Of a DNA stretch of 64,000 nt, positions 1 through 64,000 are shown one piece after another (position 1 is the first letter of the stretch; each line of letters opens with the position of its first letter). This DNA is from a virus: positions 62,001 to 126,000 of the IMG/VR virus record IMGVR_UViG_3300008108_000011. One strand, given 5' to 3'. Both the position numbers and the translations under genes were made by a program. The notes under the pieces were generated by a model that had not been told where the DNA came from, made no database searches, and was given only the letters and a program-made list of their open reading frames with translations.

Positions 1-1
1 T

Positions 2-1603
2 ATTAATAATAATGTTGCACTAACATCCACTGCTGGAACTTCTGGTGGATCTTCGTCTTTTCTTGGATTAATTGCTGGTGGGGGAACTGGGGGTGGAATT
101 GGTGGTAAAAATTCTGGTGGAAATGGGGGAGGAACTTCATTTACTTACAATTGGTCTAATTTAGGAGCTACTATTTCTACAGTTTCTGGTTCTAGTGGTG
201 GAATTAGCACAGGTGGAACTGGTGGAAATATTGCGGGGGTTACAAAAAATGGAGGAAACGGTACACCAGGGCAAGTTAGCTATACATCTAATGTATATCA
301 TGAATTTAATAATGAGACTAATGTTACTCTTTTTACTAGCAATAGCCCTGATTTGACAGTTTCAATTAATAACACTGGATCTCCTGACGGAACTCCATGT
401 GGATTACCTCCTAGTGGAAAAAATTATGGAGTTTATTTTAATGTTCCTTTTGTTGATTCTAGTTATAGTGTAAGTGTATTTGGAGTATGTCAGCAAGCAG
501 CTGCGGGTGGAACAGCTGGTGCTCCATATTCTTTGGATGGAATTGGTGCTAAAAGTGCAAATGGATTTCAAATATGGTTTACTACGGGAGCTTGTAAAAA
601 TACTTACATTAGATGTTTTAGTTTTACTGCTACAGGATTGAAGGTAGGAGCGCGTGGGAGAGGAGGTGGTGGTGGAGCCCTAGAAACTACTCTTACTAGA
701 GAAATGTTATTGGGATCTGGGGGGACATATTCACCAGGAACTACGCATACTGCTACAGTTGGGGGTGGTGGATCTAGAGGAGGGAATACTGCATTTGATG
801 GTGCAAGTGGGTTGATTGATTTATATCTTTTGATTATTCCTAGGATTAGTTTAAGTGCTACTAGAACACAAATTGCAGTTGGGGAATCTACTACATTAAA
901 TTGGTCAACCACTGGCGATGCTAGTAGTATTTCTTGGTCATCTGGAGGATTAACGAATGGAAATTTAGCTAGTAGCGCAACAGTTTCGCCAACAGTTACT
1001 ACTACATATACTGCTACCGCGAGTGGATTGGGTGGAACTTCCCCACCAGCAAGTGTTACTATAGTAGTTTATCAGAGACCTACGGCTTCAATTACAGTTC
1101 CTTCTACTTTATTGTATGGTCAACAGGGAACAATTAGTTACGATACAAATTACGCTAATACTAGTATCACAATAACGCCAACATATAGTTATGATAATGG
1201 CACTGTAACTGGAACCGTAGTTAATATCACTCCAGCTGCTTCTGCTGAAAATGGCTCAGCAGGAACTCAAGTTGCTGGTAGTTTCACATCATCAATACCC
1301 TACAATAATTATGGACCTAGAACAGTTCAATATACTTTAAATGCAGTTGGATCTGGTGGTAATACTACAGCACCTGTTACTAATACTACAATTATTATTG
1401 ACGAAACTCCAGAAAATGTTAATATTCCTGAAACGGAAGATGCGTTTAAAAACCAAGATCCAGTTTTCTCTCCTGATTATGATGTTACTTCGAGTTATTT
1501 GCAAGTATTAGATATTGATATTCCAGTAGAAATTAAAGCTAGTGCCCCAATTAAAGTAGATAAAAATTTACAAGAAAACTGGCAGGATGTAAGGAGATTA
1601 TAA
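2..1603 (+). CDS. Glycine-rich / Ig-like virion fibre protein, 5' partial
   Basis: The frame is open from the left edge to a stop at 1603, so the gene starts outside the window; an internal TTG at 353 is not a credible start because glycine-rich coding sequence continues upstream of it. Order of parts: a Gly/Ser/Asn-rich region (about codons 1-270), an Ig-like module beginning near nt 850 with the signature GESTTLNWSTTGDAS, a second beta module, and a conserved C-terminal tail (PENVNIPETED, then DIDIPVEIK, ending WQDVRRL). The two following genes share the Ig module and tail. Glycine-rich tips of this kind occur in T4-like phage adhesins, and Ig-like folds are common on virions. A surface or host-recognition role is inferred. 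It is followed one base later by the next paralogue. Confidence 0.8.
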   Translation: MNNNVALTSTAGTSGGSSSFLGLIAGGGTGGGIGGKNSGGNGGGTSFTYNWSNLGATISTVSGSSGGISTGGTGGNIAGVTKNGGNGTPGQVSYTSNVYHEFNNETNVTLFTSNSPDLTVSINNTGSPDGTPCGLPPSGKNYGVYFNVPFVDSSYSVSVFGVCQQAAAGGTAGAPYSLDGIGAKSANGFQIWFTTGACKNTYIRCFSFTATGLKVGARGRGGGGGALETTLTREMLLGSGGTYSPGTTHTATVGGGGSRGGNTAFDGASGLIDLYLLIIPRISLSATRTQIAVGESTTLNWSTTGDASSISWSSGGLTNGNLASSATVSPTVTTTYTATASGLGGTSPPASVTIVVYQRPTASITVPSTLLYGQQGTISYDTNYANTSITITPTYSYDNGTVTGTVVNITPAASAENGSAGTQVAGSFTSSIPYNNYGPRTVQYTLNAVGSGGNTTAPVTNTTIIIDETPENVNIPETEDAFKNQDPVFSPDYDVTSSYLQVLDIDIPVEIKASAPIKVDKNLQENWQDVRRL

Positions 1604-1604
1604 A

Positions 1605-3014
1605 ATGCCAATATATTCAACTAGTAGAGATGTAGGGTGGAATGCATGTAGTAACTCTAATTGGAGTTCATTCATGAATAGTTATGCATCAACTCCTTAT
1701 AATCCAAGTCAAACTACTGGGTTGAGGGGAGTTGTAATAACTGGAGGTTGGAATATTAATGCTCCTTATTCTGGCAACTATACATTGACAGTTGCTACAG
1801 ATGATTATGGAACTATAAATTATAGTGGAACTACATTTAGTTCTGGTGGATTCACTACAAGTGGAAATAGTTCTACTAAGTATTTTTCTCAAGGGCAAAA
1901 TATTGCGTGGTCTTGGAGTGTGCAGAATAGCACTAGTTCTGATAGTTTTATATTTAATCCTGTTGCTATCGCTTTTACTTTAGATGGTCCTTCTAGACCA
2001 AATGCTCCATCTGTAAGTATTTCTGTAAACCCTTCTTCTATTATTAATAATGGATCATCTTCAGCAACATTATCTTGGTCTGCTTCTGGAAACGTAAGTA
2101 GTGTTAGTGTTACTGATGTAAGTAGCCCTGGAACATCAGGAAGCAGAACTGTTCAGCCAACCTCTACTAGAACATATACTATCACTGCAAGCGGTGAAGG
2201 TGGAACAAGTAATGCAAGTACAACTCTTACTGTATATCAACCACCAAATCTTACGTTATCTTTAGACAGATCTTCTATTGCCGCAGGAGAATCTACTACA
2301 CTTAGATGGTCAACTACTGGAGACGCAAGCACAATTACATGGACTTCTGGTGGTATTACTAATGGCAACTTGAATAGTTTTACTACAGTTTCACCAACAC
2401 AATCACAAACTTATTCTGCAACTGTTTCTGGATTAGGTGGTAGTGATAGTGATAGTATTAGATTAACAGTATATCAAAGACCAACAGTTTCATTGACTGT
2501 TCCAACTACATTAAATTATGGTCAACAGGGTATTATAAGTTATGAGAGTTGTTATAGCAATACATCATTAACAATTACTCCATCTTACAGTTACTCTAAT
2601 TCTTCTGGATCATCAACTGTAACTGGTGATGCTATTGCTCTACCCACACCAAATTCTGCTGAAGAAGGTGTTGGAATAAATTGTGTTAGTGGAACGTTAA
2701 ATACTACTATACCTTACACTAGTTCTGGTCCTAGAACAGTTACTTACTCTTTAGCTGCAGTAGGTTCTGGCGGCGATCGAACAATTACTAATAGTGTAAC
2801 AATTAATATCGATGAAACTCCAGAAAATATTAATGTTCCTGAAACAGATGAGTTATATAAACAACAAGAACCAATTTATACACCAAACTACACAATAACA
2901 TCAAATTATTTAGAAATTGCTGATATTGATATCCCCGTGGAGATAAAATCTAATTTTCCGATTAAAGTGGATAGAAATAGACAAGACAACTGGCAAGATT
3001 TAAGACAAATATAA
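1605..3014 (+). CDS. Ig-like virion fibre protein, second tandem paralogue
   Basis: 469 residues. The N-terminal ~130 residues are unique (Asn/Ser/Tyr/Trp-rich, probably beta-sandwich). Two Ig-like modules follow (GSSSATLSWSASG near residue 150; GESTTLRWSTTGDAS near 228), then a third beta module and the conserved tail PENINVPETDE, DIDIPVEIKSN, WQDLRQI. The unit after about residue 225 is shared with both neighbours while the N-terminus is not. That suggests a fixed virion-anchoring part carrying exchangeable tips. The start is the first ATG, one base after the preceding stop. Role as a fibre or decoration protein is inferred from domain type and position beside the collar fibre. Confidence 0.8.
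   Translation: MPIYSTSRDVGWNACSNSNWSSFMNSYASTPYNPSQTTGLRGVVITGGWNINAPYSGNYTLTVATDDYGTINYSGTTFSSGGFTTSGNSSTKYFSQGQNIAWSWSVQNSTSSDSFIFNPVAIAFTLDGPSRPNAPSVSISVNPSSIINNGSSSATLSWSASGNVSSVSVTDVSSPGTSGSRTVQPTSTRTYTITASGEGGTSNASTTLTVYQPPNLTLSLDRSSIAAGESTTLRWSTTGDASTITWTSGGITNGNLNSFTTVSPTQSQTYSATVSGLGGSDSDSIRLTVYQRPTVSLTVPTTLNYGQQGIISYESCYSNTSLTITPSYSYSNSSGSSTVTGDAIALPTPNSAEEGVGINCVSGTLNTTIPYTSSGPRTVTYSLAAVGSGGDRTITNSVTINIDETPENINVPETDELYKQQEPIYTPNYTITSNYLEIADIDIPVEIKSNFPIKVDRNRQDNWQDLRQI
2280..2378 (+). repeat. 99-bp perfect direct repeat, copy A
   Basis: Identical base for base to 4012-4110; it encodes the AAGESTTLRWSTTGDAS Ig-like segment. A second perfect block of 68 bp follows (2436-2503 equals 4168-4235). 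The surrounding sequence has diverged, so identity at silent sites points to recent exchange between the paralogues. Confidence 0.95.
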
Positions 3015-3015
3015 G

Positions 3016-4740
3016 ATGGCAACATACACAACAAATCAAACCGTAACAATACCAGCAAACGCAGCAAATGTTAGAGTTCAAGTTGCTGGAGCTCGCGGTG
3101 GTAATGGTGGAAATGACGGAAATCCTGGAGGAACTGGTGGTAATGGTAGAAGAGGAACTTTTTATCTATCCGATTTTACTGCTAGAACATTAACATTAAA
3201 TATTGGTCAATCTGGTGGTAACGGATTTGGGTGTGTTTCTAATAGTGGATCTGGTGGTGGAGGATCTGGAGTTGCTAGTGGTGGTAATGGTGGTCTTACT
3301 GGTCCTCAAGGATGCTCTGGTGGTGGTGGCGGCGGCGGCGGTGCTACTGGAGTATATGATTCTGTTGCTAGTGGTTGGATAATTGTCGCGGCTGGGGGTG
3401 GCGGAGCGGGTGGAGCTAGTTATCCTGATAGTTTTTTACGTGGTGGTGATGGTGGTTTTGGATTGGGTTTCCTTACTGGTGATGTAAATAGCATATCTAG
3501 AGGTGGTAATGGATCATCGCAAGGATTTGATGGGGGAGGTGGAGGTGGTGGTGGTGGTGGATGCCCAGGAGGCGGCGGTGGTAGAGAAGGAGCTGATGAT
3601 AGAGCAGGTAGATATCCATCTGGAGGTGGTAGTGGAGGTGCCAGTTCATATAATTCTAGTTATGCTACTTTGAGTGGATCTGGCGATACTCATAATGGAA
3701 GTGGTTATGTAGATATTACTTACGATTTAATTAGCCCTAGTGCCACTAGTTTTACTGCTACTCCTTCTTCAATTATACGAGGTCAATCTACTAGATTGGA
3801 GTGGACTACAACTAATACAGTTAGTGCATCAATTAATAATGGCGTTGGTAATGTAACGGTTCCTAATAGTTTTGTTGATGTGTATCCCACTCAAACTACA
3901 ACATATGTTCTTAATTTAGTTGGATATGGTAATGCAACTGGATCTGCTCAAGTTACGATTACTGTATATCAACCACCTATTTTAACTTTCACATTAGATA
4001 GAAATCCAATAGCCGCAGGAGAATCTACTACACTTAGATGGTCAACTACTGGAGACGCAAGCACAATTACATGGACTTCTGGTGGTATTACTAATGGCAA
4101 CTTGAATAGTAATGCCATAGTTTCTCCTTCAGAAAGCACAACATATTCAGCAGTTGTTTCTGGATTGGGTGGTAGTGATAGTGATAGTATTAGATTAACA
4201 GTATATCAAAGACCAACAGTTTCATTGACTGTTCCTGCAAGTATAAATTATGGTCAACAAGGAACAATATCTTATAGTAGTTCATATTCTAATACGAGTT
4301 TAATATTGCAACCTGTTTATACTTACGGAAGAGGAGTTGGAACAATTAACGGAACTGCAATAACTTTAACAAAACCAACTTCTGCTGAAAGTGGTGTTGG
4401 TATAACTACTGTTAATGGAACAATAACAACAGAAATACCATATAATACTACTGGTCCTTTTTCTGTTTCTTATACTCTTACTGGTGTTGGTGGTGGTGGA
4501 GAAGCTTCCACTACTTCAGAAATACAAATTATAGTGGATGAAACACCCGAAAATATTAATCTACCAGAAACTGAAAATGTTTATAAATTGCAAGAACCAA
4601 TTAATACACCAGATTATACTGTAACATCAAATTATCTTGCAGTTGATGGTGTTGACATTCCAGTTGAAGTAAGATCAAATAGACCTATTAAGGTAGATAG
4701 AAATCAGCAACAGGATTGGCAAGATATAAGACAACTATAA
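3016..4740 (+). CDS. Glycine-rich adhesin-like virion protein, third tandem paralogue
   Basis: 574 residues. It opens with a strand pattern (QTVTIPANAANVRVQVAGA) followed by ~190 residues of extreme Gly-rich sequence, including runs of 8-10 glycines and blocks such as GGGGGGGGATG. This resembles the glycine-rich domain family seen in phage tips and in animal ALK-type receptors. After it come an Ig-like module (residues ~245-320), the GESTTLRWSTTGDAS module (~340) and the conserved tail ending WQDIRQL. Stretches of 99 and 68 bp are identical in nucleotide sequence to the preceding gene, implying recent recombination or conversion. The C-terminus overlaps a late promoter for the next gene. A receptor-binding role is inferred. 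Confidence 0.82.
   Translation: MATYTTNQTVTIPANAANVRVQVAGARGGNGGNDGNPGGTGGNGRRGTFYLSDFTARTLTLNIGQSGGNGFGCVSNSGSGGGGSGVASGGNGGLTGPQGCSGGGGGGGGATGVYDSVASGWIIVAAGGGGAGGASYPDSFLRGGDGGFGLGFLTGDVNSISRGGNGSSQGFDGGGGGGGGGGCPGGGGGREGADDRAGRYPSGGGSGGASSYNSSYATLSGSGDTHNGSGYVDITYDLISPSATSFTATPSSIIRGQSTRLEWTTTNTVSASINNGVGNVTVPNSFVDVYPTQTTTYVLNLVGYGNATGSAQVTITVYQPPILTFTLDRNPIAAGESTTLRWSTTGDASTITWTSGGITNGNLNSNAIVSPSESTTYSAVVSGLGGSDSDSIRLTVYQRPTVSLTVPASINYGQQGTISYSSSYSNTSLILQPVYTYGRGVGTINGTAITLTKPTSAESGVGITTVNGTITTEIPYNTTGPFSVSYTLTGVGGGGEASTTSEIQIIVDETPENINLPETENVYKLQEPINTPDYTVTSNYLAVDGVDIPVEVRSNRPIKVDRNQQQDWQDIRQL
4012..4110 (+). repeat. 99-bp perfect direct repeat, copy B
   Basis: Second copy of the block at 2280-2378, in the following paralogue; see also 4168-4235 matching 2436-2503. 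Confidence 0.95.
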
Positions 4741-4743
4741 ATA
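4736..4743 (+). promoter_or_regulatory. T4-type late promoter (TATAAATA)
   Basis: A perfect TATAAATA straddles the stop codon of the preceding gene and lies 31 bp upstream of the next start at 4775. This is the consensus used by the gp55-type phage late sigma factor, with no -35 element needed. It probably drives the collar-fibre gene and the genes after it. Confidence 0.75.
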
Positions 4744-4774
4744 ACATGGGAACTCATAACTAGACTGAACGAGG

Positions 4775-7699
4775 ATGCCATATCAATATTCTACAACACC
4801 GCTATACGTTGCTGAGGGTGATATTCTTCAGTTTAGATATCAAGCACCTCCTTTTTGGGATTATACCGAAACAATTACTATTCAGATTGGTGGATTAACA
4901 ACATACTGGTATGTTACTACAGTTCCAGAAGATTTTAGACCAGATCCTTTTCCTTTAAATGAAGTTAATGATGCTTTGTTGGATACATATTATTATTTTG
5001 ATCCAGTAGTATTCCAAGCAACAACTGGCAATTCAAATACTGTAACTGGATTAACTCCAACAACACAAGCTTCTGTTAGTTTGACTTCTAATTTTATCGG
5101 AACCGTTACTGATTATTCTTTGAGAATAAATGATGGAGCATGGTTTATTCCAGGATCTTCGACAACTGTTCAAAATGGAGATAAAATTGCTTTACGATTA
5201 AAATCTGGTGCTGGGAACCAAGAACTTAGAGAATTAGTTCTTGGTATTGGAACTGGGTATGAAACGTGGAGAGTAACTACTATAGCTATACCAAGAAATG
5301 AACCTATTCCATTTCCAAATTTTACAGATCTTACTGCTCAGTCATTAAACAAAGTAATTTATAGTAATGTTCTTCGTATTCAGGGATTGTTGAGACCAGC
5401 TGCTGTTCAAGTAGATAACGGCGCTTCATTTGCAATATCTAGCACAAATACAACAACTACAAATGCAGATGGATTTGATGTATTAGATGGAGTAACGTTT
5501 GGAACTACAGGAACAATTTCAAACGGTCAATATTTGCAACTTAGAATGACCAGCCCAAGCACAGAGTTTACTTCTAAAACTACTGTTTTGGGGATTGGTG
5601 ATATCACTAGTGGTTCTGATTGGGTTATCACAACAGGTCAAAGCTTATCAACTACTCCAACTAGTTTTACATTTCCTGATATTAGTGGAGCAATTGAAAA
5701 TTTCCTTCAACCATCTGCTGCTAGACCTGTTGGGGGAATAACTGGATTGGGAACTGGAATTAGTGTTCCTGTGGAATTAGTTTCAACTACTGCTTCTGAG
5801 GTTAAAGTTAAAATTAATAATTCTTCGATTGGTGTATTTCCTGCTACCGTTTCAAACGGAGACACAATAACTTTATATGCTAGATCTTCTTCTACTTTTG
5901 GGGCAAGTGTTGAGGTTAATGTGAAAGTTGGTGGAACTACGATTCCTACATGGAGAGTTCAAACAAATACAGGACCAGACACAACAGCAGATTTTACTCC
6001 ACCAACAAATAAAACAAACCAAGTTCCAGGAACTTATGTATCTAGTTCGGTAGTTAGCATTACTGGAATTAATAGGTCAATAACAATTAGTGCTACAAAT
6101 AATGCATTAATTTCAATCGATTATGATACTGCAGTTGCTGGACCCAGAACATTTGATCCTACTGTAAATACTTCATTTTATTTGGTGTTACAATCTTCTT
6201 CTTCATTAAATACTACTGTTTCTACGAGTGTGACAGTAGGAACAGGAACTACAAATAATCCATTTACGTGGTCAGTTGGAACTTATGCAGTTGCACCTCC
6301 AGCACCTAGTTACGTTGGATCTTGGTATAGCAAAAAGAATGAGAAAGTAATTAGAAATGGATCAGGAACAATCACTTCTATCCAGAAAACAAAATATGAT
6401 GGATATTCAGTGGGAACTATTTTACCAATCTTGAAAGAAAGCACAGCTGCTGGTTATGGAACTTTAACCGCTGGAAGTCTTACTGCTAGATTCCCAGGAT
6501 ATTTACTTTGTGATGGATCTTCGTATAATGTAGCAGATTATCCAGTATTGTGGGAAGTAATTGGTAATACATATGGTGGAACTGGATCATATAATACTAC
6601 AACAAAAGCATATAGTGGAACATTCAATGTTCCTGATTATAGAAATGTTAGAATGTGTGGAACTGGATTGATAGATGGTAACAAAGGATCTTCGGCATTC
6701 TTGCCAGTTGATGGTGGTAGTGTCTTTAGTGTTGGATCAACGGGGGGATTTTGGTTTGTTGATAGTGTTGGTGTTGCTGGTCCTCTTCCATACGAACAAG
6801 TCGAAGCATCTTCAAACACTGCTACTACAGGAACTACCAGCCCATTCTTTACTTTGGGAACAGTAAAAACTACTGGTGCTAACTTAGTTACAGCAGAAGT
6901 AAGTTTTACTACAATAGGAACTATTACTGCTCAGGTCGGACCAGTTTCTAGTGTCACTACTTCTGCTCCTTCGCATAGTCATACATATCTCAGTGCTGTG
7001 GTTGATGGTGATAGAGGAGATCCACTAATTCCTTGGGGAGCTAGAGCATTATTTGGAACTACTGCTGGTCCCATTGATACTGGAAATGATTACGCGGGAG
7101 AATTTCCAGATGAATCTGAAGCAACCAATGCTCCTGGTGTTTGGCGACAGTTCCTCACTGGAAGATTTCCAAATTTGGCAGCTGAATTGACTGCTGCTGG
7201 AACTTCTATTGGTGAATTGACAGGTCAGTTGACACGAGAAGGTGACACAAGAATTCAATACGAAAATCTATGGCCCAGTAATCTCACTGGATTAGATACA
7301 AGCAAATTAATTACTCTGAATACTACTGGAAATCGTGAAGTTGCTGGTGTTATTGATACAAATGCGACGACTTTTAGAATAGATGATTTTGTTTCTACAT
7401 CTGGTTCGACGGAAACACACTCTCATTATATTACAACATCCATAGTTACCAATCCATTAACTGATTATTCTTATGGAAATTCTTCTGGTTCTGGAACCAA
7501 GAATGGTTTGGGTGATGCTGCAAATACTTTAAGTATTTCTTTCAATGCATCTGAAACAGGAATAGGCGTTAATGAAGGAACTTTTACAATGAATTCTACC
7601 ATAAAAAATCCAGTTCCAGAAGTTGCTTTATCTCCAAATAGAACAGTTCCTATTTTAGCACCATTCCACAAAGTTAGATATATAATTAAAGCATACTGA
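4775..7699 (+). CDS. Tail fibre protein with phage tail collar domain
   Basis: 974 residues. The N-terminal ~500 residues are repetitive beta-rich modules. Around residues 570-630 lies a recognisable tail collar domain: GYLLCDGSSYNVADYPVL, then IGNTYGG, then FNVPDYRN. T4 gp12 (short tail fibre) and many phage fibres carry this domain. Downstream are His-x-His motifs (HSHTY near residue 734 and ETHSHYI near 885) of the type that bind metal in trimeric fibre tips. The C-terminus (NRTVPILAPFHKVRYIIKAY) resembles collar-fibre ends. The start ATG is preceded by GAACGAGG. A late promoter sits just upstream. It is the best-supported receptor-binding fibre here; whether it corresponds to the long or the short fibre is not clear. 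Confidence 0.88.
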   Translation: MPYQYSTTPLYVAEGDILQFRYQAPPFWDYTETITIQIGGLTTYWYVTTVPEDFRPDPFPLNEVNDALLDTYYYFDPVVFQATTGNSNTVTGLTPTTQASVSLTSNFIGTVTDYSLRINDGAWFIPGSSTTVQNGDKIALRLKSGAGNQELRELVLGIGTGYETWRVTTIAIPRNEPIPFPNFTDLTAQSLNKVIYSNVLRIQGLLRPAAVQVDNGASFAISSTNTTTTNADGFDVLDGVTFGTTGTISNGQYLQLRMTSPSTEFTSKTTVLGIGDITSGSDWVITTGQSLSTTPTSFTFPDISGAIENFLQPSAARPVGGITGLGTGISVPVELVSTTASEVKVKINNSSIGVFPATVSNGDTITLYARSSSTFGASVEVNVKVGGTTIPTWRVQTNTGPDTTADFTPPTNKTNQVPGTYVSSSVVSITGINRSITISATNNALISIDYDTAVAGPRTFDPTVNTSFYLVLQSSSSLNTTVSTSVTVGTGTTNNPFTWSVGTYAVAPPAPSYVGSWYSKKNEKVIRNGSGTITSIQKTKYDGYSVGTILPILKESTAAGYGTLTAGSLTARFPGYLLCDGSSYNVADYPVLWEVIGNTYGGTGSYNTTTKAYSGTFNVPDYRNVRMCGTGLIDGNKGSSAFLPVDGGSVFSVGSTGGFWFVDSVGVAGPLPYEQVEASSNTATTGTTSPFFTLGTVKTTGANLVTAEVSFTTIGTITAQVGPVSSVTTSAPSHSHTYLSAVVDGDRGDPLIPWGARALFGTTAGPIDTGNDYAGEFPDESEATNAPGVWRQFLTGRFPNLAAELTAAGTSIGELTGQLTREGDTRIQYENLWPSNLTGLDTSKLITLNTTGNREVAGVIDTNATTFRIDDFVSTSGSTETHSHYITTSIVTNPLTDYSYGNSSGSGTKNGLGDAANTLSISFNASETGIGVNEGTFTMNSTIKNPVPEVALSPNRTVPILAPFHKVRYIIKAY

Positions 7700-7706
7700 T
7701 TAATTT

Positions 7707-8366
7707 ATGACAATACAACCATATAGACCACTTGAGTTGATGCGAAATGATGCATTTACTAAATCTTCCTTTGATGATTTCATTGGGGTGTGGGAAGATT
7801 TTGTTCCGACATCATTTTGTGAAGAACTTATTCAGTATTTCGAAGATACGAGATCTTTGAATAGTAGTATTGCTCCAGGTGATTTGGAATCTGACTATCA
7901 AGAATTTGTTAGAGGTGAAGATCAGTATCAAGGAGCATTACATAGGAAAGATGTTTCTATGTTATTGAACTACCATCAACAAGAATTGTCTTATAAAGTG
8001 CATCAATTTTTAACATCTTGTGTATTGCATTACATTGTTGAGTATGATCAACTTAGGAAAGTTCCTATGTTTTCCACTGATATAAAATTTCAAAAAACTT
8101 CCCCTGGCGGCGGGTATCATTTATGGCACTATGAAAATTCTGCAGCATCACATGCTCAGAGAGAATTAACATGGATGATTTATTTAAATGATATTCCAGA
8201 TGGAGAAGGAGAGACAGAATTTTTATATCAAAGAAGAAGAATTAAACCAAAGCAAGGAACTGTTGTTATATGGCCTGCTGGTATGACTCATGTTCATAAA
8301 GGAAATACAGTTCTAACAACAGATAAATACATATTAACAGGATGGTATATTAAATCAGGAAAATAA
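7707..8366 (+). CDS. 2OG-Fe(II) oxygenase (prolyl-4-hydroxylase type)
   Basis: 219 residues. The double-stranded beta-helix signature is visible: GGGYHLWHYEN gives the H-x-D/E metal pair (H141, E143; H138 is an alternative), followed by MIYLNDIPDGEGETEF, the distal metal histidine in AGMTHVHKGN (H195 or H197) and a likely 2OG-binding Lys/Arg (K207) in TDKYILTGWYI. The family couples 2-oxoglutarate decarboxylation to hydroxylation of protein or small-molecule substrates. It lies 7 bp after the collar fibre and before two more oxygenases, so modification of a virion protein is possible. The substrate is unknown. Confidence 0.85.
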   Translation: MTIQPYRPLELMRNDAFTKSSFDDFIGVWEDFVPTSFCEELIQYFEDTRSLNSSIAPGDLESDYQEFVRGEDQYQGALHRKDVSMLLNYHQQELSYKVHQFLTSCVLHYIVEYDQLRKVPMFSTDIKFQKTSPGGGYHLWHYENSAASHAQRELTWMIYLNDIPDGEGETEFLYQRRRIKPKQGTVVIWPAGMTHVHKGNTVLTTDKYILTGWYIKSGK

Positions 8367-8369
8367 ATC

Positions 8370-9269
8370 ATGCCATATCAACCAATTTTTAGAACAGCTA
8401 TAGTTGAGGCTGATTTCTTAAATAAAATTCTGATTACAACACCAACATTTGTTGAGGCGGGAGAAAAGATTCCTCTCAATAGAGTAAATATATCAGAAGA
8501 AATTTGTGAAAGATTTTTAAATGAACAAGTAGATTCATATTGGCACTCTGAAAAAGATAAATTAGAATATTTTGTTGCATATAATGATGGAACTTACTAT
8601 TGTCAAAGAAAAAGAGTAAGGTATGATTTCGAAACAAAAACAAATTATTGGTCAACATATAATTTTAATGGAGCCTCTAAAGATCAAATAGAAGCATTAA
8701 CAAATAAAATTCTTGATCTTACCGCTGCTCTTAGGGAATATAAAATTGCTGAGTATGAGGGTGTTCTTGAAAAGATTGATCAAGAGTTTATTTTCTTTGA
8801 TCAAAGATGGTTGAAGAAATTCAGAGAAAAACAAATGATGTTATCTGCTTCTGATTGGAGAGTTCTTCCTGATGTTGAGGATTCATATCCAGGCGAAAAG
8901 GATATGTGGATAAAGTGGCGTTCTACGATGAGATCGGAGACTGTAAAGAAACCTCAGGAATTTGAAACGAATTTAGAATTTTTAAAATATTTGTATGACC
9001 ATAAGTGGCCAATAGATCCAAAAAGATATAAAGAAAAATATCCAGATTCTGATGTTGAATACCTTTCTACTGAAGATCAATGGGTTAGTTATGATAGTGA
9101 AGCATCTACTGATTTTGTTGATTCTAGACTTGTCAATATTCTCAGTTCCAGTGGTGTTTATAGAGAAAAAATTGTTGATATTAAACGATCTGTATTCGAA
9201 CTTATTAAAGATCTTAGACTGGAAGACTTCACAGAAATTAATTACGATCAATATAATATTATAGAATGA
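8370..9269 (+). CDS. Protein with phage tail assembly chaperone-like segment
   Basis: 299 residues. Most of it is unfamiliar, but residues ~156-190 match the pattern of the phage tail assembly chaperone family: R-x-x-x-MLSASDWRVLPD, then a short loop and WIKWRSTMR. The first ~130 residues look beta-rich and the middle is helical (DQIEALTNKILDLTAALREY). It sits among fibre and oxygenase genes, with the next ATG overlapping its stop. A role in fibre or tail assembly is inferred from the motif and location; the remainder of the protein is unassigned. Confidence 0.65.
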   Translation: MPYQPIFRTAIVEADFLNKILITTPTFVEAGEKIPLNRVNISEEICERFLNEQVDSYWHSEKDKLEYFVAYNDGTYYCQRKRVRYDFETKTNYWSTYNFNGASKDQIEALTNKILDLTAALREYKIAEYEGVLEKIDQEFIFFDQRWLKKFREKQMMLSASDWRVLPDVEDSYPGEKDMWIKWRSTMRSETVKKPQEFETNLEFLKYLYDHKWPIDPKRYKEKYPDSDVEYLSTEDQWVSYDSEASTDFVDSRLVNILSSSGVYREKIVDIKRSVFELIKDLRLEDFTEINYDQYNIIE

Positions 9270-9745
9270 TACATGAAATTGATTTACTAAATGATGATCA
9301 ACTTCAATATATTAATGATTATTTTAACTATCTGACATTTAAAGATGGAAAAATTAGCAATCCTGGTATTTTGAAAGTATGTGAAACTGTTTTTGATGGT
9401 CCAGGTATTGCAGAACTTAATGATTATTGTCAGCAAATTATTTTAAATACAAATTTACCATTTTTGGTATCTAGAATATCACAAATTTATTTTGTAAAAT
9501 ATAGCGTTGGTGGTCAATATAAAGATCACTATGATTCTAATCCTTGTGGTGGAGTTAGACCAGATTACAGTATGACTTGTTTTTTGAGTGATGATTATGA
9601 TGGTGGTGAATTAGTTATAGAAAATGAAAAATCTGTAAAATTGAAAAGGGGCAAAGCAGTAGTATATCCAGGCAATTTACTTCATAGAGTAAATAAAGTA
9701 ATGTCTGGAAGACGAGATGTTTTTATATGTTGGATTGAAATATGA
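9266..9745 (+). CDS. 2OG-Fe(II) oxygenase (PKHD-like)
   Basis: 159 residues. Metal and cosubstrate residues are clear: YKDHYDSN (H88, D90), YDGGELVIEN, NLLHRVNKV (H140) and SGRRDVFICW (R150). This is the layout of PKHD-type hydroxylases. It is shorter than the bacterial PiuC proteins (about 225 residues), so it is a minimal catalytic core. The start overlaps the preceding stop (ATGA) and its own stop overlaps the next start, so the three genes are translationally coupled. Substrate unknown. Confidence 0.88.
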   Translation: MIHEIDLLNDDQLQYINDYFNYLTFKDGKISNPGILKVCETVFDGPGIAELNDYCQQIILNTNLPFLVSRISQIYFVKYSVGGQYKDHYDSNPCGGVRPDYSMTCFLSDDYDGGELVIENEKSVKLKRGKAVVYPGNLLHRVNKVMSGRRDVFICWIEI

Positions 9746-10260
9746 CTGAAATACTGTGTTATGATAATTTTTTTGAACAAAATGAATTCAAAAAAATACT
9801 TGAATATGTGGGCAGACCTTGTTGGGGATTTGGTCATGGAACATTTGATGAATCACATCCTCAATATAAGAATAGCATTCCTTTTTGGGGTATGAATTTA
9901 GATGGAGAAGAGTATTTTACTAATTTTCTTCTAAATAAGATACAGGATAAAACTCAAACGAGATTTAAACTGCTGACAGTGTATGCTAATGGGCATACTT
10001 TTGGAACAAAAGGATCGTTTCACCAAGATTGGTATGACTATAGTGGGAGAACATTTCTTTTATATGCAAATACTGATTGGAATGTAGAATGGGGTGGAAA
10101 CACGGTTTTTGATTTGGGAAACGAAGAATATCAATTCTCTGTTCCTAAACCAAATACTGCTCTTTTATTCCCTGGTGTTATACCACATTATGCAGATGCC
10201 ACTACCAGATTGTATACTGGTTTAAGAATAACAATAGCTTGGAAGTTACTTTTGGAGTAA
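9742..10260 (+). CDS. 2OG-Fe(II) oxygenase
   Basis: 172 residues. The core motifs are FHQDWYD (H94, D96), WGGNTVFDL, a distal histidine in PGVIPHYADA (H149), and arginines in TTRLYTGLRITIAWK (R156 or R162) for 2-oxoglutarate. Sequence similarity to the two other nearby oxygenases is low, so they are not recent duplicates. The ATGA overlap with the upstream gene suggests co-expression. No substrate can be inferred from the sequence. Confidence 0.85.
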   Translation: MTEILCYDNFFEQNEFKKILEYVGRPCWGFGHGTFDESHPQYKNSIPFWGMNLDGEEYFTNFLLNKIQDKTQTRFKLLTVYANGHTFGTKGSFHQDWYDYSGRTFLLYANTDWNVEWGGNTVFDLGNEEYQFSVPKPNTALLFPGVIPHYADATTRLYTGLRITIAWKLLLE

Positions 10261-10261
10261 A

Positions 10262-10603
10262 ATGAAACAGGATTACGAAGTATTATACTTTCAAAATTTC
10301 ATAGAAGAATCTGTAAAATCTTTAGGTAAACCTGCAATTTACCTCAGATCTTATGGGTGGAACAACAGCACAGACATTCAGAAAATCAATGATTCAATGG
10401 ATGTTTATAGATCCATGCTTCCAGTTGACATGTTTAATGCACTTCATGATTCTGAATTTGTTTTTCTTTTACTAGAAGATATGGAGGAAGCAATTCAATT
10501 TTGTGAAGATACATTTCCAAAAGATCAAGCAAGTTGTGAGAAAGAATTTTATATTCATTGCTCGATAATCAACGAGCAGGGTCAAACGATATATTCAAAT
10601 TAA
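10262..10603 (+). CDS. Hypothetical protein (113 aa)
   Basis: Acidic, probably alpha/beta protein with no motif I recognise; the C-terminal half contains a hydrophobic strand and acidic helix (FVFLLLEDMEEAIQFCEDTF). It starts one base after the oxygenase stop and is followed one base after its own stop by the next gene, so it belongs to the late fibre-oxygenase operon. Confidence 0.7.
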   Translation: MKQDYEVLYFQNFIEESVKSLGKPAIYLRSYGWNNSTDIQKINDSMDVYRSMLPVDMFNALHDSEFVFLLLEDMEEAIQFCEDTFPKDQASCEKEFYIHCSIINEQGQTIYSN

Positions 10604-10604
10604 T

Positions 10605-11483
10605 ATGTTTTCAGCAGAATTCACTACTTTTCACAAGTATAATTTGAGAACAAAAGAGAAAGTATCTACGGTTTCTATTATGCCGTATGATTACACTTCT
10701 TTGTATGACCCTCAGTATCTACCAGAATTGTCTGAAAAATCTTTTGATGTATTGAAGTCTTATTGTGCATATAGATTTCTTCATACAGCCTATCCTTTGT
10801 ATGATGATGCAAAATTAGTTAAAATTGAACACTGTGATGATAATATATTAAAATATGAAATAGTAAATTCTTTTCCTTACCATTTAATTTATACTGATAC
10901 TAGAAATTGGAATCATTTTGTTTCTAGTATTCAGTGTGAAGAAATGAGATCATGTAAAAAATACATTGACAGAATGACTGACATAACTGATATTGGTGTC
11001 ACTTATTTAACATCGGTAGAATATGATGAAAATTGTAATTTTTCTTATGTGAATATATTTGATTCTGATTACAATTTAGTCGGATACGATGATAATATAT
11101 CACTTCATTCGATGAATAATTATTGCAAATCTTTTGGTGGAACTAACTTGAAACCAGTGGGAGTGATTGGTTTTTCTCCATCTGGTAATATAAAATTTAA
11201 TCTTAAACTTAATTACTATGATGGTGTCTATAGGTATGAAAAACTGTCACCCCTTCCTTCTAAAATAGAAAATACTAGTAAGTCTTCGCAAAGAGAACAA
11301 CAAATCAGTCAAATGGTTGCACATGGATTATTGGAACCAGAAGATCTTGATTTTATAGATTCTATTTCTACGGATGAAACACGCTGCGATTTCGAATATT
11401 TCCTGAACGAAGATGGTTCTATAAAAGAAATTTATGTATACAACTGCGTTGTATATGAATTTAAAAACCTTTTGGGGGCTTGA
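10605..11483 (+). CDS. Hypothetical protein (292 aa), last gene of the late block
   Basis: Rich in Tyr, Asp and Asn with repeated short beta patterns (VEYDENCNFSYVN, LNEDGSIKEIYVYN). No family recognised. Codon usage is AT-rich like its neighbours upstream and unlike the gene downstream. Its final codons overlap the -35 box of the promoter that opens the early gene block, so this is the boundary between two expression classes. Confidence 0.75.
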   Translation: MFSAEFTTFHKYNLRTKEKVSTVSIMPYDYTSLYDPQYLPELSEKSFDVLKSYCAYRFLHTAYPLYDDAKLVKIEHCDDNILKYEIVNSFPYHLIYTDTRNWNHFVSSIQCEEMRSCKKYIDRMTDITDIGVTYLTSVEYDENCNFSYVNIFDSDYNLVGYDDNISLHSMNNYCKSFGGTNLKPVGVIGFSPSGNIKFNLKLNYYDGVYRYEKLSPLPSKIENTSKSSQREQQISQMVAHGLLEPEDLDFIDSISTDETRCDFEYFLNEDGSIKEIYVYNCVVYEFKNLLGA

Positions 11484-11509
11484 CAAGCGGTTGACATCCG
11501 TGCTACAGT
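11480..11509 (+). promoter_or_regulatory. Sigma-70-type promoter
   Basis: -35 TTGACA at 11480-11485, an 18-bp spacer, -10 TACAGT at 11504-11509, then a 24-nt leader to the ATG at 11534. It marks the start of the early-type block. Confidence 0.65.
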
Positions 11510-11533
11510 AGCAGAGCACTGAACAAGACACCC

Positions 11534-11767
11534 ATGAAAGGCATCATCGATTACGGTGACGACGGCGTAGTTCCGATGATTGATTCGGATGACGTTGAGA
11601 ATGTCGTAGAAACCATTCTTGAGTATGTAGAGAATCGCTTTGAACTTCTTCACAAAGAAGGAGGTCGTGATCGTGACATCTTTGCTCTCGTTGAAGAGTT
11701 CCAAGAGTGGGGAGCTGCTGAGCAAGGCGACGAAATTTCTTACTTTACTTGCCCTACTTTTGGTTGA
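11534..11767 (+). CDS. Hypothetical acidic protein (77 aa)
   Basis: Very acidic small protein; the middle is a likely helix (VENVVETILEYVENRFELLH). First gene behind the 11480 promoter and 5 bp before the next gene. Small, acidic early proteins of phages often bind host factors or mimic DNA, but nothing here identifies a target. Confidence 0.7.
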   Translation: MKGIIDYGDDGVVPMIDSDDVENVVETILEYVENRFELLHKEGGRDRDIFALVEEFQEWGAAEQGDEISYFTCPTFG

Positions 11768-11772
11768 TTATC

Positions 11773-12258
11773 ATGCTTTGGAACATTGACGCTCAAAAAG
11801 TTGCTGACGGTTACGGTATTAGTCTGGATGATTTTATTGACACCGTAAACGGTAGCGGCACATCACCAATTACAGAAGTAGCAGTTGCTAACATTCTTGG
11901 TGGTCAACGTGTCGTTGGTAAACAACTTCCTTACGATGTGATTGCCAAGGAACGTATTAATCAATTGGTAGAAGTTCGTAATATTTGCAAGACACAATAT
12001 GTTTATTTTTCGCCCTCTACCGCTACTGGTAAAGGTCGTTTTTACGATGAAAATGACTACCAAAAGAAATTGAGTTCGATTGATTCTTATGTCTTCTGTG
12101 ATCTTCGTGCTCGCTTCACTGAACCTCCTAAGTTCTATGAAATTCCAGTTGACAAAGTAGTAGAATTGACGGATAATGGAACAATCAAAGATGGTAAAGT
12201 AACGGTCAAGCAATTCTTTGATCTCTTCCCCTACGAACAATACGCTCTCAAACCCTGA
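11773..12258 (+). CDS. Unknown protein preceding the methyltransferase; possible nuclease-like fold
   Basis: 161 residues from the ATG at 11773 (an earlier in-frame ATG at 11749 lies inside the upstream gene). The gene ends 1 bp before the methyltransferase start, so the two are coupled. Residues 64-130 show an order seen in some type II restriction enzymes: a strand with VEVR, a loop TGKGRF, DYQKKLSSIDSYVFCDL, then PPKFYEIPVDKVVEL. A PD-(D/E)xK nuclease would need E67 plus an upstream acidic residue; I see EVR rather than the usual E-x-K. The idea is tentative. It could equally be a specificity or regulatory partner. Confidence 0.6.
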   Translation: MLWNIDAQKVADGYGISLDDFIDTVNGSGTSPITEVAVANILGGQRVVGKQLPYDVIAKERINQLVEVRNICKTQYVYFSPSTATGKGRFYDENDYQKKLSSIDSYVFCDLRARFTEPPKFYEIPVDKVVELTDNGTIKDGKVTVKQFFDLFPYEQYALKP

Positions 12259-12259
12259 T

Positions 12260-13201
12260 ATGAAAACAAACATCATTCACGTTGGAGACAACATCACCAA
12301 TCTGAAGAATCTTCCTGATTCTTCTGTGGATTTGTGTGTCACTTCGCCACCTTATTATAACCTGCGTGACTATCAGAATGCAGGTCAAATTGGTGTGGAA
12401 AATACTGTGAGTGAGTATGTAGAGAATCTTTGCAAAGTATTTGATGAGATCTATCGTGTATTGAAACCGACTGGATCGTGTTGGGTCAATATTGCTGATA
12501 CATACGATAAGAAGCGTTTGCTTCAGGTTCCTAGTCGTTTTGAGATTGCCATGTGTGATCGTGGATGGCAGCTCAGAAATGAAATTATTTGGAACAAACC
12601 TAATCCACAACCAATCTCTTCGAAGGATCGTTTCTGGTCTAATCATGAGAAGTTCTTTTGGTTTGTGAAGGATGTGAAAAAATACTATTTTGATCGAGAT
12701 CCTATTCTTGTGCCACAAGCAGAGATTAGTATTCGACGCATGTTCTCTAAGAACAATGTAGATAAGCGTAAGGATGCTAATGCATCTGAAAAGGAAGGAT
12801 TTGCGATTTCATCCGTGAGTCAGGATAAGCATTATGCCCGTATGCGAGAAGAGATGGGTATCTCCAAAGATTTTGATTATGAGGCATTGATTGCTGCTGG
12901 CAAGTGCCCCATGCGACCAGAATTCAGCGTCTGGGAGGTCGCTAGCACCACCTACAAGGGCGCTCACTTCGCTGTCTACCCTCCCGATCTGATCGCCAAA
13001 CCTGTTCTCTCGTGCTGCCCCTTAGACGGCGTTGTGGTCGATCCTTTTATGGGGTCTGGAACCACGGGTGAAGTGGCAAAAGCAAATCAGCGTAAGTATA
13101 TTGGGTTTGAACTGAATCCAGAATATGCTAAACTGGCGGAGCAACGTATCGCGTCGGTCTCGGGGGCTTCTCTGGGGAAATTCCTTGACACGGTTGCCTG
13201 A
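12260..13201 (+). CDS. DNA methyltransferase (N4-cytosine or N6-adenine, class beta)
   Basis: 313 residues from the ATG at 12260; an upstream in-frame ATG at 12218 would overlap the preceding gene by 41 bp. The catalytic motif IV comes first (TSPPYYNLRDY, residues 28-38) and the AdoMet-binding motif I last (DPFMGSGTTG, residues 261-270), the order of class beta enzymes. The SPPY form is usual in N4-cytosine enzymes but also occurs in N6-adenine ones. A variable region (residues ~155-230) could be the target-recognition part. In a phage such an enzyme typically protects genome DNA from host restriction. Target sequence cannot be read from the protein. Confidence 0.92.
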   Translation: MKTNIIHVGDNITNLKNLPDSSVDLCVTSPPYYNLRDYQNAGQIGVENTVSEYVENLCKVFDEIYRVLKPTGSCWVNIADTYDKKRLLQVPSRFEIAMCDRGWQLRNEIIWNKPNPQPISSKDRFWSNHEKFFWFVKDVKKYYFDRDPILVPQAEISIRRMFSKNNVDKRKDANASEKEGFAISSVSQDKHYARMREEMGISKDFDYEALIAAGKCPMRPEFSVWEVASTTYKGAHFAVYPPDLIAKPVLSCCPLDGVVVDPFMGSGTTGEVAKANQRKYIGFELNPEYAKLAEQRIASVSGASLGKFLDTVA

Positions 13202-13213
13202 AACCTATATAAT
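13185..13213 (+). promoter_or_regulatory. Sigma-70-type promoter
   Basis: -35 TTGACA (13185-13190) inside the end of the methyltransferase gene, exact 17-bp spacer, consensus -10 TATAAT (13208-13213), 20 nt to the ATG at 13234. The leader GGAAACGCGACGG resembles the other early leaders. It probably drives the whole 13.2-18.7 kb cluster. Confidence 0.8.
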
Positions 13214-13233
13214 GGTGGAAACGCGACGGATCG

Positions 13234-13359
13234 ATGACCACGCCCAACTGGCAGCACCACTCTAAGAAAGAGCAGAAGCGCACCCTGAAACCACAGGCGA
13301 TGCGTCAAGCAAAAGCTCGCAAGCAAGCACTTAAGCGTCAACTGGAGGTAATCAAATGA
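13234..13359 (+). CDS. Small basic protein (41 aa)
   Basis: Short frame of 41 codons rich in Lys, Arg and Gln, helical in appearance (MRQAKARKQALKRQLEVIK). Support: it sits directly behind a consensus promoter, and its stop overlaps the next ATG in the ATGA style used by its neighbours. The preceding gene and promoter leave no alternative first gene. A nucleic-acid-binding role is possible from the charge only. Confidence 0.6.
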   Translation: MTTPNWQHHSKKEQKRTLKPQAMRQAKARKQALKRQLEVIK

Positions 13360-13541
13360 CTCATTATGATCAACTGATTGATTCTATCATTGATGAAATT
13401 TATTATGTGTGGACAGAATGCTCCAGTTGGAATGAAGATGATCAAGAAACTGCAAAAGAAGCAGCACACCGTATTCTTCAACACGTAGAAGAGTTTCAAT
13501 CTGTTCGCACTAAACTTGGACAATGGAGAGCAAGTGACTAA
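13356..13541 (+). CDS. Hypothetical protein (61 aa)
   Basis: Acidic helical protein (AAHRILQHVEEFQSVRTKL). Preceded by GGAGG at a good distance from the ATG and coupled to both neighbours (ATGA upstream, TAATG downstream). No known family. Confidence 0.7.
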   Translation: MTHYDQLIDSIIDEIYYVWTECSSWNEDDQETAKEAAHRILQHVEEFQSVRTKLGQWRASD

Positions 13542-13747
13542 TGGCATTATCTAAACAAGTAGAAGAATCACTAGACGAAGCACAATCATCATTGCGTAAT
13601 GCACTTGCATATGCAGCACGAAATGAACGTGCTGTAGTTAATCAAGGTATTGCAGATTTGATGTGTAGCATTGAAAAACTAAAATCTGTAGACCAACTGT
13701 TTGATACCCTTGATAAGTGGAAAGATGAGTCTTCTAAAAATCAATAA
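13541..13747 (+). CDS. Hypothetical helical protein (68 aa)
   Basis: Entirely helical in appearance, with heptad-like spacing (VEESLDEAQSSLRNALAYAA). Its ATG overlaps the previous stop and its end overlaps the next gene by 23 bp. Function unknown. Confidence 0.65.
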   Translation: MALSKQVEESLDEAQSSLRNALAYAARNERAVVNQGIADLMCSIEKLKSVDQLFDTLDKWKDESSKNQ

Positions 13748-13934
13748 ATCATCTCTGGTCGAAGAACCAGTAAAAACGACACCAGAAAATGTTAGGGAAG
13801 CAAACGAAGGATTGTTTCATGCTAAAATGACACTTCCTGCTGCAGCAAAGCATTGTGGTATGACTAAAAAAGAGATGAAACTTACATTTTTTGAATATTT
13901 GAAGTATCATCCTCCTACTTATGAACTATCGTGA
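13725..13934 (+). CDS. Small HTH-like protein (69 aa)
   Basis: Start taken at ATG 13725 rather than the alternative start at 13701, because the frame becomes protein-like only from there. The C-terminal half contains a helix-turn-helix-like pattern: MTLPAAAKHCGMTKKEMK followed by a third helix. Its stop overlaps the carbamoyltransferase C-terminal gene by 14 bp. A DNA-binding role is possible; confidence in that is low. Confidence 0.6.
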   Translation: MSLLKINKSSLVEEPVKTTPENVREANEGLFHAKMTLPAAAKHCGMTKKEMKLTFFEYLKYHPPTYELS

Positions 13935-14457
13935 AGTAGCAGAACTAATAGCAAATCAAAATATCGTTGCTATTTTTCAAGGAAAGTGTGAAGCTGGTCC
14001 TAGAGCATTAGGAAATAGATCTATTTTATATGATCCCAGAGATCCTAATGCTCAGAAAAGAATCAATAGAATAAAAAAGAGAGAATGGTATCGACCTTTT
14101 GCCGCTACCGTTCTCTTTGAGTATGCACATGAATGGTTTGAAATGTATTCTTTACAGGATTCCAAATTCATGATGTATGCTACAAAAGCAAAACAACATG
14201 TTATTGATCTTATTCCAGGAGTTCTACATGTAGACAATACTTGTAGAATACAAACGATCACAGAAGAAGAAAATTATCATTATTATCACATTATACAGCA
14301 ATTTTATAATATAACCAATATTCCATTATTATTTAATACTTCTTTTAATTTAGCTGGAGAAGTGATAGTATATACTGAAGAAGACGCTATTTCTACTCTT
14401 GAAAGATCAGAAATAGATTATGTCTATTTTCCAGAAAAGTCATTATGTATATCTTAG
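13921..14457 (+). CDS. Carbamoyltransferase, C-terminal domain as a separate gene
   Basis: 178 residues matching the C-terminal (YrdC-like) domain of the NodU/CmcH/TobZ carbamoyltransferases: CEAGPRALGNRSILYDPRDP (the family signature), RINRIKKREWYRPFAATV, VDNTCRIQTI, and PLLFNTSFNLAGEVIV near the end. In TobZ this domain makes carbamoyl-adenylate from carbamoyl phosphate and ATP. The usual protein is a single chain of about 550-600 residues with this part at the C-terminus. Here it is encoded first, as its own gene, overlapping by 13 bp the gene for the N-terminal domain. Both halves look intact, so a two-subunit enzyme is likely. Confidence 0.88.
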   Translation: MNYREVAELIANQNIVAIFQGKCEAGPRALGNRSILYDPRDPNAQKRINRIKKREWYRPFAATVLFEYAHEWFEMYSLQDSKFMMYATKAKQHVIDLIPGVLHVDNTCRIQTITEEENYHYYHIIQQFYNITNIPLLFNTSFNLAGEVIVYTEEDAISTLERSEIDYVYFPEKSLCIS

Positions 14458-15434
14458 CAGTAAATATATCACATCATGCGTCAGTTTGTTTATTGCATGA
14501 TGGTGATATTATTTTCTTCTTAGAAGAAGAACGTGTTTCTAAGATAAAACACCATCCTGTTGGGGTATCACATAATTTAAAATGCTTAGAACTAATTCCT
14601 GTGAAGCATGTAGATTATTTGGTAATATGCTCAGCTTCAAAAGATAATTATATTCACAACTCTTCTGTGGTAAAACAGATATTAAATTTTCCACATTCAA
14701 ATTACGTTGAATATTCAGATCATCATCTATTTCATGCAGCAAGTGCTTTTTATAATTCTGGATTTGATGATGCTGTTTGTTTAGTTGTTGATGGTGGTGG
14801 ATGGGAAATAAAAAAATTCTATTCAGAAATAGAAAGTTTATATAGTTGTTCATATAACAATTTTGAACCATTGTATAAGCATTATTCCACTAAAAATATA
14901 ACAACCAATCATTCTTATTTGTATAAAAACGCATATATGTCTGATAGTTTAGGATCTGGTAATTTATTTCGTAGATTTACAAAACTTTTAGGTCTCGGAT
15001 ATGAATCTGGTAAACTTATGGGTATGTCTACTTATGGTTCCAATGCATATGCAGATGATTGGTTTTATTATGATGATACTATTTGTTTGTGGAGAACAAA
15101 CAATAGTATAATCAATCAAAAATTTATTAAAAAATATAGTTCGTTTACATCGAAAGCAAATTTAGCACATAAGATTCAACTTGAAACAAAATATCATACT
15201 ATAAAACTTTTAGAGAAAGCTTTTTTACATAATGATAAAGTTGTTTTGTCTGGTGGTTATTTTCAAAATTGCGTAAACAACTACGAATATGTAAAATATT
15301 TTCCATCTAAACAATTTTTTATTGATCCGATTTGTCATGATGGTGGAACTTCCATTGGCGCAGCAAAATATTTGTGGCATCACTTGACAAATGACAAAAC
15401 CTCTCGTAAACTAAAAACTCTTTATTTGGGATGA
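14445..15434 (+). CDS. Carbamoyltransferase, N-terminal (Kae1-like) domain as a separate gene
   Basis: 329 residues. Family marks: opening strand MYILAVNISHHASVCLLHDG, EEERVSKIKHH, the second His pair (DHHLFHAASAFYNSGF), the nucleotide-site glycines VVDGGGWE, KLMGMSTYG, VVLSGGYFQNCVNN and CHDGGTSIGAAKY. The Kae1-like domain transfers the carbamoyl group from carbamoyl-adenylate to a hydroxyl, often on a sugar or nodulation factor. It ends where the C-terminal domain would normally start; that domain is the preceding gene. Metal-binding histidines appear present, so activity is plausible. Substrate unknown; glycan or nucleoside modification are options. Confidence 0.88.
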   Translation: MYILAVNISHHASVCLLHDGDIIFFLEEERVSKIKHHPVGVSHNLKCLELIPVKHVDYLVICSASKDNYIHNSSVVKQILNFPHSNYVEYSDHHLFHAASAFYNSGFDDAVCLVVDGGGWEIKKFYSEIESLYSCSYNNFEPLYKHYSTKNITTNHSYLYKNAYMSDSLGSGNLFRRFTKLLGLGYESGKLMGMSTYGSNAYADDWFYYDDTICLWRTNNSIINQKFIKKYSSFTSKANLAHKIQLETKYHTIKLLEKAFLHNDKVVLSGGYFQNCVNNYEYVKYFPSKQFFIDPICHDGGTSIGAAKYLWHHLTNDKTSRKLKTLYLG

Positions 15435-15886
15435 TAGACTACGGTAACGAAAAACTCAATCAAATATTTCAAGATACATGGCCAAACTTAGGATGGGCAA
15501 AAAAAGACATGGATATCAAATTTGCTGGTAATTACCCAGGACCACTATATGCACCTCACCCTGATATTAAGAAAATGACACACGAAGAAATGCTTGAAGA
15601 AGCAGAGCGTCGTGAGAAGAGCAATCGTGTTCTTCAACGATATAATGACTATTACAACATGGAATGTGCTGGTTTACCTCACGGAACGCCAATCACACCA
15701 GAGCATCAACAAATTATTACTCTACAATCTATGATTGATGCTATTCGTTGTGAGTATCTTAATCGTGAATATAATGACATTGCCATTTCTGATATTGAAG
15801 ATTTGATTCAACGACTTGATGAGCAGGCAACAGCATTTCTTAAAAGAGTGAAAGAGTTTAAAGATAGTGCGGATGGTGTAGCATGA
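15431..15886 (+). CDS. Hypothetical protein (151 aa)
   Basis: N-terminal ~50 residues are Pro/Gly/Asn-rich; the rest is helical and acidic (MTHEEMLEEAERREKSNR; IEDLIQRLDEQATAFLKRVK). Coupled by ATGA to both neighbours. Codon use shifts here from the very AT-rich carbamoyltransferase genes to the more balanced style of the small-gene cluster. No family recognised. Confidence 0.7.
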   Translation: MIDYGNEKLNQIFQDTWPNLGWAKKDMDIKFAGNYPGPLYAPHPDIKKMTHEEMLEEAERREKSNRVLQRYNDYYNMECAGLPHGTPITPEHQQIITLQSMIDAIRCEYLNREYNDIAISDIEDLIQRLDEQATAFLKRVKEFKDSADGVA

Positions 15887-16065
15887 GTAGATTCACTAAA
15901 AATCCAGACGAGATTGTGCTGGAAGATATTAAAATGTTTCATTATGAAACGATGGAGGAAGGTCGTGCTGTGTGGATTGGCATCTATACTAACGACGGTA
16001 AAATCTACCACATGAATATCGGTGGTGACAATCTTTATGTGAATTATTCCGATGAGACTTGTTAA
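15883..16065 (+). CDS. Hypothetical protein (60 aa)
   Basis: Small beta-rich protein (AVWIGIYTNDGKIYHMNIGG). ATGA-coupled to the gene before and overlapping the gene after by 14 bp. Function unknown. Confidence 0.65.
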   Translation: MSRFTKNPDEIVLEDIKMFHYETMEEGRAVWIGIYTNDGKIYHMNIGGDNLYVNYSDETC

Positions 16066-16252
16066 ACAAACACAGTGGGAAGATTTCCTTGAGGGATATC
16101 ACAACTTCATGTATGCTTGGGATAGCTATGACACCCCAGAATTCTGGGAAGCATTGTGCTATGGATGGTATGACGAATATATCTATCCATACGATGATCC
16201 ATTTGTTATACACATCCCTTCACCACAGCGTAAACTGAGGTTAGCAGAATGA
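16052..16252 (+). CDS. Hypothetical protein (66 aa)
   Basis: Aromatic-rich small protein (WDSYDTPEFWEALCYGWYDE). ATG lies inside the end of the upstream gene and its stop overlaps the next start. No motif recognised. Confidence 0.65.
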   Translation: MRLVKQTQWEDFLEGYHNFMYAWDSYDTPEFWEALCYGWYDEYIYPYDDPFVIHIPSPQRKLRLAE

Positions 16253-16527
16253 AACTCTTTGATTACTACCACTACGAAGATTACGGGCACGAATGGTATT
16301 TCCAACTGCTTGGGTGGTATCCACATTTCGCATTGATGGATGTTGTTATTCAGTGGGATGAGTTTCCTGCCACTGAAATATTCCCAATGCTGCTGATTAG
16401 CTTCGGTAGTCGCTCACTCACAGGATTCTCATTCCGCTGGAAGTGGTTTGAGATTCGCTGTGATTTTCTCACATCTGCACCACGCAACTATGACAAATAC
16501 CATCGTTATGGAGAATCATATCAATGA
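16249..16527 (+). CDS. Hypothetical protein (92 aa)
   Basis: Strikingly aromatic (Trp, Tyr and Phe throughout), with a strand-like core (FALMDVVIQWDEFPATEIFP). I have the impression that proteins of this kind recur in cyanophages but cannot name the family. ATGA-coupled on both sides. Confidence 0.7.
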   Translation: MKLFDYYHYEDYGHEWYFQLLGWYPHFALMDVVIQWDEFPATEIFPMLLISFGSRSLTGFSFRWKWFEIRCDFLTSAPRNYDKYHRYGESYQ

Positions 16528-17060
16528 CTAACCCACTGATTGAAAAATACGAAGAAATCTACGGCGAGAAGAAAGAGGAAGTCGTAGAAGAAAAAAATCC
16601 GCCTCTATCTATCAAAGAGATGAAAGAAAGATACACATCATCTGGCCTGCTTGGAGGTATGGGAGATGATATTCTCTCTTTTGGTGGTGCTAATAGTATT
16701 ACATCCATCCCACCTAACACCAATCCAGGATTAACTATCAATGGTGGGTCAGAAATCATGGATAGTGGAGCATTTGTCATTCCTGCTGCTACTGTAAACA
16801 ATGGTGCCATAACTATGGATGGCAGCTATATCAGACCAAACGCATTGATTAGCAATGGCACAACTGTATCAGCACATACACCAAATACATTCATGTTGCC
16901 ACAAAACACACAGATGGATAAGCATCTGTGTAAGGTGATGGATGATTTAGCAAAAGGAAAAGCAGTGTTATCTGCTATCTCAGCAGACGTTGACACATCA
17001 TTTACTGGATTCGGCGGTCAGATAAGATATACTATTGAGATTGTTGGCAGGTATCCATGA
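16524..17060 (+). CDS. Hypothetical protein (178 aa), repetitive middle
   Basis: A charged helical N-terminus (EIYGEKKEEVVEEK) is followed by a Gly/Asn/Ile-rich section (residues ~60-125) with a loose period of about 12 residues (INGGSEIMDSGAFVIPAATV), which could form a small beta-helix, and an alpha/beta C-terminus. Not recognised. Coupled by ATGA to its neighbours. Confidence 0.7.
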   Translation: MTNPLIEKYEEIYGEKKEEVVEEKNPPLSIKEMKERYTSSGLLGGMGDDILSFGGANSITSIPPNTNPGLTINGGSEIMDSGAFVIPAATVNNGAITMDGSYIRPNALISNGTTVSAHTPNTFMLPQNTQMDKHLCKVMDDLAKGKAVLSAISADVDTSFTGFGGQIRYTIEIVGRYP

Positions 17061-17197
17061 ACCCGTCTGATAAGGATAAGTTATACATCACATTATTTTT
17101 ACTAATGCTCTTCCTACTTGACATGGGCGTGGTTGCTGGTGTATTATTACATGGTAAAGCAAACTTCCCCGAACTCATCAATCATCTGCGATCATGA
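17057..17197 (+). CDS. Small single-pass membrane protein (46 aa)
   Basis: Frame of 46 codons with one clear transmembrane helix (LYITLFLLMLFLLDMGVVAG), basic/polar N-terminus and short C-terminal tail. ATG overlaps the previous stop and its own stop overlaps the next ATG, the coupling typical of this cluster. Confidence 0.65.
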   Translation: MNPSDKDKLYITLFLLMLFLLDMGVVAGVLLHGKANFPELINHLRS

Positions 17198-17409
17198 GGA
17201 AAGTCACTGTAAAACCCAAATCTAGCAAGGCAAAGAATCGTCTTGCTAACATCATGGAAGGCAATCCTGTTTGTATTGTAGAACAGGATACTGGTGGTGA
17301 GTTATTCTTAGCATCAGAGAATCGCAAATACTTTATGTGGGTTAGCACCCGCACTGGCACAAATCGTTTTGGTGACAAATCTGACGCACATTGGGAGGTG
17401 ATTGAATGA
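17194..17409 (+). CDS. Hypothetical protein (71 aa)
   Basis: Basic N-terminus (MRKVTVKPKSSKAKNRLANI) then beta-rich core (GELFLASENRKYFMWVS). The basic tail could contact nucleic acid. No family recognised; coupled to both neighbours. Confidence 0.68.
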   Translation: MRKVTVKPKSSKAKNRLANIMEGNPVCIVEQDTGGELFLASENRKYFMWVSTRTGTNRFGDKSDAHWEVIE

Positions 17410-17579
17410 ACTACCTTTGTCTTGTTGATGGTGTTGTTGAGTTTGGTAGCACCAGTTTGAGTGACTTTGCTCACTATCAACTGGTGTATGCTGAAGAGCA
17501 CCAAGGTGCTGATGTAGAGTATCTTACTCTCACTGATGAAGAGTATGCTAATCTGTTTCTTGTGGAGGATGAAGAATGA
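17406..17579 (+). CDS. Small acidic protein (57 aa)
   Basis: 57-codon frame starting at the ATG that overlaps the previous stop and ending in an overlap with the next ATG. Acidic C-terminus (LTDEEYANLFLVEDEE). Without it there would be a 160-bp hole in an otherwise gap-free chain of genes. Confidence 0.65.
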   Translation: MNYLCLVDGVVEFGSTSLSDFAHYQLVYAEEHQGADVEYLTLTDEEYANLFLVEDEE

Positions 17580-17758
17580 AACCTAAGTTCCGTGTTATTT
17601 TAGAACAAGCAATCGAAGAAGGTGTGCGTCGTGGTTGGCATCAGGCACACAAACATGTAGAGAATCCTTTACCAAGTGCCGTTATGGAGCGCATTGACGA
17701 TGCTGTAATGTCTGCAATCTACGAATACTTTACTTTTGACGAGGAAGACTACCAATGA
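17576..17758 (+). CDS. Conserved-looking cyanophage small protein (60 aa)
   Basis: Pattern FRVILEQAIEEGVRRGWHQA followed by HKHVENP and an acidic aromatic end (IYEYFTFDEED). I recall closely similar small proteins in T4-like cyanophages, always uncharacterised. Helical. Coupled to both neighbours. Confidence 0.75.
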   Translation: MKPKFRVILEQAIEEGVRRGWHQAHKHVENPLPSAVMERIDDAVMSAIYEYFTFDEEDYQ

Positions 17759-17952
17759 CCTACGATCAACTCTACAAGCACATTACTCATTATGTTGCTC
17801 AACCATTGGATGATAAACGTAAAGCATGTTTGATTCTAGGTGCATTTATGGAGTTTATTCTTGACTGCCAAGAAGAAGGTGTTGATGCAAATACTATTGA
17901 TGTGACTTATTTTATTCACGAAAAACTTGATGAAATTGAGGCAGTAAAATGA
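17755..17952 (+). CDS. Hypothetical protein (65 aa)
   Basis: Helical, acidic small protein (ACLILGAFMEFILDCQEEGV). ATGA-coupled both sides. Function unknown. Confidence 0.7.
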   Translation: MTYDQLYKHITHYVAQPLDDKRKACLILGAFMEFILDCQEEGVDANTIDVTYFIHEKLDEIEAVK

Positions 17953-18248
17953 GCGGCGGACACTTTGGAGATTGTGGTTACGATTACTACAAGGTAGCAC
18001 AGTTTGCTGATGAGTTGGAAGTAGAGATTGAGAATAATGGTAAGGCGAGGTATGAAGATCGCACTTATGGTTATGAATGGTATCCCAACCATGACCCTGA
18101 TGTGATTGATGTTTTACGAGAGCAAATCCCTAAACTGCGTAAGATGGCAACGATTATGAGAGACATTGATTATCTTTACAGTGGTGATATTGGTGATGAC
18201 ACTTTCCTGCTGCGTATGAAAGAAACGGAGGCTAAATATGACTTCTAA
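17949..18248 (+). CDS. Conserved phage protein of the MSGGHF type (99 aa)
   Basis: Begins MSGGHFGDCGYDYYKVAQFA and continues with a pair of helices and SGDIGDDTFLLRMKE. Small proteins with the MSGGHF opening and a C-terminal SGD-x3-D/E-x-FL motif are widespread in phages and prophages, without known function. Overlaps the next gene by 11 bp. Confidence 0.8.
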   Translation: MSGGHFGDCGYDYYKVAQFADELEVEIENNGKARYEDRTYGYEWYPNHDPDVIDVLREQIPKLRKMATIMRDIDYLYSGDIGDDTFLLRMKETEAKYDF

Positions 18249-18420
18249 AGTAAAGTTTGTTTATGTGACCCGCACGATTGACCCAAAGACACGCATTCAT
18301 TACTTGGATGCGATTGACGAGAATGGTCAACACTGGATGGCAGAAATGTCACACAAAGAAGAGCCATGGTTGTGCTTCACTGATGTGTGGAAGAAAGATG
18401 TGCAGGTGCCTTATGATTGA
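18238..18420 (+). CDS. Hypothetical protein (60 aa)
   Basis: Beta-rich small protein (KVKFVYVTRTIDPKTRIHYL; HWMAEMSHKEEPWLCF). GGAGG precedes the ATG. Overlaps the upstream gene by 11 bp and the RlpA-like gene by 8 bp. Confidence 0.68.
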   Translation: MTSKVKFVYVTRTIDPKTRIHYLDAIDENGQHWMAEMSHKEEPWLCFTDVWKKDVQVPYD

Positions 18421-18727
18421 AACTTTGATTGCTGGTCTTACTTGTGGACTTGCTACATATTATGGAGTCGGAGATGGATTTCATGGACAAAAAACCGCTA
18501 ATGGTGAACGGTTTGATGCTTATCGTTGGACTGCAGCTCATCCTTATCTGCCTATGGGTAGCAAAATACGGGTGACGAATCAAGACAATGGCAAACAAGT
18601 AATTGTTAGAGTAAATGATCGTGGCCCTTATTCTCATGCTGATTTGGATCTCTCTTATGCTGCTTTTGCTCACATTCAACCTGCGCGTAAAGGTAACGCT
18701 ACCGTCTGCTGGAGAGTAGTAGGGTGA
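18413..18727 (+). CDS. RlpA-like double-psi beta-barrel protein
   Basis: 104 residues from the ATG at 18413; a longer frame back to 18278 lies within the upstream gene and is not protein-like. The DPBB signature is complete: ATYYGVGDGFHGQKTANGE, then AAHPYLPMGSKIRVTNQDNG, then RVNDRGPYSHADLDLSYAA. RlpA proteins are septal murein lytic transglycosylases; the Asp of NDRGP is the residue usually considered catalytic. A short hydrophobic N-terminus (IETLIAGLTCGLA) could serve as an export or membrane signal. It has no SPOR domain, unlike full-length RlpA. Possible roles: peptidoglycan cleavage in lysis, or interference with host division. Confidence 0.85.
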   Translation: MIETLIAGLTCGLATYYGVGDGFHGQKTANGERFDAYRWTAAHPYLPMGSKIRVTNQDNGKQVIVRVNDRGPYSHADLDLSYAAFAHIQPARKGNATVCWRVVG

Positions 18728-18876
18728 CTGGAGTTGCAGCATGGGTCTTGACAATGTGCTTGGAGGGTAATATACTGTGTGTGCGTGGTCAGGTTCCTCC
18801 CACTAAATATTACGAACCTGGCAAATCCTGTTACATTGAAGGAGTCTTTTACGAATCATGCCCAAAGCGAAACTGA
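18724..18876 (+). CDS. Possible small Cys-containing protein (50 aa, GTG start)
   Basis: A GTG overlapping the RlpA-like stop opens a 50-codon frame (ending EGVFYESCPKRN) that overlaps the next gene by 19 bp. The coupling fits the local style, but a strong promoter lies within the frame and the same bases would form the leader of the following gene, so this may be non-coding. Confidence 0.35.
   Translation: MTGVAAWVLTMCLEGNILCVRGQVPPTKYYEPGKSCYIEGVFYESCPKRN
18748..18776 (+). promoter_or_regulatory. Sigma-70-type promoter
   Basis: -35 TTGACA (18748-18753), 17-bp spacer, -10 TATACT (18771-18776). The next convincing start is at 18858, giving a leader of about 75 nt, longer than at the other early promoters. 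GAAGGAG lies 16 bp upstream of that ATG. Confidence 0.75.
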
Positions 18877-19232
18877 TTGCTATTCTTTCTCTCTTTATTG
18901 CTTCTCCTGCATTCGCACAACAACAAATTTATCGCCCATTTCGTTATGAAACTCCTTGCCTCTTAGAGCAGGGTATTCAAACCTATCCTGATACATGTGT
19001 TGTGATTGAGACTCGTGAAAAAGGTGGGGCACTTCGCACTCGTAATATCTTTTCTAATAAGCATGGTCTGACTATTAAAGGTCGCTTTGACAAAGAAAAA
19101 GGTTATATGACTTGGGATAGTCACAACAAGTTTGAATATGAGTGGGAATATAAAGTTGGTGGCAATAATGATCTCGGTGCATGGACTTATGTGATGCCTG
19201 GTTTCCTTGTTCAAAACGTTAGCTGGGATTGA
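18858..19232 (+). CDS. Secreted or periplasmic small protein (124 aa)
   Basis: The N-terminus is a classical signal peptide: KAKL, a hydrophobic core (IAILSLFIASPAFA) and a likely signal-peptidase I cleavage at AFA-QQQ (after residue 20). The mature part is ~104 residues, beta-rich, with two cysteines that could form a disulfide (CLLEQGIQTYPDTC). An exported phage protein may act at the host envelope, for example in superinfection exclusion or lysis. That role is inference. Immediately followed (1 bp) by the QueG-like gene. Confidence 0.75.
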   Translation: MPKAKLIAILSLFIASPAFAQQQIYRPFRYETPCLLEQGIQTYPDTCVVIETREKGGALRTRNIFSNKHGLTIKGRFDKEKGYMTWDSHNKFEYEWEYKVGGNNDLGAWTYVMPGFLVQNVSWD

Positions 19233-19233
19233 G

Positions 19234-20037
19234 ATGATTGATTTCAATGACATAAAAAAAATATTTTCTGAATCCGAATGGGATATCGCTTATCTTTCTG
19301 AAGAAAATTTAAAAAGATCTTCTAGTGCTCCAATAAAAGTTAAATTGCATGTATTTGGTCATGATATGACCAATGCTATTCATGCCACGTCACCAAATGG
19401 TATTATATTAGCAAAATATTCTACAGAATCAAATGATTATTCTTTATATACAGAATCTTATGACAAATTACTGAATCTTTTTAGTAAGGAAGATTTTGTT
19501 CCTGCTTATGTTAATTTTAAGGAAGCTGCAATACTATCTGGTTTTGGAGCAAGAGCTAAAAATTCATTAGTTTACAATAGAAAATTTGGTTTTCAATGTA
19601 AATTTTGTGTCTATATTTTTAGAGATAAAATAACAAATCATGAAATATTAAAACCACAACGGCAAACTTTAGATTTGTGTGAAGAGTGTGAGGATTGTAT
19701 TATAAATTGCCCTGTGAACGCTATTCATGAAGATTGGGTTGATGCTGAAAAATGTGATAATTTTATTGGATATGGAAATGATCCAAATATTTCTTCTTTG
19801 AAATGGTTTTGGTATGAAAAAATGAATCCTAAAAATGTTTCTAAAGAACAAATATATCAATGGGATTCACATGCGAAATATGGAAAAAATATTCTTTGGG
19901 GGAATGGTCTAGATGGTTTCTATGAATTAACAATCGAAGGATTGATGAAAGATGGTAAATCGGTGAAGATACCTCATTGCAGAAAATGTCAAGAACAACC
20001 AAAATGTAGTAAAGCTCCCTTCATCAATGAACAATAA
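19234..20037 (+). CDS. QueG-like [4Fe-4S] reductase-family protein
   Basis: 267 residues from the ATG one base after the previous stop. Residues 96-110 (KEAAILSGFGARAKN) match the conserved segment of epoxyqueuosine reductase and related corrinoid/iron-sulfur proteins, and a ferredoxin motif follows: C149, C152, C155, C159-P, then C174 after NAIHEDWVDAEK, as in QueG. The second cluster set is altered (C249, C252, C258 with QEQP between). QueG performs the last step of queuosine synthesis in tRNA using cobalamin. The N-terminal ~90 residues are not obviously QueG. It is AT-rich against its neighbours, suggesting separate acquisition. A related redox role is equally possible. A thioredoxin gene follows. 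Confidence 0.7.
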   Translation: MIDFNDIKKIFSESEWDIAYLSEENLKRSSSAPIKVKLHVFGHDMTNAIHATSPNGIILAKYSTESNDYSLYTESYDKLLNLFSKEDFVPAYVNFKEAAILSGFGARAKNSLVYNRKFGFQCKFCVYIFRDKITNHEILKPQRQTLDLCEECEDCIINCPVNAIHEDWVDAEKCDNFIGYGNDPNISSLKWFWYEKMNPKNVSKEQIYQWDSHAKYGKNILWGNGLDGFYELTIEGLMKDGKSVKIPHCRKCQEQPKCSKAPFINEQ

Positions 20038-20041
20038 AAAT

Positions 20042-20317
20042 ATGACTGAAATCCATTTATTCGTGCAGGAAGGATGTAGACCCTGCTTGTATGCTGAAAC
20101 ACAACTGAAGAAGGTTGATGGTTGGGAGAATGTTGTCACCATCACCAACGCTAAAGAGGGCAAACAGTGGACTCAGTTTGCTACTGATTGTGGAGTAGTT
20201 GCAACACCAACTCTAATTGCCTTGATTGATGGTGTAGTGGTTGCTAAGATTGAAGGGTCGAATAACATGACATCAGACTTTTGGAGGGCTACGGTAGAGA
20301 AGCATGGGAATGTTTGA
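20042..20317 (+). CDS. Thioredoxin-like protein
   Basis: 91 residues from ATG 20042 (an ATG at 20027 would add five residues and overlap the upstream gene). A thioredoxin fold is indicated by LFVQEGCRPC with redox cysteines C12 and C15, and by the cis-proline loop VVATPTLIALIDG. The CRPC active site differs from classical CGPC and from glutaredoxin CPYC. It is adjacent to an iron-sulfur protein, so it could supply electrons there, or serve ribonucleotide reductase as other phage thioredoxins do. Confidence 0.82.
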   Translation: MTEIHLFVQEGCRPCLYAETQLKKVDGWENVVTITNAKEGKQWTQFATDCGVVATPTLIALIDGVVVAKIEGSNNMTSDFWRATVEKHGNV

Positions 20318-20699
20318 TTACTTTCGTTCGTCCTATGATTTGGGTGAGCAGTTTACAAATGTGGTGTGTCAAACCAAAGATATTGAGGATGGTATTGGTG
20401 GCACAATGACAGACTATTGGTTAGATCCCAATGGTCTGTTATGGTATCCAAGCTATATTGGATGTCACACAATGGAAATCTATGAAGAAGGTCATCCAAA
20501 GTATAATCCAGATAGAAAGTTTTTAAACTTTGAATGGATTCCAACAGGCGTTCGTGGTAAGTATCAACCATGTATGCTTACAAAGTATATTGAAGTCTAT
20601 CCTGCCAACTGGAAAGGCAAATGGGAAGATTGGCCTCGCTTGCGCTTGCACCTGAAATATGGTAAACTACAAGACCACACTGATGTGACAGGGCGATGA
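20304..20699 (+). CDS. Conserved phage protein of the MFDYF type (131 aa)
   Basis: Starts MGMFDYFRSSYDLGEQFTNV and contains TKDIEDGIGGTMTDYWLDP with Cys residues at the ends of the first strand and in GCHTMEIY. Proteins with this opening are widespread in tailed phages and remain uncharacterised. The cysteines could bind metal. Overlaps both neighbours slightly. Confidence 0.8.
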   Translation: MGMFDYFRSSYDLGEQFTNVVCQTKDIEDGIGGTMTDYWLDPNGLLWYPSYIGCHTMEIYEEGHPKYNPDRKFLNFEWIPTGVRGKYQPCMLTKYIEVYPANWKGKWEDWPRLRLHLKYGKLQDHTDVTGR

Positions 20700-20998
20700 G
20701 CACAACAACTTTCACTTACAAAAGCGACGAACTGGTGTGCATGGGTGAACGCTACCCAGGCAAGACACTGACAATCTCAACAAAGTGTGACGACCTCAAT
20801 GCACACGAGTTGCTTGACATTTTTAAATCTTTCATGTTAGGATGTGGTTATGCCGAAAAAAGTTTCTACGATGCCTGCTACGAAGTCTGCCAAGAACACC
20901 CGCGCTATCGCCAAAGCGGAAACGGATCAAAACTGGGGCAAACTGACAAAACAGAAGAAGGATACAAAGATCCCTACACCTACCCAACAGGAATGTAG
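20696..20998 (+). CDS. Hypothetical protein (100 aa), long 3' overlap
   Basis: N-terminal beta strands then a strong helix (LNAHELLDIFKSFMLGCGYA) typical of small phage proteins. The last ~50 codons overlap the next gene in another frame (20850-20998). The well-formed part ends near residue 65, so the C-terminal portion may be a read-out of the neighbouring gene's sequence. Confidence 0.68.
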   Translation: MSTTTFTYKSDELVCMGERYPGKTLTISTKCDDLNAHELLDIFKSFMLGCGYAEKSFYDACYEVCQEHPRYRQSGNGSKLGQTDKTEEGYKDPYTYPTGM

Positions 20999-21230
20999 TC
21001 TTAAACTCAGCAATGACCCCGCTAAGTTTCCTCACACTGGTTTCCCTATTCGTCTAGAATACAAAGACGGCAACGACAAGAAAACCTGCTGGTTTCAATG
21101 CTACGACCACTACATTAAACATATCACACGATACAAAGTAACTGACTATGAAGCAATCACGAATGATGTGGCGCTGGTGGGCAAAAGCACTGGGGCAAAA
21201 AGCAAGCAACAAAGATCACGAAGCAGATAA
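20850..21230 (+). CDS. Hypothetical protein (126 aa) with basic N-terminus
   Basis: Start set at ATG 20850, seven bases after AGGA. The first ~45 residues are Lys/Thr/Ala-rich and low in complexity; the remainder (FPIRLEYKDGNDKKTCWFQC then YDHYIKHITRYK) is convincing. 149 bp overlap with the preceding gene and 83 bp with the following one, both in other frames. Confidence 0.65.
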   Translation: MPKKVSTMPATKSAKNTRAIAKAETDQNWGKLTKQKKDTKIPTPTQQECSLKLSNDPAKFPHTGFPIRLEYKDGNDKKTCWFQCYDHYIKHITRYKVTDYEAITNDVALVGKSTGAKSKQQRSRSR

Positions 21231-21474
21231 GGTTGCTATCATTCGCACTATTATCTTCGCTACATATCTTGTTACCAACTGCTTTATTGTAGCTGGTGTA
21301 ATCAGGCACTGGAATGACAAACAAACTATTAACATTGAAATCTATGAAACTCCAAACTATTCCGAAGTCTTACACTCAGAAGGATGGAACAATCTGGGAG
21401 TGGCAAGAAACACCAGAGTTGAGGGCGTATATCACTCAGCAACAATCAAAAATCGCAATGGTGAATTTGAATGA
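21148..21474 (+). CDS. Small membrane protein (up to 108 aa)
   Basis: Start could be ATG 21148, 21163 or 21166; the last gives MWRWWAKALGQ, a natural N-terminus. One transmembrane helix (IIRTIIFATYLVTNCFIVAG) follows a basic segment. After residue ~60 the frame overlaps the next gene for 160 bp and is less convincing. Coupled to its neighbours by overlap. Confidence 0.6.
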   Translation: MKQSRMMWRWWAKALGQKASNKDHEADKVAIIRTIIFATYLVTNCFIVAGVIRHWNDKQTINIEIYETPNYSEVLHSEGWNNLGVARNTRVEGVYHSATIKNRNGEFE

Positions 21475-21496
21475 ACCTCCCAAACGAGCATCCTGA
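21314..21496 (+). CDS. Small protein with DGTIWEWQETPE motif (60 aa)
   Basis: The core IPKSYTQKDGTIWEWQETPE resembles a short protein I recall in several T4-like cyanophages. Starts may be ATG 21314 or ATG 21344. Overlaps the preceding gene almost entirely in a different frame, so one of the two overlapping ends is probably not functional. Confidence 0.65.
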   Translation: MTNKLLTLKSMKLQTIPKSYTQKDGTIWEWQETPELRAYITQQQSKIAMVNLNEPPKRAS

Positions 21497-21707
21497 AATC
21501 GCAGAACATGAATGGATTGATGATACATTCCGTGTTGAAGAGACTCGCTGGAAAACTTACAGAAGTTTTTCCAAAGATGGTAAAGAACTCGTCACCTCAT
21601 TACAGCGAGACTCTTGTATTAATGCAACCAGATTTTACCTTAAAGGATGCCAAGAAGGTTGGGTTGCTACCCAAACATATGAGGGCACAGTAGGTGGAAA
21701 ACTCTAA
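21471..21707 (+). CDS. Hypothetical protein (78 aa)
   Basis: Mixed alpha/beta small protein (DDTFRVEETRWKTYRSFSKD; GCQEGWVATQTYEG). ATG overlaps the gene before it; the next gene starts with a GTG within its last codons. No family recognised. Confidence 0.7.
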   Translation: MNLPNEHPEIAEHEWIDDTFRVEETRWKTYRSFSKDGKELVTSLQRDSCINATRFYLKGCQEGWVATQTYEGTVGGKL

Positions 21708-21861
21708 AGATTACCCATACCATGAGCTAGACCCAACTACGCCATGGTATGAGTTTTTAATGTATTGTGAGATTTGTCATCAGTTGGGAGTTAAAGACCA
21801 ACCTAAGTTGGGCAGATATCATGCATATCGTAGGTATTTAAAATACATGGGAATTATATAA
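21694..21861 (+). CDS. Small protein with HELDP-x-TPWYEF motif (55 aa, GTG start)
   Basis: GTG start overlapping the previous gene by 14 bp. The sequence YPYHELDPTTPWYEFLMYCE followed by CHQLGV and a basic helix looks like a real and, as I recall, recurrent cyanophage small protein. Two cysteines spaced C-x2-C (CEIC) may bind metal. Confidence 0.65.
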   Translation: MENSKDYPYHELDPTTPWYEFLMYCEICHQLGVKDQPKLGRYHAYRRYLKYMGII

Positions 21862-21937
21862 TTGTTACAAAGTGTAAAGTAAATAAAAATAAAGTATTAA
21901 GAAATCCCCATTTATCAGCAAATCCACATAAAATACT

Positions 21938-22120
21938 ATGGTAACCGCCAAAGAAACCATGACAGATCAAGAATGGAAAGAACTGACAGAAATGCGAGAT
22001 TGTATTCGCAAATCGGGTTCAGTTACTGCATTCGACAGCAAATACATGGAACATTATACTTATCTTCTTGCTAAATCTCTTCAAGGAAAAGGTGATGGAG
22101 TAGTATACAATGACCGATAA
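21938..22120 (+). CDS. Hypothetical protein (60 aa)
   Basis: Helical small protein (TDQEWKELTEMRDCIRKSGS). Start may be 21938 or ATG 21959. A 76-bp AT-rich gap precedes it, the first real intergenic space after several coupled genes; I see no clear promoter in that gap. Confidence 0.62.
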   Translation: MVTAKETMTDQEWKELTEMRDCIRKSGSVTAFDSKYMEHYTYLLAKSLQGKGDGVVYNDR

Positions 22121-22289
22121 AGAACGCTTGACATTTCTTGAAGATAAGGTTAAAATTCTTGAGCAAGAAAATATAGAAACTACCAACGCATTATATGAGC
22201 TGGAGAATCGTCTTCAGGCACAACTTGATGCGTTGATTAATTATACTATGATGAATAGAAATTGGGAAGAACCAAATGACGTATACTGA
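22110..22289 (+). CDS. Small coiled-coil protein (59 aa)
   Basis: 59-codon frame overlapping its neighbours at both ends. Continuous heptad pattern (LTFLEDKVKILEQENIETTN), so a short coiled coil, probably oligomeric. Confidence 0.68.
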   Translation: MTDKERLTFLEDKVKILEQENIETTNALYELENRLQAQLDALINYTMMNRNWEEPNDVY

Positions 22290-22458
22290 AGATTCTCTCA
22301 CAGTTACTGAGAATGAAGATGGCACACTTGGAATTGAGTGGGATTCAAATGACCCAAAATATATGTTCTTAAATGAAATGACGCAAGATGAGTTGCAAAA
22401 ATATTTCACTAGGGCTCTGGAAGAATTCATTAAACAATATGAATCTACAGGATCTTAA
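22276..22458 (+). CDS. Hypothetical protein (60 aa)
   Basis: Opens TYTEDSLTVTENEDGTLGIE, a short beta pattern, then a C-terminal helix (TQDELQKYFTRALEEFIKQY). Overlaps both neighbours. Confidence 0.7.
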   Translation: MTYTEDSLTVTENEDGTLGIEWDSNDPKYMFLNEMTQDELQKYFTRALEEFIKQYESTGS

Positions 22459-22753
22459 ATATATGGCACAATATAGTGATGAAGAACTGATGCAAATGGA
22501 ATACGATGCCATGAAGAAAGAAAGAGATTCTTGGCGTCGTAACTTTGAAGAATTAAAAATTAAATATCAAGAACTTCAAAATTTATTTGTAGAGACAGAT
22601 GATGAACTTAACGAGTATCGTGATAAGTTCGTTAATGAATCTATTCAGCATGAGTATTTGAAGAATGATTATGGATATTTGATATCGGATATGGAAGAGC
22701 TAAAGAGTAGAGTATCTGTTCTTGAAGCAATGCTAAAAAATTTAAATGCCTAA
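22439..22753 (+). CDS. Coiled-coil protein (104 aa)
   Basis: Start at ATG 22439; the longer frame back to 22388 lies inside the previous gene. Nearly all helical with heptads of Leu/Glu/Lys (RNFEELKIKYQELQNLFVET; DMEELKSRVSVLEAMLKNL). Overlaps the oxygenase gene by 8 bp. Function unknown. Confidence 0.72.
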   Translation: MNLQDLKYMAQYSDEELMQMEYDAMKKERDSWRRNFEELKIKYQELQNLFVETDDELNEYRDKFVNESIQHEYLKNDYGYLISDMEELKSRVSVLEAMLKNLNA

Positions 22754-23339
22754 TATAATAGAAAGATTTTGTTTCCGAGAGATTATAACTAAGTTTGCTG
22801 GTTGTGAATCAGTGAATGATAGTTGTGTCTCTTTTGTGTATGAAATGTTAAATGATAACAATGTTCGCAAGAACAAGTTATCAATTCGTGAGGGTGTGCA
22901 ACTGAGAGATATGCACACAAATGAGACATGGTGTGAGTTGTTTGAGAAAAATGTATCTGCAATATATGATACCGCATCAGATTGGATAAAACATTCTTGG
23001 TCTATTGATGATCTATCTGATGTTGCATTTGGTATAAACAATATGTGGATCAATTATAGCCCGCCAGGTGCATATAATGTGTTACATCATCATCCACATG
23101 CAAATATATCTGGTGTTTTCTACTTGAAAGCAGAAGAAAATTCAGGTGCAATAGTATTTCCACATCCATTTCCTCATGAGCTAAGTGCATCTAGATCACA
23201 TAGAGTATATCCAGAACCAAACACAGGATTACTATTTTACAGTGGATTGCAGCACTACGTTGATGTAAATCATTCAGATGCTGATAGAATATCCGTATCA
23301 TTTAATATAATGGTAACTGATCGCTCTCATCGTTTCTGA
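22746..23339 (+). CDS. 2OG-Fe(II) oxygenase (TIGR02466-like)
   Basis: 197 residues. Motifs in order: NNMWINYSPPGAYNVLHHHP (metal histidines in the HHHPH run, residues 114-118), ISGVFYLKAEENSGAIVFPHP, GLLFYSGLQHYVDVNHS (distal H170) and DADRISVSFNIMV (R181 for 2-oxoglutarate). This is the putative 2OG-Fe(II) oxygenase family common in marine phages. The first ~80 residues look like its usual helical N-domain. It ends the operon; a promoter follows 25 bp later. Substrate unknown. Confidence 0.87.
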   Translation: MPNIIERFCFREIITKFAGCESVNDSCVSFVYEMLNDNNVRKNKLSIREGVQLRDMHTNETWCELFEKNVSAIYDTASDWIKHSWSIDDLSDVAFGINNMWINYSPPGAYNVLHHHPHANISGVFYLKAEENSGAIVFPHPFPHELSASRSHRVYPEPNTGLLFYSGLQHYVDVNHSDADRISVSFNIMVTDRSHRF

Positions 23340-23363
23340 TAAGTAACACTAATCGATCACCTA

Positions 23364-23392
23364 TTGACTCCTGCCTCTGGATGCCCTATATT
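23364..23392 (+). promoter_or_regulatory. Sigma-70-type promoter with GTAATC leader
   Basis: -35 TTGACT (23364-23369), 17-bp spacer, -10 TATATT (23387-23392), then ACCTAG and GTAATCGAGAGACACCG before the ATG at 23416. One of the family of stereotyped leaders described in the findings. Confidence 0.78.
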
Positions 23393-23415
23393 ACCTAGGT
23401 AATCGAGAGACACCG

Positions 23416-23541
23416 ATGCCTGACACCTACGGATTCGGCGGCGATGCTATCACCTTCCTTGGTTTGGTTGGTGTTGTATCTACGCTGATCATTGTTGTTA
23501 CTTCTTTCCGACGCTACTACAATTCTCCTCTTCGCAAATGA
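23416..23541 (+). CDS. Small membrane protein (41 aa)
   Basis: 41 codons directly behind a strong promoter. One transmembrane helix (AITFLGLVGVVSTLIIVVTS) with a basic C-terminal end (FRRYYNSPLRK), so probably N-out/C-in. Stop overlaps the next ATG. Confidence 0.72.
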   Translation: MPDTYGFGGDAITFLGLVGVVSTLIIVVTSFRRYYNSPLRK

Positions 23542-23678
23542 CTTACGTTGTTAAACTCTACGTTGGTGGTAAAGTCTTTGATGAAGAAGTTATTGCCACC
23601 AACCCACAAGATGCGCGTGAAACTGCACTTGCTCGCAATCCAAAAGCTAAAATCGTTGGTGTTAATGTGAAGTTCTAA
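23538..23678 (+). CDS. Small protein (46 aa)
   Basis: 46 codons, alpha/beta: a strand pair (YVVKLYVGGKVFDEEVIATN), a helix (PQDARETALARNP) and a final strand (AKIVGVNVKF). Coupled to both small membrane protein genes. Compact fold, function unknown. Confidence 0.68.
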   Translation: MTYVVKLYVGGKVFDEEVIATNPQDARETALARNPKAKIVGVNVKF

Positions 23679-23764
23679 TGAACATTGTTGACCTTTCACT
23701 GCTTGCCACCTTTGTTCTTTTAGTGGGTGGCATTGTGTTTTTCTTCAAAGCAATTTACCGTTAA
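23678..23764 (+). CDS. Micro-membrane protein (28 aa)
   Basis: 28 codons: an acidic start, one transmembrane helix (SLLATFVLLVGGIVFFF) and a basic end (KAIYR). The stop-start overlap (TAATG) with the previous gene supports it. In size it resembles the tiny single-helix subunits of cyanobacterial photosystems and cytochrome b6f, but the sequence does not let me assign one. Confidence 0.55.
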   Translation: MNIVDLSLLATFVLLVGGIVFFFKAIYR

Positions 23765-23769
23765 TCATC

Positions 23770-24159
23770 ATGGCAACTCGCTCTCGCATTGGTATTCAAC
23801 TCGCTGACGAATCTGTGCTCTCAGTGTATCACCATTGGGATGGTTACCCTGAGTGGCTGGGTCGCATTCTTCGCACTCATTACAACACCAAAGAGAAAGC
23901 TGCTGAACTCATTGATGGTGGCGACATGAGTGTTGCTTGGAATGATGATCATCAACCAGAGTATTATTCTGCTCGTGGTGAAGATTGCCCTCCTCGCCTT
24001 GATGAAAACAAATATGGTTATCTGTGTGGTAACAACTCTGGTGAAGAGTATGCTTACCTGTTTGTAAACAACGAGTGGGTGTGCTATAATCTTCACCTGT
24101 TTGAAGAAAACACTATGCCTACTGTCGCTGAAATCCCTACTGGTGCCCTTGCTGTTTAA
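23770..24159 (+). CDS. Conserved phage protein of the MATRSRIGI type (129 aa)
   Basis: Begins MATRSRIGIQLADESVLSVY and continues HHWDGYPEWLGRILRTHYNT, then KAAELIDGGDMSVAW. This family is widespread in tailed phages and some plasmids, uncharacterised, with a conserved H-W-D-G-Y segment that could be a binding or catalytic site. Gene spacing is 5 bp from the preceding one. Confidence 0.85.
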   Translation: MATRSRIGIQLADESVLSVYHHWDGYPEWLGRILRTHYNTKEKAAELIDGGDMSVAWNDDHQPEYYSARGEDCPPRLDENKYGYLCGNNSGEEYAYLFVNNEWVCYNLHLFEENTMPTVAEIPTGALAV

Positions 24160-24174
24160 TTTTTGAGGTAAATT

Positions 24175-24588
24175 ATGACTCGTTACAAGGATCCTAACAC
24201 TTCTGTTGCTATTGTTTTTGGTTCTGGATTTTTAGTTGTGGTTACTCTACTGTTTTTCGGTGGCCCACAATATAATGTTTGGCAACAATCGCTAGCTGGT
24301 AAAGCAGAACTTCAGAAAGCAGAATATACTCGTCAGGTAGCAGTGTTGGAAGCACAAGCAAAGAAAGATAGTGCTCAACAACTTGCTGAAGCAGAAGTGA
24401 TTCGTGCTCAAGGTGTTGCCAAAGCAAACCAAATCATCGGTGATAGTCTGAAAGATAATCGTGAATATCTTCAGTATCTGTATATCACTGGTATTGAAGA
24501 TGGCGCTAAGAATGGTAACGTGACCATCTATGTTCCGACTGAAGGTGGAATGCCTGTTCCTACTCTGTCATACGATAAGCAACGCTAA
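24175..24588 (+). CDS. Membrane-anchored protein with SPFH/stomatin-like C-terminal helix (137 aa)
   Basis: One N-terminal transmembrane helix (AIVFGSGFLVVVTLLFFGG) followed by a long Ala/Gln/Glu-rich helix (AELQKAEYTRQVAVLEAQAK, then AEAEVIRAQGVAKANQIIG) that resembles the post-SPFH helix of stomatin/prohibitin/HflK proteins. The SPFH domain itself is absent. Such a fragment could co-assemble with host HflKC or prohibitin and modulate FtsH; this is an inference. GAGG precedes the ATG. Followed by a hairpin and promoter. Confidence 0.7.
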   Translation: MTRYKDPNTSVAIVFGSGFLVVVTLLFFGGPQYNVWQQSLAGKAELQKAEYTRQVAVLEAQAKKDSAQQLAEAEVIRAQGVAKANQIIGDSLKDNREYLQYLYITGIEDGAKNGNVTIYVPTEGGMPVPTLSYDKQR

Positions 24589-24594
24589 TCAATC

Positions 24595-24629
24595 AGGGGG
24601 TTGACCCCCTCCCCTTTTTCCCCTATACT
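24595..24629 (+). promoter_or_regulatory. Hairpin-promoter cassette
   Basis: A stem AGGGGG/CCCCCT (24595-24600 and 24605-24610) with loop TTGA contains the -35 TTGACC (24601-24606). After 17 bp comes -10 TATACT (24624-24629), then ACTAAGGTAATCAA. The hairpin plus the following T-run may end upstream transcription while the promoter starts a new transcript. Confidence 0.75.
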
Positions 24630-24647
24630 ACTAAGGTAATCAAAGGA

Positions 24648-24821
24648 ATGGCATTGAACTACTTCAACACCAACATTGTTGCTCGTCACGATGATATCAT
24701 GACTCTGAATGCTTGGCAGGTTGATTTCTTCAACATGATACTCAATTTTCCTTGGTTGAATGATGCCGAGCGTGACTTCTACGAGGATGAAATGGCATCC
24801 TATCTTTGCTACGACGTTTGA
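24648..24821 (+). CDS. Small acidic protein (57 aa)
   Basis: 57 codons behind a hairpin-promoter cassette. Aromatic and acidic (LNAWQVDFFNMILNFPWLND; ERDFYEDEMASYLC). Function unknown. Confidence 0.68.
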   Translation: MALNYFNTNIVARHDDIMTLNAWQVDFFNMILNFPWLNDAERDFYEDEMASYLCYDV

Positions 24822-24853
24822 TTCTTTTCCAAAACACTTCGCTTTTTTTTATT

Positions 24854-25027
24854 ATGACTAACCAACTGATGATTTCCATGCTCAAGCAAGCTAACACTGG
24901 CGAGGAAATGCTGAATGTTCTTGATGCTATCACTAGTGTTGATGAAGAAAAAGAAACTGTTGCGTTTGCTATGATGCCTAGTTCTGGTATGATTCTCAAC
25001 CACAAGGGTGAAGAAGTAGTGTTCTGA
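24854..25027 (+). CDS. Small protein (57 aa)
   Basis: Start at ATG 24854. A helix (QLMISMLKQANTGEEMLNVL) then a beta end (GMILNHKGEEVVF). A T-run lies just upstream (24843-24850), after the previous gene. No family recognised. Confidence 0.65.
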   Translation: MTNQLMISMLKQANTGEEMLNVLDAITSVDEEKETVAFAMMPSSGMILNHKGEEVVF

Positions 25028-25038
25028 TTTATTAACAT

Positions 25039-25071
25039 GGGGTTGCCAGATCCCCTCAAAACTGGTATAAT
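25039..25071 (+). promoter_or_regulatory. Sigma-70-type promoter within a GGGG/CCCC hairpin
   Basis: -35 TTGCCA (25043-25048) lies in the loop of GGGG (25039-25042) and CCCC (25052-25055); 17-bp spacer; consensus -10 TATAAT (25066-25071). Drives the ParB-like gene. Confidence 0.72.
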
Positions 25072-25079
25072 ACTCTCAT

Positions 25080-25104
25080 GCTCAAAGCGAATTGCAATTT
25101 GAGC
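25080..25104 (+). promoter_or_regulatory. Leader hairpin upstream of the ParB-like gene
   Basis: A perfect 7-bp inverted repeat GCTCAAA (25080-25086) / TTTGAGC (25098-25104) with an 11-nt spacer. It starts about 2-3 nt after the expected transcription start and 24 nt before the ATG at 25129. It could stabilise the 5' end or serve as an operator or autoregulatory site. Confidence 0.6.
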
Positions 25105-25128
25105 AACCACATTATTTAATTAAACACA

Positions 25129-26178
25129 ATGAAAAAAGTTAAATTTGTTCCTGGTCAAGACTTTGATGTGACAAGTCTTGAAGTAACTGCAGAGGATGGC
25201 CCTACTCTGCGTCTCCTTGAATTTAAAGGATTTAGTGTTCGACGAGTAGATGAGATTGAAGTCTCAAAGTGTAACGCTCCTCGTAAGACAGAATATACTC
25301 ATGGGAATGTTGATGTTCTTGAAGGTTCGATGAAAGAAGGTTGGGCAGTTAAACTGTGGCCTCTTGCTATCTTCCGTTCTGCTGATGGCACTGAAGTATT
25401 GTTTGATGGTCGCCACACTCTTCGTGCTATGAAGAACATTGGAGTTTATTCTGCTCCTGTTGCTATCTATGAGCGTGCGGTGACAGGTAATCCTGTGCTG
25501 GATTCTATGTCTGATGAAACTGCACTGGGTTTGATGGGTCTGTTTATCAACGCTACTGAGGGTGGATATGTAAACGCTGTTCAGTGTGATTTCACTCGCA
25601 TGATTTCTGCAGCGTGTGCTGATGAATCTATCCCTCTCACCAACAAGAATGTTCGTCTGCTGATGGATATTTGTGGCGTGAATATTCGTTATAACCATAA
25701 ACCAACTGTTACAGCTATCTATAACGCAATCACCAACCAAACAACTTCATCTGTGCGCGTGTTCAATACTACGAAAGAAGAAGTGAAGAAGTATATTACT
25801 GACAACCCGTTCTTTGGTTATAACAACACTTCTGATGAAGATGGTGTAACTCTTCGCACGAAGATCATCGACCACCAGTTTAACTATCGCTACGCTGGTG
25901 ATATTCTTCGATGGTATTTCGAGTCTGAGAATGGTCTTCGTGTTGCTGTTTCCAGCAAGGCAGGAGATGAGAAGAAAATCGAAGACGAACGCGAAGAGAT
26001 CTTGTCTTATATTGAAGAGATTTATCTCAACAATGCCAAGCATTATGCATCTCGTTTGCGTGAGAAATTTGGTTCTCTGATTAACCTTCCCGAACCTTCT
26101 CTCGATGACTTGAATGGTCTTGAACTTTGGGGAATTCCTCAAATTGAAGGAGAAAATGCATCAGTTCAGCTCTTCTGA
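25129..26178 (+). CDS. ParB/Srx-like domain protein (349 aa)
   Basis: The segment LFDGRHTLRAMKNIG (residues 91-105) matches the core of ParB/sulfiredoxin-fold proteins, whose usual form is a strand, DGxHR and a helix. The preceding region (VRRVDEIEVSK, then WAVKLWPLAIF) fits the strand order of that fold. A helical region follows (~120-220), then an acidic C-terminal half. ParB-like folds act as CTP-dependent DNA-binding proteins, nucleases or kinases; no specific role can be assigned. It sits alone behind its own promoter and before the helicase gene. It may be a partner of that helicase, but each has a separate promoter. Confidence 0.65.
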   Translation: MKKVKFVPGQDFDVTSLEVTAEDGPTLRLLEFKGFSVRRVDEIEVSKCNAPRKTEYTHGNVDVLEGSMKEGWAVKLWPLAIFRSADGTEVLFDGRHTLRAMKNIGVYSAPVAIYERAVTGNPVLDSMSDETALGLMGLFINATEGGYVNAVQCDFTRMISAACADESIPLTNKNVRLLMDICGVNIRYNHKPTVTAIYNAITNQTTSSVRVFNTTKEEVKKYITDNPFFGYNNTSDEDGVTLRTKIIDHQFNYRYAGDILRWYFESENGLRVAVSSKAGDEKKIEDEREEILSYIEEIYLNNAKHYASRLREKFGSLINLPEPSLDDLNGLELWGIPQIEGENASVQLF

Positions 26179-26203
26179 TCTATAGCATAAGCAACGCTAA
26201 TGG

Positions 26204-26241
26204 GCAGGGGTCTTGACGATCCCTGCTTTTTCCTGTATATT
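26204..26241 (+). promoter_or_regulatory. Terminator hairpin with embedded promoter
   Basis: GCAGGG (26204-26209) and CCCTGC (26221-26226) followed by five T form a small intrinsic terminator. Its loop contains the -35 TTGACG (26213-26218); a 17-bp spacer leads to -10 TATATT (26236-26241). The helicase ATG is at 26264, after the leader GTTGAAACGACACGGC. Confidence 0.78.
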
Positions 26242-26263
26242 ATATTTGTTGAAACGACACGGC

Positions 26264-27514
26264 ATGAAACTTCGCTCTCACCAACCTCGCACCATTGCCG
26301 CCATGCAGAAAGCATGTAAAGGCATTGTAATTCAACCTACGGGTGCTGGCAAGACTCTAGAGCAGATTCTGCACTTGCAGGGGCGTCTAGATGCCTCTCA
26401 GAGCGGTCTTACTGCAGTAATTGTTGCTCCGCGTCTGCTCCTGTGTAATCAATTGTCTGACGAATATCTGCAGGTAATTGACACCAAGAAGGTTCACATT
26501 TTGCACGTTCACTCTGGTGAAACGCACCACTTCAGCAGCACCAAATCTGATACGATTGCACTGTTCAACAATACTGCTCGTGCTGCTGGTGAGTCTTGCC
26601 TGATCTTCACCACCTATCATTCTCTGCATCGTATTGTTGATGCTGGTATTGATATTGATGTTGCTTACTTCGATGAAGCACACAATGCTACCAGCAAGCA
26701 ATTCTTTCCCAAGACTGCTATGGTATCTGAGATGGCAAACAACTGCTATTTCTTTACTGCAACGCCTCGTCATTCTAAGAATCCGAAAGGTCGTGGCATG
26801 AACAACTCTCTGGTGTTTGGTGATGTGATTGAGATCACGCCTGCACAGGAACTGATTGAGTCTGGTAGCATCATTCCTCCCTCGATTCAGATTCACGAAC
26901 AACCTGCAGTTGCTCGCACTAAAGCTAACGCTCACGAGTGTGATGCCAACACTGTGCTGGAGATTGTAGACAATCTCGATGCTGAGTCTGGGCAGAAAGT
27001 TCTGATCGCTGCACCATCCTCCAAGATCATTTGGAACATGGTTGCTGCTACTGCACTGCTGCAGGATCTATCTGAGCGTGGTTACGATGTGATGCACATC
27101 ACTGCTAAGCACGGTGCCTACGTTAACAAAACCAAAGTGAACCGTGAGGTATTCTTTGACACGCTGACTGCATGGGGCAAAGACCCCAACCGTAAGTTTG
27201 TGGTGTTTCACTATAGCATTCTGTCTGAGGGTATCAATGTTCCTGGTCTGACGCATTGTGTGCTGCTTCGTAACCTCAACATTGTGGAGATGGCACAAAC
27301 CATTGGTCGTGTAATCCGCATGAATGTGGATGATGCGCGTGATATTGCGGAAGGCAAACTCACTGCTGGTGACCTGGGTAACTATCGCAAACCGTTTGGT
27401 TTCGTGACTGTGCCCATCTACGGTAACTATGGCGCACAGATTCAGAAGCGTCTGCAGAATGTTGTAGATGCTATCTTCGTCAAGGGTGTGCCGCCCACTT
27501 CCATTATTGCATGA
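26264..27514 (+). CDS. SF2 DNA/RNA helicase (DEAH-type)
   Basis: 416 residues from ATG 26264; the longer frame back to 26213 contains the promoter. Helicase motifs: Q-like segment RSHQPRTI, Walker A QPTGAGKT (residues 24-31), VIVAPRLLL (Ia), DEAH (137-140), FTATPR (III, 164-169), a second RecA-like domain with FHYSILSEGINVPGLTHC (V) and QTIGRVIRM (VI). The layout is that of compact single-chain translocases such as the T4 UvsW/RadD type. Extra nuclease or specificity domains are not seen. A role in replication, recombination or fork remodelling is likely from the family. Confidence 0.88.
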   Translation: MKLRSHQPRTIAAMQKACKGIVIQPTGAGKTLEQILHLQGRLDASQSGLTAVIVAPRLLLCNQLSDEYLQVIDTKKVHILHVHSGETHHFSSTKSDTIALFNNTARAAGESCLIFTTYHSLHRIVDAGIDIDVAYFDEAHNATSKQFFPKTAMVSEMANNCYFFTATPRHSKNPKGRGMNNSLVFGDVIEITPAQELIESGSIIPPSIQIHEQPAVARTKANAHECDANTVLEIVDNLDAESGQKVLIAAPSSKIIWNMVAATALLQDLSERGYDVMHITAKHGAYVNKTKVNREVFFDTLTAWGKDPNRKFVVFHYSILSEGINVPGLTHCVLLRNLNIVEMAQTIGRVIRMNVDDARDIAEGKLTAGDLGNYRKPFGFVTVPIYGNYGAQIQKRLQNVVDAIFVKGVPPTSIIA

Positions 27515-27599
27515 GTGTCAAGGGGCGGCAGCATGACCTGTTGCCCCATCCCTGCAGCCAGATCACCGAAAAAATCAAAAGTATAATATAGGAGACACA

Positions 27600-27815
27600 A
27601 TGATCACCAAAGATGGATATGCAGCAGTGCCATGGGGCACCAGATACGTTATACTTTACAATGGAGAGCAGATTTCAGACGTTGCGACGGCGGAAGAGGC
27701 GGTAGCATACATTCGAAATGCTCAAAAAAGCACGAATCAAAAGCAGCCCCGATCGACCACCCCCAAGACCCATAAGAAAAGCAAATCGAAAGGGCGCTTG
27801 ACACTCGACCCCTGA
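27600..27815 (+). CDS. Small protein with basic C-terminal tail (71 aa)
   Basis: Preceded by AGGAG seven bases before the ATG and by a lone TATAAT at 27582-27587 without a good -35. N-terminal half is beta (GTRYVILYNGEQISDVATAE), the last 30 residues are Lys/Thr/Ser-rich (TTPKTHKKSKSKGR), probably disordered and nucleic-acid binding. The next promoter's -35 overlaps its last codons. Confidence 0.7.
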   Translation: MITKDGYAAVPWGTRYVILYNGEQISDVATAEEAVAYIRNAQKSTNQKQPRSTTPKTHKKSKSKGRLTLDP

Positions 27816-27826
27816 TCCCCTATACT
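27798..27826 (+). promoter_or_regulatory. Sigma-70-type promoter with GTAATC leader
   Basis: -35 TTGACA (27798-27803), 17-bp spacer, -10 TATACT (27821-27826), then ACTAAGGTAATCAACGGA. From -10 through GTAATCAA it is identical to the promoter at 24624. ATG at 27852. Confidence 0.82.
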
Positions 27827-27851
27827 ACTAAGGTAATCAACGGAACACCCT

Positions 27852-28124
27852 ATGACTGACTATCTGCTCATCACCTTCGGTCCTGCTGAAGATGTAGAGC
27901 GTAACGGTTGGTATAACTGCAAAGAGCGTTTTAATTACAAAGGCGCTGCTATTCGCAAAGGTCTTGATTCTCTTTGCATTGGTGGTTGTTTTGGTTATGT
28001 TGTGATTGAAGAGGGTGAAGATTGGTGGGAAATTGTTGATGAGTCTGGCACTGAGAATGCTAGCATCACTGCTAATCGCTTCACTTTCACTGTTCAACCT
28101 GCTCCCAAACTGGTGATGGTCTGA
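27852..28124 (+). CDS. Hypothetical protein (90 aa)
   Basis: Beta-rich protein (YLLITFGPAEDVERNGWYNC; FGYVVIEEGEDWWEIVDESG) with a C-terminal strand. No family recognised. It heads a run of coupled small genes from 27.85 to 30.3 kb. Confidence 0.72.
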   Translation: MTDYLLITFGPAEDVERNGWYNCKERFNYKGAAIRKGLDSLCIGGCFGYVVIEEGEDWWEIVDESGTENASITANRFTFTVQPAPKLVMV

Positions 28125-28285
28125 TGAGAACCACTTACATTTTCCTTGTCTTTATTGGCATTTTGATGTATAATGTTTTTCTGATTCAACGTGATCAAAA
28201 AATGTTTGAAGCATACGATAAAGCGTGTGCTACACTACCTCAACCTCACCCTGATTGTCACTATGCAAAACAACAACCTCGATGA
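28124..28285 (+). CDS. Small membrane protein (53 aa)
   Basis: 53 codons with a transmembrane helix (TYIFLVFIGILMYNVFLI) and a C-terminal tail containing two cysteines (ACATLPQPHPDCHY). ATG overlaps the previous stop. Confidence 0.65.
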   Translation: MRTTYIFLVFIGILMYNVFLIQRDQKMFEAYDKACATLPQPHPDCHYAKQQPR

Positions 28286-28409
28286 TGCTTTACTCGATAT
28301 TGATGAATATCGTGAGAAAGAATTGATTGATTACTATGTGGAAGATCTAGAGCGTCTTGCTGCAGAAGCACAAGTGACTGTAGATTATTACATTGCAGAG
28401 TTTGTATGA
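28263..28409 (+). CDS. Small acidic helical protein (48 aa)
   Basis: Start at ATG 28263 (the longer frame lies inside the previous gene). The C-terminal stretch YYVEDLERLAAEAQVTVDYY resembles a short protein I recall from cyanophages. Coupled by ATGA to the next gene. Confidence 0.68.
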   Translation: MQNNNLDDALLDIDEYREKELIDYYVEDLERLAAEAQVTVDYYIAEFV

Positions 28410-28561
28410 ACACACTCTCGATTCCTAATCTTCTTTATGAAGAATTGATCATGCTACAGGATATCATGGTGATGCTCGACAAATCTGATTTTGCATCAAA
28501 TCTAGATCCTACAGAGCGTGAGATCTTCAATGACCTTTACACTAAGATCATTCAATCATAA
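28406..28561 (+). CDS. Small helical protein (51 aa)
   Basis: 51 codons filling the space between two coupled genes; two helices (IPNLLYEELIMLQDIMVMLD; PTEREIFNDLYTKII). Stop overlaps the next ATG (TAATG). Confidence 0.62.
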   Translation: MNTLSIPNLLYEELIMLQDIMVMLDKSDFASNLDPTEREIFNDLYTKIIQS

Positions 28562-28779
28562 TGGATAAAGTATCACACTGCCCAGCATGTAATAGTTTAT
28601 GGCATACGCTAGCTATACCTGAGCATTTACATGATCAGTATTCTCCACCATACTATTACAGCACAGTGATTGCTGTTCAATCATGGGAGACAGATCGCAC
28701 ACATTACTATTTGTGTCCTGATTGCGGAACCAAATTTGACCTTTGCGGAACTGTTAAGAACGATGACGCCAACGCTTGA
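28561..28779 (+). CDS. Zinc-ribbon-like small protein (72 aa)
   Basis: Two C-x2-C pairs: CPAC near residue 8 and CPDC near residue 52, a typical zinc-ribbon spacing with beta strands between. Zinc ribbons of phages often bind RNA polymerase or nucleic acid; the target is unknown here. Confidence 0.75.
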   Translation: MDKVSHCPACNSLWHTLAIPEHLHDQYSPPYYYSTVIAVQSWETDRTHYYLCPDCGTKFDLCGTVKNDDANA

Positions 28780-29080
28780 CATGAGCTGGCATCCCTGGTA
28801 TGATGCTCTCAGTTCAGACAAACCAATGATCGACAACAACAGCGGTATTCTCTACCAACGCAACTTCAAAGAGTTGGTATGGTATCAAGAGTATATCTAT
28901 CAGAATGGTGATCTGATTGGTGAGATCTTTACTAACATCGATGGTGTTGGTTACAATCTCAAGAAAGCAACAAATGTAAAAAATCTGCATGGGCAGTCTA
29001 TTGTTGTGATGGAAACGATTGCACAGTTCAATACTGTTGCAGATGCCAAAGAGTTTGTTAATCAAGCAGGAGGTCTTTGA
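28763..29080 (+). CDS. Hypothetical protein (105 aa)
   Basis: Start at ATG 28763 (or 28781); upstream part of the frame overlaps the zinc-ribbon gene and is not protein-like. Mixed alpha/beta (FKELVWYQEYIYQNGDLIGE; FNTVADAKEFVNQAGG). Coupled by TGATG to the next gene. Confidence 0.68.
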   Translation: MTPTLDMSWHPWYDALSSDKPMIDNNSGILYQRNFKELVWYQEYIYQNGDLIGEIFTNIDGVGYNLKKATNVKNLHGQSIVVMETIAQFNTVADAKEFVNQAGGL

Positions 29081-29199
29081 TGACTAACAAGATTGTTGAT
29101 TTATTGATCCTTGAATTGAAACTCTATATAGAGGGTCATACAGCAGCATCCATTTCAATTGAAAACTATCGCCGTGGTATTGCCACGCTCTACAAATGA
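29080..29199 (+). CDS. Small helical protein (39 aa)
   Basis: 39 codons, helical (KIVDLLILELKLYIEGHTAA, then NYRRGIATLYK). Overlaps both neighbours in ATGA style, which is the main support. Confidence 0.58.
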   Translation: MTNKIVDLLILELKLYIEGHTAASISIENYRRGIATLYK

Positions 29200-29315
29200 T
29201 TACTACTATCATGGCTGCATTTGCGTTTGGTTATTGTGTCACTGATATTATTCAAAACTATCGTGCCAACAAACGCATCGAACAATTTGTCAAAGATCTG
29301 GAGAAACCCGAATGA
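29196..29315 (+). CDS. Small membrane-associated protein (39 aa)
   Basis: 39 codons: hydrophobic N-terminus (ITTIMAAFAFGYCV) then a charged helix (NKRIEQFVKDLEK). Overlaps its neighbours at both ends. Confidence 0.58.
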   Translation: MITTIMAAFAFGYCVTDIIQNYRANKRIEQFVKDLEKPE

Positions 29316-29515
29316 TCACTCTACAAACCATCAATCCCACCACCTATAAAGTGGTTCTTCAAACCGAAGATCTTACTGAAGAAGAGCGCACTAAACTGAT
29401 CAGAAAGCGTGACTTCTTCCCTGCTGAGTTTGTTCACGCACTCATTGATCTTCTCCCACCTGATCAAACATTTGACACATACGATCACTATAACATGACT
29501 CTATATGTCAAATGA
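29312..29515 (+). CDS. Hypothetical protein (67 aa)
   Basis: Beta strand, helix and strand pattern (TYKVVLQTEDLTEEERTKLI; FVHALIDLLPPDQTFDTYD). Coupled to the upstream gene and overlapping the next by 11 bp. Confidence 0.68.
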   Translation: MITLQTINPTTYKVVLQTEDLTEEERTKLIRKRDFFPAEFVHALIDLLPPDQTFDTYDHYNMTLYVK

Positions 29516-29726
29516 ACAGCAATACAATGAATTAATCGATTGGGCGGGGGATCGTATAGATCTCCTGCTCTCTCGTAGTAAAGCATGTAAAACATCACAA
29601 CGTAAAACAACACATAGACTGAACGCACAAGCATTAGAAGAAGAGTTCTTTGATTGGTTCGCTGCTAGACATTCAGACTCTACTCAAAATGTTCTCTTCA
29701 TACCCTATCATGGAAAACTATCCTAG
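29505..29726 (+). CDS. Hypothetical protein (73 aa)
   Basis: Helical, basic in the middle (RSKACKTSQRKTTHRLNAQA). Overlaps the following oxygenase gene by about 17 bp. Confidence 0.65.
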   Translation: MSNEQQYNELIDWAGDRIDLLLSRSKACKTSQRKTTHRLNAQALEEEFFDWFAARHSDSTQNVLFIPYHGKLS

Positions 29727-30345
29727 GTGCTCTACTGTAGGTGTCATTCAAACTCACCTACCACATACAATCATTGATACAATTAGAACTGAATGCCACG
29801 CCTACGATAATCAAATCAAACAAGCAAACACATTCAATAATAATACTAATTACCGTAAGACATTCATCAAAGCAATATCATCCTATGAATGGTTCGCTGG
29901 TATGCTCTGGCATTATATCTCACGAGCTAATAGAGAGAACTTTCTATTTGATATCACCTGCCTAGAGAATGAAGGATTAAATCATCTCATCTATCCTCCT
30001 GGGCATTACTATCATTGGCATCAAGATCAAGCATTGACATCATGCCTTCGCCCAACAATACTACCATCAGTCTATAACTCTACAATACAAGAGTCTTTGA
30101 CTGTAGAACACCAATGGATAAGAAAAATTTCTTTCTCATTACAACTAACAGATAGTAATGACTATACAGGGGGCGATCTACAATTCCATAATAATAATTA
30201 CACTAAGGAAGGAGTAATCACTGCACCTAGAGAGAAAGGATCATTGATTATATTTGATAGTAGACTATCACATAGGGTAACAAGAGTAAGAGAAGGAACA
30301 AGAGAAGCATTGGTAGGATGGGTATTAGGACCACGATGGAAATAG
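29710..30345 (+). CDS. 2OG-Fe(II) oxygenase (P4H-like)
   Basis: 211 residues from ATG 29710; ATG 29689 is an alternative and neither has a clear ribosome site. The catalytic core is clear: HYYHWHQDQ (H104, D106), SFSLQLTDSNDYTGGDLQFH, DSRLSHRVTRV (H188) and EGTREALVGWVLGPRWK (R198). The GGDLQ segment and final GPRW are typical of 2OG-Fe(II) prolyl-hydroxylase-like proteins. This is the fifth such enzyme in the window. Its stop directly abuts the first DnaA-box-like site. Substrate unknown. Confidence 0.87.
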   Translation: MENYPRCSTVGVIQTHLPHTIIDTIRTECHAYDNQIKQANTFNNNTNYRKTFIKAISSYEWFAGMLWHYISRANRENFLFDITCLENEGLNHLIYPPGHYYHWHQDQALTSCLRPTILPSVYNSTIQESLTVEHQWIRKISFSLQLTDSNDYTGGDLQFHNNNYTKEGVITAPREKGSLIIFDSRLSHRVTRVREGTREALVGWVLGPRWK

Positions 30346-30386
30346 TTTTCCACAGGGTTGTGGAAAAAGTATAGAGTTTTTCCACA
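30346..30386 (+). repeat. DnaA-box-like cluster 1 (three TTTTCCACA sites)
   Basis: TTTTCCACA at 30346-30354 (+), its complement at 30359-30367 (-) and TTTTCCACA at 30378-30386 (+). The first two also form a hairpin with a 4-nt spacer. As I recall, TTTTCCACA is the DnaA-box consensus of Synechococcus elongatus (E. coli TTATCCACA). The alternative reading is a bidirectional terminator after the oxygenase gene. Confidence 0.7.
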
Positions 30387-30540
30387 GATTTAAATGTGTT
30401 AAAAAATAGTATTGGGTTTTCTATGTGCTTCGTAGAATGTGTCTACAAATAGTCTGATGATACTGTGAAAGGTCTCAGAATCTTCAGAGTTGTTGTAGTC
30501 TTAGCACGCGAGCTAACGAGTTGTCAAGCGTTTGTCACAA

Positions 30541-30677
30541 AACTCAAAAATCTCAAAAAACTCAAAAATCTCAAAAACGACAAAACTGAGATTTCTGAGA
30601 ATTCTGTATTTCCAAGGTTTTTTGAGTTTTTTCGAATTTTAAAAAACTTAATTTTTTAGTTTTTTGAGATTTTTGAG
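30541..30677 (+). repeat. AT-rich region with 18-bp direct and inverted repeats
   Basis: The 18-bp unit AACTCAAAAATCTCAAAA occurs twice in tandem (30541-30558, 30559-30576). An 18-bp arm (30543-30560) is perfectly complementary to 30660-30677 (TTTTTTGAGATTTTTGAG), with further partial copies near 30617 and 30671. The 450-bp gap (30346-30803) has no believable gene; this AT-rich part could be a duplex-unwinding element or a large hairpin. Confidence 0.8.
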
Positions 30678-30747
30678 ACTTTTGAGAATTTTAAAGTCTT
30701 ATAATTATAACTTATCATTATAATAAGGGTTACTAATCAATAAAGGG

Positions 30748-30776
30748 TTGACAAACCATCGAAAATACAGTATTAT
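30748..30776 (+). promoter_or_regulatory. Sigma-70-type promoter with GTAATC leader
   Basis: -35 TTGACA (30748-30753), 17-bp spacer, -10 TATTAT (30771-30776), then TACTAAGTAATCAATCAAAG before ATG 30804. Confidence 0.78.
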
Positions 30777-30803
30777 TACTAAGTAATCAATCAAAGACAT
30801 CGA

Positions 30804-31046
30804 ATGACTGTCAAAAACTACACTGATCTTCCTAGTTCTGCTATCAAAAACATCACTATTGATACTGTAAAGAACACTGTATCAGTAGAGTATACTACTG
30901 GTAACAAACAGTATACTTACAGCACCGAAGATGCTGAAGGTTTTGATCAGCAACTGCTGTCAGAATTCGACTCTGATGATATCTCAGTGGGTCGATTCAT
31001 GAATCAGAGCGTCACAAATGGCACTCTGAATCTGCTTGTTGACTGA
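30804..31046 (+). CDS. KTSC-like domain protein (80 aa)
   Basis: Pattern of the small KTSC family: SSAIKNITIDTVKNTVSVEY, then a beta hairpin TTGNKQYTYS, a helix, and SVGRFMNQSV at the end. KTSC proteins are about 60-80 residues, found in phages and bacteria, some fused to enzymes, with unknown function. AT-rich codons here contrast with the second, GC-rich KTSC-like gene at 33024. Confidence 0.72.
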   Translation: MTVKNYTDLPSSAIKNITIDTVKNTVSVEYTTGNKQYTYSTEDAEGFDQQLLSEFDSDDISVGRFMNQSVTNGTLNLLVD

Positions 31047-31151
31047 CCCTACCACAGATAAATACGTTTGTCAAGGGGTAAAGACACCAATTTGGTTGTC
31101 AATATCCCTTCCAGACGATTCTAGACACCTCTCAGAGAACATTTCAAACCG

Positions 31152-31316
31152 ATGGCTAAATCCAAAGCAGGAAACTACAAGGATAATTTCTATAACGAAT
31201 TCGATGAATTCGAAGAGCATGAAGTAGAACAAAAGTATGGTGTGAAAGTGAAGAATATTGGTCGCACTCCAAAGAAACAGAAAAAGCTTAAATTTGATGG
31301 TGATTTTGAATGGTAA
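31152..31316 (+). CDS. Small charged protein (54 aa)
   Basis: 54 codons: an acidic middle (NEFDEFEEHEVEQKYG) followed by a basic stretch (RTPKKQKKLKF). Highly charged and probably partly disordered. Upstream, GATAAATA at 31055-31062 resembles a late promoter by 7 of 8 bases. Flanked downstream by the second DnaA-box-like cluster. Confidence 0.65.
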   Translation: MAKSKAGNYKDNFYNEFDEFEEHEVEQKYGVKVKNIGRTPKKQKKLKFDGDFEW

Positions 31317-31329
31317 TCTAATAAAATAG

Positions 31330-31393
31330 TTTTCCACAGATATACTAAAACCTGTGGAAAACTTTCAATAGTTTTCCACAACCCTGTGGAAAA
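31330..31393 (+). repeat. DnaA-box-like cluster 2 (four sites, two hairpins)
   Basis: TTTTCCACA at 31330-31338 (+), complement at 31353-31361 (-), TTTTCCACA at 31372-31380 (+), complement at 31385-31393 (-). Each pair forms a perfect 11-bp inverted repeat (GTTTTCCACAG/CTGTGGAAAAC and AGTTTTCCACA/TGTGGAAAACT). No T-run follows either hairpin, which argues somewhat against simple terminators. Confidence 0.75.
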
Positions 31394-31403
31394 CTCTCAT
31401 AAG

Positions 31404-31475
31404 CCCCCCTAATCAGACCCATAAGCAAAGGTGATGGTTAGGGGGGTTGACTTTTGCCCCGATCTGACCCATACT
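31404..31475 (+). promoter_or_regulatory. Hairpin-promoter cassette
   Basis: A 9-bp inverted repeat CCCCCCTAA (31404-31412) / TTAGGGGGG (31438-31446) abuts -35 TTGACT (31447-31452); 17-bp spacer; -10 CATACT (31470-31475); then ACCTAAGTCAACAGCAAACG to the ATG at 31500. First cassette of the GC-rich island. Confidence 0.75.
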
Positions 31476-31499
31476 ACCTAAGTCAACAGCAAACGACCC

Positions 31500-31811
31500 A
31501 TGCGCCTCATCGAACGCCAAATGAACGCTGCTATCACCAACAGCAAAGATTGGCAGAAAGACAATACCATGGTGAGCAACGCTGATGGTGTTTCTTTCGT
31601 GTTTCTTCATGGTAACTGTATCGCCCAGATTGGTGATACGTTTGTGCGACTGTTTGATGGTGGTTGGCAAACTAACACCACCAAATCTCGCCTGAATGCT
31701 ATCCTGACTGCACACGGCAACGGTGAGCGTGTTTTCCAGAAGAATTTCAATTGGTTTGTTAGCACTGCTGCAGGCGATGTTGAGTTCGAATCTGGTATGC
31801 TTCTCGCCTGA
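31500..31811 (+). CDS. Conserved-looking cyanophage protein (103 aa)
   Basis: Opens MRLIERQMNAAITNSKDWQK and contains VSFVFLHGNCIAQIGDTFVR and GGWQTNTTKSRLNAILTAHG. I recall small phage proteins with the same opening and the LHGN-IA segment, none characterised. Basic N-terminal helix and a beta core. Driven by its own cassette promoter. Confidence 0.8.
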   Translation: MRLIERQMNAAITNSKDWQKDNTMVSNADGVSFVFLHGNCIAQIGDTFVRLFDGGWQTNTTKSRLNAILTAHGNGERVFQKNFNWFVSTAAGDVEFESGMLLA

Positions 31812-31851
31812 ACTTTACACTACATACTAACTGAAACCCATGGAGGATTAC

Positions 31852-31980
31852 ATGACCATTTCTGAAATGTATCAAGAGATTGTTGATCAAGAGGTGGCAG
31901 ACATTTTCCTTGATAGTGATAGTTTGATCGTTGACGATTATGCTCTCGAAGATGTAATCGAAGAGGTCTACGATTTGTAA
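31852..31980 (+). CDS. Small very acidic protein (42 aa)
   Basis: ATG 31852 has GGAGG at 5-6 bp upstream; an ATG at 31840 would put that site inside the gene. Nearly a quarter to a third of residues are Asp or Glu (DQEVADIFLDSDSLIVDDYA), as in DNA-mimic or host-binding early proteins. Function unknown. Confidence 0.65.
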   Translation: MTISEMYQEIVDQEVADIFLDSDSLIVDDYALEDVIEEVYDL

Positions 31981-31999
31981 TACAAACTGATCAGCCGCC

Positions 32000-32058
32000 C
32001 GACCAGTTGGGGAACTGTCACACCACTGGTCGCCGCGGCCACCCCCTGCCCTTATACT
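32000..32058 (+). promoter_or_regulatory. Hairpin-promoter cassette
   Basis: An 8-bp inverted repeat CGACCAGT (32000-32007) / ACTGGTCG (32025-32032), then -10 TATACT (32053-32058), then ATAGAAGTCAAACGCACC. No recognisable -35. ATG at 32084. Confidence 0.65.
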
Positions 32059-32083
32059 ATAGAAGTCAAACGCACCGAGACCT

Positions 32084-32212
32084 ATGTGGGATGAGATCCA
32101 AGACATGCCTGGTGAGATCTTCGATATCGAAGATTGGGGGCACCCCCTAGCAGAGTGCTGGCACGATATGGAGCTGAATGTGCCAGATGAAGAGGTGGCA
32201 CAGGAGGGGTGA
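32084..32212 (+). CDS. Small acidic protein (42 aa)
   Basis: 42 codons behind a cassette promoter; acidic, Trp-rich (WDEIQDMPGEIFDIEDWGHP). Its stop codon lies in the loop of the next cassette's hairpin. Function unknown. Confidence 0.65.
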   Translation: MWDEIQDMPGEIFDIEDWGHPLAECWHDMELNVPDEEVAQEG

Positions 32213-32239
32213 CCCTCCCCCCTCTCCTGCCTCTATACT
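32203..32239 (+). promoter_or_regulatory. Hairpin-promoter cassette
   Basis: Stem GGAGGG (32203-32208) / CCCTCC (32213-32218), loop GTGA holding the upstream stop codon, then -10 TATACT (32234-32239) and GATCAAGTCAACCACACACG. ATG at 32265. -35 is weak (GTGACC, 19 bp). Confidence 0.68.
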
Positions 32240-32264
32240 GATCAAGTCAACCACACACGAGACC

Positions 32265-32432
32265 ATGACCCGCTTCGAAGTTTACGTGCCCTCTGCCCCT
32301 TACGAGTCCGAGAGCACCTGGGATCTCGATCGTGCCTGGGATCTGTGCCTCTCGCTGAGCGAGGAGTTCGGATACGCTCAGGTTCGCCAGGATGGTATCA
32401 TCCTGGGAGACTACACCAACGGGGGTGTGTGA
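32265..32432 (+). CDS. Small protein (55 aa)
   Basis: Start at ATG 32265; the longer frame runs back through the cassette and previous gene. A strand (TRFEVYVPSAPYESESTWDL), a helix (DRAWDLCLSLSEEFGYA) and a beta end. GC-rich codons. Function unknown. Confidence 0.7.
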   Translation: MTRFEVYVPSAPYESESTWDLDRAWDLCLSLSEEFGYAQVRQDGIILGDYTNGGV

Positions 32433-32452
32433 CACTCTAGAAACTGGCACAA

Positions 32453-32488
32453 GGGGTCACCACAGACCCCACCCTGACCCTCTATACT
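32453..32488 (+). promoter_or_regulatory. Hairpin-promoter cassette
   Basis: Stem GGGGTC (32453-32458) / GACCCC (32465-32470) with 6-nt loop, then -10 TATACT (32483-32488), GATCAAGTCAACCAAACAAAGCAA and ATG 32513. From -10 to GTCAACC identical to the cassette at 32234. Confidence 0.7.
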
Positions 32489-32512
32489 GATCAAGTCAAC
32501 CAAACAAAGCAA

Positions 32513-32941
32513 ATGACCGTGACTCTGACCTCCAACTATCGTGACATGCTCGCTGCTGCCACTGTTGAGAAGATCGATGAATTGCTCGATGAGAACTATG
32601 CTCTCGATGACATGCTCGAATTCATCGATGAGCGTAATGAGAACGATTTTGTAGCATACTATGAAGAGTATTGCCGTTGTGGTGAAGCAATCGGTTACGA
32701 TGCTGTAGATGCTCTCATCGATGAGATGGGGTGCGTTTCTGACATCGAAGGGTGTGATGATCGCTTCCGTGGTTGGTATGAATCGACCGCTGATTTCGCT
32801 GAAGAGTTTTATACTGATACCTACGATGTTCCCTCTGCATTGGTGATCGATTGGGAGGCAACTTACGATAGCACCCTCCGCTACGATTACACTGCCTGTG
32901 AGAAAGGTTATCGTCAGGTGGCGATCTTCTCTGATTACTGA
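32513..32941 (+). CDS. ArdA-like antirestriction protein
   Basis: 142 residues, very acidic. The C-terminal half follows the ArdA pattern: FRGWYESTADFAEEFYTDTY, then VPSALVIDWEATYDSTLRYD and GYRQVAIF. ArdA proteins mimic about 42 bp of bent B-DNA and block type I restriction enzymes; the acidic composition fits. The N-terminal region (VEKIDELLDENYALDDMLEF) is helical and acidic. The usual ArdA is ~165 residues, so this is slightly short. It would act early, consistent with its own promoter. Alternative: an unrelated DNA mimic. Confidence 0.68.
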   Translation: MTVTLTSNYRDMLAAATVEKIDELLDENYALDDMLEFIDERNENDFVAYYEEYCRCGEAIGYDAVDALIDEMGCVSDIEGCDDRFRGWYESTADFAEEFYTDTYDVPSALVIDWEATYDSTLRYDYTACEKGYRQVAIFSDY

Positions 32942-32949
32942 GTGACAGT

Positions 32950-33000
32950 CTGAGAGGTGGCACACGCTGCCTCTCAGCACCCCATCCTAGCCCCTATACT
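32950..33000 (+). promoter_or_regulatory. Hairpin-promoter cassette
   Basis: Perfect 8-bp stem CTGAGAGG (32950-32957) / CCTCTCAG (32970-32977), then -10 TATACT (32995-33000), GATCTCAGTTCAAACGACACACG and ATG 33024. No -35 seen. Confidence 0.68.
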
Positions 33001-33023
33001 GATCTCAGTTCAAACGACACACG

Positions 33024-33224
33024 ATGTTCAAGGCATTCACCCTCGGATCTACCGCCATCAGCAAGATGACCGCCGATCCTATCACGGGCACCGTTCGCGT
33101 TCGCTTTCGTGGGGGCACTAAGTTCTACCGCTTCGAGAACGTCTCCCGTCGCGCCATCGTGGCGATGCTGCTGCGCCCTCCCGTGAGCATGGGCCAGTGG
33201 GTAAACCGTCACTGCCTCGCCTGA
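33024..33224 (+). CDS. KTSC-like domain protein, GC-rich (66 aa)
   Basis: Same arrangement as the 30804 product: STAISKMTADPITGTVRVRF, then GGTKFYRFENV, a helix, and SMGQWVNRH. Pairwise identity is low but the pattern (small residue-Ala-Ile, beta strands, Gly-x-x-hydrophobic near the end) fits KTSC. Codon choice is much more GC-rich than its relative 2 kb upstream, so the two copies have different histories. Confidence 0.7.
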   Translation: MFKAFTLGSTAISKMTADPITGTVRVRFRGGTKFYRFENVSRRAIVAMLLRPPVSMGQWVNRHCLA

Positions 33225-33248
33225 TCAGGTCGCCTGACCCTGTAGACT
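33225..33248 (+). promoter_or_regulatory. Hairpin-promoter cassette
   Basis: Stem TCAGG (33225-33229) / CCTGA (33233-33237), then -10 TAGACT (33243-33248), AATCACATCAGCAAACAACCC and ATG 33270. Weak -10, no -35. Confidence 0.5.
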
Positions 33249-33269
33249 AATCACATCAGCAAACAACCC

Positions 33270-33431
33270 ATGAGAATCGAAGTTCGTTACCAGACTCCCT
33301 ACAATGCTTGTGAGTGGCGCTCGCAGTGGTTTAAGGATCTGGCAGAGGCAGAGCGTATGGTAGAATTCTATCGCTCCTGTGGGTCACCCTCTCACATCGC
33401 CCCTTCCTCCCTCGCTCAGTTCGATCGCTGA
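33270..33431 (+). CDS. Small protein (53 aa)
   Basis: 53 codons behind a cassette. A strand (MRIEVRYQTP), a helix (SQWFKDLAEAERMVEFYRSC) and a short tail; looks like a compact beta-alpha protein. Function unknown. Confidence 0.63.
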   Translation: MRIEVRYQTPYNACEWRSQWFKDLAEAERMVEFYRSCGSPSHIAPSSLAQFDR

Positions 33432-33438
33432 TTCTACC

Positions 33439-33579
33439 ATGCCGAACCTCATCCGCCTTTCCCTGGTCGCCGCCATCTGCCTGATGTTCGCCAACACCCT
33501 AGGATCGGTGTTCGCCCTAGCCCAGACCCTAGACCGTGTGACAGCCGAGAAGGTGGCACAGATCGCCGCCATCGACTGA
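33439..33579 (+). CDS. Small exported or membrane protein (46 aa)
   Basis: Start at ATG 33439, 7 bp after the previous stop. Basic start, hydrophobic stretch (LSLVAAICLMFANTLGSVFA) with a possible signal-peptidase site after VFALA, then a short polar tail. GC-rich codons. Confidence 0.6.
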   Translation: MPNLIRLSLVAAICLMFANTLGSVFALAQTLDRVTAEKVAQIAAID

Positions 33580-33590
33580 CCCCGACCCTG

Positions 33591-33596
33591 TAGACT
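33591..33596 (+). promoter_or_regulatory. Cassette -10 box and leader
   Basis: -10 TAGACT followed by GATCTCAGTTCAAACAAAGCAA and ATG 33619. GATCTCAGTTCAAAC is identical to the 32995 cassette and AAACAAAGCAAATGACC to the 32483 cassette, so the leader looks like a hybrid of both. No hairpin or -35 seen. Confidence 0.55.
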
Positions 33597-33618
33597 GATC
33601 TCAGTTCAAACAAAGCAA

Positions 33619-33792
33619 ATGACCAACCCCAAGATCGACCTCGCCGCCATCATGGCAGACTACACCACCCGCTACAATGAGATGCAGGCACGGTCTGCCG
33701 CCAACCGCCAGGCATTCGCTGAGGGTCGCCCCTTCCCCTTCCCCGCCCCCGAGTGCCAGTCTGACACCTGGAACATCAGCGACCGCCACTGA
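33619..33792 (+). CDS. Small protein (57 aa)
   Basis: 57 codons, Ala- and Pro-rich (IDLAAIMADYTTRYNEMQAR; EGRPFPFPAPE). The FPFPAP segment suggests an extended tail. Stop lies within the next hairpin. Function unknown. Confidence 0.6.
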   Translation: MTNPKIDLAAIMADYTTRYNEMQARSAANRQAFAEGRPFPFPAPECQSDTWNISDRH

Positions 33793-33811
33793 GCGGCGCT
33801 GCCTGTAGAAT
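33778..33811 (+). promoter_or_regulatory. Hairpin-promoter cassette
   Basis: Stem AGCG-a-CCGC / GCGG-CGCT (33778-33800, one bulge), loop holding the upstream stop region, then -10 TAGAAT (33806-33811), TCTCTCAGTTCAACCGACAG and ATG 33839. Confidence 0.55.
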
Positions 33812-33838
33812 TCTCTCAGTTCAACCGACAGACGACCG

Positions 33839-34033
33839 ATGATCCTCAGCATGGCATCCGACCTTCAGACCCGCCGCATCGTGTGGGCAGGTCGCAAGAC
33901 AGAGACCGCACAGCAGACCATGGGGCAAGATCTGCCCCTGACCGTAGAGAGTGAGTGGATCGCGGGCGCTTACTCTGACCGCTGGCATGATGAGGCGATC
34001 GCCGCCCTGCCCCTGTTCACCCACGCCGACTGA
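33839..34033 (+). CDS. Small protein (64 aa)
   Basis: 64 codons, mixed composition (SDLQTRRIVWAGRKTETAQQ; LTVESEWIAGAYSDRWHDEA). Probably beta strands plus a helix. Stop lies 3 bp before the HicA-like gene. Function unknown; antitoxin (HicB-like) identity is not supported by the sequence. Confidence 0.65.
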   Translation: MILSMASDLQTRRIVWAGRKTETAQQTMGQDLPLTVESEWIAGAYSDRWHDEAIAALPLFTHAD

Positions 34034-34036
34034 CCC

Positions 34037-34231
34037 ATGAAAAAAATCGAGCGCGAGCGCCTGATGATCATGACCCGTGAGGGATGGGCAGAGAAGCGAC
34101 GCACGGGAGGGCACATCGTATGGCAGCACCCCCGCTATGGCACAACCACCACCAGCGCCACGCCCAGCGACATTAACTCACTGCGACAGATCGAGCGCCA
34201 GCTGCGACGCATCGCCGCCGCTGCTGCCTGA
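34037..34231 (+). CDS. HicA-like mRNA interferase fold protein (64 aa)
   Basis: The signature MTREGWAEKRRTGGHIVWQH contains the HicA pattern: Gly-Trp, a basic strand, then the catalytic histidine in GGH. It is followed by P-x-YG, a spacer and a C-terminal helix (LRQIERQLRRIAAA). HicA proteins have a dsRBD-like fold and cleave mRNA. No HicB partner is evident next to it, and lone HicA-like genes are known in phages, so its use may be other than toxin-antitoxin. GC-rich codons. A strong terminator follows. Confidence 0.72.
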   Translation: MKKIERERLMIMTREGWAEKRRTGGHIVWQHPRYGTTTTSATPSDINSLRQIERQLRRIAAAAA

Positions 34232-34247
34232 CCCGCCATCCTAGCAC

Positions 34248-34273
34248 ACTGCCCCCTAGGGGGCAGTTATTTT
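34248..34273 (+). terminator. Intrinsic terminator
   Basis: Perfect 8-bp stem ACTGCCCC (34248-34255) / GGGGCAGT (34260-34267) with loop CTAG, followed by TATTTTAT. Ends the GC-rich island. Confidence 0.85.
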
Positions 34274-34289
34274 ATAACGATACCGTTAT
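34274..34289 (+). promoter_or_regulatory. Palindrome, possible operator
   Basis: ATAACG-atac-CGTTAT, a 6-bp inverted repeat with 4-bp centre, directly after the terminator. Nothing in the neighbourhood shows which protein would bind it. Confidence 0.4.
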
Positions 34290-34481
34290 GGCGGCGCGGC
34301 CGAGCGAAAAGTCATAGATACTATTAACCTACAAAACTTTGAAAACGCTCGATCGATTACACGTTCATAAAAAAAATTTTTCCCTAACAAAATGACTCAA
34401 AAAACCTCAATGAGCACAAAGACCACAACAGCAGAGGAATTCGGATATATTTGGATGACTTTGAAGGAACTCGTAAGGATC

Positions 34482-34511
34482 TTGACAAATCGCACATAGA
34501 TACACTATAAT
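34482..34511 (+). promoter_or_regulatory. Sigma-70-type promoter
   Basis: -35 TTGACA (34482-34487), 18-bp spacer, consensus -10 TATAAT (34506-34511). First convincing gene is at 34724, so the leader would be about 205 nt, by far the longest here. The rest of the 34290-34723 gap shows only a possible 42-codon frame (34568-34696, with CQRCH) and the structure at 34633-34680. Confidence 0.78.
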
Positions 34512-34632
34512 CTGTAAGACTTTTAGTGTTTGAACAAATAAGTCATGTTGAAATAGATCTCAGAAATATGTGTATCTACGCCACTAGTGACCTTGGAAGA
34601 CGTTTAAGAATTTCATTTTATACGATCGAACA

Positions 34633-34680
34633 CTTTCAGTATGCCTGCCAGCGATGCCATCAATGGCTACCCACTGAAAG
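34633..34680 (+). ncRNA. Structured leader element
   Basis: Outer stem CTTTCAGT (34633-34640) / ACTGAAAG (34673-34680), perfect over 8 bp; inside, GCCA-TCAA-TGGC (34656-34667) forms a second hairpin. It lies within the long leader of the 34482 promoter, so it may be a regulatory RNA structure. A coding reading (34641-34727) competes with this. Confidence 0.5.
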
Positions 34681-34727
34681 AATTCGTAGATTCTGAACTA
34701 TATAAAAAAGATTCCATAAAATTATGA
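34641..34727 (+). CDS. Possible 28-aa leader peptide
   Basis: ATG at 34641, frame ending in an ATGA overlap with the AbrB-like gene (peptide starts MPASDAINGYPLKEF). The coupling suggests a leader peptide or tiny gene, but it coincides with the inverted repeat, so either interpretation may be wrong. Confidence 0.4.
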   Translation: MPASDAINGYPLKEFVDSELYKKDSIKL

Positions 34728-34930
34728 GTAAAGTATATCAATCAACAGTAGAATACAACGAAGATTTCAACGAATACTACCTAACGATTCCCGACGAGCT
34801 TTTAGATAATCTCGGATGGGAAGAAGGGGATGTATTAGAGTGGCATACAAATAAAGATGGCACTGTATTACTCGAAAGAGTAGATGAATATTTTGATGGA
34901 GAGAATGAGAGTGATGACGAACAATCCTAA
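34724..34930 (+). CDS. SpoVT/AbrB-like DNA-binding protein (68 aa)
   Basis: The N-terminal 50 residues show the swapped-hairpin AbrB pattern: YNEDFNEYYLTIPDELLDNL, then GWEEGDVLEW and GTVLLERV. Such domains occur in transition-state regulators and MazE-type antitoxins; here the tail is acidic (EYFDGENESDDEQ). No toxin gene lies beside it. Possible phage regulator of the following late genes or of its own promoter. Overlaps the next gene by 17 bp. Confidence 0.8.
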   Translation: MSKVYQSTVEYNEDFNEYYLTIPDELLDNLGWEEGDVLEWHTNKDGTVLLERVDEYFDGENESDDEQS

Positions 34931-35219
34931 GAAAATACAATACAAGGTAGTTGATAAAAGCGGAAACGTTGTAAGTGACGAAACGTTTGAAGATTACGAA
35001 AAACTAGCAGATCATATGCTAGACATAGCAGACAAATATTATCAAGGTCTTTACACCGTAGATGATAGCGTTAATATTTCAACGTTTGATGAGTCTGGAG
35101 AATTAATTTATGAAGACACTGCAAGCTTTGGAAGCAATGTAGTAACAAACGAAGAGATGGAAGATGAATTCAGAACAGAATCAAAGCGAAGAAATTCAGG
35201 TCAAGGATTTGGCAGTTAA
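34914..35219 (+). CDS. Hypothetical protein (101 aa)
   Basis: Start at ATG 34914; earlier codons lie in the AbrB-like gene. Acidic alpha/beta protein (IQYKVVDKSGNVVSDETFED; EKLADHMLDIADKYYQGLYT). Overlaps the next gene by 56 bp. Unknown; sits just upstream of baseplate genes. Confidence 0.7.
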   Translation: MTNNPKKIQYKVVDKSGNVVSDETFEDYEKLADHMLDIADKYYQGLYTVDDSVNISTFDESGELIYEDTASFGSNVVTNEEMEDEFRTESKRRNSGQGFGS

Positions 35220-35403
35220 ACTACTTGGTCTGATTGATGCATTAAGTGCAAGAATCAGCAAGTTAGAAGAAAAAATGCCAGAAACTTTTGATATTTTTTA
35301 TCGCCCACCTGGCGCTGAGAGTCATCAAAAGTTACACTTGTCATTAGACGAGTTATATGGTAAAATAAATAGTATTGAGACGCGACTTAACGATGCCAGG
35401 TAG
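35164..35403 (+). CDS. Coiled-coil protein (79 aa)
   Basis: Leu-zipper-like helix (VKLLGLIDALSARISKLEEK), a short beta section containing RPPGAESHQK, and a second helix (ELYGKINSIETRLNDA). Overlaps both neighbours. Possibly a small structural or assembly partner of the spike proteins. Confidence 0.68.
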   Translation: MNSEQNQSEEIQVKDLAVKLLGLIDALSARISKLEEKMPETFDIFYRPPGAESHQKLHLSLDELYGKINSIETRLNDAR

Positions 35404-35728
35404 AGTTGTTGCAACTTTCACAGGTTCTGACAGTGGTGGTATTTGCCCATGTGTAACACCACCACAGACACTCTCACCACCTGCGCCAGATAGGAGAGTC
35501 TTTGTGAATAAGATTCCTGTTATGGCGGCTGGTGATGTTCTGTCACCTTCCCCTGGGCAAGACTGCAGTAGTGAACCATCACCATGCACCTCACCAAGAA
35601 CCGTAGTGTCAGCTGGCAGAGTTTTCGTGAATAAGAAGCCAATTGCTCACATTGGAGACATTCTCAATCAATCAACGAACATAAAGATCGTTGGAGTTCC
35701 ATCACAAGTATTTGCAGGAGAATCATAG
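35393..35728 (+). CDS. PAAR-repeat spike tip protein
   Basis: 111 residues from ATG 35393. PAAR family: RRVFVNKIPVMAAGDVLSPS and GRVFVNKKPIAHIGDIL are the two repeated halves, with cysteines (CPC, CSSEPSPC) and histidine for metal binding at the cone tip. Such proteins cap the central spike of contractile tails (T4 gp5.4) and pierce the host envelope. The location before gp25 and gp6 fits. Confidence 0.9.
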   Translation: MPGRVVATFTGSDSGGICPCVTPPQTLSPPAPDRRVFVNKIPVMAAGDVLSPSPGQDCSSEPSPCTSPRTVVSAGRVFVNKKPIAHIGDILNQSTNIKIVGVPSQVFAGES

Positions 35729-35730
35729 TT

Positions 35731-35877
35731 ATGGCAAAAGCAAAAATCGGTCTGGTCAAAACGAATTACGTGCCAGGCAAACCTAAAATGACCAGTCAAG
35801 GTCGTTCGAAGAACACAAATCTTGCTGCGACTAGTCGAAATGGTCGCAAAAAGCGTTATCGCGGGCAAGGAAACTGA
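35731..35877 (+). CDS. Small basic protein (48 aa)
   Basis: 48 codons, Lys/Arg/Asn-rich (MAKAKIGLVKTNYVPGKPKM; SRNGRKKRYRGQGN), starting 2 bp after the PAAR gene and ending just before a terminator. Probably disordered; nucleic-acid or virion binding is possible. Confidence 0.7.
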   Translation: MAKAKIGLVKTNYVPGKPKMTSQGRSKNTNLAATSRNGRKKRYRGQGN

Positions 35878-35881
35878 GATC

Positions 35882-35906
35882 AAGCGCCTTTTTGGCGCTT
35901 TTTTTG
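35882..35906 (+). terminator. Intrinsic terminator
   Basis: Stem AAGCGCC (35882-35888) / GGCGCTT (35894-35900), loop TTTTT, followed by a run of T. Ends the early-to-late linker operon after the PAAR gene. Confidence 0.92.
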
Positions 35907-35999
35907 TGAAAAAAATCAAAAATTTGCGATAATTCTCGGTAATTTCGGGATAGCAACCCCGTAAAAAGTTCTGTTTTAATCAATTTTGAGGAAAAACAG

Positions 36000-36191
36000 A
36001 TGGCAAAATACCAAGTAGACAGAGATATCTCGTATATGAGAGAACATTGGGGCACTACGAAGCTCATTACAGACTATGGGGCGCTGACTCCGACAGATAC
36101 TAAGAAGAAAAACGACCCACCTACAGATAGAATGTCTAGACCTTGTGGCGGCAAGGGAGGATTTGATGATTATGTAGAGAGATGGCACTGA
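36000..36191 (+). CDS. Hypothetical protein (63 aa)
   Basis: Preceded by GAGGAAAAACAG. Polar sequence (YQVDRDISYMREHWGTTKLI; DRMSRPCGGKGGFDDYVERW) with one cysteine. Stands alone between a terminator and the gp25 late promoters. Function unknown. Confidence 0.68.
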   Translation: MAKYQVDRDISYMREHWGTTKLITDYGALTPTDTKKKNDPPTDRMSRPCGGKGGFDDYVERWH

Positions 36192-36208
36192 AGCTCCGTC
36201 AATCTGGG

Positions 36209-36228
36209 TATAAATAATGGTATAAATA
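36209..36228 (+). promoter_or_regulatory. Tandem T4-type late promoters
   Basis: Two TATAAATA boxes (36209-36216 and 36221-36228) ahead of the gp25 ATG at 36239. The second would start transcription only ~5 nt before the ATG, so the first (leader ~17 nt) is the more useful one, or the second gives nearly leaderless mRNA. Confidence 0.78.
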
Positions 36229-36238
36229 TGGTATTTTT

Positions 36239-36634
36239 ATGCCGATCAGCAGGTCTTTTAAAGATATTAGTATAACGTTTGACAAGAATTTCGTGACCGA
36301 TGATCTTGCGGTCACGAAAGATTTTAATGCTATCAAACAATCGGTTAAAAATTTGGTTACTACTGTTCCTGGAGAGCGATTTTTTAACCCAAATATCGGA
36401 AGCAGAATCACAGATCTGTTATTTGAACCATTAGATTTTATTAATGCAAATTTAGTTAAGTCTGAAATTACTTATACCATCAATGCATTTGAACCAAGAG
36501 TAAAATTAATTGATGTAACCGTTGATCAAAACATGGATGATAATGGTTATGATGTTCAAGTAGAATTTGAGGTTATTGGTTTACCAGAAAAAACTCAAGA
36601 ATTAACATTTTTTCTAGAAAGAACTAGAGCATAG
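36239..36634 (+). CDS. 25: Baseplate wedge protein gp25
   Basis: 131 residues, the usual size of the gp25/TssE lysozyme-like family (T4 gp25 is 132). Visible marks: KDFNAIKQSVKNLVTTVPGE, the conserved EPR-like segment GERFFNPNIGSRI, LLFEPLD and the C-terminal strand pair ending EFEVIGLPEKTQEL. In T4 it bridges the baseplate inner ring to the sheath. Next to gp6, in the order found in T4-like cyanophages. Confidence 0.92.
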   Translation: MPISRSFKDISITFDKNFVTDDLAVTKDFNAIKQSVKNLVTTVPGERFFNPNIGSRITDLLFEPLDFINANLVKSEITYTINAFEPRVKLIDVTVDQNMDDNGYDVQVEFEVIGLPEKTQELTFFLERTRA

Positions 36635-36639
36635 AATCA

Positions 36640-38445
36640 ATGGCATACAATCAACTAACAAACTTAGATTATTTTGATATAAAAAATGCTCTTAGAGACT
36701 ATCTAAAAGCGAACTCTGACTTTAGTGATTATGATTTTGAGGGTTCTACTCTCGGTATGCTATTGGATGTTCTGGCATACAACACGTATTACACGGCATT
36801 TAATGCCAATATGGTTGTCAATGAAGCATTTTTAGATTCTGCAACTGTAAGAGATAATGTAGTATCGTTAGCTAAGCAATTAGGATACACTCCTCGCTCA
36901 GCGGTTGCAGCACAAGCTGCTGTTGATTTACGTTTATCATTGACTTCTAGCACTACATTACCAGAAACAGTATTTTTAAAGAGAGGTAATGCCTTTGTTT
37001 CTAATGTAAATGATTCATTGTATCAGTTTGTTATTGTTGATGATGTTCAAGCACAGGTTTTACCTAGCAACGAAGTCTATTTTCCTGGATTGAAAATTTA
37101 CCAGGGATCTTTTGTTAGTAACAAATATACAGTATCGTCAACTGATCAGTTTACCGTAATACTACAAAACGCTGGAATAGACATTACCAGTATTAGAGTT
37201 AATGTATATCAATCATCAACATCTTCTACTTTCGAAAAATTCTATCAGTCTGATAATATTTTAAATGTAAATCCAGATTCTGCTTCATATTTTGTCAATG
37301 AAGTAGAAGATGAGAATTACAAACTTAGCTTTGGTGATGGAGTTTTTGGTAAGAAACTCACTCCAGGGCAAGTTGTTGAAGTTAGTTATATTGTTACTAG
37401 TGGAGCAGAAACAAATGGAACTAGTAATTTTACATTTAATGGTATAGTAACGGATGTTTCTGGCAATACTACATTTTTATATAATGTAAGTAATTTTACA
37501 TTATTAACAAGAGCATTTGGTGGTGCTGCTATTGAAAGCATTGACAGTATTAAGAGAAATGCTCCTGCAATGTATGGAACACAAAATCGCGCAGTAACTG
37601 CTACTGATTATACTGCTATCATTCGTAGGGCATATCCAGCAGCTGCAGATGTTATTACATATGGTGGAGAAGAAGCAGATCCTCCAGAATATGGCAAAGT
37701 TAAAATTTCTGTCAAACCTAGAAATTTAACATATCTTTCATCATACACAAAAAATTTAATTCTCACTGAGATTAAGAAGTTTTCCGTTGCATCAGTTGTT
37801 CCTGAGTTAGTTGATGCCTCTGTTATTTTTGTTGAACTCTATAGCAGAATATTTTATGATCAAACTATCACAAATCAAACATCAGATGCGATCAAAGGAA
37901 AAGTAATTGAAAATTTATCAAAATATATTGAAAGTAGTGACACGGAAAAGTTTGGTGGTAAGTTTAGATACAGTAAATTCATTAGCACCATTGATAGTTC
38001 AGATCGCTCTATTAGATCTAATCTCACTGATATTGTAATGAGAAAGGATTTTTATCCTTCATTAAATAATAATGCATACTATGAACTTTGTTTTAGTAAT
38101 CCATTTGATGACGATATTGATACCCAGACTTTGACTTCTACTGGATTTGTTGTTCAGCAATATCCAAATTATGTTGTATACCTTGAAGATCGTGGCGAGA
38201 AAATAGTTCTCTATCGATTAGATTCTCAAACTGGAGATAAAATTGTATTGAATGAGAGTCAAGGATTGATTAATTATGCTAAAGGTGAATTAAGAATTTA
38301 TAATTTAAATATTATTAAAGGAACTTTCTCCGATAATAAAATTGAAGTAAGACTAAAACCACAATATAATGACATCATCGCAAAAAGAGAAATATTTTTG
38401 GATGTTGACATCGATAAAAGTTCATTCACCCTTATTCAAGAGTAG
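36640..38445 (+). CDS. 6: Baseplate wedge protein gp6
   Basis: 601 residues, similar in size to T4 gp6 (660). Recognisable gp6/GpJ-like features: DYDFEGSTLGMLLDVLAYNT (N-terminal core), FLDSATVRDNVVSLAKQLGY, YKLSFGDGVFGKKLTPGQVV and RAVTATDYTAIIRRAYP, all conserved positions in baseplate gp6 homologues. gp6 forms the ring that joins the wedges and controls contraction. Starts 5 bp after gp25. Confidence 0.93.
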   Translation: MAYNQLTNLDYFDIKNALRDYLKANSDFSDYDFEGSTLGMLLDVLAYNTYYTAFNANMVVNEAFLDSATVRDNVVSLAKQLGYTPRSAVAAQAAVDLRLSLTSSTTLPETVFLKRGNAFVSNVNDSLYQFVIVDDVQAQVLPSNEVYFPGLKIYQGSFVSNKYTVSSTDQFTVILQNAGIDITSIRVNVYQSSTSSTFEKFYQSDNILNVNPDSASYFVNEVEDENYKLSFGDGVFGKKLTPGQVVEVSYIVTSGAETNGTSNFTFNGIVTDVSGNTTFLYNVSNFTLLTRAFGGAAIESIDSIKRNAPAMYGTQNRAVTATDYTAIIRRAYPAAADVITYGGEEADPPEYGKVKISVKPRNLTYLSSYTKNLILTEIKKFSVASVVPELVDASVIFVELYSRIFYDQTITNQTSDAIKGKVIENLSKYIESSDTEKFGGKFRYSKFISTIDSSDRSIRSNLTDIVMRKDFYPSLNNNAYYELCFSNPFDDDIDTQTLTSTGFVVQQYPNYVVYLEDRGEKIVLYRLDSQTGDKIVLNESQGLINYAKGELRIYNLNIIKGTFSDNKIEVRLKPQYNDIIAKREIFLDVDIDKSSFTLIQE

Positions 38446-38450
38446 GATAA

Positions 38451-41400
38451 ATGGCATCTAAGGTAAGAAATCTATCATCCCTGGTAGACAAGCAACTACC
38501 AGAATTTATTTCGTCAGAATATCCTAAATTTTCTGCGTTTTTGCAAAAATATTATGAGCACCTTGAATTAACGGGTGAGCCGATAGATTTAATCTCAAAT
38601 CTATCGAAGTATCGTGATATCGATACTTATGAGAAAAATTTACTGAAAGAAAATACATCACTTACTCAAAATCTAAGTGATTCTGCTACTACGATCAACG
38701 TAGAAAGCACTGTCGGATTTCCATCCGAAAATGGATATGTATTAATTGGTGATGAAGCTATATTTTACAAGTCAAAAACCAATACTTCATTTCTAAATTG
38801 CTATAGAAATGTAACTCATACAACTAAACTAGGTGATTTATATACAAAATCTGATATTACTACAGTTGATTACTCTGATATTGGATCAGGTAAGCAACAT
38901 CTTACTGGAGATCTAGTCTTAAATATCAGTAATCTGGTATTATATGCTTTAGTTAGAAATTTTGAGCAAGAGTATCTTGGAGCATTTCCAGAAAAATCTT
39001 TAAAGAATGCCGTTGATAAGTCAGTTTTAATTAAGAACATTAAAAAGTTCTATGCAGCAAAAGGAACTGATCAATCTATTCGTTTTATATTTAACTCGAT
39101 TGTTGCAAAAGAACCTAACGATATTCCAACAGTATACTACCCAAAAGATAGCACATACAAGTCGTCTAATGGTCAATGGATTGATAAGTTTGCGTTAAAG
39201 GTAAGAGTAATCTCTGGTGATATCAGTAAAATTATTGGCGAAAAAATTATTCAAGAAGAAAACCCATTTGACTTGAATGTAAGATCTGCTTTTTCATATG
39301 TAGACAATATTATTGATATTGGTGATAATTTTCATGAAGTAATTTTGTCTAGAAATGATATTGTTGGAGAATTTGCTGTTTCCACAGAAACATACCTCAC
39401 AAAAAACTTATTATCAACGGATTCGACCAACAAGAGAATTAATGTTTATTCTACTTTAGGATGGAAACAGCAGTCTGGTCAACTTATAATTGGAAATGAA
39501 TTAATTACATACAAGCAAAAAAATGTTTCTCAATTTGTTATTGACTCTAGAGGTGTATTACCATCAACTTACACAGTAAATGAACCTGTATATAATTATT
39601 CTAATGTTTACTGTGATTATATTGACGGTTCTGGCACAAAACAAAGAGTTAAGCTATTAGTATTAGGAATATTATATTCATTAACTCCATCAGAGTCTTT
39701 ACCTTATTCCAAAGAAGATGATATTGTTCAAATATCAGATTCTGGGTTTGAAACTAGAGACACTATTATTTTTGATAAATTTTCAAATGATACAAGATGG
39801 ATTATCAATGAAACTAACACTATTCCATCATCAGATCATGCAAATATTTCTTCTCAATTATCTGAGATTATTTCTGATGTAACTGCAGTATATGAAGATA
39901 ATCAATATTATTATATTGCTACATCTGGATATCCTTCTCACAAAATTGGAAAGGCAAATTGGGGTGTTACATTTTTAGATCAGAAAAAATTAAAACTAAT
40001 CAAGAAAGTTCCATCGGCAACCACAGAAATTTATCCAACACCTTCTAATGAAGTTGGAATTTTTGTCAATGGAACAACTGCTAGATCTTTCAAAGACACT
40101 GATGAAAATTTGATTGTTTTTGGAGAAATTCAAAAAATAAATTTAACTAATCCAGGAAGCGGATATAAAAAACCTCCATACGTTTTGGTTCAAGATGGAG
40201 CAGGATCTTTAGTAGCATCTGCAGAAGCAATATTAAATGGGGAAGTTATCGATCGCATTGAAGTCGTAGAATCTGGTAGTGGATTTTTCCCACCAGTTCC
40301 AGTAATTACAATTACTTCTGGAAGAGGAGCTGTAATTACACCTGTTGTTACTGGCGATAAAATAACTAGTTTGAAAATTATTAATCCAGGTGAATATTAC
40401 TCTTCTCCACCTCAAGTGGTTATTAAAGATTCTACTGGAAAAGGTAGATTTGCTAGATTTGAAGCTGTTGTTAGTGATGATGGGCAAATAATAGATTTCA
40501 AAAAATTAGACGAAGGAAAATTCTACACTCAGAGCACTACGACAGTAGAAATAATTCCATCTGGGAGTGGTGCCACTGCAATATCCAGTGTTAGATCTTG
40601 GAGAAGAAATTTATACAACAAACATTTCAATAATTTAGATAATGATAACGGATTTTACTTTTTAAATAATGATATATCTTTAGAGTATGGTTATAGCTAC
40701 TTAGCAAATCCGAAATCATTAAGAATTGCTTTATCTGATAATTTAGATCAATCTGGTAATATAACAAACACATTATCACATTCTCCTATTTTAGGATATG
40801 CATTTGATGGCAATCCAATATATGGTCCATATGCATATTCTGATCCATCTGATCCTACAACATCTATAACTAGGATGACTTCTAGTTATTCTTTAAATAA
40901 TAGAAGACCCAGCGGACCATCAATAGTAACATATCCTTTAGGTTCTTTTGTTGAGGATTATCAATATAATCACAGATCTGGTTCTCTAGATGAAAATAAT
41001 GGAAGATTTTGCGTCACCCCTGATTACCCAGAAGGAACATACGCTTATTTCTTGACAGTAGACTCAACAGGGCAACCAGCTTTCCCATATATTTTGGGAA
41101 ATAATTTTTATTCTCTTCCAGTAGATTCAAATTATTCCAAAAAAATATCACAAGATGATATTCCTACTAATATTATAAGATTAAAAACTCAAAAAACTCC
41201 TAATGATGGAAAAGGAGCACAATCTTATATTAATACAATTTCTAGTGGTTCGATTTCTTCTGCTTTAATAGAATATTCTCCCTCCACATTTTCAACAGGT
41301 AGTTTAATTGAAGTTAATTCATCTGGAACTGATGGTAAAGATTTATTAGCACAAGTTAGTTCTGTAAACGGAAAAAATGTAACTTCTATCCAATCACAGC

Positions 41401-44400
41401 AAACAAAAGCAATAAAATTTACTACAGAAAATCCCGCATATTTTTTTGCAGATAGTATTATTACACAAAGAAATACTAATGCAACTGGAAGATGTTTGGG
41501 GAATGTATTTGATGGCAAAACTATAGTATTATATAATGTAAATGGATCATTCAATGATGTTGATGATTTATATTCTTCAACTGTAGTCTATAATTTGTTA
41601 TTAGACAAAGAATCTGATTATACAAGAGGAGAAACTTTAAGTTTAACTAATGGCAAGCAATCTATAATTATCCGAACAGAGAATTCTTCATTTGTCGTAG
41701 CACAAAATTTATTTGAAGACGGGGAACCTATTATATTCACAAATAGTTTTTCTGGAATAATTGCAAATCAAATATACTACATTACACAATCAACCGCAAC
41801 CACATTTAAAGTATCAACTAGTATTGGTGGAACTGCTGTTGTAGTCACAAGTAATAATTCTCCTGGAGCAGTTGCTATTAGCAGAAAGGCAACAGGATTA
41901 ATTTTAGAAACAACAACTAATAGAAATTTAGTTAAAGTGCAATTATTGCAGGGAAATTTTGCAATTGATTCTGAGTATTTCTTAAGAAGCACTTCATTAA
42001 ATGATACTATTGGTAGTAAAATATCACAAAGATTTATATTAAGTGACGAAATTATTCCATTATCTTTAAATGATAAAGTTGCTATTGTATCCACTTCACA
42101 AAATCATGGTGTTGGAATAGGTGACAGAGTTAATGTGTCAGTGGATCCCAATGACAATACTACTGAGACTACATTATACACCAGAGCAAGAATTTATCAA
42201 AAAGTAAAACTGAATACCATTAAGTTTACAAAATATATCAATGATACTGGTATTGGAAAGTTATTTACTTTAAATAACGGAAGTTATAAAAATAATAATG
42301 GAAATATAGTTGGCGATTACTCTAGTGGAGGAAATGCTACTTTTACACAAGTAGAGTTAATTTTTGCAGATATTACAAAATGTAGAGATTCCGAAGGAAG
42401 AATTGTAGGTGATTCTAATTTAGCTGTTATAGGAAGACCAGGAAATCCAAACAATGCAAGAGCAACGATAAGCGTAACCAATGGAGTAGTTACTAATGTA
42501 GTAATTACTTCTAAAGGTATCGGATACAAACGAGGTGATTTTTTAACGGTTTCTCCATCATCTTTGAATAGAAGTCAATCTTCAACTTCAACTAGATTTT
42601 ATTTTGCAGAAGTTCAACATGTAGGTTTTGCTCAGCAAGAAACTAGGTTATTTTTGAATGATGTAACTTCTATTTCACAAAATGATTATTTACAAATAAC
42701 TGATGAAATTGTAAAGGTAACAAATATTAATACAGCAAATTCTTATGTAGATGTTCAAAGATCTCAATTAAACACTGTTGCTGTAGATCATTACAATACT
42801 CAACCTGTATCTAGCTATAGGGAGAGATATAATTTACCTGTAAATTACCATATTGGCAATACAAATTCTGATGCGTATGTATTAAATTACGATGACGAAA
42901 ATCAAGAATTAACTTTAGTTTATGAAATTTCAAATACTCTTGTTAGTATAAATCCATTAGTTTCTGGATCTTCATTTTTTGACAACAGTTCTCCCAAAAA
43001 GTTAATTGTAGTTGAAGAAAATATCCAAAATCCAGAATACAAATTCGAATTTTCTTATGATAATACTACATGGTTGACCAATCCAAAATTAAAATTACAA
43101 GAATATTACAAATATAAATTCGATACTTCTCATTACACATTACGTGGTAGTTTCTTGGAATTTTCTCCTAGTAAAAACTACAATATAATAACTACAGAAT
43201 CTAAGAGAAATGATATCTTACCTGGCAATGCGGGGTCATTTATTACACTAAAAATTGGGTATGGATCAGATATAGAAAGCAATAATTATTCTACCAGAGT
43301 TCCTATAAATTATAGTTTGTATTTTTATTTTGATAAGAATTCAAGAATATCTTCGGATGATTCATTTTTGAGAATTATTCCAGATCCACTACAAGGAAGT
43401 AAAACAATTTCATATGTAACAAATACTAGTTTTGTGTATGAGATGGATTCATATCCTCAATATGATGGTTCTGGGATTATGAAATATACTACTTCAGCTG
43501 GTCTAGCAGTTGGTAGTATTGCAACCGTTGGTATTATCAACCAAGGATTGAATTACAAAGAATTACCTACAGTTACTGGTGTTAGACCATCAGTAGAAAA
43601 TGAATGCATAGCAGAAGTTGTTTGGAATTCTACCGCTAAAAACATCACATCTGTAATAATTTCTAATCCAGGAATAAATTATGTAAAACCAAAAGCAGTA
43701 TTGATTTCATCTACTGGAGAAAACGCAGAATTTAATATTATTAAAAATCCTGATGGATCTATAAGAGGAATTACAGTAACAAATCGAGGAAATGGATATC
43801 TTTCAAAACCAGAAATTAAGATAGTAGAATCAAATGTAAAAATTTATTTTGAATCATCCAATATTGGAGTTCCGAATAGTATAAGGATTTTATATAACGG
43901 AAAAAATTATGGTAATGATAGAAGTATTCGTAAAAAATATTCATCTCCTCTTATTCTAAAACTCAAGCAAATTAGTGCTGGATCTTTTGCTGATGGAGAA
44001 AGAATTGAGCAGTATGATGGCAATACTTTAGTTGCTAGTGGTTATGTTGCTTCCAAAGGATATAAAAATAACACAAACATTTTAAGATTAGAAAGAGTCT
44101 CTGGGCAGTTTAAAAATAATTTGCAAATTACTGGAAAAAATAATTATGCAACTGCAGTTGTTTCTAGTTCTTTTGCTTCATTATTTGATTCTGATATAAA
44201 ATCATATTATGATAATTTGGGATATTATGCATCTGATCAAGGGCAATTGAGTTCGAATAATCAAAAGATAACAGATTCCTATTTTTATCAAGATTATTCT
44301 TATGTAATTAAATCAAAAACTCCAATAGATGTTTGGAGAAATTTAATTAAACAAACTGTTCATCCAGCTGGATTTCAGTTATTTGGAGAAGTTTCTGTTG

Positions 44401-47400
44401 AAAGCTCTACTGATGTAAAATTACCACAATCACAACCAAAACAAGAAAAGTCTTCCATAATACAATTATGGGATCCTGTAAAAAATAAAATTTCAGTAGA
44501 AAATAGTTACAGAACAATTACCCAATCTTCTATAAGATTAGGAGACATCAACTTATTACCAGGAAAAGGTTCTATATTCTCTCCATCATATGATACTGGA
44601 GAAACTTCTTCATATGAATTTAAATTGGTTCCAGAATTTAATGGATATTTTGATAATAATGGAAATTTAGCAGGAAATAAAACATTTACCGCAGTTTTAC
44701 TTGGATCAAATACTCCTTACTCAATAATTAATAAAAATAATGTTTTTATTACTATTGATGGTGTATTACAAGAACCAGGAAAATCATTTGATATAGTAGC
44801 TGGTCAAATAGTATTTTCACAACCACCATTAGGATATAGAAATGGATATACTAGATCGGCAAATATTGTTAGTGTAAATAATGGTTATATTTACGCAGAA
44901 ACTGCAAATGCATTTTCTTTAAATGAACCTATAATATTTTCTGATAATTTCTCTACCGTATCAAAATCACAACTTTATTATGTTGTAGAAGTTAGTGGAT
45001 TAGGATTTAAAATTGCATTGGGAACTACTGGGACTCCTCAAGCAACTCCAATAAATCTAACAAATGTTTCTTCTATTTCTGTAGTAGCAACTAGTCAAAT
45101 TAATCCTGGAGATCCTATTACATCTAATCAATATAGAGAAGGTGTTGATACAGCATCACAAAAATTTGTTGGTAGAATTATTAGATTTAAAGATACTTCT
45201 TTAAATTCCCAATATTTCAAAAAAATTGCAAATATATCATCGCAATTTAATGGACAATCTACAGCATTTGATTTAAGATATGAAGATAATACTCCCGTAT
45301 CATTGTCTTCAAATGAAAATTTGATTGTTTCTATAGATGGTGTAGTTCAAAGATCTGGTGTTTCTCCTTTACTTCCATTAGACAGATCATACTATATTAG
45401 AAGAACAGTTACACCAAATCAAATTGTATTCATAGAACCACCAAGATCAGGACAATCTTTCCATGGAATATCTGTAGGTTCCTATGAAAGACTAAAAGTA
45501 GATTACAGTAGAGTAAATGACATCCGAAGAGGACCTTTCTTATTACGTTCAGCTGTCACAAACAAAACAGTAACTATAGACAATGATAATAATGTTTTAG
45601 TATTTGTAGATGGAGTATTACAAAAGAGAAATAAAACATATATTATTAGAGGAGCTAATATAACATTTGTAGAACCTTTGAAAAAAGGTCAGGTTATTAA
45701 TGTAATCTATCAATATGGCAGAGATTATATTAGATCATTAACTACTTTTAATTACGAAACTACACCTTTTTATAATAGATATGAAATTATATTAGATGGA
45801 GAATATCAAAATATATCAGATGGTGGAAGATTAAAGTCAAATACTGCTAGAGGAATAGTAGTAAAGAGTTATTTTAATGGATTGAATACTGTTTTATTAG
45901 TAGATTCTTATAATCAGCAGTTTATAGTTGATGAAAATATTGCATACAAAAATCCAATAGATTCTTTTTATGATTTTACTATAAATTCTTCTGATATTAT
46001 TTCTATAAGTTCATTCGAAGAAAATGAAGATAGACAAGATATTTTAAGAAAATCTACCATAGGTTGGTTAAATGGCACACAAAAACATCCATCAACTGAT
46101 TTTATAGAAATAGGTGATTCTATTAAAATTGATGGTGAATCTGAATTCAGAACTATTTTAACAACTCCTTATGATGCAATAAAAACAGATTATAGAAATA
46201 CAGATAATCTTTCATACTTTGCAAAAATTGGAACATCAAATTATGATGGAGTTTCTAGAGGAGAAGGATTAGATATTGTAGCAGAAATCGAAAATGGTAA
46301 AGTTGTTTCTCTACTATGGAATAAAATTGAATGGGATGAATACGTCACACAAAGAATTTTACCATCACCACCTGGATATGGTTATGAAACAGCTCCTCAA
46401 TTAGTTTTTGTAGCACAACCACAAAAAGATGAGGGTGGATCAATTGTAGCAGAAGCTCAAGGTGGTGGTGCTAAAGCATATGCAGTTGTAAATAATGGAG
46501 AAATTATTGATATTGTTCTATATGATCAGGGTAGTGGATATATTGCCCCACCAAGAGTATATGTAACTAGAAATTATCAGGTATTAAGAAAAGGAAGAAA
46601 TATTGAGACAAGTTTAGTAGTTCTAGACATGTCTCCAAATGTAATTGATGCTAGAACTCTTTATATAACTTCAGGTGATATTGTAGGAAGACCACAACCT
46701 CCAATTTTAACAATATCTTCATTTATTCTTTTAACGCCACTAGAAGCATCTAGAGATATTACAGCAATTATACAAAAACAAGTAGATGTTGCTGCATCAA
46801 ATCAAAGAATCTTGCAGCATACATCTACGATTGATTTGAGTATTAGTATAGCATCTATTTCAGCAAGAACTGATATATACACTTCTTCTATTGAAACTCC
46901 TTTATCTAATGTTGTTATTGGATCCCAAAATAATGTAAGTTTTTCAAATACACTAACAGAATTACAATCTGGTATTAGAACTTTCTTAAAAGTTAATTAT
47001 TTACTAGCATACAAATCTATTCATGCTACTGGAGCATATCTAGATGCTTCAATGGATCTTGATGATACTATTGCATATGTAACAACTACAGAGAAATTTA
47101 AATCATTTGGCAAATTATTGATAGGGGATGAAATAGTATCATATACTTTAAAACAAAATGATCGTTTCTTATATCTAACTAGAGGATTAGACGGCACTAC
47201 CATAAAAAATCATCCAGCTGGTGAATTTTTGAGACAATATGGAGATGATGTATCTATTATTAGTGCTGGAGTATCATCTGCAGAATCTATCGCTCAAATT
47301 CAAGTAGTGGGCGGTGGAGTATCTCAAGTATCATTTGGCATTGAAGAAATAATTCAAATTGAATTGGATCCTATAGATGTTTTTACTGACATTGAAATTG

Positions 47401-48206
47401 TAGATATAATTCAGTCAACAAAAGTATGCGATTCGGTATTATCCGTAAATATTTCTCAAACTAGTTTTATTGATATTGGTCTAGATATTTCAATAATAGA
47501 ATCTAAAATTACCAAACAAATTACATTAATACAATCAACTGGATTATCAAATATACAAGTAAATACCATTACGCAAATTTCTCCTTCGGTAGAAAGATTC
47601 TATAAAACTGGATTTATTGATTATTACATCGAATCTATCTTATTTACGGATCCTATTATTCAAAGAAATTTGAATGCTGTTGTATTAAATAATCCTAAAA
47701 ATGAGGTTACCAGAAGATCGGGAAGTATTATTGCAGTAAATAATGCAGTGTCTAATGATGAAAATCTCACATCTTATAGTGTAGGTACTGTTGGCAATAA
47801 TCTAGGGATGTTAAATGATTGGTATAGCAATGATAATGGATATACAAATGTATCTGGATTAACATTTAATGAAATAGAAATTAATTATAATCAATTCACA
47901 ATAAAAGATTTTGAAGAACCAAATCTATCTTCTATATCCTCATCAAGATCGGTATGGAATCTGGCATATCCATCAATACAAAATCCAGTTACAATCTCTT
48001 CCACGAATGGAAATATTAACTCTACTGTAACTGCACAAAAAACAACAAATTTTGCTGCTAGTGGATATTTTTATCACAGTGATGGGTCTAATTATGGTAT
48101 TGTTCAATATACAGGAAAAACTTTAACATCATTTACAGGTTGTTCTGTTTATTCTGGATCAACAACTATCACTAATACTTCTCAGATTATACCATATTCT
48201 ATCTAA
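38451..48206 (+). CDS. Giant baseplate structural protein (gp7 position) with YHYH-like domain
   Basis: 3251 residues, the largest gene here. N-terminal ~250 residues are helical (VDKQLPEFISSEYPKFSAFL, then KKFYAAKGTDQSIRFIF), typical of the cyanophage protein following gp6. A YHYH-like domain lies at residues ~777-870: SPILGYAFDGNPIYGPYAYS, then LDENNGRFCVTPDYPEGTYA. At least eight beta repeats of the form G-x-G-Y/F-x-x-x-P (near residues 566, 607, 645, 1697, 1737, 1777, 2639, 2690) are dispersed through the chain. T4 gp7 has 1032 residues, so this is triple the length. Position and length suggest a wedge arm carrying extra carbohydrate-binding or enzymatic modules; that is inference. Confidence 0.82.
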   Translation: MASKVRNLSSLVDKQLPEFISSEYPKFSAFLQKYYEHLELTGEPIDLISNLSKYRDIDTYEKNLLKENTSLTQNLSDSATTINVESTVGFPSENGYVLIGDEAIFYKSKTNTSFLNCYRNVTHTTKLGDLYTKSDITTVDYSDIGSGKQHLTGDLVLNISNLVLYALVRNFEQEYLGAFPEKSLKNAVDKSVLIKNIKKFYAAKGTDQSIRFIFNSIVAKEPNDIPTVYYPKDSTYKSSNGQWIDKFALKVRVISGDISKIIGEKIIQEENPFDLNVRSAFSYVDNIIDIGDNFHEVILSRNDIVGEFAVSTETYLTKNLLSTDSTNKRINVYSTLGWKQQSGQLIIGNELITYKQKNVSQFVIDSRGVLPSTYTVNEPVYNYSNVYCDYIDGSGTKQRVKLLVLGILYSLTPSESLPYSKEDDIVQISDSGFETRDTIIFDKFSNDTRWIINETNTIPSSDHANISSQLSEIISDVTAVYEDNQYYYIATSGYPSHKIGKANWGVTFLDQKKLKLIKKVPSATTEIYPTPSNEVGIFVNGTTARSFKDTDENLIVFGEIQKINLTNPGSGYKKPPYVLVQDGAGSLVASAEAILNGEVIDRIEVVESGSGFFPPVPVITITSGRGAVITPVVTGDKITSLKIINPGEYYSSPPQVVIKDSTGKGRFARFEAVVSDDGQIIDFKKLDEGKFYTQSTTTVEIIPSGSGATAISSVRSWRRNLYNKHFNNLDNDNGFYFLNNDISLEYGYSYLANPKSLRIALSDNLDQSGNITNTLSHSPILGYAFDGNPIYGPYAYSDPSDPTTSITRMTSSYSLNNRRPSGPSIVTYPLGSFVEDYQYNHRSGSLDENNGRFCVTPDYPEGTYAYFLTVDSTGQPAFPYILGNNFYSLPVDSNYSKKISQDDIPTNIIRLKTQKTPNDGKGAQSYINTISSGSISSALIEYSPSTFSTGSLIEVNSSGTDGKDLLAQVSSVNGKNVTSIQSQQTKAIKFTTENPAYFFADSIITQRNTNATGRCLGNVFDGKTIVLYNVNGSFNDVDDLYSSTVVYNLLLDKESDYTRGETLSLTNGKQSIIIRTENSSFVVAQNLFEDGEPIIFTNSFSGIIANQIYYITQSTATTFKVSTSIGGTAVVVTSNNSPGAVAISRKATGLILETTTNRNLVKVQLLQGNFAIDSEYFLRSTSLNDTIGSKISQRFILSDEIIPLSLNDKVAIVSTSQNHGVGIGDRVNVSVDPNDNTTETTLYTRARIYQKVKLNTIKFTKYINDTGIGKLFTLNNGSYKNNNGNIVGDYSSGGNATFTQVELIFADITKCRDSEGRIVGDSNLAVIGRPGNPNNARATISVTNGVVTNVVITSKGIGYKRGDFLTVSPSSLNRSQSSTSTRFYFAEVQHVGFAQQETRLFLNDVTSISQNDYLQITDEIVKVTNINTANSYVDVQRSQLNTVAVDHYNTQPVSSYRERYNLPVNYHIGNTNSDAYVLNYDDENQELTLVYEISNTLVSINPLVSGSSFFDNSSPKKLIVVEENIQNPEYKFEFSYDNTTWLTNPKLKLQEYYKYKFDTSHYTLRGSFLEFSPSKNYNIITTESKRNDILPGNAGSFITLKIGYGSDIESNNYSTRVPINYSLYFYFDKNSRISSDDSFLRIIPDPLQGSKTISYVTNTSFVYEMDSYPQYDGSGIMKYTTSAGLAVGSIATVGIINQGLNYKELPTVTGVRPSVENECIAEVVWNSTAKNITSVIISNPGINYVKPKAVLISSTGENAEFNIIKNPDGSIRGITVTNRGNGYLSKPEIKIVESNVKIYFESSNIGVPNSIRILYNGKNYGNDRSIRKKYSSPLILKLKQISAGSFADGERIEQYDGNTLVASGYVASKGYKNNTNILRLERVSGQFKNNLQITGKNNYATAVVSSSFASLFDSDIKSYYDNLGYYASDQGQLSSNNQKITDSYFYQDYSYVIKSKTPIDVWRNLIKQTVHPAGFQLFGEVSVESSTDVKLPQSQPKQEKSSIIQLWDPVKNKISVENSYRTITQSSIRLGDINLLPGKGSIFSPSYDTGETSSYEFKLVPEFNGYFDNNGNLAGNKTFTAVLLGSNTPYSIINKNNVFITIDGVLQEPGKSFDIVAGQIVFSQPPLGYRNGYTRSANIVSVNNGYIYAETANAFSLNEPIIFSDNFSTVSKSQLYYVVEVSGLGFKIALGTTGTPQATPINLTNVSSISVVATSQINPGDPITSNQYREGVDTASQKFVGRIIRFKDTSLNSQYFKKIANISSQFNGQSTAFDLRYEDNTPVSLSSNENLIVSIDGVVQRSGVSPLLPLDRSYYIRRTVTPNQIVFIEPPRSGQSFHGISVGSYERLKVDYSRVNDIRRGPFLLRSAVTNKTVTIDNDNNVLVFVDGVLQKRNKTYIIRGANITFVEPLKKGQVINVIYQYGRDYIRSLTTFNYETTPFYNRYEIILDGEYQNISDGGRLKSNTARGIVVKSYFNGLNTVLLVDSYNQQFIVDENIAYKNPIDSFYDFTINSSDIISISSFEENEDRQDILRKSTIGWLNGTQKHPSTDFIEIGDSIKIDGESEFRTILTTPYDAIKTDYRNTDNLSYFAKIGTSNYDGVSRGEGLDIVAEIENGKVVSLLWNKIEWDEYVTQRILPSPPGYGYETAPQLVFVAQPQKDEGGSIVAEAQGGGAKAYAVVNNGEIIDIVLYDQGSGYIAPPRVYVTRNYQVLRKGRNIETSLVVLDMSPNVIDARTLYITSGDIVGRPQPPILTISSFILLTPLEASRDITAIIQKQVDVAASNQRILQHTSTIDLSISIASISARTDIYTSSIETPLSNVVIGSQNNVSFSNTLTELQSGIRTFLKVNYLLAYKSIHATGAYLDASMDLDDTIAYVTTTEKFKSFGKLLIGDEIVSYTLKQNDRFLYLTRGLDGTTIKNHPAGEFLRQYGDDVSIISAGVSSAESIAQIQVVGGGVSQVSFGIEEIIQIELDPIDVFTDIEIVDIIQSTKVCDSVLSVNISQTSFIDIGLDISIIESKITKQITLIQSTGLSNIQVNTITQISPSVERFYKTGFIDYYIESILFTDPIIQRNLNAVVLNNPKNEVTRRSGSIIAVNNAVSNDENLTSYSVGTVGNNLGMLNDWYSNDNGYTNVSGLTFNEIEINYNQFTIKDFEEPNLSSISSSRSVWNLAYPSIQNPVTISSTNGNINSTVTAQKTTNFAASGYFYHSDGSNYGIVQYTGKTLTSFTGCSVYSGSTTITNTSQIIPYSI

Positions 48207-48210
48207 ACCA

Positions 48211-48224
48211 TATAAATATAAATA
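48211..48224 (+). promoter_or_regulatory. Overlapping T4-type late promoters
   Basis: TATAAATA at 48211-48218 and again at 48217-48224, five bases after the preceding gene. The gp8 ATG is at 48249, with GGAGA nine bases before it. Confidence 0.8.
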
Positions 48225-48248
48225 AAATACCGTTCGGAGAACTATTAA

Positions 48249-50009
48249 ATGGCTGCTATCATTTCTGAAAAGTTCAGAATTTTCAACGCCAAGCAATTTC
48301 TGGAATCTCTTTCAGAAGGCAGTGGCGATACTGATTCAAATCGCTCAAGGATGTATTTCTTTGTTGGTAGACCTCAAGATTGGAAAGCTTATGTTGAAGT
48401 TTATGGCGTAAGTTCAACTGCTTTCTCTGTTGGGGAGGAAGTTTATGTTGGTGCTAACTTAGCTGCTGCTACTTTTAGAGGCACAGTTTCGGAAGTTTAT
48501 CCAAATAGTTTACTACTAACAACGATTGGTCCTACAGTTTCAGCAACTCCTGGTGCTGGATCAACACTAACTGGCAACACCTCTGGTGCAACTGCTAAAG
48601 TTGGCGTTTACAGATATGCTACCGAAGAAATTCCAACTGCTCCTCTTGATAACCAAGAAGAGAAGTTTGAAATGTATGATGATATGATCGCTATGAAGCG
48701 CATCACATCTTCATATGCTAGACACGTCATTAGACGTTATAATTGGGATTTAACTGTAAATCCCAAGTTTGACATGTGGAAACCTGACTATTCTGCATTA
48801 AAACTAACTGCAACTGGAGAATCATCTCTTGGTGCTGGCAAATACTCTGTAATGAACTCTTCATATGAAGTTTTTGTCTGTTTATACAATGGAACAAATC
48901 CATCAAACTTAAACGGTCAAAATGCTACTTATCCACCAGCTACTGCACCTGTATCTGGTCAAGGAACATACTCTAATGGCATTTTCAAAGAACCAAGTGG
49001 AACTGCTGGTTATGTTTGGAAGTATATGTATACTATTCCAACCGATGATGTAATCAAGTTCCTATCGACTGATTTTATGCCAATTGTTTTGGATTCAACT
49101 GTTCAATCTGGTGCTGTCGATGGTGCTATTTCAGTAGCTTTATTAACAGATGCAGGAGCAAATCTACCAACCAGTGCTACTTTATATGCAGCAATTCTTG
49201 GTGATGGATCTGGCGGTAAAGTAAAAATTACAACCAATGGTTCTGGTGCAATTACTGCTGTTGATATAGAAGCAGCTGGAAGCGGTTATACTTATGGAAA
49301 TGTTCTCCTAAAGAATGGTTATCTATTCACCAACTCTACACTTGCAACTGCAGCCACTGTAAGTGCAACAGCTAAAGGTCAAATTGAGGTAATTATTCCA
49401 CCTCAAGGTGGTCATGGTGCTGATCCAGTTCTAGAAATGAACTCGAAGCGTGTTATGTTAAATATCCGTTTAACATATTCAGAAGGTTCGGGAGATTTCC
49501 CTGTTGATAACGATTTCCGTAGAATTGGAATTCTTCAGGATCCTCTACAATATGGGTCAACAAATTATCTGACTGCCGATAATGCAACTGCTCTGTATGC
49601 CGTAAAATTAACTGGTGTTACTGGCAATTTTGTAGTTGACGAAATTATTTCGCAAACAAACAGTGGTTTGGTTTCAAAGGGAACTGTTGTTTCGTGGACT
49701 TTAGATAATGGATCAACCACTGATGGGGTTCTCAAGTATTATCAATCACCATCTCAACATACCGACAATGGTGTTGTAAGAGCGTTTGTATCAACTGCAG
49801 CAAATCCTATTGTAGGTGCTACTAGTGCTAGACAGGGAACTGTTGCTACTACTTATAATAGCACTCTACTTGGTTCCACATTTAATAGTGGGCTATCAAC
49901 TCCAGAGGTTAAGAATAACTCAGGTGAAGCAATTTATGTTGAAAACAGAAGATTAATCACAAGAGCTCCTGACCAAATCGAGGATATTAAGTTAGTTATT
50001 GAATTCTGA
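48249..50009 (+). CDS. 8: Baseplate wedge protein gp8
   Basis: 586 residues. The opening (ISEKFRIFNAKQFLESLSEG), the RSRMYFFVGRPQDW segment and RHVIRRYNWDLTVNPKFDMW then GYVWKYMYTIPTDDVIKFLS are the features by which gp8 homologues of T4-like cyanophages are known. T4 gp8 is 334 residues; the extra length is a Gly/Ser-rich middle insertion (residues ~285-390) similar to the beta repeats of the neighbouring giants. It ends DQIEDIKLVIEF, a typical C-terminus. Own late promoter. Confidence 0.88.
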   Translation: MAAIISEKFRIFNAKQFLESLSEGSGDTDSNRSRMYFFVGRPQDWKAYVEVYGVSSTAFSVGEEVYVGANLAAATFRGTVSEVYPNSLLLTTIGPTVSATPGAGSTLTGNTSGATAKVGVYRYATEEIPTAPLDNQEEKFEMYDDMIAMKRITSSYARHVIRRYNWDLTVNPKFDMWKPDYSALKLTATGESSLGAGKYSVMNSSYEVFVCLYNGTNPSNLNGQNATYPPATAPVSGQGTYSNGIFKEPSGTAGYVWKYMYTIPTDDVIKFLSTDFMPIVLDSTVQSGAVDGAISVALLTDAGANLPTSATLYAAILGDGSGGKVKITTNGSGAITAVDIEAAGSGYTYGNVLLKNGYLFTNSTLATAATVSATAKGQIEVIIPPQGGHGADPVLEMNSKRVMLNIRLTYSEGSGDFPVDNDFRRIGILQDPLQYGSTNYLTADNATALYAVKLTGVTGNFVVDEIISQTNSGLVSKGTVVSWTLDNGSTTDGVLKYYQSPSQHTDNGVVRAFVSTAANPIVGATSARQGTVATTYNSTLLGSTFNSGLSTPEVKNNSGEAIYVENRRLITRAPDQIEDIKLVIEF

Positions 50010-50053
50010 TTATATTATATTTTTAAAAGTAAAACACCTATTCCTGAGCTAAA

Positions 50054-53000
50054 ATGCCCCAGAAGATTAATCTCAACGCGCCCCCATATTATGATGATTT
50101 TGATTCTAGTAAGGGATATTATAAAGTTCTATTCAGACCTGGATATTCCATTCAGACTAGGGAACTGACTACTTTGCAGTCAGTTCTACAAAATCAAATT
50201 GAAAATTTAGGCAGAAGTAGATTTAAACAGGGGCAGCAAGTAATTCCTGGAGAAGTATCTTTCAACAACAAATTAAATTATATTAAACTAGCATCGGTTT
50301 CCGAAGTAGCTGTTAATATTAATGGAAATATTGTATTTCAAAAATATGATATTTCTCAACTTGTTGGAGTTACTCTCCAGGGATTGTCTTCTGGAGTTAC
50401 TGCTAGCGTCATTTCTTATGCTTTTGGAAATGATTTAGAATCAGATATTTTATTTGTAAAATATACAAATAGTGGAAACGCAAGTAACGAATCTACTTTT
50501 AGACAAGGTGAAACACTAGAGGCATTAAATATTACCGATACTCCTACTTTAGTGGTTGGAACTGACGGTAGTGTTCTGCCAACGACTATTGATGTACAAA
50601 ATTATGATACTGGAGTAATTACCACTATTGATAGCCCAGCAATGGGTTTTGCTTCTGCGGTAAAAGTTCAGGAAGGCGTATATTTTGTTAATGGATATTT
50701 TGTAAATAATCATGAACAAATTATTGTTGTTGATAAGTATTATGATAAACCATCCGTAAAAGTAGGTTTTAAAATTTCCGAAGATCTTGTTACGCCAGAA
50801 CAAGACATTTCTTTATATGATAACGCAAGAGGATTTTCTAATTTCTCTGCTCCTGGTGCTCACAGATTAAAAATCGACTTATCTTTAGTCGTTAAAGAAT
50901 ATGATGCTTTAGCGGATGAAGATTATGTTTCTTTAGTAACTATTAAAAATGGAGAAGTTCAGCAATTAACCAAAACTGCTGATTACAATGTTTTAGAAGA
51001 AACATTAGCTAGAAGAACTTTTGACGAATCTGGAAATTATGTAGTAGATGAATTTCCATTAGATTTAAGAGAATATTACCAAAAAAACAACAATAGAGGT
51101 GTTTATCCTTTAAATTCAGATACTAGTTTAGTTAATGGAATTTCCCAAAGTGAAGCTAACACACTAATGGTGGCAGGTGTTGGATCTGGTAAGGCATATA
51201 TTAAAGGTTATGAAGTAATCAATAAAGATGTAAAATATTTAAACGTATCCAAAGCAAGAGATACTCTAACAAGAGAAGATACTAGAATAAAAACATTATC
51301 TCCTTCATTTTTCAATGTAAGAAATGTTTATGGATCAGTTCCATTAAATGCAGAGGGTCAAGAATTAACTGCTTATCCAAATATTTACTTGAACTCGGTA
51401 TTTAATGATGGTTCTATAGGTTACAACAATGAAGAACTGACAGCAGAAGCCAAACAGACCTTAAACAGAAGAGGAAAGGTTTTTGGTTTAAATGATGGAA
51501 TTATTACTTTATATTGCCAAAATCCAAGTAATTTTTCTAGCTACACATATCCAACACCCTCTACATTTGGCGTTTCTTTACAAAAATTATGGTACGTCGT
51601 AAATAGAGGAACTACTGCAGCAACAACGACAGTAAGAAGCATTGATCTTCTTTCGTATGCAATTGTATCTAGACCGTCTGATTTAGGTTCATCCACAGAT
51701 ACATTCTTAGAATTAACCGTTGTTGGAAATAAAGAAGATATTTTATACTTCTTGAGAGAATACGATGAAGATGATTCAGATAAGAGAAGAAAATTATTTG
51801 TTTCCGAGAATGATGCTAAAGGATTCTATTTCCAATCAGGATCTCAAACTATATTTCCATATTCACAAATCTTAGATTACAACAATTTAATAACTCCCAT
51901 TGTTGGTGTTTGCAAACCAAAAGATTTTTCTCTTCTAGAAAGAGGATCTGGGTTCAATGTAGATATTGATAAAGTTGTATCTAAGGGTAGGTTAGCAAAC
52001 GGAACTCCTTCATACAATTCAGTATTCAGATTATCATATTTCAATCCTTCATTTTTTACTAGAATTATTTTAGATCAAAATATTAATTCTAGCACATTTG
52101 AACCAGGAAAATATATTGTTGGATCTACTAGTGGTGCTTATGGTGTTGTAGAAGGTTCAAGCACATCAAAATATACTACTGGCAGTGTTTTATTCGTAAA
52201 AACTCTATCAGGAACATTTTTATCTGGGGAAACAATTACTGATGAAGGCGGAAATTCTAGAAGAATTGCTAGAGAAGGAACTATTTCGCACTTTGTTGTT
52301 GTGAAAAGAGGATCTGGATATCCTTTCAACACAACTGTGAGGATTAACGGAGTTGATTATAATAATTCATCTATAACAGTTGGTATACAAGGTAATATAC
52401 CATATAAGATTGATATTGTAAATAGAAATTTAGTTTCTCAAGTATATTCTACTACACCAGTAATCACATTTAATACTGGAAGCACTAATCCTACAGCAGA
52501 AACTTTAGTAAAAGCTGTCTTATATAGAAACACTGTTTATACTTATACACCACAAAATGTAAAATCAATGCATTGCTCTTTTGGAGCTGGCAATGCTTAC
52601 AATTTTACTGCCGATGTTGAATCATTCTCGACCTCATATATTACTAGTAAGTCTTTGACAGACTTCACTTTTTCTGGATCTATAGGATCGAAATATTTAG
52701 AATGTAATGGATTTTCTGGAGATCCATCTAATGAATTAATGCAAGGTGATATTGTTCAATTTACGGATTCAAACAACAATCCTATTAGATCTGTTGTTCA
52801 AAGTGTAGATAAACCAGAAGGATTAACAAAGTCTAGAGTTTATTTGGATAATGTTTTACGTGGAAATGTAGTTAATAGCAATTGCGTAAAAATTAAACCA
52901 AATGTAGAAAATATATCTACCTCTACTCTCGTAATTCCTTTAGGAGCAAAATATATTAGCTCAACAGTCGATTCATCAGAAGATTCTAAAATTAAGTATC

Positions 53001-56000
53001 ATTTTAGAAGAGATTTTGTAACAACTGCTTCCACTAGTGGTGGCAATGTTACTTTTGCCGCACAACTTCCATATGGAACACAAAGATTTGCAGGATTCAC
53101 TCCAGAAAATTTCTTACTTACTGTATTAGATAAAAAATCATCTACTACATTCCAATCTGGAGATTTGATTTATCTTTCATCTGATCAAGTTGTAATTGAA
53201 AATACCACAAGCAGCACAACAGGATTAACTGCTGGCAGTGTTCAAATCACATTAGATCCTGATATTTTTGGAACTACTACAAATTTTCCAATTTTAAAAT
53301 TAACTGCTACACTAGAAGTTTCGAAAGCAAGACCAAGATTAAAAACTGTTTATAGAAATAAGCGTATTCTTATTGTATCACCTGGAGATAGAATAGTTCC
53401 TCTACGAGGAGTTGATTATGATTCTGATTCAACTGATATTTTATCGTATTCGGATGCATTTAAAATCAAATACGTTTATGAGGGAACCACTCAAGTTCCA
53501 CCCGTAGTTTCTGCATCTGGAGATTTAGTAACTGGAACTGATGTTACAGAAAGATTCTCGTTTGATGATGGTCAAAGAGACACTTTCTATGATGTTTCTA
53601 GACTAGTATTAAAGCCTGGATTTGAACCTCCATCAGGTCAGTTAATTGTAGCATTTGATTATTTTGAACATTCCCAAGGAGATTTCTGTACAGTAGACTC
53701 TTATCTACACGAAGCAGGAGTCAATTTAGATGAAATTCCCGACTTTAATTCTATTGTTCATGGTAAATTATCTTTAAGAGATGTATTTGATTTTAGACCA
53801 AAAGTAGATTCGAATGCTATTATTAGTGGTTATCAAGATACTTCAATTCTTTCTGTAGAAGACTACAATAGTTTCTTTGGATCTGGCGGTATTACTTCCA
53901 GCACACCAGCATCAGATCCCAATCTTGCTTACACTATATCATTTAATCTCAAACAGTATCTAGATAGAATTGATGGGGTTTTTGTAAATAAAAAAGGAGA
54001 ATTTTTTGTTAAAGAAGGCAATGCTTCATTAAATCCAACAAAACCAGCAGATGTTGATGATTCACTAGCTTTATATTATCTTTATGTTCCTGCGTATACC
54101 ATTCAGGCAAATGATGTAAAAGTCATCACAGTGGATAACAAACGTTATACGATGAGAGATATTGGTAAGTTAGAACAAAGAATAGAAAGACTTGAAAGAT
54201 ATACTATGTTAAGTGTCCTGGAGCAACAAGCATTGAATATGCAAGTTAGGGATGATATTGGAATTGAAAGATTTAAATGTGGCTTCGTAGTAGATGGTTT
54301 CGAGAACCATAGTGTAGGAAATCTTTCATCTATAGATTATTTGTGTTCTATAGATCCACAGCAATCTGTATTAAGACCTAGATCTATAGAAAATTCACTG
54401 AGACTGAAAGAAGTTAATACTAGAGACGAACAAAGATTTTTAGATGGATATCAAAAATCAGGATCTGTAATAACTTTACCATTTACAGAAGTTAGGGCGG
54501 TTGAAAATCGTTTCGCAACTAGAAAAATTAACATCAATCCATTTGTAGTTGTTCAATATTCTGGAGATGCTTCTCTATATCCGAACGTTGATCAGTGGTT
54601 TGATCAAAAAGAATCGCCAATTATTTTAAATAATGATAGTAAAGTTTTCTCTGTATTTTATGCTAAAAATGATTCTAGAGAAGGTTTCAATAGCATTCAC
54701 AACAATTTTATAATTAACTGGGTAGGAACCGATAGAGTATTCTACAATGTTTCTCCATTGAACGAAATAACTACACTAGAAACTACAGGAACAACTAGAG
54801 ACGCATCGACTGCAAGTTCTTCTAATATAAGCCCACAAAATAATCAATTAGCGCAAGGAATTTCTTCTAAAACAGTAGGAAATGTTTCAGTCTCATCTTC
54901 GCTGCAATCTTTCTGTAGATCTGTTCCAGTTTTCTTTAAATTAACTAGATTAAAACCAAGCACAAGATTTTATGCTTTTATTGATGGTAGATCTATAGAT
55001 CGATGGATAATTCAAGATTTCAAATTCACAGGAATTGCAGGTAATTCATTAGGAACATTTAATAGTGGTATTACTACTGATGCAAATGGAAATGCGAGTG
55101 GAATGATTCTAATTCCTTCTGGGTTGCCACCTCAATCTGGATCATCTTGGTTAGGGGATGTTACTACAGTTCAATATGATACTGAAACAGGATCTCCATT
55201 GTCAATAGTTTCGGGTGTAAAGACTATTAAATTCTCATCTGATATAAATGGCAGTGTTGATAGCACCGTAGAATCTTTTGCTGAAGTTAAATATTATGCT
55301 ACAGGATCTTTCCCTGTTCAACCATCTTCTGTAGTATCTACTTCTCCAGCGATATTAAAATCGCCAGAAGGTATCCAATATATCGAAAATACAAAAGCTC
55401 AAGCAAAACCAAATCCACTATCACAAACGTTTACCGTTGAAGGATATCCTGGTGGAGTATTTGTTACTGGGTTAGATCTTTATTTCAATAAAAAAAGTTC
55501 CACTATACCAGTTAAAGCATATTTAACTAATATAGAAAGTGGAAAACCAGGAAAATATATTGTTCCAGGAAGTGAATCTGTATTAAATCCCGACACATAT
55601 TTAAAAGTATATACTAATGGAACTATTAATATTTCTCGCAATGAAACAGTAACGGGAACTTCTTCAAATGCATCTGGCCCTATTAAAGCAGTTTATGATA
55701 GAAATAATACTTTAGTTCCTGCATCAATTAATGGAGAGTTTACATTAACAAATGATCAAACATATACTTTAGTATTATCAAATCATAACGGAAGATCTTT
55801 TATTCAAAATGAAACTTTGAATTTATCTTCTTTATCCACCTACAATAATGCTCAAAATACAAACTTATCTCTTACGATTGCTAGAGATTCAGGAAGACTT
55901 ACTGGTTTAACAATTACTAATTGTGGAACTGGTTACGAATCTGCTACTCTTACTATTGAAAGCCCTCAATTAATTGGTGGTGTTAATGCCACAGCAACTT

Positions 56001-58201
56001 GTAAGGTTTCAAACGGATCAATATATGATACAGATTTAACTGTATTTGGTGCTGGATATACTGATGCACCAGCAGTAATAATTAATTTCACAGGAACCTC
56101 TGCTTCTGGAGCTTCAATTGAAGCTTTATTAGAAATAGATACTCCCGCTGTTAGAATGGGCGTTGCTGTTGATCCTGGAACTGTTTCGGTAGTTGATTCT
56201 ACTACTCCTACTAAATTTGCTTTTGAATATCCAGTGTATTTACAAAATAACACAGAATATGCTTTTGTGATTGAATCGGATTCCACCGATTACGAGATAT
56301 GGGTTTCTAGATTAGGTGAAACAGAAAAATCTACTAGTTCTGTGGTAACAACACAGCCACTATTAGGATCTGTATTTAAATCTCAAAACGTTGATTCTTG
56401 GACAGAAGATTTATTTGAAGATATTAAATTTACACTTTATAGAGCAGAATTTAATACTGAACGACCAGGAATTATTGAGTTAACAAATGAAATGCTTGGA
56501 TATACTGAACTAGATTTAAATCCAATCCAAACAGATTCTTTATCCGACACAACTGCTACATCAAAACTATTCAAAAATAATAATAGTATAGTTAAAGTAA
56601 CACACAAAGATAATGGATTTGAGTTTGGAGGTAATTCATATGTAGCATTTAAGAGATGTAATGATGTTGGTGGTCTTACTTCGGAACTATTGAATAACAC
56701 ATTATTCAATGTTTATAATGGTGGTGTAGATTTCTACACTATCACTTCTCCAACAAAAGCATCATCAAATGCTGTTGGTGGTGGAGAAAATACTCTTGCT
56801 TTATATAATAAAAAATATGAAAAATTATATGCACAAATAGCATATTTAAATTTCAGTGACACAAGTATTAATGCAGAAGTAAAAACAACAAATATTATTC
56901 CTGTAGATTCAACTGTTACTAATTACACAAATTATTCTCAATCTTCTTTCGAAAAAACTTTCTTAAATCAAGAACATTATTTTAACAATCAAAAAGTGGT
57001 TGCATCTAGAATTAATGAGTTGAAGAACTCAAATTCTATTTCTGATAGATCTTTAACTTATAAATTAACTTTAGAATCTGATGTATCTTACCTATCTCCT
57101 GTAATTGATCTTCGTTCTTCTTCGGTCAAATTGATTAATAATAAAGTAGAAAAATCTTTAGGAAAAGAAGATAGATTTGGAAGAAGAGATCAAATTATTA
57201 GTTTCTATCCAGTTTATAATTTTATTGTAGCTGGAGCAAATGTTGGTGCTATTAATGCAGGTGATGCAGGTAATCCAAAAATTATTACTGGATTCACTTC
57301 ACAGGCAAGAGGAGTTATTGTTAAATTTGATGTTTCTGCTAGCAGATTATATGTAAAGATGTTGACAGATATTTTATTCTCCCCTAGCGAAACTTTAGAA
57401 TTTGCTTCCCAACCAACATTAAGCGGAATTACAGTTGGTTCATCGGGAGTCACAGAACAATCATTTAATTTTAATTACAACTCTACTGTGATTGCAATTG
57501 ATAAAACGGATGTGACTAAAACATATGATAACGTTATTAGTGGAAAAGTAGTTCAGTGGGATGCAGAGAAGAAAATACTTACTGTATCAAACAACAAAAA
57601 TCCAATTAATGACAATTATACTGCTGCTGCAACTCCAGGGTCTGCTTATGCACGAGTTCCTTTCTCAAGTGCTTCTCAACAGCAAAGAGACATCTTTAGA
57701 GTGGGAGATTTAATTTCTTACGAAAATCAAGCATCTGATACGAAGTCATTTTTAGAAGTCAAATCTATTTCATATACTGATGGTGTATTGTTTGTTCCTG
57801 AGTTTAATAGAAATAGTTCTTCTGTAGCAAAATATGCTACTAAAGAAATTTCTATAGAGAATGCAGGAACAGGATTGGATGTTAAATTAACGGCAAATAT
57901 TTTTGAAGAAGATGATATTCAGGTTTTATATAAGATTAAAACAGTAAGTTCTCAATTTAATTTTGATGATCTTGGATGGGAATATTTTAATGGAACTGGT
58001 AAACCAGACGTGAGAGTTATTCCATCGTCTGAAAATAGTATTGCTGGTTATATTGAAGATCAAAGATCATATAAGGAATACAAATTTAGTGTCGCAAATC
58101 TTCCCGAATTCTCTTCTTTTGCAATTAAAATTGTTATGAAAAGTTCCAATCCAGTATTTGTTCCAAAAATTCAAGATTGTAGAGTTGTTGCATCATTCTA
58201 A
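50054..58201 (+). CDS. Giant structural protein with DUF4815 N-terminus
   Basis: 2715 residues. The N-terminus NAPPYYDDFDSSKGYYKVLF followed by RPGYSIQTRELTTLQSVLQN and FKQGQQVIPGEV is the DUF4815 signature, found in virion proteins of T4-like cyanophages and relatives. A central region contains MRDIGKLEQRIERLERYTML (coiled coil, ~residue 1370), and the later half is beta-rich with further G-x-G-Y repeats. The C-terminal ~500 residues again have RVIPSSENSIAGY-type structural sequence. It probably forms part of the baseplate periphery and fibre attachment (T4 gp9/gp10 position). The stop overlaps the next ATG by one base. Confidence 0.85.
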   Translation: MPQKINLNAPPYYDDFDSSKGYYKVLFRPGYSIQTRELTTLQSVLQNQIENLGRSRFKQGQQVIPGEVSFNNKLNYIKLASVSEVAVNINGNIVFQKYDISQLVGVTLQGLSSGVTASVISYAFGNDLESDILFVKYTNSGNASNESTFRQGETLEALNITDTPTLVVGTDGSVLPTTIDVQNYDTGVITTIDSPAMGFASAVKVQEGVYFVNGYFVNNHEQIIVVDKYYDKPSVKVGFKISEDLVTPEQDISLYDNARGFSNFSAPGAHRLKIDLSLVVKEYDALADEDYVSLVTIKNGEVQQLTKTADYNVLEETLARRTFDESGNYVVDEFPLDLREYYQKNNNRGVYPLNSDTSLVNGISQSEANTLMVAGVGSGKAYIKGYEVINKDVKYLNVSKARDTLTREDTRIKTLSPSFFNVRNVYGSVPLNAEGQELTAYPNIYLNSVFNDGSIGYNNEELTAEAKQTLNRRGKVFGLNDGIITLYCQNPSNFSSYTYPTPSTFGVSLQKLWYVVNRGTTAATTTVRSIDLLSYAIVSRPSDLGSSTDTFLELTVVGNKEDILYFLREYDEDDSDKRRKLFVSENDAKGFYFQSGSQTIFPYSQILDYNNLITPIVGVCKPKDFSLLERGSGFNVDIDKVVSKGRLANGTPSYNSVFRLSYFNPSFFTRIILDQNINSSTFEPGKYIVGSTSGAYGVVEGSSTSKYTTGSVLFVKTLSGTFLSGETITDEGGNSRRIAREGTISHFVVVKRGSGYPFNTTVRINGVDYNNSSITVGIQGNIPYKIDIVNRNLVSQVYSTTPVITFNTGSTNPTAETLVKAVLYRNTVYTYTPQNVKSMHCSFGAGNAYNFTADVESFSTSYITSKSLTDFTFSGSIGSKYLECNGFSGDPSNELMQGDIVQFTDSNNNPIRSVVQSVDKPEGLTKSRVYLDNVLRGNVVNSNCVKIKPNVENISTSTLVIPLGAKYISSTVDSSEDSKIKYHFRRDFVTTASTSGGNVTFAAQLPYGTQRFAGFTPENFLLTVLDKKSSTTFQSGDLIYLSSDQVVIENTTSSTTGLTAGSVQITLDPDIFGTTTNFPILKLTATLEVSKARPRLKTVYRNKRILIVSPGDRIVPLRGVDYDSDSTDILSYSDAFKIKYVYEGTTQVPPVVSASGDLVTGTDVTERFSFDDGQRDTFYDVSRLVLKPGFEPPSGQLIVAFDYFEHSQGDFCTVDSYLHEAGVNLDEIPDFNSIVHGKLSLRDVFDFRPKVDSNAIISGYQDTSILSVEDYNSFFGSGGITSSTPASDPNLAYTISFNLKQYLDRIDGVFVNKKGEFFVKEGNASLNPTKPADVDDSLALYYLYVPAYTIQANDVKVITVDNKRYTMRDIGKLEQRIERLERYTMLSVLEQQALNMQVRDDIGIERFKCGFVVDGFENHSVGNLSSIDYLCSIDPQQSVLRPRSIENSLRLKEVNTRDEQRFLDGYQKSGSVITLPFTEVRAVENRFATRKININPFVVVQYSGDASLYPNVDQWFDQKESPIILNNDSKVFSVFYAKNDSREGFNSIHNNFIINWVGTDRVFYNVSPLNEITTLETTGTTRDASTASSSNISPQNNQLAQGISSKTVGNVSVSSSLQSFCRSVPVFFKLTRLKPSTRFYAFIDGRSIDRWIIQDFKFTGIAGNSLGTFNSGITTDANGNASGMILIPSGLPPQSGSSWLGDVTTVQYDTETGSPLSIVSGVKTIKFSSDINGSVDSTVESFAEVKYYATGSFPVQPSSVVSTSPAILKSPEGIQYIENTKAQAKPNPLSQTFTVEGYPGGVFVTGLDLYFNKKSSTIPVKAYLTNIESGKPGKYIVPGSESVLNPDTYLKVYTNGTINISRNETVTGTSSNASGPIKAVYDRNNTLVPASINGEFTLTNDQTYTLVLSNHNGRSFIQNETLNLSSLSTYNNAQNTNLSLTIARDSGRLTGLTITNCGTGYESATLTIESPQLIGGVNATATCKVSNGSIYDTDLTVFGAGYTDAPAVIINFTGTSASGASIEALLEIDTPAVRMGVAVDPGTVSVVDSTTPTKFAFEYPVYLQNNTEYAFVIESDSTDYEIWVSRLGETEKSTSSVVTTQPLLGSVFKSQNVDSWTEDLFEDIKFTLYRAEFNTERPGIIELTNEMLGYTELDLNPIQTDSLSDTTATSKLFKNNNSIVKVTHKDNGFEFGGNSYVAFKRCNDVGGLTSELLNNTLFNVYNGGVDFYTITSPTKASSNAVGGGENTLALYNKKYEKLYAQIAYLNFSDTSINAEVKTTNIIPVDSTVTNYTNYSQSSFEKTFLNQEHYFNNQKVVASRINELKNSNSISDRSLTYKLTLESDVSYLSPVIDLRSSSVKLINNKVEKSLGKEDRFGRRDQIISFYPVYNFIVAGANVGAINAGDAGNPKIITGFTSQARGVIVKFDVSASRLYVKMLTDILFSPSETLEFASQPTLSGITVGSSGVTEQSFNFNYNSTVIAIDKTDVTKTYDNVISGKVVQWDAEKKILTVSNNKNPINDNYTAAATPGSAYARVPFSSASQQQRDIFRVGDLISYENQASDTKSFLEVKSISYTDGVLFVPEFNRNSSSVAKYATKEISIENAGTGLDVKLTANIFEEDDIQVLYKIKTVSSQFNFDDLGWEYFNGTGKPDVRVIPSSENSIAGYIEDQRSYKEYKFSVANLPEFSSFAIKIVMKSSNPVFVPKIQDCRVVASF

Positions 58202-58425
58202 TGGATTATATTAAAGTTCTCGATCATGACTATCTTGTAAGAGACAACGATACTGGTGCCATTATAAATACTGATAAAAGTGTATTTGAAGATGCTAAAA
58301 AACTGCGTAATGGCAGTGCGTCTATTAAAAAACTTCAAACTGATGTTGAAGATTTAAAGAATGAGTTATCAGATATTAAAAATCTTCTAAGAGAATTTAT
58401 AAGAAATGCCAACACCAATCCTTAG
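58201..58425 (+). CDS. Small coiled-coil virion protein (74 aa)
   Basis: N-terminal beta ([20 protein letters not shown]) and a C-terminal heptad helix ([20 protein letters not shown]). Starts on the stop of the giant protein and overlaps the fibre gene by 20 bp, so production is coupled. Small coiled-coil partners at this position are frequent in T4-like cyanophages. Confidence 0.75.
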
Positions 58426-61400
58426 AAATGTAGCGAAAACCGATACTTTAGAAATACAGAGGCAGAAGATAAATCTACTGGCTTCTGATTTATTCAGCGT
58501 GCAAACTAGCGTTGGCGAAGGCGCTTTTAGTATGAGTGATGGTAGTATTCAGCAACCATCTTTGTTTTTTACTAATGCTACGGATGTTGGTATCTTTAGA
58601 GGATCTAGCGGAAAACAATTATATATTGCAGCCGAAGGCAATGCAGTTGCAAAATTTGATAAAAATAATTTAACTTCTTTACGAGATTTTAAAACATTAG
58701 TTTCGGCAGTTCCAATTGGAGCTAATGGAATTACAATTACAAGCCCAGGATCAGAATATAGTGGAGGAACTTTTTCTTCTGTTCCTCTTACTGGAGGATC
58801 TGGAACTGGAATAAAAGCTTCTCTTATTGTAAGACCTATAACAGGAACTATCACAAATGGTGGATCTGGATATGTTGGTGGATCTTATGTAAGCGTTCCT
58901 TTGACGGGGGGAAGTGGAACTGGAGCTACAGCAGATATTACAGTTTCTCCTTTCTCTGGTTCTATTCAAAATGGTGGATCTGGCGGAAATATCGGGGGGA
59001 ATGCTTCTCAAATATTTACAAATGTATCGTTAACTGGTGGTTCTGGTTCTGGAATGAGAGCCGATATTACTGTTACTACTGCCGGACAAATTGTAGCTGT
59101 TACAGGAGTAACTATAGTTAATCAGGGATCTGGATATCAAACTGGTAATGTTCTGTCAGCTGTTTCTAATACAATTGGTGGAGTTACAGGATTTCAATAT
59201 GTAATTAATGGTGTTGGTAACGTCACTCAAGTTCAGATTTTATTAGCAAACACTGGATATCAAGTTGGAAATGTTTTATCTGCTAGTAATACAAATTTAG
59301 GTGGTTCTGGATCAGGATTTCAATTTACAATAACTGGAGTTGGAGCAGTAGTTGATGCTTCTGTTACTGATGGCGGTGACGGATATATTATAGGAGATCA
59401 ACTTTCAGTAAATGCTGTTGAATTAACACCAGCAGAAACTTGGTATGTTAGGATGTGGATGACACAATTATTTGTGTTTTCTGGAACACTTCCAACAACA
59501 GGATTTAATGTTGGAGATACATTAACATATGCTGGAGAAGGAAGAACTGTTGTAAAAAGGTTTTTAAATGCTCAAAATAGAGTAGAAGCAGTTGCTGTTA
59601 GAGCTGGTGCAGAAGATGGAAATACTATTCAATTTTTCCCAAATTTATCTGCTAGTGATGGAAATGGCAATAGTGCAGTTGTCGGATCTTCTACTTCTGC
59701 ATTAAATTATTATTTTTCTTTGAATCAAAACGGTCCTTTTGAAAATATAAAAGATTTTACTTTCCAAAAAAACAAAAGATATATTTTCAATCAGACTAAT
59801 TCTTCTAACAATACACACCCAATACGATTTAGCACAACTGCAGATGGTATTCATACCGTATTGAGTGGTCAAGGGGCACAAAGAGATTTTGGTGATTTAT
59901 ACGAGGGAAGTGAAGTAAATTACGAATATACTCCTTTTGATGTTTCCATCACCCCAAATGATAATACTCCAACTACTTTATACTATTATTGTAGTAATGG
60001 TTTTGGAGATCCCGAGAACCAACATATCAATGAAGGAGGGTTTGATGGTAGAGAAGGAAAAATAACTATAAGTGGAGCAGCAACAGTAGGTGGTGGTGGT
60101 TTAGTTCTTACTGTCGGTGCTGTTAATACTGCTTCTAATATTATCCTCAAAAAGAATGGAGAATCTACATTAGGAGCTACAACAGCTTCTTCATTAACTT
60201 TAACTGGAGGATTATCAGTTGGATCTTCAACTACTTTAAGTGGCAATTTAACTATTGGATCAAATAAATTTACAGTCAATTCGTCAACTGGAAATACTAA
60301 TATTGCGGGATCTTTAACTGTTCAAGATGATCTTTCTTTCTTGGCAGATGCAGCATTTGGAGGAACTTTATTTATAGACTCTGCAAATAATAGAGTTTCT
60401 GTTAATATAGATCCTGCAGTTACACCATTAACAGAAGCGTTTGAAGTTTTTGGAGACACAAAAACAAGTGGAAATGTTGTTTTATCCACTGCTTCTGGAA
60501 AAATTGTAAAAATTGGAGATATTACTCAACTTGGAGGAACTTCACGATTACAAGTTGACGGTTCGGTTTACTCCACGCAAGGATTTTTTGCAAAATCATT
60601 ATCTGATGTAAAAAATCCTACTATTAGTTTTAGGTCTTACGAAAGATTTGGATTGTCGCATAATGCTTCTAGTTCTACTTTATCTGTAACTACGGGAAGT
60701 GGAGAAGTATTGAGATTTGGAAATTCTGTTACAACATCATTAAGAAATTTAAATTTTGATAGAGTCGATGTTACAGCAACTACATTAGTAGGAGGGGAAG
60801 GATATACAAATGGTTCTTATAGTGGATTACAACCATCTGGAGGAACTGGATCGGGATTAACTTTATCTTTAATTGTTGCATTTACTGTCAATATTACTAA
60901 TGCTGGATCTGGATATACTCCAAATACTTACGAAAACGTTCCACTTACTGGTGGTTCTGGATCAGGAGCAAGTGCAACCATTATCATTAATTCTACTGGT
61001 GTAGTAAGTGATGTAATAGTTACTAATGCTGGAACTGGATATACAGCAGGTAATACATTATCTTTCAATTATACAAATTTAATTGCAAATAACGGTGGAG
61101 TAATAGTAACTTCTACGGCACCGTCTCAAGTAGCATCATTAACTATAAATCAATTAGGTGCAGTAACAAAAATTACAATTACAGATAGTGGTATTGGATA
61201 TGCAGCTGGAGATATTTTAACTTTATCACCTCCAGGATCTCCAACAACACCAGCAACATTAACAATCAATACCACAGTTTCTACAAATACTATTAGTATA
61301 AATTCATCTACTGGCAATATTTTAGCACAATCTTTAAGCACTCTAGGTTCTGGAATTTTAATAGATAACAAACTTTCTATAGATTCAAATACAATATCAT

Positions 61401-62557
61401 CTACACAAAACGAAGATATTAATATTTCACCTGGAGCTGCATCGAGAATTCTTTCGGTTTCTGGAACAGGTGGGGTGAAATTACCTGTTGGTAATTCCAC
61501 CAATAGACCATCTGCATCAACTGCTGGTATTATTCGTTACAACACACAGACTTCTCAATATGAAGGTTCGAATGGAGTTAACTTCATTTCTCTTGGCGGT
61601 GTAAGAGATGTTGATGGAAATACTTATATTATTGCTGAGGAGACTGTAGGTGCTAATGATAATATTCTATATTTCTTCAATGATAATTATAACTCGGCAA
61701 GATTAAACCGAACAGAGTTAGAACTTACAACTGCAAATAAAATTTCTTCTAGAGATACTGATGGTAAATTTGCATGGAAGGCAAATACAGCATATCTTTT
61801 AAATGCATATGTATATTATGGAGATAATATATACAAAGTAACGACTGCAGGAACAACTTCAACTATAGCACCAACTCACACATCTGGTTCTGCTACGAAT
61901 GGAACTACAGTTCTTGAATATTATGGAGATTCTTATGGAAGTCTAGAAATAAGAGCAGATGAATTAAAAGTTGGTGTTAGATTTAACATTAATGATAAGT
62001 TAAAATTATATTCATATAATACAAATGATTTTATTCTAGAAAATCAAATTAATAATTTCCAGTTTGCTTTTGGAAATGTTTTAGGAGTTCCCGATACATT
62101 CTTAACAATAGATACAGCTGGAACTTTAAAAATTAATAAAAATTACGACACTGCTGGATCCACAAATAATCACATTCTATTAGATAAGACTCTCAAATAT
62201 ATTGAGCTAGATGATATTGCTTTAGCAACCGCCGATTCTTCACTAATTAAAGGAACCACCAACAGCGCAGCAACATCAGTATACAACACAACTACACATA
62301 AAGGTGCTAAAGTTGTGGTAGTTGCTGATAATATTACAACTGGTGATAGACATATCGTTGAATATAATGTTATTCATAAAAACTCAAATATATACGTTAA
62401 TGAGTATGGCAACTTAGATACAGGAACAGAACAATTTACCGCTTTATTTGATTTTGATGGTTCTGATAATGTTCGTGTTACTTATACATTAACTTCTGGT
62501 GTTTCTTCTGGAGACAACGTTGTGATTACTACTACCAAAACTCAAATTAAGAAGTAA
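58406..62557 (+). CDS. Long fibre-like protein with GSGY repeats, cupredoxin-like and carbohydrate-binding-like modules
   Basis: 1383 residues. N-terminus [20 protein letters not shown] is the kind that docks on the baseplate. Residues ~110-340 and ~790-950 hold beta repeats built around NGGSGY-x-GG and [10 protein letters not shown]. Around 458-548 is a small beta domain ([16 protein letters not shown] then [20 protein letters not shown]) that recalls cupredoxin copper sites. A region of [20 protein letters not shown]-type repeats is typical of trimeric fibres. Near 1131, [16 protein letters not shown] with TNGT resembles CBM5/12-like chitin-binding modules. No S74 chaperone motif was seen. 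A host-recognition fibre is likely. Confidence 0.8.
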
Positions 62558-62563
62558 TAAAAG

Positions 62564-63070
62564 ATGGCAACTACTATAAAAACCTTTAATTCGGAAGGTG
62601 GGTTTGGTGTAAATCAAGTCACACTAGTTACAGATAAATTAGATATTCAGAATGTCAATACATTCAATTTAAAAAATTCTAATTATACTGATGCCTCACG
62701 AACAGATTATATTTTAAGGGGATTAAATACATCTGTTCTAACTTTAGATGGAACTTTTCCAATAACGTTAGCATCAAACACTATTAACTTTATTACTGGA
62801 TATATTGTTGCAGTTAATCCAACTGGAGTTGGTCATTATTCAGTAAAGATTGAATCTGCAGTAACATGTAATTCGTCGGGAGATGTTCAAGTTTTATCCG
62901 AAATTTTTACAACAGTAAAAGATAGCGTACCTACTGGTCAGACTTGGACAGTTGCTAGTTACGATTCTGGCACAGCAAATCAATTTAGTTACACTACAAC
63001 AAGAGGCGGAACAACCGATACTATTAAATGGATTGCAAACACCCAAGTAGTATCAGTTTCTTGGTCATAA
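62564..63070 (+). CDS. Virion structural protein (168 aa)
   Basis: Beta-rich throughout (FNLKNSNYTDASRTDYILRG; SVKIESAVTCNSSGDVQVLS), ending WIANTQVVSVSWS. Lies between two fibre-like genes and looks like a fibre-associated or decoration protein. No named family. Confidence 0.72.
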   Translation: MATTIKTFNSEGGFGVNQVTLVTDKLDIQNVNTFNLKNSNYTDASRTDYILRGLNTSVLTLDGTFPITLASNTINFITGYIVAVNPTGVGHYSVKIESAVTCNSSGDVQVLSEIFTTVKDSVPTGQTWTVASYDSGTANQFSYTTTRGGTTDTIKWIANTQVVSVSWS

Positions 63071-63121
63071 TAACTAAATAATACAGAAGAAAAAACAGAA
63101 CTCTAGAGGCATTACGAGAAA

Positions 63122-64000
63122 ATGAGTTTAGAATTTAATGCTGATAAGCAGATAATCAAATCAACAAATCCTCAACTTATTGGTAGTGATGATCTCACTA
63201 TTAGAGCTGGTTCTGGATCGGATGAAAAGGAAGTTTTTAGAGTTCAATTAGATGATACTACGAAGTTACCTCGTATTGGTATCAACCGAACTGGTCAAAA
63301 AATCGAAAAGATTTTAATTGATCAAGGATTTAATGGTAGTGGATATACTACCCAACCATCTGTTATTATTGGTCCTCCAGATCTTACTAATGGTATTCAG
63401 GCACAAGCATCTGCAATCATCTCTGCTGGTTCTGTAGTAGCAATTGTTGTTGATAATGTAGGTTCTGGATATCTTTCAGCGCCATCAGTAAGTATTCTCG
63501 GAGGCAATGGAAATGGTGCTGCTGCTACTGCATATCTAGATACTGTAGATTACGAACTAGATGTTAATGGTGCTATTAGAACATCTACTTCAATTATTTC
63601 AGATACTGCAAGAATCCTAAACCTAGATATTGATAATTTTGTAACTCCAGATGCAAAATTTCGTGCTCCATCCTTAAAAACGTATGCTAACAACACAGGA
63701 ATATTGTGGGCACCATCTACATCTATAAGTATCAATGAAGTTTGGTATTACGGTAATAATATTTACCAAGCATTAAACACAGGTCTCAGTGGAAGCACTC
63801 CACCAACTCATATTGATGGAACCCAAACAAATGGAACTGTAAGTTTCAAACATATTGGATATAGAGTATCTAGCCCTCTATTGAAAGGATATAACCAGGA
63901 TATGAGTTATCCTCGTTCTATCACGCCTCCTTTTGGTGATGACTCAGATAAAGTTGCTACCACTGAATACGTTCTAAACCTCGCTACGAATGACGTTGGC
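63122..64000 (+). CDS. Fibre-like structural protein, 3' partial
   Basis: An open frame from ATG 63122 to the right edge (293 codons, no stop). N-terminus MSLEFNADKQIIKSTNPQLI followed by SDDLTIRAGSGSDEKEVFRV resembles cyanophage fibre proteins. It contains two G-x-G-Y-x-x-x-P beta repeats (GSGYTTQPSVIIGPPD and GSGYLSAPSVSILGG) and, near residue 206, the module YYGNNIYQALNTGLSGSTPP shared with the upstream fibre. CTAAATAA at 63074-63081 is a weak late-promoter match. Confidence 0.82.
   Translation, partial: MSLEFNADKQIIKSTNPQLIGSDDLTIRAGSGSDEKEVFRVQLDDTTKLPRIGINRTGQKIEKILIDQGFNGSGYTTQPSVIIGPPDLTNGIQAQASAIISAGSVVAIVVDNVGSGYLSAPSVSILGGNGNGAAATAYLDTVDYELDVNGAIRTSTSIISDTARILNLDIDNFVTPDAKFRAPSLKTYANNTGILWAPSTSISINEVWYYGNNIYQALNTGLSGSTPPTHIDGTQTNGTVSFKHIGYRVSSPLLKGYNQDMSYPRSITPPFGDDSDKVATTEYVLNLATNDVG

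Follow-up and report, generated by a model that had tools for sequence, protein, structure and literature searches.

Phage T4 starts replication without host DnaA. How T4-like cyanophages begin to copy their genomes looks like an open question: a 2010 review (PMC2984593) cites the prediction of a single theta origin for cyanophage Syn9 and leaves it undecided for the other cyanomyoviruses. The locus described here lies in a 192,732-base virus record (IMGVR_UViG_3300008108_000011) that matches the T4-like cyanophage Syn9 in its proteins for replication, recombination and the virion. The window, i.e. the 64,000-nucleotide stretch analysed here (positions 62001–126000 of the record), contains at 30346–31393 a set of DnaA-box-like sites that the original prediction presented as a candidate replication origin. 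We lean towards this reading: the sequence makes it somewhat probable that 30346–31393 is a host-DnaA-binding replication-origin module of T4-like cyanophages. The conservation of this box-rich DNA suggests, more generally, that such viruses either make use of the host initiator or sequester it when they copy their genomes. If true, phage replication would be tied to the host initiator protein, unlike that of T4, and the locus would provide a precise, conserved and testable site for the start of replication in T4-like cyanophages. Among the titles and abstracts listed from the openly licensed literature, none describes DnaA boxes for T4-type cyanophages, and the term DnaA is absent from PMC3037559. 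What is new here is that an origin-like arrangement includes the DnaA boxes of the host in phages whose model member, T4, manages without such sites.

Two clusters of DnaA boxes

The sites themselves are as first described. Seven exact copies of TTTTCCACA, four on the plus and three on the minus strand, form two clusters on either side of a tract of AT-rich repeats (Table 1). No copies elsewhere had been noticed in the original prediction; the window carries two more, at 12394 (−) and 14687 (+), and the whole record ten (seven in the locus, two in the rest of the window and one in the rest of the record). The nine copies in the window compare with 1.35 expected, and nine or more were reached in 0 of 100 dinucleotide shuffles. 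A chance origin of the clusters is ruled out by these shuffles, by the singularity of TTTTCCACA as the sole 9-mer of the record with at least six non-overlapping copies inside 1.1 kb, and by its clustering in the corresponding loci of other viruses.

Table 1. Features of the box locus and its flanks, in window coordinates
Feature	Position	Strand	Remarks
2OG-Fe(II) oxygenase gene	29650–30345	+	PF13640, phrog_61; stop codon abuts the first box
DnaA-box cluster 1	30346–30386		TTTTCCACA at 30346 (+), 30359 (−), 30378 (+)
AT-rich core beside boxes	30390–30409	+	resembles AAATGtttAAAAAAATATA of relatives (alignment of 29 contexts, those listed)
Leftward promoter-like site	30498–30527	−	TTGACA, 18 nt, TAAGAC; faces AT core and cluster 1
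AT-rich 9-bp repeats of TCTCAAAAA type, with inverted copy	30535–30700		candidate unwinding element
Rightward sigma-70-type promoter-like site	30748–30776	+	TTGACA-17-TATTAT, 11/12 matches; perhaps an early promoter
80-aa gene between clusters	30804–31046	+	phrog_4357, function unknown
54-aa ORF	31152–31316	+	no family match; similar-sized genes here in S-RIM44 and Syn1
DnaA-box cluster 2	31330–31393		TTTTCCACA at 31330 (+), 31353 (−), 31372 (+), 31385 (−)
Kyano_Gp96 gene	31500–31811	+	PF23790; motif-independent anchor for the locus survey

Correspondence with the host initiator box

The assignment of TTTTCCACA to the cyanobacterial DnaA-box consensus is borne out by two publications and by host DNA. 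The DoriC 10 paper (PMC6323995) gives this sequence as the DnaA box of cyanobacteria, as does a paper on a Nostoc genome (PMC5987646). For the hosts, we retrieved the DNA upstream of dnaN from 40 of the 51 dnaN-matching genomes of a picocyanobacterium-like family (the family of G076). An exact TTTTCCACA occurs in 22 of these 40 stretches, at least three copies with at most one mismatch in 29, and the motif is their most widespread 9-mer, tied with a DnaA-trio-like sequence. In a class-level sample of 20 genomes, the retrieved dnaN stretch holds six or seven exact copies in five, several genomes have no exact box in that stretch, and four have no consensus box beside dnaN. A scan of genome contigs for boxes 12 bp apart, which returned at least 120 stretches (five of 80 among those listed named cyanobacteria), served only for picking a cyanobacterial starting sequence; a scan of viral contigs for paired boxes also returned at least 120 stretches, and no evidence was drawn from it. 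The locus contains clusters of boxes with the DnaA consensus of cyanobacteria, the presumed host group.

With the cyanobacterial oriC upstream of dnaN the phage locus shares the box sequence and the presence of several boxes on both strands. It differs by having no adjacent dnaN and no DnaA-trio-like run, by a tighter and different spacing (the commonest host pair is +− at 21 bp) and by an extra conserved promoter-like site. The DnaA-trio-like run, absent from 30300–31500, was found in 22 of the 40 host stretches and near the boxes in two of nine relatives; this test is coarse because such a run is present in 31% of random 750-bp pieces of the record and in only those two relatives. GC skew, proposed earlier as a check, gives no clean switch at the locus, a weak test where coding runs mostly one way. 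The candidate origin is upheld in part: host motif, conserved clusters and an origin-like composite element speak for it, whereas the skew switch and the DnaA-trio-like run are missing. These two absences, together with the existence of box-free relatives, argue against a mechanism like that of oriC.

The same sites might be used in another way. Escherichia coli datA is a DnaA-box cluster away from oriC, and the phage locus resembles it as a cluster of DnaA boxes apart from oriC. The boxes could titrate or inactivate host DnaA in a comparable way, stopping host initiation and thereby freeing nucleotides and replisome parts, while phage replication begins elsewhere. The missing DnaA-trio-like run is compatible with such a sink, as are the fact that the phage encodes its own replisome and the contrast between the exact consensus of the phage boxes and the often degenerate boxes of host oriC, many of which have a mismatch. 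We nonetheless regard a sink as unlikely, since seven sites per incoming genome are few before replication and titration would work without the AT core, the promoter-like site and the unstable repeat that share the region. By these three features the phage locus also departs from datA.

Conservation and spacing of the boxes

The comparison with related phages, proposed earlier, showed box clusters kept in many of them. The homologous region carries clusters in S-RIM44, Syn1, S-PM2, S-RIM32, Sf-CH11 and S-CREM1, six isolates that were picked by a similarity search using this region. We also carried out a motif-independent survey of the best 80 loci by Gp96 protein among the matches listed, many of them incomplete and with near-duplicates included. 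The most often clustered 9-mer of these 80 loci is TTTTCCACA, with at least three copies in 100 bp in 26 and two or more clustered copies in 33. Among cyanomyovirus isolates, 10 of 17 have at least two exact boxes inside 40 bp, or four of 11 once the six similarity-chosen isolates are set aside; the other seven of the 17, including all three isolated on Prochlorococcus, have no exact-box cluster. Because of these seven isolates, and because S-RSM4 retains the promoter-like site without boxes, the boxes are apparently dispensable in some lineages. T4 has two isolated copies of TTTTCCACA and differs from our phage in having no DnaA-box cluster, since the three DnaA-box patterns tested never give more than one copy in 100 bp there; P-SSP7 has zero copies of TTTTCCACA.

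Where clusters are kept, the boxes are more conserved than the DNA around them. Against the relative L282, they are identical at 27/27 positions in cluster 1 and 36/36 in cluster 2, compared with 130/164 (79%) and 56/74 (76%) of the other positions; against L274, cluster 2 gives 36/36 and 53/74 (72%). A further match, L141/L270, does not count as an independent locus: its proteins are identical to those of this phage, 16,504 of 20,600 bases align gap-free, and it may be the same virus. The spacing is also constrained. Of 120 neighbouring pairs in 69 distinct clusters, some of them related to one another, 75 fall into four classes (+− at 23 bp, ++ at 12 bp, −+ at 19 bp and +− at 13 bp). Such classes would be expected if the bound proteins occupied fixed sides of the double helix; the spacings of 13 and 23 bp lie about one helical turn apart.

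A spacing so unlike that of host oriC might also indicate sites bound by a phage-encoded protein that shares the host motif by coincidence, and in some relatives (S-CAM9 and those with CTCGACGAG arrays) other repeat arrays lie upstream of the same gene. We consider this very unlikely, as the motif is exactly identical to the host DnaA box and the neighbouring proteins searched, most of them without known function, gave no DNA-binding family.

The arrangement of the boxes also bears on the competing explanation first offered for them, namely hairpin transcription terminators. Cluster 2 can indeed fold two minus-strand stems followed by T-rich tails. Yet the coding strand has no terminator-like site, the two that exist (against 0.7 in shuffles) both lying on the minus strand, and cluster 1 of S-RIM44, Syn1 and Sf-CH11 consists of three same-strand boxes 12 bp apart. 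The same hairpin between genes elsewhere would have favoured terminators; within the genome, the paired form is confined to this locus. Direct-repeat clusters, minus-strand-only sites and this unique paired form lead us to reject terminators as scarcely credible.

A composite element beside the boxes

The boxes are part of a larger conserved arrangement. In 29 aligned contexts, selected by an independent 18-mer alone and not by TTGAC, the order is boxes, AT core, a variable stretch, GTTGTTGTCTTAGCACGC and TGTCAA, then AT-rich repeats in many of them. Read on the opposite strand, the conserved piece gives TTGACA, 17–18 nt and TAAGAC; TTGAC-spacer-TAAGnC is present in 28 of the 29 contexts and exact TTGACA in 22, and the strict form of this leftward site has a single occurrence in the record. 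In 27 of the 31 contexts chosen with the 18-mer, an exact box lies upstream at no more than 180 bp. The profile of the site also matches S-RIM32, Sf-CH11 and S-ShM2, weakly Syn9 and S-SM1, and at E ≤ 1 nothing in P-SSM2, P-SSM4, P-HM1, S-SM2, S-SSM7, S-CRM01, S-CAM9 or S-CREM1. We infer that it is a promoter whose transcript would run leftward through the AT core and then cluster 1; a consensus promoter scan does not list it, and its second hexamer matches TATAAT poorly.

The repeats that follow are predicted to be easily opened. The 100 bp from 30627 are the third least stable in the record (picks more than 300 bp apart), and the region ranks fifth with a 60-bp window, sixth with 150 bp and outside the first eight with 200 bp. 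The 16 relatives compared divide evenly: in eight, the locus has its least stable 100 bp no more than 540 bp from the boxes, and in eight it has them farther away. By its low predicted stability, the tract adjoining the boxes is a candidate AT-rich unwinding element.

Two promoter-like sites at about 110–360 bp from cluster 1 would also suit a transcription switch, in which host DnaA controls the leftward site and that at 30748, as a repressor or an activator, with no role in replication. Such a switch seems quite unlikely to us: the two small genes both lie upstream of cluster 2, and the low-stability repeat is left unaccounted for. Sites like the one at 30748, counted at any quality, number four against 3.0 in shuffles.

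The origin reading, which we prefer, would combine all these parts. Host DnaA, present at infection, would load onto the boxes; the adjacent AT-rich DNA would open, aided by the leftward transcript; and the phage replisome would be installed for the first rounds of replication, to be followed by recombination-dependent replication. The replisome genes gp41, gp61 and gp43 and the clamp genes are present in the phage. At T4 oriF, R-loop transcripts assist opening, and a transcript-assisted opening would fit the leftward site by analogy.

Some relatives carry a further type of repeat. In L288, L304 and L318, arrays of another palindromic repeat, CTCGACGAG, follow the boxes at a distance of approximately 160–195 bp, an iteron-like layout that accords with the origin reading. 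Iteron-type origins with DnaA boxes are known, e.g. P1 oriR; the three loci resemble it in having DnaA boxes beside repeat arrays and differ in that no initiator gene was identified and in belonging to T4-type phages. The CTCGACGAG arrays, with repeats mostly 20–70 bp apart, are found in 15 of the best 80 Gp96 loci (L280, L284, L286, L288, L298, L304, L312, L317, L318, L324, L326, L331, L336, L338 and L339), the 12 others of which have no box pairs. S-CAM9, which has no DnaA-box clusters, carries tandem GTCTTGTGTAAAGTGCTC repeats (L403 7021–7100) approximately 1.6 kb ahead of the Gp96 gene. In L304, an HNH homing endonuclease-like ORF recognised by eye (3006–3545) adjoins the box and repeat region.

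Comparison with known phage systems

T4 oriF (ori-uvsY) needs no DnaA. In the T4 record it lies at uvsY beside gene 25, and our locus resembles it in its gene-25 neighbourhood and, if read as an origin, in having a promoter beside easily opened DNA. It is not the same locus, because UvsY and UvsW are encoded elsewhere in the phage (157.9–159.8 kb of the record) and elsewhere in Syn9 too. The helicase encoded at 26213–27514 was rejected as UvsW, as it aligns weakly with T4 UvsW (22% identity) and the true UvsW lies elsewhere. Syn9 itself has two exact boxes and one near-box at 52.55–52.60 kb, possibly the same place as its predicted theta origin; the stretches of the Syn9 record examined contain no origin feature.

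The T5 injection stop signal acts in two-step DNA entry, and to our knowledge such entry is known for T5 and not for T4-type phages. One paper (PMC13250531) describes this signal as containing many repeats, palindromes and DnaA boxes, a description of phage DNA that our locus fits in outline. An entry signal of this kind seems highly improbable here, the locus being located at about 92 kb of a 193-kb record, although the record may not begin and end at the true genome ends. Sequence cannot separate origin, titration, transcription control and DNA entry.

Apparent absence of the helicase loader gp59

The phage has genes for gp32, gp33, gp41, gp43, gp44, gp45, gp47, gp61, gp62, UvsX, UvsY and UvsW, and a search with PF08993 at E ≤ 1 detected no gp59. 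Its gp33 gene is directly followed by a phrog_468 gene and gp32 (G000:26894–28481; L406 6894–8484; outside the window), and the gp33–gp32 junction without gp59 was observed in this phage and in G014. Scoring of 23 records (18 by PF08993 and five by tblastn) left gp59 undetected in eight further ones; G003, G004, G009, G012 and G013, with no gp32 match, were left out. At least three exact boxes in 100 bp occur in seven of nine records without gp59 and three of 14 with it (Fisher p = 0.013, with no correction for relatedness or sampling). Six box-bearing isolates in this comparison had been chosen for matching the locus, and of 18 long records, 10 were retrieved whole or in part, among them the five without a gp32 match, and eight were left out, including G017, which looks like a repeat of S-CAM9. 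Exceptions go both ways: S-RSM4 and S-SSM7 have neither gp59 nor boxes, and S-CREM1, G016 and G018 have both.

An association between the absence of gp59 and the boxes is a lead only, confounded but testable. It invites the speculation that host DnaA substitutes for the missing gp59. A fuller scenario, which we hold as doubtful though possible, is that a branch of T4-type phages dropped gp59 and initiates at a bipartite, host-DnaA-recruiting origin, with the same element carrying iteron-like arrays in sister lineages. If gp59 was indeed lost and host DnaA recruited, compatibility with host DnaA would help set host range.

Genomic surroundings of the locus

In S-RIM44, Syn1, S-PM2, S-RIM32 and Sf-CH11, too, the boxes are preceded by a homologue of the oxygenase gene. 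Pfam gave nothing above cut-offs for the small genes, and the one Rfam match in 29500–32500 reached 22.3 bits where the gathering score is 100, so that no RNA family is assigned. The stretch 30001–34000 of the window (G000 92001–96000) is GC-rich, at 46.9% compared with 28.9–43.9% in the other 4-kb bins, and GC skew dips there. A MazE-type antitoxin-like gene (PF04014) lies at 34724–34930 of the window.
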